Source of the DNA: Verrucomicrobium sp. BvORR106
GTDB taxonomy: Bacteria > Verrucomicrobiota > Verrucomicrobiia > Verrucomicrobiales > Verrucomicrobiaceae
DNA length: 37,201 nucleotides
Direction of reading: 5' to 3'
Assembly: GCF_000739655.1 (NCBI RefSeq)
Contig: NZ_BATR01000045.1
Coordinates: 1 to 37,201, forward strand
Shown here: positions 1 to 37,201 of the stretch, piece by piece
Layout of the letters: each line of letters begins with the position of its first letter
Position numbering within the stretch: the stretch's first letter is position 1
Translations under genes and position numbers: made by a program
Notes under the pieces: generated by a model
What the model was told of the DNA's origin: nothing
Database searches by the model: none
Seen by the model: the letters and a program-made list of their open reading frames with translations, nothing else

Positions 1-2273
1 TTGTCCGGATCCATGTCCGCCAGGAGGCGGAGCTGCCGCAGGGCCAGGAGGATGTTCTGGTCCGCTCGGGCCAGTTCGAGGAGCAACTTCTCCGTCTCCA
101 CTGGCGCGGGGTGCCAGCGGCCCTGGGCGTCGAAATGCAGTCTCGCGAGGACGGCGTAGGCTATGTCGTACTGGTCGGCCCGGAGGCACCACCAGGCGAT
201 GCGGTGGAGCAGTTCCGGCCGGACCTCACCTTCGGCTTTGGGCAGCAGTCCGGCGAGGGGGCTCACCCAGTCCCGGGCCCACTGCACAGGCAGGAGGGTC
301 ACGCCCTGAAGGGCTGTCTCACGCATGGCCCCCAAGCGCAGCACCAGCCCGGCGGCATATTCCGCCACCGGCTCGGGGATGCCCTTCTTCGGCTGGATCG
401 GCGGGGCCTCGGCGCCGAACCCTTCACCCGTGAAGATGGAGGGCATCTTGAACTCGCCGGTGGGCTCGGCCGCGGAGGAAGTTTCCTGAACCTGCTCTCC
501 GGAGAGGATGGAAAGCATCATTTCATCCACGTCCGTCCGCTTGTCGGTGGAGTCGCTCAGCAGCCACGCCTTTTCCAGAAGCGGGAGGGCCGCGGCGTGG
601 TCACCTTTCTGGGAAAGCACATCAGCCAGCTGGACGAGCGCCCCCCGGTCGCCGCCTTTTTTCACGGCGCTGCGGGCCGCTTCTTCGGCCGCATCGGATT
701 GTTGCGAAGTGATGAGGAAGGCCGCCACGTCTTGAAGACGGCGCTGCGTCTCCTCGTTGCGGATGCCGGTGGCCGCCGCGTATTCGTTGAGCACCTTGCG
801 GGCATCTTCCAGCCGCTGGCGTTTCACCAAATAGGAGGCCAGCTCAAAGACCACCTCTGCCTTGTCCGGATCCCGGGCCATCCGCGTGCGCAGAATGCGC
901 TCGACGATCTCATCCAGCGCCTTCTCCCGGGCAAAGGCCAGGACCTGCTGTTCCACCTCCAGGGTGCCGCCCTGTGAGTCCAGCACCTGTCGCAACCGGG
1001 CCACGGCCATCTCCGGCTCGCCTGCGCGGAGGTGGGCCAGGCAGCGCAACTGAACCAGCGCGGGAAGATCGGTTCCGTCGTTTTTCAGACGCGCATCCAC
1101 CAGTTGTCCCGCTTCCTGCCACTGATCATGATCCAGCAGCGCGCTCACGAGCTGCCAGCGGTAGTCGGTGGCATCCGGGAAGGCGGAAACGAGTTCCCTC
1201 AGCCAGTGGAGGTGCTCGTCGGAATCCACCGTCAGATCGGAAAAGCGGGCCATGTCCGCCAGGGCCTTTTCCTGGGCGGGACGGACTTCGGCCTCTTTCG
1301 CCAGGGTCGCCTTCAGTTGGTCCAGATGACCAAAGCGTTCGTGAAGCCGGACGAGGCGCACAAAGAACTGGCTGTAGCGCCAGTCCTTGAAGTGAAGCAC
1401 GGCCAGTCCTTTGCGCAGGGCTTCTGCCGCAGGCTCGAAGTGGTCGGCCTGTTCTTCGATACGTGCCAGATCCTGGAGGGCGTCCAGGCGCTTCTCGGGA
1501 TCGGTGGTCTGGGCCAGTTGCTGGTAGAGCGCCAGCGCCCGGTCCAGGAATCCGGTGCCCAGCAGTCGTTGCGCCACCTCCCGCACCAGGGTGGTGTTCT
1601 CGGGCTGGAGTTTGGTCGCCTGTTCCCAGACTTTGGCCGCCTCCTCGGGTTTGTTCAGGGCCAGAGCCAGGCGCCCTTGTTCGAGGAACAAGGGGATGCG
1701 TTGGACGTCGTTCTCCGGGAAGAGGGCGGTGAGGCGCTGGATCAGGTCCAGGGCGATCTGGGAGTCGCCGGCCTCGGTCGCCAGATCTGCCCGGGCACGG
1801 AGCACGAGCGGGTTCTTGGGCTCCTTCTTGAGCACCTCATCGTACAGTGCGGCGGCCTCGGCATTGTGGCCTGCCTTGCGCAGCAGGTGGGCGTGGACCA
1901 GCGTGATGTGAGGGTGAGGCTGGGCCTTGGCCTGGGTGGCGATGTTTTCCAGCAGGAATCCGGTGGAGTCGTGCTTGCGATAGAGATCCCACAGGAGGTC
2001 CAGCACCCGGCCGTACTCCGGCTGTTCCACCAGGAGATTCAGGTATTCGCTCGCCAGGCGGGCGTCTTTCTCAGACCAGGGCGCGGCGGCAGCGGCAGGG
2101 GTGTCTGCCGCTGGAGACAAGGAAAGGCCTGCTGCGCAGGTGAGGGCGGCGATCCATCCTCCCGCAGTGGCCATTCTCCCCCGGCCCAGAGCGTTGATTT
2201 CGGTGCCGCCTGGGGTCGATCCATCGCGCGAACGGGCATTCCGGTTTCCGAGGGGCGCGGCAAACATGGTCAT
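1..2273 (-). CDS. Secreted TPR-repeat protein, C-terminus beyond left edge
   Basis: An open frame of about 757 codons runs from ATG at 2273 to the left edge without a stop, so the C-terminus is missing. It is almost all helical and made of tandem tetratricopeptide-like pairs, for example stretches around 1880-1800, 1640-1560 and 640-560 with the spaced Leu/Ala/Gly/Tyr pattern of TPRs. An in-frame second ATG at 2174 begins a better signal peptide (hydrophobic run followed by SLSPAADTP-type Ala/Pro-rich sequence), so the real start may be there. The protein is probably exported and acts as a binding scaffold in the envelope; no catalytic domain is visible. It lies 95 nt downstream of recN on the same strand. 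I cannot name the family further. The frame was checked by translating several separate segments. Confidence 0.8.
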   Translation of the reverse strand, partial: MTMFAAPLGNRNARSRDGSTPGGTEINALGRGRMATAGGWIAALTCAAGLSLSPAADTPAAAAAPWSEKDARLASEYLNLLVEQPEYGRVLDLLWDLYRKHDSTGFLLENIATQAKAQPHPHITLVHAHLLRKAGHNAEAAALYDEVLKKEPKNPLVLRARADLATEAGDSQIALDLIQRLTALFPENDVQRIPLFLEQGRLALALNKPEEAAKVWEQATKLQPENTTLVREVAQRLLGTGFLDRALALYQQLAQTTDPEKRLDALQDLARIEEQADHFEPAAEALRKGLAVLHFKDWRYSQFFVRLVRLHERFGHLDQLKATLAKEAEVRPAQEKALADMARFSDLTVDSDEHLHWLRELVSAFPDATDYRWQLVSALLDHDQWQEAGQLVDARLKNDGTDLPALVQLRCLAHLRAGEPEMAVARLRQVLDSQGGTLEVEQQVLAFAREKALDEIVERILRTRMARDPDKAEVVFELASYLVKRQRLEDARKVLNEYAAATGIRNEETQRRLQDVAAFLITSQQSDAAEEAARSAVKKGGDRGALVQLADVLSQKGDHAAALPLLEKAWLLSDSTDKRTDVDEMMLSILSGEQVQETSSAAEPTGEFKMPSIFTGEGFGAEAPPIQPKKGIPEPVAEYAAGLVLRLGAMRETALQGVTLLPVQWARDWVSPLAGLLPKAEGEVRPELLHRIAWWCLRADQYDIAYAVLARLHFDAQGRWHPAPVETEKLLLELARADQNILLALRQLRLLADMDPD

Positions 2274-2368
2274 GAATTAGATGATACGGCCCGGATCCGG
2301 GGTGTGCACCACCGGATTCAGGCACCTAGCTTGGCCAGTACAACACGGGCTGGCGTTCAAAGCAGCAA

Positions 2369-4030
2369 TTACTTTGCCGCTCCGGCCAGCAAACTCTCGG
2401 CATGGATGCGGGCGCTCTCGGCCTTGCCGCCCAGCATGCGGGCCAGCTCCTCAACACGGGCGGGGCCAGCCACCTCACGCAGCGTGGAGCGGGTGCGGTG
2501 TTCGTCGAACTCCTTGGTCACCACAAAATGGCTCTGCGCCAGGGAGGCGAGCTGGGGCATGTGGGTGATCGCGATGACCTGATGCTGCCCGGACAGGGCA
2601 GCCATCTTGCGGCCCACGGCCTCGGCGATGTTGCCGCCCACATTGGCGTCAATTTCATCAAACACCATGAGGGGGATGGAGTCCTCCCGGGCCAGGGCGC
2701 TCTTCACCGCCAGCAGCACCCGGGACATCTCCCCGCTGGAGGCGGTGAGGCGCAGAGGCTTGAGCGGTTCACCCGGATTGGGCGCAAAGAGGAAATCCAC
2801 CTCTTCCAATCCGTCGCGGGCAGGCTCGGGGCGGAGCGTCAGGGAGACTTCGAACACGGCCCGCTTGAATCCAAGATCTGCCAGATGGGAGGCGATATCC
2901 TTGGCCAGGCGCGGAGCTGCCAGCTTGCGCTGGGCAGAGAGGTCATGCCCCAGCTTGTCCACCTGCTTGCGGGAGGCCTTCACGGCCTGATCGAGTTTAT
3001 CGAGAGCTTCTCCGCGATTTTCCATGCGGCCCAGTTTCTCCTCCGCCTCTTCCTTGAACTTCAGGATCGCGGCGATGGAGCTCCCGTACTTGCGCTTGAG
3101 GAGCTGGATGATGTGGATGCGTTCCTCAAGTCGCTCAAGTTCCTCGGGCTGGATTTCGATCTCCTCCGCATATTCGCGGACGCTGCCTTCCAGATCCTGC
3201 AGCTCAATGTACGCGGACTGGAAGCCCTGGAAGGACTCTGCCAGCTTAGGGTCCAGCTTCTCCAGATCGTGGAGAAGACGGGAGACATCGCGCATGCCCG
3301 CCAGCACGCCTCCTTCACCCTCGCCCAGACGCTCTTCCACCTGTCCGCAGAGTTCCACCAAGCGGGAACCGTTCGCGGCGATGCGGTGGCGGGATTCGAT
3401 CTGCTCCTCTTCGCCTTCGCGCAGGCCTGCAGCGTCGATGTCGTTGATCTGGAAGCGGAGCATGTCCATCTCCTGCTCGGAGGCGCGTTCACTGGTGGCG
3501 AGCTCTTCGTACTCGCCCACGGCCTTCCGCCAGATCTGGTGCGCGGCACGATACGCCTCGCTGGCGTCATCGAGCCCGGCATAGCCGTCCAGCATCTCGA
3601 GCTGGCGTTCCCGTGAATTGAGGGACTGGTGATCGTGAGGGCCATGCAGGTCCACCAGGTAAGCTCCCAGCTCCTTGAGCATGGCAGAGGTGACGGGTGA
3701 GCCATTCACGAACTGCTTGTTCGTGCTGGCGCCGATGACGCGGCGGATGATGAGGGATTCGCCGTCCAGGGGATCGAATCCTGATCCCGTGAGGATGCTG
3801 TCCACAGTGTCGGTCTTCTTCAGATCAAAGACCGCCTCCACGCTACAGGACTCTGTGCCGGTGCGGATGAGGCCTTTGTCGGCGCGCTCACCCAGGATCA
3901 GCTTGAGCGCGCCCACGATGATGGACTTGCCCGCTCCCGTTTCGCCGGTGACGCCCACGAGACCTGGACCAAGCTCCCACGCGAGGTCTTCTACGAGGGC
4001 GAGATTTTGGATCTTGAGGAGGGAGAGCAT
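2369..4030 (-). CDS. recN: DNA repair protein RecN
   Basis: SMC-like ATPase of double-strand break repair, cytoplasmic, 553 aa, the usual RecN length. The N-terminus starts at once with the conserved MLSLLKIQNLALVED pattern and Walker A GETGAGKS at residues 29-36. A long central coiled coil follows. The C-terminal half has the ABC signature (SSGEMSRV), Walker B (FDEIDANVGG) and the ITHMPQLA switch motif. The frame is open for another 144 codons upstream, but that extension runs through the 274-bp repeat and has no RecN character, so the ATG at 4030 is chosen. Downstream, after 95 nt, is the TPR protein. A repeat copy separates recN from hemL, so joint transcription with hemL is doubtful. Confidence 0.95.
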   Translation of the reverse strand: MLSLLKIQNLALVEDLAWELGPGLVGVTGETGAGKSIIVGALKLILGERADKGLIRTGTESCSVEAVFDLKKTDTVDSILTGSGFDPLDGESLIIRRVIGASTNKQFVNGSPVTSAMLKELGAYLVDLHGPHDHQSLNSRERQLEMLDGYAGLDDASEAYRAAHQIWRKAVGEYEELATSERASEQEMDMLRFQINDIDAAGLREGEEEQIESRHRIAANGSRLVELCGQVEERLGEGEGGVLAGMRDVSRLLHDLEKLDPKLAESFQGFQSAYIELQDLEGSVREYAEEIEIQPEELERLEERIHIIQLLKRKYGSSIAAILKFKEEAEEKLGRMENRGEALDKLDQAVKASRKQVDKLGHDLSAQRKLAAPRLAKDIASHLADLGFKRAVFEVSLTLRPEPARDGLEEVDFLFAPNPGEPLKPLRLTASSGEMSRVLLAVKSALAREDSIPLMVFDEIDANVGGNIAEAVGRKMAALSGQHQVIAITHMPQLASLAQSHFVVTKEFDEHRTRSTLREVAGPARVEELARMLGGKAESARIHAESLLAGAAK

Positions 4031-4128
4031 CGGGTGGGGGGAGGAAGACACTGCGATTATGCGAGCGCCCTTCTTTTTTGCAAACGGCTGCGGGGTGCGT
4101 TTGTTGAAAACTGCGGGGGCGTGTGCTC

Positions 4129-4402
4129 TGACGCCAAGGGCGTCATACATGATAGCCCAGGGTAAGGCGAGGCACGAGCCGCCACCCTGGGTACATGGGC
4201 AGGTGAACCAGAACTCCAAAGTGAGTTCTACAAACCGTGATCGCATCCCTGAGGTGTCCACAGCATGCAGGAGGGGCGTCTCCGGGTGATCTGGACGGTC
4301 TGTAGAACTCCCTTGGAGTTCCAATGCTCTCGCATCGATACCCGGGGTGGCGACCGCTTCGCGGTCTGACCCCGGGCTCTTATGTATCACGCCGTTGGCG
4401 TG
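4129..4402 (+). repeat. 274-bp two-arm hairpin repeat, copy 1
   Basis: It is bounded by two short palindromes, TGACGCCAAGGGCGTCA at 4129-4145 and CACGCCGTTGGCGTG at 4388-4402. Between them are stems CCCAGGGT/ACCCTGGG (4156-4163/4184-4191), AGAACTC/GAGTTCT (4210-4216/4223-4229), GAACTCC/GGAGTTC (4305-4311/4315-4321) and CCCGGGGT/ACCCCGGG (4341-4348/4369-4376), the last with an inner GACCGC-TTC-GCGGTC stem. The right half, reverse complemented, aligns with the left half almost without gaps, so the element is an inverted pair of one ~110-bp unit. Copy 2 (6249) has the same orientation and differs at 27 of 274 positions by my count; copy 3 (30004) is inverted. With its flanks it fills the 428-nt gap between recN and hemL. 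It lacks a transposase. Confidence 0.9.
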
Positions 4403-4458
4403 GGGCTTCAGCCGCGAGACACTTGCAATTGCGGCAAAGAATTCGCACCACCTCCCAC

Positions 4459-5754
4459 TCAATCCAATGACAGCAACGCTTTCTGTACCACCTCAGCGGT
4501 GAGAGCCAGATCATCCGGGCCGTGGGCCAGGCTGATGAAGCCGGTCTCGAACTGGGAAGGCGCGAAGTACACGCCGTGGTCCAGACAGTAGTGGAAGAAC
4601 TTCCGGAATGATGCCAGGTCGCTGGTCTTGGCGTCGGTGAGATTGAGCACGGGCTTCTCCGTGAAGAAGAGGCAGAACATGCTGCCGGTGCGGTACCACT
4701 GGTAGTTGCGCCCCGTCTTCTTCAGAACATCGAGCACGGCGGTCTCCATGATCTGGCCAAGGTCTTCGAGACGTTCCCAACCTTTCTGCTTCTCCATCTC
4801 CCGCAACTGGGCAAGACCGGCGGCCATGGCCAGAGGGTTGCCAGACAAGGTGCCGGCCTGATACACCGGACCATCAGGAGCGAGGTAATCCATGATCTCC
4901 GCACGGCCGCCAAAAGCACCGACAGGAAGGCCGCCACCGATCACCTTGCCCAGGGCGGTGAGATCAGGCTTGAGCCCTTCTTTTTCCTGAACCCCGCCGC
5001 GCGCGACACGGAAACCGGTCATCACTTCATCCAGGATCAACAGCGCTCCGTGCTTCTCCGTGACCTCGCGCATCTTCTGCAGGAAGCCCGGTTGAGGGAG
5101 AATGAGTCCGGCGTTGGCAGGGTAGCTCTCCACGATGAGGGCGGCGATCTCATGACCGTACTTGTCAAAGCACTCCTCCAGGGCGGCGACGTCGTTGTAG
5201 GGCAGCACGGTGGTCAGTTCCGCGAAGCTCTTGGGCACACCAGCGCTGTCCGGGTTGCCGTGGGTGAGGGCACCGCTGCCAGCAGCGACCAGCAGGGAAT
5301 CCACATGGCCATGGTAGCAACCGTCAAACTTCACGATCCGGTCGCGCTTCGTGTAGCCACGGGCGAGGCGAACGCAGGACATGGTGGCTTCAGTGCCGCT
5401 GTTGGTCATGCGAACCTTCTCGACACTGGGCACCCAATCCACGATGAGCTTGGCCATTTCGACCTCATGGGCGTTTGGGATGCCGAAGCTGACCCCGTCC
5501 TTGGCGGCGTTGTGCACCGCCTCGATGACGCACTGCGGGGCGTGGCCGAGGATGGCCGGGCCCCAGGTGCCCACGTAGTCGATCCGGTCCTTGCCGTCCA
5601 CGTCCCAGATCCGGCAGCCCTTGGCCCGCTGCGCGAAGAAAGGCTCGCCGCCCACGTTGCGGAAGGCGCGCACCGGGGAGTTGACCCCGCCGGGGATGTA
5701 TTGCTTCGCCATGGCAAACAACTTGGAGGAAAGCGAAGATGGAGAGTCGGACAT
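4459..5754 (-). CDS. hemL: Glutamate-1-semialdehyde 2,1-aminomutase
   Basis: PLP enzyme converting glutamate-1-semialdehyde to 5-aminolevulinate, the C5 route to tetrapyrroles; cytoplasmic. The 431-aa length matches the family. Visible landmarks are [12 protein letters not shown] near residue 20, the NSGTEATM phosphate-binding segment near 118, the CYHGHVDS segment near 146, LDEVMTGFR with the PLP-pyridine Asp at 242, and the Schiff-base lysine K270 in [14 protein letters not shown]. The ATG at 5754 is chosen because the family similarity begins there; the frame is open 43 codons further with no resemblance. No strong Shine-Dalgarno sequence precedes it, which is common for genes in this window. 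The gene stands alone between two directly oriented copies of the 274-bp repeat. Confidence 0.96.
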
Positions 5755-5856
5755 GGGAGAATGAGTAGCGCGGGACGGCCCGGAGTCGAGCGGGAAGAGG
5801 GGACTCTCCATGGATCCGAACCTGGAGAGTTCACCATGGAAACGTGAAGCCGGATT

Positions 5857-5942
5857 TTCTACCGCGGAGCGGCAGGTCATCATCGCTGGCTGACGCCGTA
5901 TGCAGGAACTTCCCGCTCAGGGCCTACCGCTCCGCGGTAGAA
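5857..5942. repeat. 20-bp inverted repeat upstream of hemL
   Basis: Arms 5857-5876 and 5923-5942 pair over 20 bp with a single mismatch (core TTCTACCGCGGAGCGG and its complement), separated by 46 bp. There is no T-run, so it is not a classic terminator. It begins the 902-nt gene-free interval between hemL and the metallopeptidase gene and could be the boundary of another interspersed element. Confidence 0.75.
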
Positions 5943-5959
5943 TTTCGCTGGTTTGCATT

Positions 5960-6170
5960 CCATGGGTTGCGCTCGCTCCGCTCGTTTCACCCATGGCTAC
6001 TCACGGTGAACCCTCCGGGTTCGGGATTGTGTGGAAGAGGGGCACCTGTTGAAACACGCCGGATGCTCTTCAGGTCGCAATCTGGAAGACTGCCAGCACG
6101 CAGGGGCCATGACATGCATCTGGAGCGGAACGGTCGGCTGAGTTCGAGGACATTTCGCCGGTGGCGAAAT
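5960..6170. repeat. Cluster of short hairpins (intergenic repeat-like)
   Basis: Three perfect short stems occur in a gene-free stretch: CCATGGGT/ACCCATGG (5960-5967/5989-5996, loop rich in CGCTCGCTCCGCTCG), GAACCC-TCC-GGGTTC (6008-6022), and ATTTCGCC-GGT-GGCGAAAT (6152-6170). Only one copy is in the window, so calling it a repeat family is inference from its similarity in style to the other hairpin elements here. The rest of 6171-6248 shows nothing I can name. Confidence 0.5.
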
Positions 6171-6248
6171 CGGCGCTTCACGCCGCACTCTGCAGTCTCG
6201 CATGCGCATCACGTTGGTGAATGTCGCCGTGGTTGCACGCGAGTGCTC

Positions 6249-6522
6249 TGACGCCAAGGGCGTCATACAAAGTAGCCCAGGGTCAGGCGAGGTGCGAGCC
6301 GCCACCCTGGGTACATGGGCAGATGGGCCAGAACTCCGAAGTGAGTTCTACAAACCGAGGCTGCATCCCTGAGGTGTTTGCCGCATGCGGGAGGGACGTC
6401 TCCGGGTGATCTGGGCGGTCTGTAGAACTCCCTTGGAGTTCCATTGCTATCCCGTCGATACCCGGGGTGGCGACTGCTTCGCGGTCTGACCCCGGGCTGT
6501 TATGTATCACGCCGTTGGCGTG
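6249..6522 (+). repeat. 274-bp two-arm hairpin repeat, copy 2
   Basis: It has the same length and orientation as copy 1, with the same terminal palindromes at 6249-6265 and 6508-6522 and the same internal stems. Most of the 27 differences from copy 1 lie in loops or linkers. One stem change (C to T in the GACCGC stem) keeps pairing as a G-U wobble. The preceding bases (GTGCTC-type or AGTGCTC) are also shared with copy 1. A 75-codon open frame on the minus strand inside it is a by-product of the repeat, not a credible gene. 6523-6656 downstream shows nothing further. Confidence 0.9.
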
Positions 6523-6656
6523 GGGTTTCCGCTATCAAAACACGGGATCAGCCTTCGGCCAGGTTCTATATCTTGTTAACCTGACGCGCATGCGCATGCT
6601 GAACGAGGTGTTGAGGATGGCTGGGGCTTCGGGCGTTCAATTCGCCTGCCTGACTC

Positions 6657-7016
6657 CTACCCCAGCCCCAAGGCCTCGACCTCCTCCTCGCCCCAGCCGA
6701 GGTAGTGGCCGAGTTCGTGTAAATAAGTGATGCGAACCTCATCGCGGTAGGTGCGCTCGTCCTCTTCGGCATAGAGCCAGAGGTTGTCCAGGAAGAGTCG
6801 CACGCGGGGCATCTCGGACGGGCCGGAGGGTTCAGGGTCTAACCGGCTGAATCCTTCGAAGAGCCCGAGCAGGTCGGCCAGGGTTTCATCCGGCTCGTCT
6901 GCGGCGTCTTCGTAGGAGATGAAACACTCGAGTGCGGCGTCGCGGACGGTTTCAGGAAGCTGTGCGAGGACCCGCTCAACTTCCGTCTGGGCCAGTCGCA
7001 ACAGCTTGGGGTGCAT
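6657..7016 (-). CDS. Zincin-like metallopeptidase family protein
   Basis: A 119-aa protein ending in the zinc-binding motif HELGHYLGWGEEE, the HExxH-type signature of the short zincin-1 family (PF06262). The other family features are present in order: a LLGLFEGF segment near residue 46, a PRVRLFLDNLWLYA beta-strand region, then the HExxH helix close to the C-terminus. It has no signal peptide or membrane segment, so it is cytoplasmic. The family has no well-established substrate. It is 23 nt downstream of ispA on the same strand and probably co-transcribed; no functional link is obvious. Confidence 0.9.
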   Translation of the reverse strand: MHPKLLRLAQTEVERVLAQLPETVRDAALECFISYEDAADEPDETLADLLGLFEGFSRLDPEPSGPSEMPRVRLFLDNLWLYAEEDERTYRDEVRITYLHELGHYLGWGEEEVEALGLG

Positions 7017-7039
7017 GACGAGTGCGGCGGCTGGTGCGG

Positions 7040-7927
7040 CTAGTAGTCGCGCTTGAGGAGATAATCTGCGAGCTGGTGAAGCCAGTGACCGTTGGGACCA
7101 AAGACCTCCAGCGCCTGACGCGCTTTCTCGGTGAGCCGGTGGGCTTCGTCGCGTGAGGCTTCCAGGCCCATGAGGGCAGGGTAGGTGGACTTCTCCGAGG
7201 CCACGTCTTTGCCCGCGCTTTTGCCCAGCTTTTCTGTGGTCTGCGTAACATCCAGAATGTCATCGATGATCTGGAAGGCCAGCCCAGTGGCCATGCCGAA
7301 GTCATGCAGCGCCTGCACTTGCTCCAGTTGGGCATCCGCACTCATGCCGCCCAGCTTCACGCTGGAAGTCAGCAATGCGGCGGTCTTGCTTTCATGGATG
7401 TAACGCAAGTCCTCCAGCGGCAGCTTTCTGGTTTCACCCTCAAGGTCTGCTACCTGTCCGCCCACGAGATGCAGGCTGCCGGCGGTGCGGGCCAGTTCCA
7501 AAACCATGGCCTCAGGAGAGTGGCGGTGGGTCACGGGGGTTTGCGCCACCAGTTCAAACGAGAGTGCCTGCAGCGCATCGCCAGCCAGCAGGGCCATCGC
7601 TTCGCCATAGACCTTGTGGCAGGTAGGCACACCGCGACGCATGTCATCATCATCCATGCAGGGCAGGTCATCATGAATGAGCGAGTAGGTGTGCAGGCAC
7701 TCGACAGCGCACGCCGCGTACAAGGCGTTCTCCAATGATCCGCCACAGGCTTCCGCCGCGGCAAGACAGAGGATGGGGCGGAGCCGTTTTCCGCCCGCAA
7801 ACAGGCTGTGCCGCATGGCCTTGTGAATGGTCACCGGCCGGGTCTCTGCTGCAGGCACGAAACGATCCAGCGCCGCATCCACAAAGGCGACACGTTGAGT
7901 GAGGTAAGACTTGAGATCGGCAGACAT
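7040..7927 (-). CDS. ispA: Polyprenyl synthetase (farnesyl/geranylgeranyl diphosphate synthase type)
   Basis: Short-chain trans-prenyltransferase condensing IPP with allylic diphosphates to make FPP or GGPP; cytoplasmic, feeding quinone, undecaprenyl and carotenoid-type pathways. Length 295 aa is typical of IspA. The first Asp-rich motif DDLPCMDDDDMRRG begins at residue 86, the second motif IDDILD at 221-226, and GKDVASEKSTYP follows at 239. The GGKRLRP motif near residue 45 binds the homoallylic diphosphate. Product chain length cannot be read with certainty, so the symbol is by family. It is followed at 23 nt by the metallopeptidase gene. Confidence 0.92.
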   Translation of the reverse strand: MSADLKSYLTQRVAFVDAALDRFVPAAETRPVTIHKAMRHSLFAGGKRLRPILCLAAAEACGGSLENALYAACAVECLHTYSLIHDDLPCMDDDDMRRGVPTCHKVYGEAMALLAGDALQALSFELVAQTPVTHRHSPEAMVLELARTAGSLHLVGGQVADLEGETRKLPLEDLRYIHESKTAALLTSSVKLGGMSADAQLEQVQALHDFGMATGLAFQIIDDILDVTQTTEKLGKSAGKDVASEKSTYPALMGLEASRDEAHRLTEKARQALEVFGPNGHWLHQLADYLLKRDY

Positions 7928-8025
7928 GGCGGGAGGAAGGGCACGATGCCTTCACGGCATCAGCGTCTTTCCTTGGAACATTCCGGCAGGAATCTCAAGC
8001 AGCAGTTCGATGCAGATGCGTCTCG

Positions 8026-8553
8026 TCAGGCGTTTTGCTGGTGGCCAAGCTCCCGGTAACGACGCGAGATCTCCACATATTTCGCGGCAAGCCGGGCATT
8101 TCCTGCCTGCTCCTCCAGGCTCAGGGTCCGCACCACCCTTGCTGGTGAGCCGACGACGAGCGAGCCCTCAGGCACCACCGTGTGCTTGGTGACCAGGGCA
8201 CCCGCCGCGATGATGCAGCGTGGAGCGATGACGGCACCATCCATGACAATTGCCCCCATGCCGACCAGCGTCTCATCACCGATGGTGCAGGCATGAATGA
8301 TGGCCCGGTGCCCGACGCTGACCGCCTCGCCCACCCGTGCTTCAAAGTCATCTGCGACATGCACAATTGTGCCGTCCTGAATGTTGGAGCGGGGGCCAAT
8401 ATAAATGTGATTGATATCACCTCTCAAAACACAATTGTACCAGATGCTGGCTTCGGCGGAGACGGTCACTCCACCTACCACGACAGCCCCTGCGGCGATG
8501 AACGCAGTGACGTCAATTCGGGGCGATTCTTGCGGCAGTAAAAAGCGTTTCAT
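8026..8553 (-). CDS. Gamma-class carbonic anhydrase family protein
   Basis: Left-handed beta-helix protein of 175 aa built from hexapeptide repeats (V/I-G-x-x-A/V-I pattern). Residues R44, D46 and Q59 and the three candidate zinc ligands H65, H82 and H87 match the Cam/CamH/YrdA family. Members are either CO2 hydratases or uncharacterised acyltransferase-like proteins; the intact histidines favour metal binding but do not prove activity. The C-terminus carries the usual helical extension. The ATG at 8553 is chosen because similarity starts at MKRFLLPQ; the frame remains open upstream across the divergent HU gene, but that part is antisense to a real gene. It is divergent from the HU gene with ~130 nt between starts. 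Confidence 0.9.
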   Translation of the reverse strand: MKRFLLPQESPRIDVTAFIAAGAVVVGGVTVSAEASIWYNCVLRGDINHIYIGPRSNIQDGTIVHVADDFEARVGEAVSVGHRAIIHACTIGDETLVGMGAIVMDGAVIAPRCIIAAGALVTKHTVVPEGSLVVGSPARVVRTLSLEEQAGNARLAAKYVEISRRYRELGHQQNA

Positions 8554-8587
8554 GCCTGAAAAAATAAGGGCTGGAGACGAAATGGGG

Positions 8588-8616
8588 TTGACGCTTTCCG
8601 TGAATTTATCCATAAA
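8588..8616 (+). promoter_or_regulatory. Sigma-70-type promoter of the HU gene
   Basis: TTGACG at 8588-8593 and CATAAA at 8611-8616 are separated by 17 bp. This is 5/6 and 4/6 matches to the consensus boxes. The predicted transcript would have a 5' leader of about 60 nt before the HU start at 8684. The promoter lies in the intergenic space shared with the divergent carbonic anhydrase gene. Confidence 0.6.
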
Positions 8617-8683
8617 CAAACGCGAAGCCTCGCACTTATCCAGCAGAGGGAACTTCCAGCAACCCAAACATATCCCGCAGACC

Positions 8684-8959
8684 ATGAATAAAGCTGAACT
8701 TATTGAAGCCGTGCAAAAGAATCTCGGCGGAGACACTTCCAAACGCGCCGCTTCGGACGCCGTGGAAGCCGTGCTCGCTTCGATTTCCAAAGGCGTGGCG
8801 AAGACCGGTACGGTCCAGCTTATCGGCTTCGGTACCTTCAAGGTGGCCAAGCGCGCCGCCCGCACCGGCCGCAACCCGAAGACGGGTGAAGCCATGAAGA
8901 TCAAAGCCTCCAAAACGGTTCGCTTCGTCCCCTCCTCCGCCCTCAAAGGCGCGCTCTAA
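8684..8959 (+). CDS. HU/IHF-family DNA-binding protein
   Basis: A 91-aa basic nucleoid protein that bends DNA as a dimer. The N-terminal helices (MNKAELIEAVQKNLGG) and the beta-arm signature GFGTFKVAKRAARTGRNPKTGE with the conserved NPKTG tip are present, ending in the VRFVPSSALKGAL C-terminus typical of HU. Whether it is HU or an IHF subunit cannot be decided. The frame is open far upstream, but the family start and the promoter position both select ATG 8684. It is a single-gene unit: its own promoter upstream and a strong terminator about 55 nt downstream. Confidence 0.95.
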   Translation: MNKAELIEAVQKNLGGDTSKRAASDAVEAVLASISKGVAKTGTVQLIGFGTFKVAKRAARTGRNPKTGEAMKIKASKTVRFVPSSALKGAL

Positions 8960-9011
8960 GCGAATCGCTGAAGTTGTCTTTTCTGAGACGCATTCAGTCA
9001 CTCTCTCAAGC

Positions 9012-9050
9012 AAAGTCCGCGGTTGTTGCAGCCGCGGGCTTTTTTTGTTT
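9012..9050 (+). terminator. Intrinsic terminator of the HU gene
   Basis: An 11-bp stem pairs 9012-9022 with 9032-9042 (core CCGCGG/CCGCGG, one G-T wobble), with loop TTGTTGCAG, and runs straight into a T-tract (9040-9050). It separates the HU gene from convergent pabB. Confidence 0.85.
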
Positions 9051-9076
9051 CAAGGGATGACGTTTGATACTGAGAG

Positions 9077-10345
9077 TCAGCGGCTGGCCAGCAGCAGACC
9101 GGCTGCTTTGTGTCGCGTCTCCTCCCACTCCCGCAGCGGATCCGAGTCCGCAACGATGCCGGCCCCGGTGTTGAACACGGCCTGCGGACCTTCACGCCAG
9201 GCGGTGCGTATGGCAATGTTGAAGTGGCTTTCACCATTGAAGCCGAAGCAGCCGATGGCACCGGTGTAAAGTCCGCGTGGATGCGGCTCAAGTTCGTGAA
9301 TGATCTCCAGGGCGCGCTTCTTTGGCGCACCGCTGATGGAGCCTCCGGGGAAGCAGGCCAGAAACGCAGCGAGATGATCCACATCAGCTCGCAAGGTGCC
9401 TTCCACAGTGGAGACGAGATGATGCACCTGCGCGTGGCGCTCGTGCTTCAACAGCTCGGTCACACGCACGCTGCCGAACTCGCATACTTGTCCCAGATCG
9501 TTGCGTTCCAGGTCCGTGATCATCACGAGCTCTGCGCGTTCTTTGGGCGAGTTCAGCAACTCGCCGGCGAGGAACTGGTCTTCGATCGCTTCGCTGGCGC
9601 GCGGTCGCGTCCCCTTGATGGGACGCGTCACAATGTGATTGCCGCTGATCTTGAGAAAGCACTCCGGTGATGCACTGAAGACCTGGGTGCCAGCAAGGTT
9701 CAGGTAAGCACTGTAGGGGGCGGGTGAGGCCTTGCGCAGACGCTCGTAAAAACGCCATGGATCCAATCCCTCTGGCCAGGTGGCCGACCAGGGATAGGAG
9801 AGGTTCACCTGGTAGATATCACCTGCCGTGATGTACTCTTGGGCGCGACGAACGCGGCTGCAGAAGTCCTCCTGAGTCATGCAGGGCGTGAACTCGGGGA
9901 GGAGAGCGTCCACCGGTATGGGAGCAGGGGCTCTGAGCAGACCGGGCCTGCCATCACTCGATCCGTCTCCGGTCTTGAGCCAGGACTGGGTTCCGTGTTG
10001 ATACACGTGGCATCGGGCAAAGCGGCCCAGCGTGTATTGCCCGTCAAACCCGATCCATCCATAGAGGCCACCAGCCGGAGCGCCGAGATCCACCACATGG
10101 CGGGGACGGTGCTGCTGCATGATCTCGCGAAGCTTGGGGGCATCTTCGAAGAGATTGCCGGTCAGCACTTCTTCCGGGGCCTCGGCGACGATGGAGAAGG
10201 AACTGTTGGTGGCGATGGCGCTGTCGAGAAACACCAGATCGCCTGCAGCCTGCTTCGCACGCGCGAGTTCCAGCGGCGAAGGCGGCTGGAGCAAAGAGGG
10301 GTGCGGGGCATGTCCAACGGATGTCACAGCCTTGTCAAAGTGCAC
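9077..10345 (-). CDS. pabB: Aminodeoxychorismate synthase component I (PabB)
   Basis: Chorismate-binding enzyme of folate synthesis, 422 aa, converting chorismate with ammonia to 4-amino-4-deoxychorismate; cytoplasmic, normally paired with the PabA glutaminase, which is not in this window. The PIKGTRPR motif with catalytic K244 (residues 242-249) marks PabB; anthranilate synthases have PIAGT here. Further motifs are ELVMITDLERNDLG, FPGGSISGAPKKRALEII, and GAGIVADSDPLREWEET near the end. The start used is GTG at 10345; no upstream ATG exists in frame, but the open frame continues about 25 codons to the asd terminator, so a non-standard upstream start is possible. It follows asd on the same strand, with a terminator between them. 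Confidence 0.93.
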   Translation of the reverse strand: MHFDKAVTSVGHAPHPSLLQPPSPLELARAKQAAGDLVFLDSAIATNSSFSIVAEAPEEVLTGNLFEDAPKLREIMQQHRPRHVVDLGAPAGGLYGWIGFDGQYTLGRFARCHVYQHGTQSWLKTGDGSSDGRPGLLRAPAPIPVDALLPEFTPCMTQEDFCSRVRRAQEYITAGDIYQVNLSYPWSATWPEGLDPWRFYERLRKASPAPYSAYLNLAGTQVFSASPECFLKISGNHIVTRPIKGTRPRASEAIEDQFLAGELLNSPKERAELVMITDLERNDLGQVCEFGSVRVTELLKHERHAQVHHLVSTVEGTLRADVDHLAAFLACFPGGSISGAPKKRALEIIHELEPHPRGLYTGAIGCFGFNGESHFNIAIRTAWREGPQAVFNTGAGIVADSDPLREWEETRHKAAGLLLASR

Positions 10346-10416
10346 TGGAAGTGCCGGGACATCAAGCAGGACGGCGGGAGGCGGGACGATTGAACGACGC
10401 GTTCGGACAAACAGCC

Positions 10417-10454
10417 AAATAAAAACCCCGCAGGACCAGAAGGCCGCTGCGGGG
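10417..10454 (-). terminator. Intrinsic terminator of asd
   Basis: Perfect 8-bp stem CCCCGCAG/CTGCGGGG (10426-10433/10447-10454). Read on the minus strand it is followed by a T-rich tract (complement of 10417-10425). It is placed 24 nt after the asd stop codon. Confidence 0.85.
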
Positions 10455-10477
10455 TGGAAGTTCTGTGATGAGGGCCG

Positions 10478-11506
10478 TTAGAGGCACTCCGCGATCTGCA
10501 CCGCATTGAGAGCCGCTCCTTTGAGGAGCTGGTCACCGGCGATCCAGAAGGCGAGACCGTTGTCGAGGGCGCAGTCGAGACGGAGGCGGCCCACCGCGCA
10601 GTTGTCCTTGCCTGCCACATCGAGAGCCAGCGGATACTGCTTGAGGGTGGGGTCATCCACGAGATCGAGGCCGGGGGCTTTGGCGAGCACAGCGCGGGCT
10701 TCCGCAACGGTGACCGGCTTCTCAAACTCCGCGCTCACGGCCACGCTGTGGGCCCGGAAGACGGGCACACGCACGCAGGTGACGCTGGCGCGGAAGCTGG
10801 GGTGGTGCATGATTTTGCGCCCCTCGTTCTCCATTTTCATCTCCTCCTTGGTGTAGCCAGAGTCGAGGAAGCTGTCCACGTGAGGCAGGGCGTTGAAGGC
10901 GATCTGGTGGGGATAGACCTTCACCTTGTCCGCAGCGAGGCGCACGTCGTCCCACTTGCGGTCGGCAGAGGCCCAGTCGCGCACCTGCGCCTCCAGTTCC
11001 TCAATGGCCTGGGCACCGGTGCCGGAGACGGCCTGGTAGCTGCTGGCGAATACGCGCTTCACTCCGAAGGCCTGATGCAGCGGGTACAGCGCCATCAGGG
11101 TGATGGCGGTCGTACAGTTCGGGTTGGCGGCGATGCCTTTGGGGAGGTTCTTGAGATCCGCGGCATTGATTTCCGGCACCACGAGCGGCACCTCGTCATC
11201 CATGCGGAAGGCGGAGGAGTTGTCCACCACGATAGCGCCCGCCTTGGTAGCGTAAGGAGCGAACTCCTTGCTGATGCCGCCGCCCGCGCTGAAGAGGGCG
11301 ATGTCCACACCGGCGAAGGCGTCAGGCGTCAGTTCCTTCACTGTCACGTCCTCACCCTTGAATTTCATCGTCTTTCCGGCGCTTCTGGCGCTGGCAAGAA
11401 GGGTAAGCTGGCCGACGGGGAAGTTGCGCTGTTCAAGGCAGCGCAACATTTCCACTCCCACCGCTCCGGTGGCGCCGACGACCGCGACATGTTTGGTGTT
11501 GCTCAT
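10478..11506 (-). CDS. asd: Aspartate-semialdehyde dehydrogenase
   Basis: NADPH-dependent reduction of aspartyl phosphate to aspartate semialdehyde, the branch point to lysine/meso-diaminopimelate, threonine and methionine; cytoplasmic. Length 342 aa is typical. The N-terminal nucleotide-binding loop GATGAVG (residues 11-17), the SAGGG segment at 73, the catalytic cysteine C131 in NPNCTT, the SYQAVSGTG segment near 156 and the catalytic-site histidine H253 in FRAHS are all present. ATG 11506 is chosen because the Rossmann strand begins directly after it; the longer open frame adds 23 unrelated residues. The start is only 50 nt from the divergent L,D-transpeptidase start, so the two promoters must overlap. 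Confidence 0.96.
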   Translation of the reverse strand: MSNTKHVAVVGATGAVGVEMLRCLEQRNFPVGQLTLLASARSAGKTMKFKGEDVTVKELTPDAFAGVDIALFSAGGGISKEFAPYATKAGAIVVDNSSAFRMDDEVPLVVPEINAADLKNLPKGIAANPNCTTAITLMALYPLHQAFGVKRVFASSYQAVSGTGAQAIEELEAQVRDWASADRKWDDVRLAADKVKVYPHQIAFNALPHVDSFLDSGYTKEEMKMENEGRKIMHHPSFRASVTCVRVPVFRAHSVAVSAEFEKPVTVAEARAVLAKAPGLDLVDDPTLKQYPLALDVAGKDNCAVGRLRLDCALDNGLAFWIAGDQLLKGAALNAVQIAECL

Positions 11507-11556
11507 GGTGTTTGCTTTGTAGAAAAGGGCGGGCAGATTACCCCGACGCCCGCAAA

Positions 11557-12021
11557 ATGCAACTTTCGCACCCACGCCTCGAAGTCTCGGTCGCTACGCA
11601 AACCCTTTCCTTATGGGACGGTACGCGCCAGGTGAAGATTTGGCCATGCAGCACCTCGAAGTTCGGCATTGGGTTTGAGGAAGGCTCGAACCGCACGCCG
11701 CTGGGGGCCTTTCGGGTCGCGGAGAAGCACGGGGCGGACAGCCCGTTGCACACCGTATTCAAGAGTCGGAAGGCCGTGGGCGAATGGACGCCCGGGGAAA
11801 TGACCGACGCGGACCTCATCCTGGCCCGCATCCTGTGGCTGGAAGGTGCAGAGATGCGCAACGCGAACACGAAGGACCGCTACGTGTACATCCACGGCAC
11901 CAACCAGGAGGAGCTGATCGGTCAGCGAGGCAGCCACGGCTGCGTGCGCATGCGAAATCTGGACGTGGTGGAGCTCTACGACCTGGTGGCGCTGGGCACG
12001 CCCGTTTACATCGGGGAATAA
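11557..12021 (+). CDS. YkuD-type L,D-transpeptidase, no visible signal peptide
   Basis: A 154-aa protein consisting of little more than the L,D-transpeptidase catalytic domain. H113 (YIHGTNQ) and the SHGCVRM motif with nucleophile C129 and R131 are intact. Such enzymes form meso-DAP to meso-DAP cross-links or attach proteins to peptidoglycan in the periplasm. Neither this start nor the 15 extra upstream codons gives a signal peptide, which is odd for a wall enzyme; a missed start or another export route is possible. It is divergent from asd (50 nt apart), and its last 16 nt overlap the end of the convergent beta-strand-repeat gene. Confidence 0.85.
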   Translation: MQLSHPRLEVSVATQTLSLWDGTRQVKIWPCSTSKFGIGFEEGSNRTPLGAFRVAEKHGADSPLHTVFKSRKAVGEWTPGEMTDADLILARILWLEGAEMRNANTKDRYVYIHGTNQEELIGQRGSHGCVRMRNLDVVELYDLVALGTPVYIGE

Positions 12022-14873
12022 GGTCCCCCTTTGCGCCGCCGCCGCAGGAGAAGGCTGGTGCATCCTGCGAGCAGCAACAGTGCACGGGATGGCTCGGGTG
12101 CCACACGGATGATGCCGTCGTCCTTGAAGGTGCTGTAGTCCCAGTAGAGCCCGGAGCCGAGGGTGAACTCAGGGAGGTCCAGTGAGGTTTCCCGGGCCGG
12201 GTCGAAGGTGCCCCAGATAGCGGAGCCCGACGCCCAGTCCAGGAGATCGAACCACTGGCCCCAGCCTGCTTCGAATCCATTGACCCACATGACCTCGAAC
12301 CGGGTGTTGGCTCCCACACTGAGGACGCCAGTGACGGTGATCCGGTCGAACTGGCCTGCTCCAGCGCCGCCCAGGCCGAAGATGGCGCGGGTGGTCGCGC
12401 TGGCGTTGGAAGCGAGGGAGAGGTTTCCGTCAAAAGTGAGGTTTCCCGTGAGATCTCCTGCACTGGCAATCGCGCTCAAGGCCTGGGTCGTGGAATCGCC
12501 AGCCTTGATGAGGGCGGTGCCGCTCAAGCCAAAATTGCCGAGGAAGGTGCCGGAGCCGGAAAAGACCTGGCTGCTGCTGGTGTAGCCACCGGTCCCGGTG
12601 AGCGCGGTCGTTTTGAGGGTGGCACCGCTGTCCACCTGAAGCCACGGACTGTCAGCGATGGAGGCAGAGGCTCCCAGAGAGTAAGTGCCCGCCGAAACGG
12701 TGGTTTTCCCAGTGTAGGTGTTCTGCGCCTCCACGACCAGTTCACCCACGCCAGTTTTGTTGATGCCTCCTGCTCCGCTGATGACGTTTTGCAGGGTGAG
12801 CACCCTGCCGACGATGTCCATCACGGCCACTCCCGATTGCAGGGTCACGGTTCCGGAGTAGATGCTGTTGGTCGCGCCTCCGCCGGTACCGCCGCGATTG
12901 CGCAGGGTGGCGTTGTTTTCAAGCACCAGAGCGTCCTTGTAGTTGTTGTCTCCCGGAACTTGGCCGCCACCGCCGGAGCCGTTCTGGTCCAAGGAAAGGA
13001 CCGCATTGCTGCGTACGGTAGTCTTGCCGGCCGTGGTGCCCATGCCGGACGCCTTGCGCAGGTAGAACTCGCCGGCAGCGACGTCGATGTCGCCGGTGAA
13101 AGCGCTGTTGTCGCCTGAGGTGGAGATGAATCCTGTCGCCACATTGATGGTGAGCGTGCCGGACCCGGTGATGTTGCCATTAAGCCGCCACGCCACCACG
13201 GAGCTGTAGAGGGTGCCGCCATTGGCGGTGACGTGAATGCCGCGCTCAATGGGGGAGCCACCGCCGGTGTAGTCAAAGCCGCCGCCGTCCAGAACGAAGT
13301 TAGCCGGATCATTGGTGGCGGTGCCCAGTCGCGCTGCGCTGGCGGCACGCAGAATGCCCGCTTTTACCGTGATGGGGCCGCTGAATGTGTTGGCGGTGGA
13401 GCCAGAGAGATTGAGCACCCCTGCACCGGTCTTGATCAGTCCCGCCGCGCCTGTGCCCCGATTGGTGATGACGCCCGCGTAGGTGAGGGTGCCGGGCTGC
13501 ACCTCGATGGTGGCTGCGCCTGTGCCGGTGGCGGCACCGATGGCGATACCGCGGTTGGTGCTTAACACCACTTCCGGGGTGGGTGTAGCAGGAGGTGTCA
13601 CTCGCAGAGTGGCACCGTCATGGATCACCAGGCTGGCGGGTGTGGCGGTTGTGGGGGCCGTGCCGAGGTTGCCATCGGAGGCGATGCTCAACGTGCCAGC
13701 CTCAATCACGGTGGCACCGGTGTAGGTGTTGGCTCCGTGAAGCTGCAAAATGCCCAGCCCTCGTTTGGTGAAGCCGCCATCGATCGCCGCAACGCCGGCA
13801 TGAATGAGCTTGGCAGCCACGAGGATGTTGCGTCCGTTGGTGTCAATGATGGCCCCGCCTTCCTTCACGTTGTAGGTGATGCCGGACGTGTTAGCGAGGA
13901 AGGCAAAGTTGGCATCCGCGGCGTCCCCTGCGGTATCAGTGACCCTGAGCACCCCTCCGTTGAAGTTGAACTCTGTGACTTTACCCACGTCGGGGGTGCC
14001 AGAGCGCAACACTCGCCGGACGGTGACGGTGCCACCATCCAGGTTGAAGATGGCAGAGCTGGCTCCGGTGTTCTCAAACACCAGACCGGTGGTGGCGGAG
14101 GCATTGCCATTGAGTTGGCCGCCAGTGATAGTCACGACCACGTCGCCTGCGGCACTGGTCCGGTTGCCCAGGATGAAATTGCGGCTGCCGGAGGAGTTAG
14201 CACCGGCATTGACGATGCCGCCGCTGATCAGAAGGGTTCCGGATCCCGAGGCACCGTTGCCAGAGGCGGTGGTCCCGACGATGAAGGTTTCTCCCGAACT
14301 CAAGATGCCACCGGTCTTGACCTCGACAGTGGTGCCTCCGTTGATGTTGAGGAAACTGGTCCCAGTGGTGCTCAAGGTCGCGCCGCTGTCGATAACCAGC
14401 TTGCCACCGCCATCCACGTGGATCTGCCCTGCTCGCTGTACGGTGAGATTCTGGCCGAAGGTAACGGTCGCGGCGGGATCGATGGTGATGTTCCCACCCA
14501 AGGTGAGAATGCGAGCACTGGTGTCGCCTTGAAGAAGGTAACCATTGGCCTTGCTCTGGAAGACCAGGGTGTTCGCGCTAATCGCGGAACGCAAGGTCAC
14601 GGTGCCTCCCAACCCGGCATCCGTGTCAGTGGGTGATCCGAAGATGGCAGCATTCCCGGTCGCCCAGGGTTTCAAGGTGCTGTCGAACCAGAATGATGAT
14701 GTGGTGTCCCAGTCGGCGGATCCTCCCGTGCCACTGCTGCCGCGCCAATAGAAGTTAGCCGCATTCGCGGGGAGGGTTGTGAGCAGGGAAGCCATTCCCA
14801 ACAGCAGCATACTCCATCGGCGCGTAGACGAAGTGCAAACGGAACGAGATGGGAGAAGGATGGAGGCTGACAT
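12006..14873 (-). CDS. Autotransporter-associated beta-strand repeat protein with PEP-CTERM tail
   Basis: A 955-aa secreted protein. The signal peptide covers residues 1-38 (basic RR before MLLLGMASLLTTLPANA, cut before ANFYW). The body is a Gly/Thr/Ala/Ser-rich repetitive beta-helix with at least three autotransporter-associated repeats (PATR type, K-x-G-x-G-x-L-x-L...NTYTG...T-V-x-x-G-T) near residues 366, 481 and 704. There is no C-terminal outer-membrane barrel. Instead the end has PEP at 926-928, a hydrophobic helix and RRRRK, the PEP-CTERM exosortase sorting signal. It is therefore probably anchored or released at the surface after exosortase processing; the exosortase is not in this window. 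A beta-helix may bind or coat polysaccharide, but no function is established. Confidence 0.9.
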   Translation of the reverse strand: MSASILLPSRSVCTSSTRRWSMLLLGMASLLTTLPANAANFYWRGSSGTGGSADWDTTSSFWFDSTLKPWATGNAAIFGSPTDTDAGLGGTVTLRSAISANTLVFQSKANGYLLQGDTSARILTLGGNITIDPAATVTFGQNLTVQRAGQIHVDGGGKLVIDSGATLSTTGTSFLNINGGTTVEVKTGGILSSGETFIVGTTASGNGASGSGTLLISGGIVNAGANSSGSRNFILGNRTSAAGDVVVTITGGQLNGNASATTGLVFENTGASSAIFNLDGGTVTVRRVLRSGTPDVGKVTEFNFNGGVLRVTDTAGDAADANFAFLANTSGITYNVKEGGAIIDTNGRNILVAAKLIHAGVAAIDGGFTKRGLGILQLHGANTYTGATVIEAGTLSIASDGNLGTAPTTATPASLVIHDGATLRVTPPATPTPEVVLSTNRGIAIGAATGTGAATIEVQPGTLTYAGVITNRGTGAAGLIKTGAGVLNLSGSTANTFSGPITVKAGILRAASAARLGTATNDPANFVLDGGGFDYTGGGSPIERGIHVTANGGTLYSSVVAWRLNGNITGSGTLTINVATGFISTSGDNSAFTGDIDVAAGEFYLRKASGMGTTAGKTTVRSNAVLSLDQNGSGGGGQVPGDNNYKDALVLENNATLRNRGGTGGGATNSIYSGTVTLQSGVAVMDIVGRVLTLQNVISGAGGINKTGVGELVVEAQNTYTGKTTVSAGTYSLGASASIADSPWLQVDSGATLKTTALTGTGGYTSSSQVFSGSGTFLGNFGLSGTALIKAGDSTTQALSAIASAGDLTGNLTFDGNLSLASNASATTRAIFGLGGAGAGQFDRITVTGVLSVGANTRFEVMWVNGFEAGWGQWFDLLDWASGSAIWGTFDPARETSLDLPEFTLGSGLYWDYSTFKDDGIIRVAPEPSRALLLLAGCTSLLLRRRRKGGPYSPM

Positions 14874-15198
14874 GATGACGGGAGTCGCTTGTGTGAGGCA
14901 AGCAGTTCAGAATGAGCGTGCTGGAGCGGTTCCTTCCCGTCGAGGGAGTCAGGCCGGAAGGACGCCGCTTCTCTTGAGGCAAAATCGCGGGGGTTTTGGA
15001 CACGAATTCTCCCAATCCCTTGCGATTGTTTGGATCACGCTTGCGCCAGATCCCGAAAGCGGTGCTGCGAGCCACTTAGAAAAAAATGAAAGGCGCGTCC
15101 ACCGGCTTCGTTTTCACGCGCCAGCCAGTGGCAACATTGGTGACCCACTTTGAATGCTGCGGCACACGACGCAGTCCAAACGACTTGACTCCAGAGCG
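14874..15198. other. Divergent intergenic region
   Basis: This 325-nt stretch separates the starts of the PEP-CTERM protein gene and the DUF1549 gene, so it must carry both promoters, but I cannot place convincing boxes. The only structure seen is a 7-bp stem GGCGCGT/ACGCGCC (15092-15098/15116-15122), about 75 nt before the DUF1549 start. Confidence 0.6.
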
Positions 15199-17616
15199 AT
15201 GAAATCAGTGAGAAAGCAATACCTGACGACAGGCTTGCGCGCGGTGACCACCGCAGCGGCTGTGGTGGTGATGTCACTTCCCGGCAGAGCGCCAGGCGCG
15301 GATGAGGAAATGACTCCCAAGGTGACCCCGGCGGTCAGTCCGACCGCTGTACCCACCGCGAAGCCCAAGGTCAAAGCGGCGGCGAAAAACGCCAAGCGGG
15401 CGGATCGCAATGCGCAGGTCACCTTCCTGGAGACACCGCCAGCCAAGGAACCTCTCTACACTGGCAAGGTGGAGGTTCAGCAGGCGGCGGCGAAGATTGA
15501 TGAACTGGTGGCCACCAAACTGGCGGCGGAAAAGATCCAGCACAATGCACCGGCCTCCGATGAGATCTTTGTGCGCCGCATCTATCTGGATGTGATTGGT
15601 CGCATCCCTACCAAGGCGGAAGCCGTGGCATTCCTGGAATCCAAGGATGGCAACAAGCGGCAGAAGCTCATTGATCAACTGCTGAACAGCGATGGCTATG
15701 TGCAGCATGCCTTCAACTTCTGGGCAGATGTGTTGCGGGTGAAGAACGGCATCGCTCCAGGTGGCCAGGGTCGCGAGGCCGGTGCGGCGTACATCCAGTG
15801 GCTCAAGGAGTCATTGAGAGACAACAAGCCCTATGATCGGATGGTGCGGGAGCTCCTGACGGCAGATGGTGCCACCTATGAAGATGGGGCCATGGGCTTC
15901 TACATGCGGGATCTGGGGATGCCACTGGACAACATGGCGGTGACGACCCAGGTCTTCCTGGGCACCCAGATGGTGTGCGCCCAGTGCCACAACCATCCCT
16001 TCGACAAGTGGAGTCAGATGGACTACTACCAGATGGCCGCGCACAGCAATGGCATGGCCGGGTCCAACGCCCTGGCCAATGCGGCGGATGTGAACCGCTT
16101 CATGACCCAGCAAGGTCTGGCGGGCGAAGATCGCCGGACGATGAACAAGGCTTTCAGCGAGATCCTGTTCCGGTTGCGCTTCAACCATGTGTACTCCCTG
16201 GACCGCGCGCTGAAGCTGCCCGGTGACTACCAGTACAAGGACGCCAGACCGGGTGCGAACATCGAACCGATGATCCCGGTGGCCTTCTCCAAGGACGGCA
16301 AGATCGTCAAGGAGGGTGAGGCTCCGATCCTGGCTTATTCCCAGTGGATGACCTCGCGGGAGAATCCGCGCTTCACCCTGGTGGTGGCCAACCGGCTCTG
16401 GAAGAAAGTCATGGGCATGGGGGTGATCGACCCCGTGGATGAGATCACAGACTCCACGGTGCCGAGCAACCCGGCCCTCATGGAGTTCCTTGAAACTACC
16501 ATGAAGCAGGTGAATTACGACATGAAGGCGTACCTGCGCATCCTGTTGAACTCCCAGACTTACCAGCGGGAGGCCTTCTCTGCCGATGTGGAGCTGGGGG
16601 CCCAGTACCACTTCCCCGGACCGCTGCTGCGTCGCATGACGGCAGAACAGATTTGGGATTCGATCGTGGCCCTGGCCAAGGACAACCCGGATGAGGCCAG
16701 CCATGCCACCTACATGGACACGAAGCAACTCCTCACCAAAGTGGAGTGGATGGATCGCACCATTCTGGCCCAGACCCCGGCGGAGCTGGTGGAAGGGGCG
16801 CGGAAGATCGCTGCCTACGGCAAGGATCTGAATGAAGACATCCAGGCCAAGACGGCGGCGCTCAAGGCGGGGACCTTGAGCGAAGCGGAGGTGCGCGAGG
16901 CCAAACGGGCGGCCAAGACCCAGCGGCAGAAGATCTACGCAAAGTCCGACGAGATCGTCTTCAACGCCGGCTTCCAGAAGCTGGCGGAGCAGATCGCCAA
17001 GGAGCCTGGCGTGGTGGCGAAGCAGACGGACCCAGAGTTCGTCGCACAGATCGCGGCCGCAGTGAAACACTTCGGCAAGATTCCGACCATGGATGAGGCC
17101 TTGGATTTTGTCCTGGCCCAGCAGCGCAAGGATTATTCAAACTGGCAGACGGCCATGCGCGACCGCGAGATGCTGGAGTGGGGTGTGGACACGAAGGAGA
17201 AGAAGGAGAACTACCGCAAGTTTGCCGAGTACCGGGATCGCAACCTGGTTCGCGCGGCGGATCTGCGCAATCCGGCCCCCAACGGGCACTTCCTCAGACT
17301 GTACGGTCAGAGTGACCGGGAGCTGGTGGAGAACGGCAACCGCGATGCCTCCGTGATGCAGGCGCTGACCATGATGAACGGAACGTTGTTCCGCAATCTG
17401 CTCAGTCCCTTCGCCACGATCACGCGTGAAGTCCGGAAGGATGGCAAGGATGTGAATGCCGCGATCGACACCATCTACCTCAGCACGCTGAGCCGCCGTG
17501 CGACGGAGGAGGAGAAAGCGGTGCTGCGCCCGATGGTGGAGCAGAACCCGCTGGAAGGCCGGGGGGACATCCTCTGGACCGTGCTCAACACCCGCCAGTT
17601 TCTCTTCATCCAGTAA
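15199..17616 (+). CDS. DUF1549 and DUF1553 domain-containing secreted protein
   Basis: An 805-aa protein of the planctomycete/verrucomicrobial paired-domain family. A signal peptide (residues 1-33) is followed by a low-complexity Pro/Thr/Ala linker, then DUF1549 from about residue 95 (VRRIYLDVIGRIPTKAEA), which contains the conserved CAQCHNHPFD motif at 260-269, a CxxCH that could bind haem or metal. DUF1553 covers roughly residues 370-800 (PRFTLVVANRLWKKVMG, then RRMTAEQIWDSI). There is no separate cytochrome c domain at the N-terminus as in some relatives. Function is not experimentally settled; the family is often linked to periplasmic polysaccharide breakdown. It is followed after 25 nt by the DUF1501 gene, the usual partner. 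ATG 15199 is chosen for the signal peptide. Confidence 0.92.
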   Translation: MKSVRKQYLTTGLRAVTTAAAVVVMSLPGRAPGADEEMTPKVTPAVSPTAVPTAKPKVKAAAKNAKRADRNAQVTFLETPPAKEPLYTGKVEVQQAAAKIDELVATKLAAEKIQHNAPASDEIFVRRIYLDVIGRIPTKAEAVAFLESKDGNKRQKLIDQLLNSDGYVQHAFNFWADVLRVKNGIAPGGQGREAGAAYIQWLKESLRDNKPYDRMVRELLTADGATYEDGAMGFYMRDLGMPLDNMAVTTQVFLGTQMVCAQCHNHPFDKWSQMDYYQMAAHSNGMAGSNALANAADVNRFMTQQGLAGEDRRTMNKAFSEILFRLRFNHVYSLDRALKLPGDYQYKDARPGANIEPMIPVAFSKDGKIVKEGEAPILAYSQWMTSRENPRFTLVVANRLWKKVMGMGVIDPVDEITDSTVPSNPALMEFLETTMKQVNYDMKAYLRILLNSQTYQREAFSADVELGAQYHFPGPLLRRMTAEQIWDSIVALAKDNPDEASHATYMDTKQLLTKVEWMDRTILAQTPAELVEGARKIAAYGKDLNEDIQAKTAALKAGTLSEAEVREAKRAAKTQRQKIYAKSDEIVFNAGFQKLAEQIAKEPGVVAKQTDPEFVAQIAAAVKHFGKIPTMDEALDFVLAQQRKDYSNWQTAMRDREMLEWGVDTKEKKENYRKFAEYRDRNLVRAADLRNPAPNGHFLRLYGQSDRELVENGNRDASVMQALTMMNGTLFRNLLSPFATITREVRKDGKDVNAAIDTIYLSTLSRRATEEEKAVLRPMVEQNPLEGRGDILWTVLNTRQFLFIQ

Positions 17617-17641
17617 CCAATCTTTTCCCGCACTCATTTCC

Positions 17642-18955
17642 ATGAACCCGCTCTTCCAGTCCGTGGACCAGCCCACCCGCCGCCAGTTTGTGAGCGGCGC
17701 GGCCAAGACCTTCCTTGGAGTGTCTCTCCTGAACCAGCTCCAGGGGCGCGGCCTTGCCGCCGCCGGGCTGGGCACCTCACCCCTCAAGCAGGTGGCGACG
17801 GCGCGCAATGTGATCTACCTCTACATGACCGGCGGCATGAGCCACCTGGACACCTTTGACCCCCGCCCGGAGAACAAGGAGGTGAGTGGGGAGACGGAGG
17901 CCATCAAGACGACGGCGGACGGCATCCGCATCAGCTCCAATCTGCCCCTCATGGCCCGCCAGATGGACAAGGTGGCGCTTGTGAATTCCATGAACTCCAC
18001 GCAGGGGGCGCATGAGCAGGGACAGTACTACATGCACACCAGCTACACGCTGCGCAGCTCCATCCGCCACCCCGCCATGGGTGCCTGGCTCCAGAAGTTC
18101 CAGGAGCGTGGCAATCCCAGCCTGCCGGGCAGTGTGATGATCGGGAACGACAGCCGCCACCCCGGGGCCGGGTTCTTTGAGGCCAAGTACAGCCCGCTCA
18201 TGGTGAATGACCCGGATGACGGTGTCTCCAACAGCAAGATCAACAGCTGGTTCGCCAGCAGTGAGGACCGCTTTGGCAGCCGTCTGGGGGCGGCCCGCCA
18301 GCTCGACACCACCTTCGCGCAAAAATACAACGTCAAGAACGTGCGTGCCTACGCGGACATGTACGATGATGCCGTGCGCATGATGAAGAGCGAGGAGCTC
18401 AAGGCCTTCGACCTGAGCCAAGAAAACGACGACCTGCGTGATCGTTATGGGCGTGAATCCTCCTTTGGCCAGGGCTGCCTGCTGGCCCGCCGCCTCGTGG
18501 AACACGGGGTGCGGTTCGTGGAGGTAAGCTTCGGCAGTTGGGATACGCACAACGCCAACTTCATTCGTGTGCCGGAGCTTTGTGAAGAGCTGGATGCGGC
18601 GCTGAGCACCCTCCTCCAGGACTTGGAGGCCCGCGGGCTGTTGAGCGAGACCCTGGTGGTGCTGGCCACGGAATTCGGCCGCACGCCGGAGATCAACCAG
18701 AACGACGGTCGCGACCACCATCCCAAGGCCTTCACCTGTCTGTTTGCCGGCGGGGGCATTCGCGGAGGCCAGGCCTACGGGAAAAAGGATGAGAAGGGCT
18801 TCGAGGTGGCGGAGAACAAAGTGGACATTCCCGCCTTCAACGCCACCATCGCGTATGCCTTGGGCATCCCGCTGGACCAGGTGCTGTATTCACCCAGCAA
18901 GCGGCCGTTTACTGTGGCGGACAAAGGGCAGCCGCTCACGCAGTTGTTTGGTTGA
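17642..18955 (+). CDS. DUF1501 domain-containing protein, Tat-exported
   Basis: A 437-aa protein with a twin-arginine signal (TRRQFVSGAAKTFLG, residues 12-26), so it is probably folded with a cofactor before export. The DUF1501 fold belongs to the alkaline phosphatase/sulfatase superfamily; visible family motifs are YLYMTGGMSHLDTFDP near residue 59, HEQGQYYMHT near 122, SFGSWDTHNAN near 298 and ATEFGRTPEINQNDGRDHHP near 340, which supplies likely metal-binding Asp/His residues. Substrate is unknown. It forms an operon with the DUF1549/DUF1553 gene, a pairing found widely in Planctomycetes and Verrucomicrobia. ATG 17642 is chosen for the Tat signal. Confidence 0.93.
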   Translation: MNPLFQSVDQPTRRQFVSGAAKTFLGVSLLNQLQGRGLAAAGLGTSPLKQVATARNVIYLYMTGGMSHLDTFDPRPENKEVSGETEAIKTTADGIRISSNLPLMARQMDKVALVNSMNSTQGAHEQGQYYMHTSYTLRSSIRHPAMGAWLQKFQERGNPSLPGSVMIGNDSRHPGAGFFEAKYSPLMVNDPDDGVSNSKINSWFASSEDRFGSRLGAARQLDTTFAQKYNVKNVRAYADMYDDAVRMMKSEELKAFDLSQENDDLRDRYGRESSFGQGCLLARRLVEHGVRFVEVSFGSWDTHNANFIRVPELCEELDAALSTLLQDLEARGLLSETLVVLATEFGRTPEINQNDGRDHHPKAFTCLFAGGGIRGGQAYGKKDEKGFEVAENKVDIPAFNATIAYALGIPLDQVLYSPSKRPFTVADKGQPLTQLFG

Positions 18956-19019
18956 ACCAGGGTGGTGGGAGATATAGGCGGTTGAGATTGCCGGATTACC
19001 TCGCAGCGTCGCTTCGGGT

Positions 19020-19183
19020 GTAGTCCGGACGTGCCGTCCGGCTGTGGGAGCGGAGAGAGGCGCGTGGGATGGGACGGAGGTGCTGTGGCGATTGTCCGCG
19101 CGTTCCTTCGGCGTCTGAGCCGATGGGGACCATCGGACTACGCTGTAGCGTGTCCCCGGGAGTAGTCCGGGCGCGCCGCCCCC
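19020..19183. repeat. REP-like short palindromes
   Basis: The motif GTAGTCCGGRCGYGCCGYCC occurs at 19020 and 19162 in the same orientation. The first forms CCGGACG-TGC-CGTCCGG, the second GGGCG-CGC-CGCCC. Between them an inverted partner (CATCGGACTACG, 19131-19142) sits inside a GGGGAC/GTCCCC stem. The block fills the gap between the convergent DUF1501 and Uma2 genes and stops 1 nt before the Uma2 stop codon. Confidence 0.65.
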
Positions 19184-19184
19184 A

Positions 19185-19793
19185 TCACACCCTGTCGGGC
19201 TGGATCACCTTCAGGGAAGTGGGTTCATCGAACTCCACTCCGGCATAAACATCTGCGAGGTGAAGCGTGACGTCGATGCATGACAGAGCAATCGAGGACT
19301 CCAGACCGGTGGCTTCGGTAAGCCGCCATGATCCATCTCCCTGGCGCTCAAAGAGCTCAATGTGCGCCTTGTCCTGCGAGAGCAGGGCGTAGCCCTGGAG
19401 AGAGGGAATGCGCCGGTAGTGCTCCGACTTGGTGCCGCGGTCGTAGCCTTCCGTCGATTCGGAGAGGACTTCGAACAGCATGGTGGGATTCGTGGCGGTG
19501 TCCCGCTGGGAATCCTCGGCATCGTATTCTTTGGGACCACAGAAGACGCTGACGTCCGGATACGTGCGCAGCCCCGTGGCCTGCACCTTGATGCGCTGGT
19601 CGCTGTTGATAGGGGAACAACGCTTGCCCTTCAGCGAGGCGTGCAATTCCCCTAGCAAATTGGTCCCCACCATGGCGTGCCGGGTGGTCGTGCCAGACAT
19701 GGCAAAGATCTCTCCCTGGTAGTACTCGCTCTTGTACTCGGCGAGACGCTCAAGCACGTAGTACTCCTCGGGAGTGTAGGACTTCACGGGCAT
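19185..19793 (-). CDS. Uma2 family endonuclease (DUF820)
   Basis: A 202-aa protein of the PD-(D/E)XK-fold Uma2 family. Typical features are an N-terminal TPEEYYVLE, YYQGEIFAMSGTTTRHA with E28, the TYPDVSVFCG strand with D80, LFEVLSESTEGYDRGTKSEHYRRIPSL with E108 and K122, and a QDKAHIELFER strand. These are the expected nuclease-site positions, although few members have tested activity. The family is very abundant in cyanobacteria, planctomycetes and verrucomicrobia, and is not tied to one known system. The start is taken at ATG 19793; an in-frame ATG 15 codons upstream is less like the family. It stands alone, convergent with DUF1501 and divergent from creB. Confidence 0.9.
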   Translation of the reverse strand: MPVKSYTPEEYYVLERLAEYKSEYYQGEIFAMSGTTTRHAMVGTNLLGELHASLKGKRCSPINSDQRIKVQATGLRTYPDVSVFCGPKEYDAEDSQRDTATNPTMLFEVLSESTEGYDRGTKSEHYRRIPSLQGYALLSQDKAHIELFERQGDGSWRLTEATGLESSIALSCIDVTLHLADVYAGVEFDEPTSLKVIQPDRV

Positions 19794-19931
19794 GGGAAGT
19801 AGTTTTGTCCAATGTGCCCGTGTCAGCAGGGGATTCAAAAGAACTTTTTGTGTCCCTCCGCCGCTGAATTCATGGCGATTTCACCCTCGCTTCACACATC
19901 TTTCAACGCGGCGAAGGATGCTGGGGGTGCC

Positions 19932-19974
19932 GCACGATTTTGATCCACGAGTGTCTCGGGGTGACGAATCGTGC
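19932..19974. promoter_or_regulatory. Inverted repeat upstream of creB
   Basis: Perfect 8-bp arms GCACGATT (19932-19939) and AATCGTGC (19967-19974) with a 27-bp spacer lie about 80 nt before the creB start, in the divergent region with the Uma2 gene. It could be an operator or a weak hairpin; no T-run follows. Role is inferred only from position. Confidence 0.35.
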
Positions 19975-20052
19975 GTGACCCGATAAAATCAGATGCTCTT
20001 CTCCCACACTGTGCCTTGGTCGGCACCAGAAACATCCCGCGCTGACTCTCCC

Positions 20053-20796
20053 ATGGCCATCCGTCCCCGCATCCTTGTCGTTGAAGATGAGCCGTCGATT
20101 GCCGACACCCTGCAGTACTCTCTGGAGTCGGAAGGGTTTTCTGTGCAGGTGTCTGGCACAGGGGCCTCGGCGCTGGAGACGCTAAACCAGGAGGAATTCT
20201 CCCTGGTGGTGCTGGATATTGGCCTGCCGGACATGACCGGCTTCGAGGTTTGTCGGCAAGTGCGTACGTCCAAGAACGTGCCCGTGATCTTTCTGACGGC
20301 CCGTTCTTCTGAGGTGGACCGCGTGGTGGGCCTGGAGATCGGGGGCGATGACTACCTGTGCAAGCCCTTCAGCCCGCGGGAGCTAACGGCGCGGGTGCGA
20401 GCGGTGTTGCGGCGGACCCAACCCCAAGCAGCTCCTGCTGCCACGAGCCAGATTCAGTCCCAAGTCGGGGTACAACCCCAGGCGGGCCCCGTCGGAGCGA
20501 CCACCCCAGTGGTGGTGGATGAGACGCGCTGCCAGATCCGGTACTTCGGTGAGGTGTTGCCTCTCTCCCGCTACGAATACCGTCTCTTGCAAACGTTGGC
20601 CCGCCATCCCGGCCGGGTTTTCAGCCGCAGCCAGCTCATGGAGCACGCCTCCGATGAGCCGGATGCCGCCATGGAGCGCACCGTGGACGCGCATGTGAAG
20701 TCTCTTCGGGCCAAGATGAAGCTCATCAGGGACGAGGCGGAGGCCATCGTCACGCATCGCGGCATGGGCTACTCGCTCACCGAAGCCTGGGGTTGA
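20053..20796 (+). CDS. creB: CreB-like OmpR-family response regulator
   Basis: A 247-aa cytoplasmic transcription factor. The receiver domain has acidic residues E11/D12, phospho-acceptor D55 (VVLDIGLPD), T82 and K104 (CKPFSPRE). The C-terminal winged helix includes LSRYEYRLLQTLARHPGRVFSRSQLMEHA and ends with the THRGMGYSL motif. The two domains are joined by an unusually long Gln/Pro/Ala/Val linker (about residues 122-153). It is assigned as CreB mainly because its partner kinase is clearly CreC-like. ATG 20053 is chosen because the receiver starts there; 20 more codons are open upstream. The kinase gene follows after 65 nt. Confidence 0.88.
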   Translation: MAIRPRILVVEDEPSIADTLQYSLESEGFSVQVSGTGASALETLNQEEFSLVVLDIGLPDMTGFEVCRQVRTSKNVPVIFLTARSSEVDRVVGLEIGGDDYLCKPFSPRELTARVRAVLRRTQPQAAPAATSQIQSQVGVQPQAGPVGATTPVVVDETRCQIRYFGEVLPLSRYEYRLLQTLARHPGRVFSRSQLMEHASDEPDAAMERTVDAHVKSLRAKMKLIRDEAEAIVTHRGMGYSLTEAWG

Positions 20797-20861
20797 GAGA
20801 GCCGCTGGGCCGGGGCTACTTATTGATTTTTGCTTGTTGAGCTTTGAAGTTTTCCTTCTCC

Positions 20862-22298
20862 ATGTCCCTCACGTCGAAGCTGTTGTTCGGCTTCGCCCTC
20901 ATCTCGGCCATTGGATTCTGGCTGATGATGGATCAAGTGCTGGAGCGGGTGGAACGGCAGTACCTGGAGGCGGCAGAGGAGCCCATGGTGGACATCGCGC
21001 ACGTGCTGGCGGAGATGCTGGCCCGGGACATGAGGGCAGACGGCACTCTGGACTCGACACCGGTGAAGGCGGCCATGGAAGGGGCGAAGAACCGCCAGTT
21101 TGAGGCGCGCATCTATTCGTTCCTCAAGACGCGGGTGGACATGGATGTGTACGCGACCGACGCGCGAGGAGTGGTGCTGTTTGACTCCCTGCACCCGGAG
21201 ACGGTGGGGGAGAAGCGGGCCAAGCGGGACGTGGTTCTCACTCTTAACGGCTTTTACGGTGCCCGCTCCTCCCGGGAGGATGAGAAGGACGTCAATTCCT
21301 CCGTGATGTACTCCGCGGCACCCATCAAGGTGGACGGCAAGGTGGTGGGGGTGGTCAGCGTGGCGAAGCCGCAGAGGAGCGTGTTCAAGTTCCGCGATGA
21401 AACCCGGGCCTGGCTCAAACGGACCATCGGGTCCCTCATCCTGTGCATGGTGATGGGTTCCTTCCTTCTGGCCCGGTGGACGACCCGCCCGATCCGTCGT
21501 CTGACCGACTATGCGCAGGCCATCTCTGCAGGAGAGCGTCCCGCTGTGCCCGCCCTCCACGGCAGTGAGATGAAAACGCTGGGCGGGGCGTTTGAGACCA
21601 TGCGGGATGTGCTGGAGAACCGTGAATACGTGGAGCACTACGTGCAGACGATGACCCATGAGCTGAAGAGCCCCGTGGCGGCCATCCGTGGGGCGGCGGA
21701 ACTGTTGCAGGAGAGTTCGATGCCTGAGGAGCAGCGGCGCAAGTTTCTCCGCAACATTCATGGTGAGTCCCTGCGGCTCCAGGATCTGCTCGACCGCCTG
21801 CTGGCGCTGGCCGGGCTGGAGAAAAAGAAGGCGCTGGATGAGACCGCCACTGTGAACTTGAGCGCGGTGTGCCGGGAAGTTTGTGAGCACTTCGAGCCGA
21901 TGCTGGTGCAAAACCGGCTGCGAATCGATCACTGGATCCAGGACGATGTGGAGGTGAAGGGCGACACGTTCCTGCTCCATACCGCCCTGAACAATCTGGT
22001 GCAGAACGCCGTGGATTTTTCGCCAGAGGGCGGGCTGGTCTCCATTGGCTTAAAGGTGGTGGACGACCGGGCCTGCTTTGTCGTCGAGGACGACGGACCT
22101 GGGCTCCCCGACTATGCGAAAAAGCGGGTGTTTGAGCGATTTTACTCCCTGCCGCGCCCGCAGACTGGCCGAAAGAGCAGCGGATTGGGCCTCTGTTTTG
22201 TGAAGGAGGCGGCGCTACTGCACCGCGGGAAAGTCGAGCTGGAGAACCGGGATGGCACACGCGGGGCCCGGGCGGTTTTTAGCCTGCCGGTGCTCTGA
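20862..22298 (+). CDS. creC: CreC-like sensor histidine kinase
   Basis: A 478-aa membrane kinase with TM helices near residues 6-23 and 189-204. Its periplasmic sensor has the CreC-type segment VYATDARGVVLFDS...GFYGARSS...SSVMYSAAPI. A HAMP-like region leads to the H box THELKSPVAAIRGAAELL with phospho-acceptor H266, then the N box (LNNLVQNAVDFSPEGG), G1 (DDGPGLPDYA), the F box FERFYSLPRPQTG and G2 (SSGLGLCFVKE). The sensor and FYSLPR segments closely match my recollection of E. coli CreC. The signal sensed is not known with certainty; E. coli CreBC responds to growth conditions. No creD-type target gene lies nearby. TTG at 20844 is an alternative start. Confidence 0.9.
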   Translation: MSLTSKLLFGFALISAIGFWLMMDQVLERVERQYLEAAEEPMVDIAHVLAEMLARDMRADGTLDSTPVKAAMEGAKNRQFEARIYSFLKTRVDMDVYATDARGVVLFDSLHPETVGEKRAKRDVVLTLNGFYGARSSREDEKDVNSSVMYSAAPIKVDGKVVGVVSVAKPQRSVFKFRDETRAWLKRTIGSLILCMVMGSFLLARWTTRPIRRLTDYAQAISAGERPAVPALHGSEMKTLGGAFETMRDVLENREYVEHYVQTMTHELKSPVAAIRGAAELLQESSMPEEQRRKFLRNIHGESLRLQDLLDRLLALAGLEKKKALDETATVNLSAVCREVCEHFEPMLVQNRLRIDHWIQDDVEVKGDTFLLHTALNNLVQNAVDFSPEGGLVSIGLKVVDDRACFVVEDDGPGLPDYAKKRVFERFYSLPRPQTGRKSSGLGLCFVKEAALLHRGKVELENRDGTRGARAVFSLPVL

Positions 22299-22418
22299 GG
22301 ATGCAAGTTCAGATTCCGCGTCCGGAGAAGCGGAGTGGTTTTCCTTATTTATTGGCGATTGAGGGAAAGGCAAAGATGCCTAAGAGTGGCGGGCTACCCC
22401 TCCCTCCTCTTTTACTCC

Positions 22419-23774
22419 ATGCCGAAATTCAAAGAAGTTTTGCTAAAACGTTACATGGACCTTGTGGCCCGCCGTGCCGGCGGCACCGCAGAGGGGGCGT
22501 CCGTGGACGGGAGGGCGAGCAAGGAAGACCTGGAGAAGGAGGTCGCGCGATTGCTGGGGCTGCTGGAAGAGCGCAATCAGCTGATCACAAGGCTGGAGGA
22601 AACCGATCAGAAGCGGGAGCAGCTCTGGTCACAGATGCGTGAAAAGTGGAGCCTGAAGAAGAAAGAGGCCCAGCAGGTCCATCGGCGGAACAACGTGTAT
22701 CGCAAGCTGTTGCGCCGGCGTCGCCATGCGATTCGGGAGCTGGCTCAGAGGCTGCGCAGCACAGAGAACGTGCTGGTGAACTTCTACACTTCACCGCATC
22801 TCATGCCTTCGTATGACGCCACGGCACCGCTGCCAGGGGGCTTCTCTGACTCGCTGATCCGGCGGGCGTTGAGCTGGATGCCCTCCCTGGAGACGCTCAT
22901 CTGGACTCATTGGATGCGGCTGGGGGTGCTGAAGCAGTTTGAGGCCCGCCCCATGCAGCTCGACACGGTTCCCAAGCCGAAGCTCCCCGTGGAGCAATTG
23001 CCCAAGATCAGTGTGGTCACCCCTTCGTACAACCAGGCGGTGTATCTGGATGAAACGATGCGGAGCTTGCTGGACCAGAACTATCCTCATCTGGAATACA
23101 TCATCATGGATGGTGGCTCCACGGATGCCTCGGTGGAGGTGATCAAGAAGTATGAGCCCCGCCTGGCCCACTGGCAGAGCGCCCGCGATGGCGGGCAGGC
23201 TGACGCGGTGCGTCAGGGCCTGCTGAAGGCTACGGGAGACATCATGGCGTGGCTTAATTCCGACGACCTCATCCTGCCTGGCACTCTGGCGTATGTGGCG
23301 GACTATTTTGCCCGCCACCCTGAGGTGGATGTGGTCTATGGCCACCGTCTGGTGATCAACGAGCGCAGCTATGAGGTCGCCCGTTGGGTCCTTCCCGTGC
23401 ATGATGCAGAACTCCTGCTCTGGGCGGACTTCATCCCCCAGGAGACCTGCTTCTGGCGTCGCAGCATCTATGAAAAAATCGGCGGTATGGATCCCAGTTT
23501 CCAGTTCGCGCTGGACTGGGACCTCCTCCTGCGTCTGCAGAAGGCTGGTGCCAAGATGGTGCGCCTGCCGTACTTCACCGGCGCATTCCGCATGCACAGC
23601 GAGCAGAAGAATGCGGTCACGATCAATACCGACGGGTACAAGGAAATGCAGTTGCTGCGCGAGCGGGAACTGGGGAAGGAGTTCAACCGGGGCGGACTGG
23701 CCCGCCGGGTGAACCGGGCTCAGTTCAAGGCGCTGGTTTCCACATTGTTGATGCGGGTGGGCATTCGCTGGTAG
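22419..23774 (+). CDS. Family 2 glycosyltransferase with N-terminal coiled coil
   Basis: A 451-aa protein. Residues about 35-120 are strongly charged and heptad-like with a basic cluster (RKLLRRRRHAIRELAQRL), probably a coiled coil or membrane-surface helix. The GT-A domain starts near residue 196 (KISVVTPSYNQAVYLDETMRSLL), with DGGSTDASVEVI near 231, RDGGQADAVRQGL near 256, the metal-binding DD in WLNSDD (282-283), and the acceptor-side ALDWDLLLRL motif. Sugar and acceptor are unknown; such enzymes usually act in capsule or exopolysaccharide synthesis. ATG 22419 is chosen over a more distant upstream start that would add unrelated sequence. A sulfotransferase gene follows after 12 nt. Confidence 0.9.
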   Translation: MPKFKEVLLKRYMDLVARRAGGTAEGASVDGRASKEDLEKEVARLLGLLEERNQLITRLEETDQKREQLWSQMREKWSLKKKEAQQVHRRNNVYRKLLRRRRHAIRELAQRLRSTENVLVNFYTSPHLMPSYDATAPLPGGFSDSLIRRALSWMPSLETLIWTHWMRLGVLKQFEARPMQLDTVPKPKLPVEQLPKISVVTPSYNQAVYLDETMRSLLDQNYPHLEYIIMDGGSTDASVEVIKKYEPRLAHWQSARDGGQADAVRQGLLKATGDIMAWLNSDDLILPGTLAYVADYFARHPEVDVVYGHRLVINERSYEVARWVLPVHDAELLLWADFIPQETCFWRRSIYEKIGGMDPSFQFALDWDLLLRLQKAGAKMVRLPYFTGAFRMHSEQKNAVTINTDGYKEMQLLRERELGKEFNRGGLARRVNRAQFKALVSTLLMRVGIRW

Positions 23775-23786
23775 AACAGGCAAGCT

Positions 23787-24629
23787 ATGGAAACCGGCGA
23801 GAACTTCATGCCCTTGAGCCAGACTTTTCTGGATGGGATCAAGCCAGCGGATCGCTTTCTCCTGGCTTTTCCCAGGTCGGGCTCACGTTGGCTCTGCTAT
23901 TTGATCACCGACCTGGTCAATCAATGGCAGGGGCTGGATAGCACCTGGTACTACAGGTGGCGGACCAGCTCCAAAGGTGGAGCAGCCGAGATGGGGCCGA
24001 AGACGGGACTCCCGTTCGCGGAGATCGTGCCCGATGTGCATAAACCTGGCGGAGAACCGACCAGCATTCTCGAAAAACTCTCGGGGGCGGCCTTGTATCG
24101 CTCGCATCATCTCACGGAGGTGTTGCGGCGGTCCGAGGGCAAGAAGGTCTACATGGTGAGGCATCCGGCGGCGGCCATTCTGTCCTACCACATCGTCGCA
24201 CTGGAACGTGGCTGGCTGACACCCGGGGTGACGCTGGAGGAGTTCACCAGGTGGAAGCTCGACCTCTGGGTGGACCACGTGCAGACCATCCTGGCCTACC
24301 GCAGACTCCATCCCTCGAAGTGTCTGTTTCTCACGTATCAGGACGACGTTCCGCTGACAGCCGCGCAGCTCGAGGCGTCGGCAACCGCCCTAAGAATCCC
24401 TTTCACGTCTGAGGGCATCCAGGCGGCGTTGAGACGTCTCCAGGAGCACATCGAGCACCTGAATTCTGATGCGCAAGCCCTGGGACTTCGGGGGTCGAAT
24501 GCGAAACCGTTGGCCCACCTTCCGCCAGCCCTTCTGGAGAGCATTGACGCCACTGCGGCACCCTTGTTGGCCGAGGTATGCCAAGCTGAAGCTGAGGGGC
24601 TGTCTTTCTCATCGTCGAGAACCGCTTAG
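23787..24629 (+). CDS. Sulfotransferase family protein
   Basis: A 280-aa PAPS-dependent sulfotransferase. The 5'-phosphosulfate-binding loop AFPRSGSRWLCYL starts at residue 27 and the 3'-phosphate-binding motif YMVRHPAAAILSYH lies near 122-135. HHLTEV, upstream of this, fits the catalytic-histidine region. It has no signal peptide, so it works in the cytoplasm on a nucleotide- or lipid-linked precursor. It sits 12 nt behind a GT2 gene, suggesting that the two modify the same glycan. Target is inferred. The start is ATG 23787; ATG 23808 (MPLSQTF) is a possible alternative. Confidence 0.85.
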   Translation: METGENFMPLSQTFLDGIKPADRFLLAFPRSGSRWLCYLITDLVNQWQGLDSTWYYRWRTSSKGGAAEMGPKTGLPFAEIVPDVHKPGGEPTSILEKLSGAALYRSHHLTEVLRRSEGKKVYMVRHPAAAILSYHIVALERGWLTPGVTLEEFTRWKLDLWVDHVQTILAYRRLHPSKCLFLTYQDDVPLTAAQLEASATALRIPFTSEGIQAALRRLQEHIEHLNSDAQALGLRGSNAKPLAHLPPALLESIDATAAPLLAEVCQAEAEGLSFSSSRTA

Positions 24630-24657
24630 GTCATTTCATTTGAATCAGAGCGCATTC

Positions 24658-24676
24658 GGGGCCACACAAAGGCCCC
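24658..24676 (+). other. Short hairpin before the lipoprotein transpeptidase gene
   Basis: GGGGCC-ACACAAA-GGCCCC forms a perfect 6-bp stem 19 nt before the ATG at 24696. There is no T-run after it. It could end sulfotransferase transcription weakly or shape the leader of the next mRNA; this is unproven. Confidence 0.4.
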
Positions 24677-24695
24677 CCAATTATTGACGACCCGC

Positions 24696-25298
24696 ATGAA
24701 ATCCACCGTCCTCTCAGCTCTTGCCGGCCTTTTCCTGCTCTCCTCCTGTGTCACTCCCCCCAAGGAAAACCTGGGTGCAAACTATCTGGCTGGCCTGGGT
24801 GGCCCGGTACCCACTGCGCCCCAGCAGCTCGGCGTGGCTGAACCGGTGTCCTACTGGGATGACGATGGTTCCCAAGGCGAGAGCTATATCGTGGTCGATC
24901 TCCGCCGCCAGGTGGCCGAGTTTTACCGGGCGGGCCACGTGATTGGCGTAGCGGCCATCTCCTCCGGTACGGAAATGCGCGCCACCCCGTCTGGCGATTA
25001 CAAGATTCTGGAAAAAGACATCGACCACGTGTCGTCCTCGTACGGGCATGTGGAGGATTCTTCCGGGAACTCCGTGAACAACGATGCTACACCGCGCTCC
25101 TCTGTGCCTGCGGGCGGCAAGTACGTGCCTGCTCCCATGAATTTCTTCATGCGCCTGACCTGGGATGGAGTGGGCATGCACCAGGGCTATCTCCCCGGTT
25201 ATCCCGCCTCTCACGGTTGCATCCGTATGGACCGCAACGTGGTGCCCAAGTTCTACGAGAACGCCTATGTGGGCATGCCGGTGAAGGTGATCCGATAG
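24696..25298 (+). CDS. Lipoprotein L,D-transpeptidase (YkuD domain)
   Basis: A 200-aa protein with a lipoprotein signal: MKSTVLSALAGLFLLSSC with lipid-modified C18 (lipobox LSSC). The YkuD domain has SYIVVDLRRQVAEFYRAG near residue 63, SSGTEMRATPSGDYKI near 89, H162 (GMHQGY) and the catalytic SHGCIRMD with C175 and R177. It would form or remodel peptidoglycan cross-links from a membrane anchor in the periplasm. It is the second L,D-transpeptidase in the window and, unlike the one at 11557, has clear export information. ATG 24696 is preferred over an in-frame start 4 codons upstream for the signal sequence. No typical terminator occurs before the one at 25506. Confidence 0.92.
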   Translation: MKSTVLSALAGLFLLSSCVTPPKENLGANYLAGLGGPVPTAPQQLGVAEPVSYWDDDGSQGESYIVVDLRRQVAEFYRAGHVIGVAAISSGTEMRATPSGDYKILEKDIDHVSSSYGHVEDSSGNSVNNDATPRSSVPAGGKYVPAPMNFFMRLTWDGVGMHQGYLPGYPASHGCIRMDRNVVPKFYENAYVGMPVKVIR

Positions 25299-25341
25299 TG
25301 ATTGCCAGACGAGGGCGGGGCCAAAGAGTCACGCTCCCGAT

Positions 25342-25369
25342 TTGACAAATTGCTTTTTTTCCATACGCT
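25342..25369 (+). promoter_or_regulatory. Candidate sigma-70 promoter for a small transcript
   Basis: TTGACA (25342-25347) is a perfect -35 box. After 16 bp comes TACGCT (25364-25369), a weak -10 box (3/6). It lies in the gap between the transpeptidase lipoprotein gene and the MFS gene, where no promoter is needed for the upstream gene. Confidence 0.45.
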
Positions 25370-25375
25370 CCAAAC

Positions 25376-25540
25376 CTCGATGTCTCCGCAGCCAAAAATG
25401 CACCTCACTTCCAAGCGTCACGAATTCGTTCGTGCCGTCATTGGTACCGTGTGGGCCCGCTGCGCAAGTTGACGTCGTTTTTCTCCCTGTCTCCCGTCAC
25501 TTGCACCCGCCCACGACCTCGTGAGCGGGTTTTTTGTTTT
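25376..25540 (+). ncRNA. Candidate ~165-nt small RNA or short-ORF transcript
   Basis: The stretch lies between a promoter-like site and a strong terminator and encodes no known gene. It contains a 30-codon open frame (25380-25472, beginning MSPQPKMHLTSKRHEF) which starts within a few bases of the predicted transcription start, so either a leaderless small protein or a non-coding RNA is possible. The DNA fills the 292-nt gap before the MFS gene. I do not recognise it as a known RNA family. Alternatively it is just the 3' UTR of the lipoprotein gene. Confidence 0.3.
25506..25540 (+). terminator. Intrinsic terminator before the MFS gene
   Basis: Stem CCCGC/GCGGG (25506-25510/25525-25529), extended inward by CACG/CGTG (25512-25515/25520-25523), is followed by an uninterrupted T-rich tract from 25530. 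It ends transcription coming from the lipoprotein gene or the candidate small transcript. Confidence 0.85.
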
Positions 25541-25590
25541 CAGCTCATCATGCCAGCCGCCCCACCATCGCCCGCTTCCCGCTCCCAGCC

Positions 25591-26823
25591 ATGTCCCCGC
25601 CCACCTTCAGAGAGAGTTTAAGAGCCTTTCCACCCGCCTTCTGGGCCCTGATCGGGGCCACGTTCGTGAACAAATTCGGCGTCTTTGTGGTGCCGTTCCT
25701 CACGATCTTCATGACACGCAGCGGGTTCACGCCGGCGCAGGCGGGGCTGACGGTGGCGGCCTATGCTGCGGGAGGTTTTTTGGCCGCAGGTCTGGGGGGC
25801 TGGATGGCGGACCGGGTGGGAAGAAACATCACTATGGCCACAGCGTCGTTCACCGGGGCAGCGGCGATGATGATGCTCTCGCAGGCGCACACTTTTCCCC
25901 TGCTGGTCTCGCTCGCTTTTCTGACGGGGTTGTTCATGGAAGCGGGGAATCCCGCGACGAGTGCCCTGGTGCAGGACATCATTCCGGTGGAACACCGGCT
26001 GGCCGCGTATGCAGTGATGAGATTCTCGGTCAATCTGGGCTGGGCCGTGGGGCCCATGGCGGCGGGTTTCCTGGCCGAGCACTCCTTCTTCTGGCTCTTT
26101 GCCGGAGATGCCGCCACCGCGGTGTTCTTTGGGCTGGTGGCGCTGATCATGTTGCCGAAGGGGAATCGGGGCACGCGTCAGACCAGCGGATGGGGGCACG
26201 CGCTGGCTTCCATCCGGCGCAACCGGCCGTTCCTGGCGCTGGCAGCAGCTTGCGTGACGATCTCCATTGTCTTCCGGCAGCTCACCACCACGTTTGCGCT
26301 GCATTTTGAAAACTGCGTGCCAGCACTGGACTGGCAGGGGTTCCACTTCAAGCCCCTGGAGCTCTATGGATTCGTCATGGCGGTGAATGGCATGATGATC
26401 TGCCTCATGGAAATGCCGCTCACGGCAGTCACGCGGTCGTGGCCGGTGCGGAACTGCATTGCCATGGGCTATATCGGCATGAGCGTGAGCTTCCTGGTGC
26501 TCTCCTTTGGAGTTGGCCTCGGGGCCTTTTTGCTCGCCATGGTGGTCTTCACCTTTGGCGAGATGATGGCATTCTCCCGCCAGCAGGCCTATGCGGCCAG
26601 CCTGGCCCCGGATGACATGCGCGGCCGGTACTCGGGCTTTTTGAGCTGGGCGTGGAGCTTGGGGAACATTTCGGCCTCCGCATTCAGTCTGGGAATGTAC
26701 CAGTATTCACCGAATCTCGTCTGGCTGTCGTCGGTGGTGCTGGGCGTGCTGGGCGCCTTGCTCATCGCGGGGCGTTTTAGCCGCCCGGTAGCAACCGCAA
26801 CCCCGGCCGTCAGCATTTCGTAG
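25591..26823 (+). CDS. MFS transporter
   Basis: A 410-aa inner-membrane protein with about 12 hydrophobic helices. The loop 2-3 motif GGWMADRVGRN is the major facilitator motif A, and the first half contains the helix-4/5 pattern of the drug:H+ antiporter (DHA1) group. Similarity is to MdtH-like exporters, but no substrate can be inferred. ATG 25591 (MSPPTFRESLRAF) places the first helix about 15 residues in; the frame is open 19 codons further upstream, partly over the terminator, which disfavours the longer start. An EamA transporter gene follows after 14 nt, so both are probably co-transcribed. Confidence 0.9.
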   Translation: MSPPTFRESLRAFPPAFWALIGATFVNKFGVFVVPFLTIFMTRSGFTPAQAGLTVAAYAAGGFLAAGLGGWMADRVGRNITMATASFTGAAAMMMLSQAHTFPLLVSLAFLTGLFMEAGNPATSALVQDIIPVEHRLAAYAVMRFSVNLGWAVGPMAAGFLAEHSFFWLFAGDAATAVFFGLVALIMLPKGNRGTRQTSGWGHALASIRRNRPFLALAAACVTISIVFRQLTTTFALHFENCVPALDWQGFHFKPLELYGFVMAVNGMMICLMEMPLTAVTRSWPVRNCIAMGYIGMSVSFLVLSFGVGLGAFLLAMVVFTFGEMMAFSRQQAYAASLAPDDMRGRYSGFLSWAWSLGNISASAFSLGMYQYSPNLVWLSSVVLGVLGALLIAGRFSRPVATATPAVSIS

Positions 26824-26837
26824 TCAGTGGGGCGGAT

Positions 26838-27821
26838 TTGGATGTCCGCTTGTGCTCTTTCACCTCCGTCATTGTGTCCTCTCTTCCTGTCACCTCTTCC
26901 TCACCTGCCGCCAGTTGGGCCAGCTGGCTCCAGCTCCATCTGGTGGTGCTGGCGTGGGGTTTCACCGGGCCCTTGGGCCGGCTCATTTCCCTGCCTCCGG
27001 TGGAGACGGTGGCATGGCGCACGGGACTGGCGGCGTTGGGGCTGGCGGTGCTGGCCCGCATCATGAAGGCGGGATTGAATGTGGGAGGTCGCACCGCGCT
27101 GAAGTTGCTGGGCAACGGGCTCCTCGTGGGCGCGCACTGGATGCTCTTCTTCCTTGCGGTCAAACTGGGCAACGTGTCCGTGGCCATGGCGGCACTGCCC
27201 ACCACCATGATCTGGTGTTCCCTCCTCGAACCCCTGTTTGAGAAAGGCCGCCGTATCAGCCGGCTGGAGCTGGGCATGGGCCTGCTCATGGTGCTGGCGG
27301 TGGGGCTGATCTTCCGGGTGGAGTTCGCTTACTGGCAGGGGTTTGCGGCCGGGCTGGGCTGTGCGTTTGTCGGGGCGCTGTTTGCCGTGATCAACAAGCA
27401 CCTGGTGGCGCGGGAGCATTTCGCGGTGATTTCCTGTTACCAAATGGCGGGAGCCTGTGCCGGGGCTCTGGCCGTGCTGGCGATCTCCGGGGCCTCAGGC
27501 CGTCCGGTGGCTCATCCGCAGAACATGGACTGGGTCTGGCTGCTGGTGCTCTCCCAGGTCTGCACCGTGGGAGCCTATGCAGCGTACATGGATGTGCTGC
27601 GACGCCTCTCCGTGTTCTCCATCAACGTGGTGTACAACCTCGAACCTGTGTACGGCATCCTGCTCGCCGCGCTCTTCTTTGGGGACACAGAGCGGATGAG
27701 CCCGGGTTTTTATGTGGGAACGGGCATGATCCTGGTGGCGGTGGTTGTGACACCGTGGTTGCAAGCCAGAGCCCGCTCCGCGGGAGACGCAAGACTTGAA
27801 GACACAAGACGCAAGACCTGA
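26838..27821 (+). CDS. EamA/DMT-family transporter
   Basis: A 327-aa (or shorter) inner-membrane protein with about 10 helices in two EamA repeats; the second ends with INVVYNLEPVYGILLAALFFGDTE, a hallmark of the family (N-L-E-P-V near the penultimate helices). These carry metabolites such as amino acids or nucleotide derivatives; substrate unknown. There is no ATG. TTG 26838 has a purine-rich GTGGGGCGGA just upstream, while GTG 26874 would put the first helix closer to the N-terminus and is equally plausible. It is 14 nt behind the MFS gene. Its last dozen codons are written in an AGAC-type tandem repeat, giving an odd charged tail (ARLEDTRRKT). Confidence 0.88.
   Translation: MDVRLCSFTSVIVSSLPVTSSSPAASWASWLQLHLVVLAWGFTGPLGRLISLPPVETVAWRTGLAALGLAVLARIMKAGLNVGGRTALKLLGNGLLVGAHWMLFFLAVKLGNVSVAMAALPTTMIWCSLLEPLFEKGRRISRLELGMGLLMVLAVGLIFRVEFAYWQGFAAGLGCAFVGALFAVINKHLVAREHFAVISCYQMAGACAGALAVLAISGASGRPVAHPQNMDWVWLLVLSQVCTVGAYAAYMDVLRRLSVFSINVVYNLEPVYGILLAALFFGDTERMSPGFYVGTGMILVAVVVTPWLQARARSAGDARLEDTRRKT
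27785..27821 (+). repeat. AGAC-type 7/8-bp tandem repeat
   Basis: Five units in series, AGACGCA, AGACTTGA, AGACACA, AGACGCA and AGACCTGA, form the very end of the EamA coding sequence including its stop codon. A similar series is found downstream of mgsA at 34368. Confidence 0.6.
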
Positions 27822-27862
27822 GGGGGATGTGGTATCTGGGGTTGTTTGGCAGAGGAGCTTCA

Positions 27863-28245
27863 CCGCTTTTGAGCCAATACCATCAGGGAAAAGGAATATG
27901 CCCCGAGCGCGAATGAGAGACGCTGCGGCACCTCCACTTCACGGTCGGCTGATTGTGCAGACTCATGAGGGCCGAAGGTCCGGCGTGATACCAGCCTTGG
28001 GCAACGCCCAAGGAATAGATGACCAAACAACCCTTGAGGGCTGAAGGCCCGGCCTCATCAAGCCTGCCCACGATGAGCATCCCTGAATGACCTCGGGCCT
28101 ACAGCCCTCAACCTCTAAAACTAACGCCAACCTTGGGCGTTGCCCAAGGCTGGTATTACTCCGGGCTTTCAGCCCTCAGCTCGTTTGTAAAAGGGAAATC
28201 ATCGGCCTGGTTACCTTTTCCCTGATGGCATTGGCGTTTAAGCGG
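27863..28245. repeat. Two-arm hairpin repeat, second family
   Basis: Outer inverted arms (27863-27894 and 28214-28245) match at 27 of 32 positions, including 15 perfect bases CCATCAGGGAAAAGG. Inside is a 213-bp dyad (27966-28178). Each half reads TGAGGGCYGAARGYCCGG, then ATACCAGCC, then the hairpin CCTTGGGCAACGCCCAAGG (27995-28013; complement at 28131-28149), about 20 bp of variable sequence and again a GAGGGCTG.AGGCCC stem. The centre is GATGAGCATC-like. It occupies most of the 468-nt gap between the EamA and GNAT genes. The same inverted two-arm plan as the 274-bp family is seen, but the sequence is different. Confidence 0.85.
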
Positions 28246-28289
28246 TCAGGACGATGGCTAGGTCGCTGAGACATTCTATTGCTGGCCTC

Positions 28290-28769
28290 TCATGAGAACT
28301 CCCGCCGGTATTTCACAAACCCCTGCTTGGTTTCATCGTTGAAACCACAACGGCGGAAGAAGGCGTGGGCTTCGGTTCTGGCCCGGTTGCTCAGGAGCAT
28401 GAGCTTGGTACAGTCGTGCTTCAGCGCCAGTGCCTCGACCTGCGCCATGAGGAGGCGGCCGATTCCCATGCCGCGGTGGGTGGCGGCGATGACCACGTTT
28501 TCCACCACGCCAAACGGTTGCTGCCGGTACATGGCGTCGGCGCAGAGATTCAGGTGCGCCGTGCCGCACACCTTTTGCTCGCATTCGGCTACGAGAAGAA
28601 AACTGCACGAGGACTGTGCGATGTCTGCCAGATGGTCTTCGGACACGCAGAGGTGCGGGTCCCGCACGAGTTCGCGGTAGAGCGACTCCAGCGCGGAGGC
28701 ATCACCTGGCTGGGCCTCCCGGATGATCACGGGTGGGGAGGGAGTGGCATCTACAGGGTCTGGGCTCAC
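28290..28769 (-). CDS. GNAT family N-acetyltransferase
   Basis: A 159-aa cytoplasmic acetyltransferase. The acetyl-CoA-binding motif THRGMGIGRLL is at residues 97-107, preceded by the GVVENVVIA strand, and followed by KLMLLSNRARTEAHAFFRRCGF, the motif B region of GNATs. Acceptor substrate unknown. The start is GTG 28769, which overlaps the stop of the upstream glycosidase gene in the sequence GTGA; this favours translational coupling. A longer frame upstream is antisense or out-of-frame to the glycosidase gene. Confidence 0.88.
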   Translation of the reverse strand: MSPDPVDATPSPPVIIREAQPGDASALESLYRELVRDPHLCVSEDHLADIAQSSCSFLLVAECEQKVCGTAHLNLCADAMYRQQPFGVVENVVIAATHRGMGIGRLLMAQVEALALKHDCTKLMLLSNRARTEAHAFFRRCGFNDETKQGFVKYRREFS

Positions 28770-29872
28770 GGTTTGGCGACGCCGAACAGGGCTTTGAATT
28801 TCGCGGCAGCCTTGGGGAACTGGGTGCCTTCCGGCTTGTCGCTTTTGGCCGGGCCGGGTGAGAGTTGGTGGCGCAGTTCCGGGCTGTTGATGTCGAAGTA
28901 GCAGTGGAAGGCTACGGCATTCACCGGGTCGGTGATGAACGCGTGCATCTGCTCGATGAAGTAGGGGTTGTCGTTGCCGCCGTGGCCATGGTTGCCATTC
29001 ACCACCCCCCATTCAGGAAACGCCAGGGGTTTGCCGTGAGTCTTGGCGAATTTCGTCCAGAAAGCGAGGCCGCGGGGGCTGTGCATGATCCATTCCTCCC
29101 ACACCTTCTTCTGGCGTCGGGTGATTTCCTCGTCCGAGGCATGGGCCGGCCACGGGTAGGTGTCGGCGTTCCAGGTTTCGTCGTACACATCCACGCCGAC
29201 GTAGTCCACATACTCGTCGCCCGGCCAGGCTTCATCTGCGGGGAACTGCTGATCTCCCAGGGTCGGATTCCAGCAGAACTTCAGGCCCTCTGCACCGGGG
29301 ACAGCTCGCATGGTGCTCACGATCTGCCGCCAGTAGCCAATGAACGCGGCCGTCTTGCCTTTGGCGCGCCAGGTGTACCAGTCTCCATTGAACTCCCAGC
29401 CAGGGCGGAGGATGGAGTCTCCCAAGCCGTGGCGAACGAGGTTCTCTGCGAGATCCTTGAAGTGCTGATTGTAAGCGCCCGTCGCACCTTGTTCCAGAGA
29501 AACAGGCACACCTTTCCCCTTGTCACCTTGAGTCGGCCCGCTGCCGTCCACGGGCCCTGCCAACAGGGGAATGGAGAGCACGAAACGTCTCCCTGGCTTA
29601 GCCTTGACCCACGCGGACCAGGTCTCCAGCCACCAGGTGGGCCACCCGACATTGTCCCAGGATTCTCCGCCAACGAAGTCCAGCCCCCACACGGTATCCC
29701 GCCCCAGCCAGGTCGCGAAGGCATCCACGCCTGCGGTGCCGTTGGGCCAGTGGTAAGTGCCCAGGGCAGGCTCGGGAGAGGCCGACTGACTCAAAGCTGA
29801 CTGCATCGGCGACAGCGAGACGATACCGATGAGGAGGGCGGCGAGGGAAAGAGGATGGAACTTTTTCGTCAT
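28766..29872 (-). CDS. Secreted GH26-like glycoside hydrolase
   Basis: A 368-aa exported protein with signal peptide at residues 1-28 (cleaved near ALS-QSAS). The fold looks like a TIM-barrel beta-mannanase or glucanase: ILRPGWEFNGDWYTW around residues 154-168 carries the likely acid/base E160, and PLAFPEWGV around 282-290 carries the likely nucleophile E287. A YVGVDVYDETW strand near 224 fits the barrel. Family GH26 or a close clan-A relative is inferred from these motifs; substrate is not determined, plausibly mannan or mixed glucan. ATG 29872 is chosen for the signal peptide. The gene is followed by an overlapping GNAT gene. Confidence 0.82.
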   Translation of the reverse strand: MTKKFHPLSLAALLIGIVSLSPMQSALSQSASPEPALGTYHWPNGTAGVDAFATWLGRDTVWGLDFVGGESWDNVGWPTWWLETWSAWVKAKPGRRFVLSIPLLAGPVDGSGPTQGDKGKGVPVSLEQGATGAYNQHFKDLAENLVRHGLGDSILRPGWEFNGDWYTWRAKGKTAAFIGYWRQIVSTMRAVPGAEGLKFCWNPTLGDQQFPADEAWPGDEYVDYVGVDVYDETWNADTYPWPAHASDEEITRRQKKVWEEWIMHSPRGLAFWTKFAKTHGKPLAFPEWGVVNGNHGHGGNDNPYFIEQMHAFITDPVNAVAFHCYFDINSPELRHQLSPGPAKSDKPEGTQFPKAAAKFKALFGVAKP

Positions 29873-30003
29873 GGCGGGAGCAGAGGCAGTTGATGGAGCA
29901 TTGCTTATCTCATGAGCCAATCCGTCCCGTCAAGGCGCATGGGAGTCAGAGTGGGATGGGAAGCCAATCTTAGTGGTGAGCGCATGAGTACGATAAAGAA
30001 GCT

Positions 30004-30277
30004 CACGCCAACGGCGTGATACATAAGAGCCCGGGGTCAGACCGCGAAGCGGTCGCCACCCCGGGTATCGATGGGATAGCGTTGGAACTCCAAGGGAGTT
30101 CTACAGACCGTCCAGATCACCAAGAGACGATCCTGTTGCATGCGGTGAACACCTCAGGGATGCGGTCGCGGTTTGTAGAACTCACTTCGGAGTTCTCGTC
30201 CGCCTGACCATGTACCAAGGGTGGCGGCTCGTGCCTCGCCTGACCCTGGGCTGGTATGTATGACGCCCTTGGCGTCA
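30004..30277 (-). repeat. 274-bp two-arm hairpin repeat, copy 3 (inverted)
   Basis: It has exactly the same length as copies 1 and 2 and opposite orientation. The terminal palindromes CACGCCAACGGCGTG (30004-30018) and TGACGCCCTTGGCGTCA (30261-30277) and all internal stems are present. The GC-rich stem-loop near 30030-30070 is intact with its GACCGC-GAA-GCGGTC core. It overlaps the 3' end of the adjacent acetyltransferase gene, from 30154 to 30277. A 63-codon open frame on the plus strand within it has no gene-like character. Confidence 0.9.
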
Positions 30278-30843
30278 AGTGCTCCTGAGTGACGGCGGCA
30301 GCCTGAGGGGCAGTTGTCAGCGAAGGAGAGGCGACGAGAAGTGTTTCCTAAAACCCGACCTTGCACCGGACGGGTCCAGACGTAGAGCACGTCGGGCTGC
30401 TTCTCCTCGTTGTCGCTGCCGTCGGTTTTCCGCTCGATTTGGAAACCGTGTTTCTCATAGAACCGTTGTGCCTGGGCGTTGGTTTGAAAGGTCCAGAGTC
30501 GGAGCTCGGGTGCTTCGCATTGCTCCTTTGCCAGATTCAGGAGGCGCGAGCCGATGCCGCGGCGTTGACGATCCGGATGGACATGGAGTTGCTCCACCCA
30601 ACCAGCGCGGAGCACCAGAAGACCAACCACCTGATGATCCTGCTCGGCCAGCCAGATGACGGAGTGAGGGAACAGCCGGTGACGATAGTGCTCAAGGTCC
30701 TCTTCCGGGGTGTGGAGCACCGGCATCTGAGGCAGTGCTGTGAAGAACGCCAGACGGTGGAGTGATGCCAGAATAGGAAGGTCATCCTCAGTGGCGGGCC
30801 TGAGAGTGGTGGATGAAGGTGGCTTGTTGGCGGGCTCGGGCAT
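30154..30843 (-). CDS. GNAT family N-acetyltransferase with repeat-derived C-terminal tail
   Basis: A 229-aa protein. The GNAT domain covers residues 13-158: TLRPATEDDLPILASLHRLAF, EQLHVHPDRQRRGIGSRLL (acetyl-CoA motif near 92-101), FYEKHGFQIERKT and a final DVLYVWTRP strand. A normal member would stop there. Instead the frame continues about 70 residues; roughly residues 190-229 are encoded inside copy 3 of the 274-bp repeat, which also provides the stop. The tail has a basic, low-complexity look and no family resemblance. The acceptor of the acetyl group is unknown. ATG 30843 is preferred over an upstream start 21 codons earlier. Confidence 0.83.
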   Translation of the reverse strand: MPEPANKPPSSTTLRPATEDDLPILASLHRLAFFTALPQMPVLHTPEEDLEHYRHRLFPHSVIWLAEQDHQVVGLLVLRAGWVEQLHVHPDRQRRGIGSRLLNLAKEQCEAPELRLWTFQTNAQAQRFYEKHGFQIERKTDGSDNEEKQPDVLYVWTRPVQGRVLGNTSRRLSFADNCPSGCRRHSGALDAKGVIHTSPGSGEARAATLGTWSGGRELRSEFYKPRPHP

Positions 30844-30998
30844 GCGCAGTGACTGGTTCACATTCAAATGCTGTATTGCGTCTGGCGTCAAGCATGCGGG
30901 ATACAAGTCTCAATTAGCCGGGTTTGTTCATCCCCCTTGGCGGTTTTTGAAAGTGACTTCGACAGAAGATCCCCTCAATCGCTTCGTTCCCTACGCCC

Positions 30999-32417
30999 AT
31001 GTCTTTCCGCAGCTTCCTCTATCTCTGCTTCGGCGCCGCCTTGCTCTCCGTGAGTCAGGAGGCAGCCCACGCGGCCAAACCCAACATCATCTACATCCTC
31101 AGTGACGATCTTGCCCAAGGGGACTTGGGATGTTACGGGCAGAAGCTGATCAAGACGCCGAACCTGGATCGCATGGCGGCGGAAGGGACTCGGTTCACGC
31201 AGGCCTATTGCGGCACCAGTGTGTGCGCGCCTTCACGCTCGTCGCTGATGACCGGGCTGCACATGGGCCACTGCCCCATCCGGGCCAACCGGGAGATCAA
31301 GCCGGAGGGTCAGATGCCGCTGCCAGCCGACACGCTGACGGTGGCGCAGGTGCTCAAAGGAACGGGTTATGCCACGGGCTGTGTGGGCAAATGGGGGATG
31401 GGCATGTTCGACACCACGGGCAGTCCGCTGAAGAAGGGGTTCGACCACTTCTACGGCCACAACTGCCAGCGCAAGGCGCACAACTACTTCCCGCCTTACA
31501 TCTGGAACGATGACCAGCAGGTGGAGCTGGATGGCAAGACGTACGTGCAGGATCTGTTTGCCAACGAGAGCCTGAAGTGGGTCCGCGAGCAGAAGCGCAA
31601 GGCTCCGGACCAGCCGTTCTTCCTGTTCTACGCCATCACGCTGCCCCATGGCGACTACCAGATCGACAACCTGGGCATCTATGCCGATCAGAAAGACTGG
31701 ACGCCCACGCAGAAGGCCTATGCCGCGATGGTGACGCGGCTCGACAGTGATGTGGGCCGGTTGTTGGACCTGCTCAAGGAACTCAAGATCGATGAGAGCA
31801 CGCTGGTCATGACCTCTGGCGACAATGGCTCGTCGTTCCCGCCGGACTCGGAGTTGGGCCGGTTGTTTGATCAGGCCATGGGCGGCAAGCTGCGCGGGTT
31901 CAAGCGTGGCATGTATGAAGGCGGGCTCCGGCAGGCCTCCATTGCGCGTTGGCCGGGCAGCATTCCGGCGGGCCGTGTCTCCGATGAGCCATGGGCCTTT
32001 TGGGACTTCCTGCCCACGGCGGCGGACCTTGCCGGGGCTGTATTGCCCGAAGGTTTCAAGCCAGATGGCCTGTCGCTCGTTTCATTCCTGAAAGGGGGCG
32101 CTGCCCCGAAGCGGGAGTATTTCTACTGGGAACTGCATGAGAACGCCTCCATCCAGGCGCTGCGGTTTGACCAGAACTGGAAGGCGGTGCGCAACGGTCC
32201 CAATCAGCCGGTGGAGCTCTATGACCTGACGGCTGATGAGAGCGAGGCGCACAACGTGGCGGCCGCGCATCCAGACCGGGTGAACCGGGCGCTGGAGCTG
32301 ATGAAGAGCGCCCGGGTGGACTCTGCGGACTTCCCCATGCAGGGTGGTCGGGCCGGAGGAGGCAACAAAAAGGCCGGCAACAAAGCTCCGACTGCCGACG
32401 TTCCCAAGACGAACTGA
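30999..32417 (+). CDS. Secreted sulfatase (canonical CxPxR)
   Basis: A 472-aa exported sulfatase with signal peptide through about residue 25 (cleaved AHA-AKPNI). Metal ligands D36/D37 follow in [11 protein letters not shown]. The formylglycine site is C76 in [11 protein letters not shown], the canonical C-x-P-S-R recognised by the formylglycine-generating enzyme. GKWGMG near 130 and SGDNGSS near 273 (D275/N276) complete the active site. It probably removes sulfate from polysaccharides or glycosides in the periplasm. The C-terminus ends in a Gly/Lys/Ala-rich tail. Divergent from the GNAT gene, it is followed by a second sulfatase after 76 nt. Confidence 0.95.
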
Positions 32418-32428
32418 CCGCCCGCCTC

Positions 32429-32447
32429 CGCTTGGAAATGCCAAGCG
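32429..32447 (+). other. Intercistronic hairpin between the two sulfatase genes
   Basis: CGCTTGG-AAATG-CCAAGCG, with possible outer GCCC/GGGC pairing, lies in the 76-nt gap. There is no T-run, so it may set the relative expression of the two genes by RNA processing or partial attenuation. This is inference from position. Confidence 0.4.
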
Positions 32448-32493
32448 AGTGGGCAGACCGAACCCCTTACTGCCTGCCTGTCCGCTCCCTGTC

Positions 32494-33864
32494 ATGCGTC
32501 ATCACTACTTGTCCGTCTTTCTGTTGTCGTTGATCGCTTTCTGGACTGCGCCCCGACTGGGCGCGGCGGAGGCCGGGCCATTGAATGTGGTGGTGCTCTA
32601 TGCGGACGACTGGCGCTTTGACACCCTGGGATGCGCAGGTAACCCGGTGGTGAAGACGCCGAATCTGGATAGCCTGGCTGCGGAGGGGACGCGGTTCAAG
32701 CGGGCCTGTGTGACCACTTCCATCTGTGGCGTCAGCCGGGCCACGTTGTTCACCGGGCAGTGGATGTCGCGGCATGGGAATCCCGCCTTCCAAATGTTCA
32801 AGACCCCCATGGGTGAGACCTATCCGGGGCTGTTGCGTGGCCAGGGGTATTGGGTGGGTCACGTGGGCAAGTGGCACAACGGCAAGTTTCCGCAGGAGGC
32901 TTTCGACTTTGGCCGGTCTTATAGCGGGAGGCACTACATCAAGGAGCCTGACGGGAGCACGGTGCACGTGACGCAGAAGAACCAGAAAGACGCCTTGGAG
33001 TTCCTCGACACGCGGCCCAAGGACAAGCCCTTCTGTCTCACCCTGGCCTTCTTCGCCACCCACGCGGAGGACCAGAATCCGAAACAGTATCTCTACCAGC
33101 CGGAGAGCGAGGGTCTGTACAAGGAGGTAAATATTCCCGTGCCGGCCACTGGTTCGGATGAGCATTTCAAGAAGTTGCCGCCCTTCATTGCCAATGAGAA
33201 GAACGAAGGCCGCAACCGCTGGCACTGGCGCTTCGACACGCCGGAGAAATACCAGGAGTACATGAAGGCCTACTACCGCATGGCCACGGAGGTGGATGCG
33301 GCGTGCGGCCGAGTGCTGGAGACGCTCAAATCACAAGGCGTGCTGGACCGGACGCTGGTGATCTTCACCACGGACAATGGCTACTTCCATGGGGAGCACG
33401 GTCTCGCTGACAAGTGGTACCCGTACGAGGAAAGCATCCGCGTGCCGTTGATCGTGCGCGATCCGCGGACTCCGGAGGCCCGGCGTGGGGGCACTAATGA
33501 TGAGTTCGTCCTCAATGTGGACCTGGCTCCGACCATCCTGGCGGCCACGGGAGTGAAAGCGCCCGCTACTATGCAGGGGCAGGATTTCGCACCCCTGTAT
33601 CTTGCTGCCACCCCGCCGGCGTGGCGGCAGGAGTTCTTCTATGAACACGCTACCCTGCGCAGCGTGGACTTCATCCCGGCCTCCGAGGCGCTCGTTCGCA
33701 AGGACGTGAAATACCTCTTCTGGCCTGACTTCAAATACGAGGAACTCTTCGACCTGAAGGCAGACCCCAAAGAGGAGCACAACCTCGCTGGCGACCCGGC
33801 CCAGGCGGTACAACTGGTGGAGCTGCGGAAGCGATTCGAGGAACTGAAATCAGCAGCCCGTTGA
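32494..33864 (+). CDS. Secreted sulfatase with CxVxR active-site motif
   Basis: A 456-aa exported member of the sulfatase family: signal peptide to about residue 26, metal ligands D38/D39 in [17 protein letters not shown] near 125, [13 protein letters not shown] near 322 and a C-terminal [16 protein letters not shown] motif. The formylglycine position is C78 in [11 protein letters not shown]: cysteine and arginine are conserved but the third residue is Val rather than the usual Pro or Ala. The enzyme may still be matured, by a tolerant system, or may be poorly converted. ATG 32494 is chosen for the signal peptide. Its last 15 nt overlap the end of convergent mgsA. Confidence 0.93.
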
Positions 33865-34314
33865 AGTGGAAGCGCGCAAGCTTTCGGCCTGCAACTCCCG
33901 GACGGCACGATAGTTCGTGTGGTCCGGGATGAACCGCTGGTAGGTTCCCTGTGCCAGACCGATGAGCAACAGGTCGGCACCGGCCTCATTCATGGCCACT
34001 GGTACATTCCACAAGACGGCCACGCGCAGCAGGGCCTTCACATCCGGATCATGCGGCTGGGCGGAGAGGGGATCCCAGAAGAAGATGAGCAGGTCCATGC
34101 GGCCCTCCGCGATCTCCGTGCCGATCTGAAGGTCGCCCCCGAGAGGTCCGCTCAGGAAACGGCGCACCGGCAGCCCCAGCTCCTTTTCCAGGATGCTCCC
34201 CGTCGTGCCCGTGGCGCAGAGCGTCCAGCCCTGAAGCTGCTCGCTGTGCTTCTGCGCCCAGGCGAGCAGATTATCTTTACAGTGGTCATGTGCGACGAGT
34301 CCGATGGTTGGCAT
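33850..34314 (-). CDS. mgsA: Methylglyoxal synthase
   Basis: A 154-aa cytoplasmic enzyme converting dihydroxyacetone phosphate to methylglyoxal and phosphate, a bypass that relieves sugar-phosphate stress. Active-site landmarks are intact: H9 in VAHDHCKD, the phosphate-binding TGTTGS near 35-40, SGPLGGD with catalytic D61, [14 protein letters not shown] with D81, H88 and D91, and the C-terminal NEAGADLL. Length equals the usual ~150 aa. Isolated on its strand: the neighbour upstream is the FHA-ABC gene 228 nt away. Confidence 0.95.
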
Positions 34315-34366
34315 CTTGTTGATGCCCTACGCCCGGAGAGGCGGAGTTCAAGGTGAAAGAGGAGGG

Positions 34367-34543
34367 CAGACGCCAGACTGCCAGACGTCAGACCTGACCG
34401 GAGAACCCGGCGAAAGTGAACGAGATGGGGTCGGAGACTGATGCTGATTGCCCATCTGCGCTACGCTCGCTGGAGCACGTACTTAGTACTGCTCCAGCCC
34501 CAACACCTTGACGCACTGGCGCACCGCCCACTGACGCACTGGC
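34367..34543. repeat. Short repeats and hairpin between mgsA and the FHA-ABC gene
   Basis: Three kinds of structure lie close together. First, an AGAC-type series (34368-34397: AGACGCC, AGACTGCC, AGACGTC, AGACCTGA) resembles the one ending the EamA gene. Second, an 8-bp stem CTGGAGCA/TGCTCCAG (34470-34477/34490-34497) encloses a GTAC-TTA-GTAC core. Third, GACGCACTGGC is directly repeated at 34510 and 34533; the last copy ends on the final base of the FHA-ABC stop codon. Confidence 0.55.
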
Positions 34544-37201
34544 TATTTTCCTTTCTGCTTGCCGACGAGGCCGATGATGGTGATGACGTAGCAGGAGACA
34601 ATCCAGCCGCCGAGAACGAGGAAGGAACTGATGGCTGGGGAGGCGAATCGGAAAAGGGTGCCCATTTCATAGCGCACGTCATTGCGCTGCTCGGTGGACT
34701 GGTCGTACACCTTGACCCCGCGGCGCATGGCGAAGAGGTGATGGTGCTGGCCCACGCGATTGGGGAAGACGACGAGGTTCTGCCAGCTCACGTTCCAGTC
34801 GGAGACCTTGTCGTATTTCTCTGTGTACTCCTTGCCAGCCTCCATCCAGGTGACGGATTCCTGTTCACCAGTAGGAGTGAGGAAGACGGGATACTTCGTG
34901 CGGTTGCTGATGCGCGGGGTCGTCTGGCCGTAGATGCCGGCCACGTCCATCATGCGCTGGGCGCAGAAGCTCGGCACCACGGTGCTGGCGATCCGCACGC
35001 TGGCGGTCATCTCGGGCCGGGTCACGACGAAGCCGCCGAAGAGGATTTGAGGAATCAACACCAGGGGCACCCACATGACGGCCTGGGTGCTGTTGCGTAC
35101 CAGGGCAGAGATGGCGAGGCCGATGGCCACGCCCACGAAGGCGGCGGCGAACAGGGCGAACAGCTTCAGCAACATGACGGTGATGCCGATGCCCAGCATC
35201 TTGATGCCCGTGTCCGGGGTCGGAGGTTTGCCCTCGCCGGGATCGGTGGTGTCCAGCAGGTTCTGGCCGAACTCGAAGAAGTGCGCAGCACGCAGCAGGG
35301 TCGTGGTGATGAGGCCGGGGCCCTTGGGAGCCGGCGGGGCGGCGACCTCGACCGGTGCAGGGGTGGGAGCGGTGTTGCTGGGCGCGTTCTTCGTTTCCTC
35401 CGTGACGATCTCAAACTCATCGAGCGAGACGGCGGGGGCCTGACCGCCACTTGCATCCGGTGCCTGCACTGCGACGGCTTTGGGAGTAAGTCGTTCCGTG
35501 GCCTTCTTAAGGAAGGCCTCCGACTTCAGGTCCGACGGGTTCAGGAGGTGACCCACCCCGAGGGTGACGATGAAGAGCACGATGGCCTGAAGCACCGTAA
35601 CGAAGGTGAGAAAGGCGTACTTGCTCTGTAGATAAGCATTGAGTCCCAGGCCGCAGACGCGCTCCCGGCGGAAGATGGAGATCTCCCTCACGATCTGCTG
35701 AGCACCATTGCTACAACCGAACCACAGGGTGGCCACAATGCAGAGGAACATGCGGAGGACGGCATCGTCTGCAACCCAGCCGACCAGGACGGCGATGATG
35801 ACGGGCTGGGCGAGGAGGAAGAGCAGGTTGAGCAGGTCCGCCTTGAGGATGCTCCACTGGCGTCGCAGCTGGATGAAGAGGGTGGGCAGCCAGCCGGGGC
35901 CAAGCTTGGGCCTGCTCTGCTGGAGGGGGTCGTCATGGGCAGGCGGTAGATACGCCAGGGGCTTGGCCTCAGGGCGTGAGCCCTCGAACTCCTGACGCCA
36001 CTGGGCGGCGGTGCGGGTCTCGTCGCCACCCACCTTCAGGTAGATTTCATCGAGCCCGCGTTCCACCTTGAAGTAGCGCTCCGCCTCGTCCGGGGTGCCG
36101 TTGAAGATGACGTGTCCGCCATGGACGAAGAGCAGCTGGTCAAAGAGGTAGGCGCGCCCCAGTACGTGCGTGGTGCAGATGACGGTGCAGTCCGTGCCAG
36201 CCAGACGGCGGAGCAGGGACATGAGGTCGAACTCCGTCTTGGGATCGAGACCACTGGAGGGCTCATCCAGGAAGAGCACGCTGGGCTTGGCCAGCAGCTC
36301 AGTGGCGATGCTCACGCGCTTGCGCTGGCCGCCGGAAAGCATGGAGATCCGTTTCTCCTTGTGCTCGGCCAGGCCCAGGCGGTCGATGGTCTCCTCCACG
36401 AGATCCCGCACTGCCTTGCGTGGGGTGCCAGAGGGCAGCTTCAACCGGGCGCTGTAGGTGATGGCCTCGGTGACGGTCAGCTCTTGGTGCACGATGTCAT
36501 CCTGCGGCACATATCCGATGCCGGAGGCGGCCATCTGGCGGGGATCGCCCAGCCGGGCCCCATTGATGTACACCTCGCCCGCGCTGGCGGGGTTCACGCC
36601 GCACAGGGCGTTCATGAGCGTGCTCTTGCCCTGGCCTGAACCACCGAGGATGCCGACGAAGGAGCAGGGGGTGACGTCGAGGGAGACGTCATTCAGAATG
36701 TTGCGGCCGTTGGGCAGGGTGAAGGTGAGGTGCCGGGATTCCACCTTGGCCCCGCCGAAGGCGGAAACTTGGCGGAGGGAGGTGCCGGTGAACTCAAAAG
36801 TGTAGCTTCCGAGCTTCAATCGATCGCCCACGATGAGCTGACGGCGGTCAAAACGCTGTCCGTTGAGCAGGGTGCCTGTCTGACTTTTGTCAGAGGCGAA
36901 AGCGACTCCAGCCTCGGGTTGTTCGATCTCCAGGTGGATGCGGGAGACGCGGGAATCTTCGGCATCGAGGTCCACTTTGGGGTCGCCAGAAGTGTCGCCA
37001 CTGGCGCGGCCGAACACCACCTTCCGCAGTCCTTTGAGGGGGATTTCAGCCGTCGCTGCGCCGCGGAAAACGGGCTGCGCCGAAGTCAGTCCGAACCGGA
37101 TCAAAACGTCCGGCATCTCAATGATGTCGCCGTCTTCCAGCGGGGCCACTGCCGAGAGAGACTGCCCGTTCAGACGCAGGGTGCGCTGGGCATTGGGAGT
37201 G
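34543..37201 (-). CDS. FHA-FHA-ABC transporter fusion (Rv1747-like), N-terminus beyond right edge
   Basis: Open frame of 885 codons that is still open at the right edge. Domain order: the end of a first FHA domain, a complete second FHA domain (VVFGRASGD...SRVSRIHLEI...GTLLNGQR), an ABCG-type nucleotide-binding domain with Walker A GGSGQGKST (36621-36649), signature LSGGQRKRV (36314-36343) and Walker B FLDEPSSGLD (36246-36281), then an ABC-2 membrane domain with about six helices. FHA domains bind phosphothreonine, so activity may be controlled by Ser/Thr kinases, as known for mycobacterial Rv1747. A ~50-residue Pro/Ala/Glu-rich segment (about 35315-35465) separates helices 3 and 4. Substrate unknown, possibly a lipid or glycolipid. 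Confidence 0.92.
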   Translation of the reverse strand, partial: TPNAQRTLRLNGQSLSAVAPLEDGDIIEMPDVLIRFGLTSAQPVFRGAATAEIPLKGLRKVVFGRASGDTSGDPKVDLDAEDSRVSRIHLEIEQPEAGVAFASDKSQTGTLLNGQRFDRRQLIVGDRLKLGSYTFEFTGTSLRQVSAFGGAKVESRHLTFTLPNGRNILNDVSLDVTPCSFVGILGGSGQGKSTLMNALCGVNPASAGEVYINGARLGDPRQMAASGIGYVPQDDIVHQELTVTEAITYSARLKLPSGTPRKAVRDLVEETIDRLGLAEHKEKRISMLSGGQRKRVSIATELLAKPSVLFLDEPSSGLDPKTEFDLMSLLRRLAGTDCTVICTTHVLGRAYLFDQLLFVHGGHVIFNGTPDEAERYFKVERGLDEIYLKVGGDETRTAAQWRQEFEGSRPEAKPLAYLPPAHDDPLQQSRPKLGPGWLPTLFIQLRRQWSILKADLLNLLFLLAQPVIIAVLVGWVADDAVLRMFLCIVATLWFGCSNGAQQIVREISIFRRERVCGLGLNAYLQSKYAFLTFVTVLQAIVLFIVTLGVGHLLNPSDLKSEAFLKKATERLTPKAVAVQAPDASGGQAPAVSLDEFEIVTEETKNAPSNTAPTPAPVEVAAPPAPKGPGLITTTLLRAAHFFEFGQNLLDTTDPGEGKPPTPDTGIKMLGIGITVMLLKLFALFAAAFVGVAIGLAISALVRNSTQAVMWVPLVLIPQILFGGFVVTRPEMTASVRIASTVVPSFCAQRMMDVAGIYGQTTPRISNRTKYPVFLTPTGEQESVTWMEAGKEYTEKYDKVSDWNVSWQNLVVFPNRVGQHHHLFAMRRGVKVYDQSTEQRNDVRYEMGTLFRFASPAISSFLVLGGWIVSCYVITIIGLVGKQKGK

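Follow-up and report, generated by a model that had tools for sequence, protein, structure and literature searches.

Composite extension of a GNAT-family acetyltransferase gene through a spacer and into a repeat element in Verrucomicrobium sp. BvORR106

Our analysis concerns a 37,201-nucleotide stretch of the Verrucomicrobium sp. BvORR106 genome (contig NZ_BATR01000045.1, hereafter the window), in which a GNAT-family acetyltransferase carries a C-terminal tail of composite origin. The stop codon found in the homologues of this gene is missing; the first part of the tail is read through a spacer of 89 nt, and the second part, together with the stop codon actually used, is DNA of a 274-nt repeat element. 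The simplest history, to which we assign a probability of roughly 0.7, is loss of the ancestral stop followed by read-through via the spacer into the adjacent element.

Results

A complete acetyltransferase domain that runs on past its fold

The gene lies on the minus strand at positions 30154 to 30843 and, as judged from the list of open reading frames, the Pfam matches and the translation, encodes 229 aa from its ATG followed by a TGA; an upstream TTG start in the same listing gives 250 aa. Pfam GNAT models match residues 14 to 139 of the 229-aa protein well above their cut-offs, with 61.9 bits for Acetyltransf_7 (cut-off 27) and 61.3 bits for Acetyltransf_1 (cut-off 20.7), and the 12 NCBIfam models listed for the protein all scored below their own cut-offs. 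A structure prediction built on an alignment of six sequences returned a GNAT-like fold, in which strands and helices are predicted with high confidence from residue 13 to 157 (pLDDT 84-96 per 10-residue block over residues 11 to 160). The last predicted strand spans residues 151-157, in agreement with a first-pass annotation made from the sequence alone, which had set the end of the fold at about residue 158. The same annotation had noticed that the frame continues beyond the fold to residue 229, and the translation bears this out, with about 70 residues past the fold.

Pfam, the predicted fold and the end of homology to a gene of Verrucomicrobium sp. BvORR034 together place the complete domain at residues 1-159 (positions 30367 to 30843, minus strand). 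Codon usage over these residues is of the coding type (+0.229 bits per codon), and the alpha/beta fold of the acetyltransferase is, as modeled, complete. With coding-type usage retained and the fold confidently predicted, the suggestion that the gene had decayed into the repeat is not supported. Across tail residues 165 to 229 the pLDDT is below 50. Such low values point to a tail that is most likely disordered, though they owe something to the lack of related sequences for the tail among the six that were aligned.

The tail joins a spacer to element DNA

Downstream of the domain lies the third of the copies of the 274-nt element in the window, at positions 30004 to 30277, in which a short middle separates inverted arms of about 110 nt each. 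The arm nearest the domain, arm L (30169 to 30277, minus strand), begins TGACGCC, and its inner end bears GTAGAACTC on the opposite strand; arm R (30004 to 30114, plus strand) is inverted relative to arm L. Residue 190 is the first whose codon lies wholly within the element, and residues 190-229 (positions 30157 to 30276, minus strand) and the TGA (30154 to 30156, minus strand) are element-borne, much as the first-pass annotation had it in placing the stop and roughly 40 C-terminal residues inside copy 3.

The 89 nt at positions 30278 to 30366 (minus strand), which encode residues 160-188 and most of 189, were assigned outside the element from genome matches, a flank profile and codon scores. 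No second copy of this spacer occurs in the source genome, where the best other match is 17 bases long (E 0.2), and the spacer does not match a profile of the upstream outer flanks of the element family even at E 1000, whereas 31 of 82 other flanks did match that profile, 29 of them at E <= 1; 18 of the matching flanks had gone into building it. We had considered that the whole tail might be element DNA by way of shared outer flanks, and this was ruled out by the lack of a profile match or second copy for the spacer. On the downstream side, the flank of copy 3 weakly resembles that of one other copy (29 bases, 82%), a likeness not borne out by the downstream profile, which it matched only at E 3.1.

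Codon scores are of the non-coding type in both parts of the tail, at -0.375 bits per codon for residues 160-188 and -0.245 for residues 189-229. At this base composition, a stop-free run has a chance of 0.41 for 29 codons and of 0.11 for 70 codons. Since the 29 codons of the spacer would be open by chance this often, it is mainly the missing ancestral stop that needs explaining. The tail is therefore composite by its own makeup, a read-through spacer part followed by an element part, and the element accounts for the last 40 residues and the TGA but not for some 29 residues (160-188) that are not element DNA.

A stop present in the homologues is missing

A search of 68 genomes of the family at E <= 1e-20 found the GNAT protein in 4, and one of 288 genomes of the order at E <= 1e-22 found it in 5, the source genome being counted each time. 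Scanning named genomes yielded two loci, one in BvORR034 and one in a Verrucomicrobia MAG. Five distinct homologues were compared, namely those of BvORR034 (G001), the Verrucomicrobia MAG, G064, G065 and G179, which are 36-58% identical to the window protein. After an invariant Tyr154 they have 6, 6, 10, 10 and 10 residues, against 75 in the window protein; the alignment program set the four C-terminal residues of the most divergent homologue against the far end of the tail, a placement that we take for an alignment artefact. When the element and its arms were compared by BLAST with the homologue loci (3.4-4.5 kb each), nothing was found bar one 18-base match in L063. The tail is absent from all five of these homologues, in whose loci no element was found, which is the pattern to be expected of a host gene extended by a MITE. 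The first-pass annotation had proposed a search for orthologues with a shorter C-terminus, which all five have, and had named a repeat-free orthologue with the same tail of about 70 residues as the case that would speak against it; no such case was found among the five.

DNA similarity to the BvORR034 homologue ends after codon 159, from which point the BvORR034 gene has one codon and a TGA. A stop present in the five homologues is thus missing from the window gene. The same appearance could be produced by an assembly or sequencing artefact, in which an indel near codon 160 hides a real gene that stops within a few codons. A TAG in another frame about six codons past residue 159, found by eye, means that a single-base error would suffice, and the assembly is a 209-contig draft; however, runs of equal bases near the joint never exceed four and the assembly is rated 99.94% complete and 3.09% contaminated, and we regard such an artefact as quite improbable.

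The gene neighborhood and the origin of the extension

The region from 26838 to 30843 is rearranged relative to the corresponding BvORR034 locus (L007), which has the order GNAT-A, GNAT-B, EamA, against EamA, GNAT-A, GH26, element, GNAT-B in the window. Because the two neighboring GNATs are 63% and 58% identical between genomes whose EamA proteins are 90% identical, the GNATs could be evolving fast or have been acquired separately; the BvORR034 gene, at 58% the nearest homologue of the extended protein, is perhaps no strict orthologue. The GH26-like gene next to the element (28766 to 29920, minus strand; identified by Pfam and followed in a genus-genome search) went unmatched at E <= 1e-20 when the three other genus genomes were searched. 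Rearrangement is a plausible cause of the stop loss, given that this gene lacks a genus match and that the order of the GNAT and EamA genes differs from that of BvORR034. Another inverted repeat, with arms of 48 nt that are 90% complementary, lies between EamA and the first GNAT gene at 27966-28178.

In the history that we favor, an ancestral stop located one to a few codons past residue 159 would have been lost by substitution, by a small indel or at a rearrangement breakpoint. Translation would then continue across the 89 nt of non-element DNA into the adjacent element, entered in the frame that offers 40 open codons and then TGA, and the element would serve as a ready-made backstop. The order of these events, first stop loss and then reading on, is one that we infer from sequence comparison; the stop may have gone by local mutation or in a rearrangement by which the GH26-like gene arrived as well. 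Telling against this history are the possible fast change or separate gain of the GNAT genes, and the spacer, which could be newly arrived DNA and not the old 3' flank.

The first-pass annotation had offered a different origin, in which insertion of the element removed the original stop. Since the element begins 89 nt further on, insertion of the 274 nt alone did not replace the old stop, unless the spacer came along; homology to BvORR034 already ends at codon 159, and the spacer has neither a second copy nor a profile match. The first-pass annotation was right that the C-terminal 40 residues and the stop codon come from the repeat; neither of the origins that it proposed, insertion and decay, finds support in that form. 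A modified form of the insertion proposal is a single event in which the element and a carried spacer, perhaps together with the GH26-like gene, were joined to the gene at codon 159 with deletion of the stop. The break in similarity at precisely this codon, the unmatched GH26-like neighbor, the rearranged gene order and the extended outer flanks that are present on some copies of the element are all consistent with such an event, but the spacer neither matches the outer-flank profile, as other flanks do, nor has a second copy in the genome. We consider the single event unlikely, and retain stop loss followed by read-through as the preferred reading.

The 274-nt element and its link to a Y1 transposase

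Comparison of repeats within the window and a search of the source genome placed copies 1 and 2 of the element on the plus strand at 4129 to 4402 and 6249 to 6522; copy 3 is 92% complementary to 4129-4402, and 29999-30277 is 89% complementary to 6249-6527. The source-genome search listed 58 matches to the repeat, with 40 of 93 candidates scored and some matches representing one copy on both strands. Copies also occur in two other genomes of the genus, BvORR034 and G003, and none was found in G002, a genome that is 76% complete. Of the 106 copies or pieces that we took from the three genomes (52 from the source genome, 34 from BvORR034 and 20 from G003), 56 are full length; the copies are dispersed, lack a transposase and have inverted arms. 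The motif GTAGAACTC occurs in arm L of 53 and in arm R of 38 of the 56 full copies, in a unit of 274 nt with long arms. A match to GGGGWSAS is found in 39 of the 56 on one strand and in 2 of the 56 on the other, alongside long terminal inverted repeats (TIRs). The RNA of the element folds as a single long hairpin (z -9.6), and Rfam gave no match at gathering scores across the window. Downstream of the GNAT stop, a pattern scan marked an end hairpin followed by a T-rich tail, resembling a terminator, at 30003 to 30019 (minus strand), a weak signal with 2 sites against 0.9 expected. Outside the element, for example around 6249-6522, a further degenerate repeat turns up (E <= 1) in 29 of the 82 upstream flanks and in 29 of the 74 downstream ones, with GCGCATGCGCGTCAGGTTAA on one side of the element and its mirror image on the other, an arrangement that suggests a larger composite.

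Arms of this family also flank a transposase gene. Pfam PF01797 (Y1 transposase) had 77 matches over four genus genomes, and at 2 of the 30 loci examined arm L is present on both sides of the transposase gene with 79-82% identity. The first (L117, in the source genome on C106) is a unit of 742 bp at 1330-2071 with an open reading frame at 1486-1941 that encodes 151 aa and scores 84 bits against Y1_Tnp; the second (L105, in BvORR034 on C69) is a unit of 745 bp at 1326-2070 with a Y1 transposase reading frame between inverted arms. These units are likely the source or partner of the 274-nt family, and because the same arms flank the Y1 transposase in both, the element is best read as a transposase-less form of a putative Y1 (RAYT-type) unit.

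An open frame that is standard for the family

The frame used by the GNAT gene is open in the element family at large: a consensus built from the remaining 55 full copies shows no stop for 40 codons when read in that frame and then reaches the same TGA, which is found at this place in 48 of the 56 full copies. Copy 3 differs from the consensus at 9 places in the part that is read, distributed over codon positions as 2, 2 and 5. At codon 12 of the element frame, 32 of the 56 copies have TCA, 23 have TAA and 1 has TTA, and a TAA here would cut the tail by 29 residues. Because the consensus is already open for 40 codons and its TGA is so widely shared, no selection on the tail is needed to account for it, and the one genome with the tail gives no signal of it, copy 3 being open in the same frame as the consensus. 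That the tail has been recruited, as an aid to solubility, for partner binding or as a degradation tag, has a single point in its favor, the open and uninterrupted frame of copy 3; the family consensus being open in the same frame, the codon usage of non-coding type and the predicted disorder argue against it, and recruitment seems to us extremely improbable. The tail, which from the gene sequence is presumably made in the cell, is most likely near neutral, as we infer from the same observations.

Nearly all readings of the element meet a stop. For one other frame entered from the GNAT side, 48 of the 56 copies have a stop at their very first codon, and for one frame entered from the opposite side, 52 of the 56 stop at base 14; over six frames and 56 full copies, 323 of 336 readings stop inside the element and 13 pass through. 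From such figures one could picture the family as providing gene ends with a portable backstop for translation, acting on both sides and in nearly every frame. Were this true, the end hairpins could also terminate transcription, and host genes that lose their stops would gain the same 40-codon tail, a shared short tail that could later be recruited. We surveyed 159 ends of the 106 copies or pieces fetched from the three genomes. Frames that run into the element after 60 or more codons outside it made up 63 rows, 6 of them with a positive codon score. When these six were scanned with Pfam, the GNAT gene alone was above cut-off, and the proposal that copies of the element often cap host genes was not borne out. 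With so few genes running into the element, a backstop role is unlikely to be common, and as a general property of the family we hold it to be very improbable.

Among the other five frames, one in G003 (L158, 1460-2338, minus strand) encodes 292 aa, of which the last four residues and the stop come from an element copy; it has no Pfam match, and its end resembles a PEP-CTERM signal. Another frame in the same genome (L168, 987-1283) matches Pur_ac_phosph_N at 17.2 bits, below the cut-off of 30, and runs into an element arm; it is possibly the start of a purple acid phosphatase, perhaps of a gene broken by the element. The frames at L145, L160 and L190 had no Pfam match at E <= 0.01.

Discussion

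Extension of a protein into repeat DNA is a type of event that is already known, with like outcomes published for Coxiella, enterobacteria and REP-rich genomes, and the case reported here is no new class. Several close parallels are on record. In Coxiella burnetii Dugway, an indel links enhC to the neighboring QMITE2 element, which presumably supplies the last 33 residues; the stop follows immediately downstream of the QMITE2 residues, and in another strain the gene stops before the element (PMC5896051). As in that account, the GNAT gene is joined to a neighboring MITE-type repeat that supplies its C-terminal residues. The element family is a different one, however, and in the GNAT gene an 89-nt spacer is translated as well; the enhC indel was seen from two strains, whereas the GNAT gene is compared with homologues that are at most 58% identical. 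A second parallel, as summarized in the repeat-unit literature of Delihas, is the LivJ fusion, in which part of an acyltransferase motif is followed by a 106-aa spacer and a C-terminus from RU-3 (PMC2759123; PMC2229807). Both proteins join an N-terminal part of acyltransferase type, a spacer and a C-terminus from a small mobile repeat, but only positions 1-45 of LivJ match the acyltransferase motif, whereas the GNAT domain of the window is complete. The palindromic elements of Rickettsia (RPE), described as in-frame insertions in genes (PMC2229807, PMC10969869), are alike in that palindromic repeat DNA is translated within conserved proteins; the element of the GNAT gene, in contrast, lies beyond the domain and is reached via a missing stop.

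The element itself invites comparison with GTAG REPs, RAYTs and TIRtrons, for which PMC3733652 describes inverted repeats around a Y1 transposase, GTAG at the hairpin and dispersed transposase-less copies. The same source reports that REP termini often give flanking reading frames their stop codon, that GTAG repeats are known from the verrucomicrobium O. terrae, that in a GTAG REP the tetranucleotide marks one end of a short palindrome of 20-40 bp, and that the TIR family of the TIRYT transposases has long TIRs, some with the motif GGGGWSAS. The 274-nt family is like these systems in its inverted arms around a Y1 transposase, its transposase-less copies and its supply of stops. Unlike the REPs and TIRtrons described there, its arms measure about 110 nt and carry both the motif found at the inner end of arm L and GGGGWSAS (the latter in 39 of 56 copies, on one strand). 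By these features the element appears to mix those of GTAG REPs with those of TIR-flanked transposases. V. spinosum is not named in the main text of PMC3733652, and in the portions of that paper covered by our narrow literature search no description of the 274-nt family was found.

In summary, the GNAT gene offers a clean example of the way in which a protein may gain a tail from mobile DNA, in which an intact enzyme, a missing stop, a spacer and a ready-made frame can each be told apart. The repeat that provides this frame belongs to Verrucomicrobium-like genomes, and its tie, on the reading preferred above, to a Y1 transposase offers a starting point for understanding its spread.
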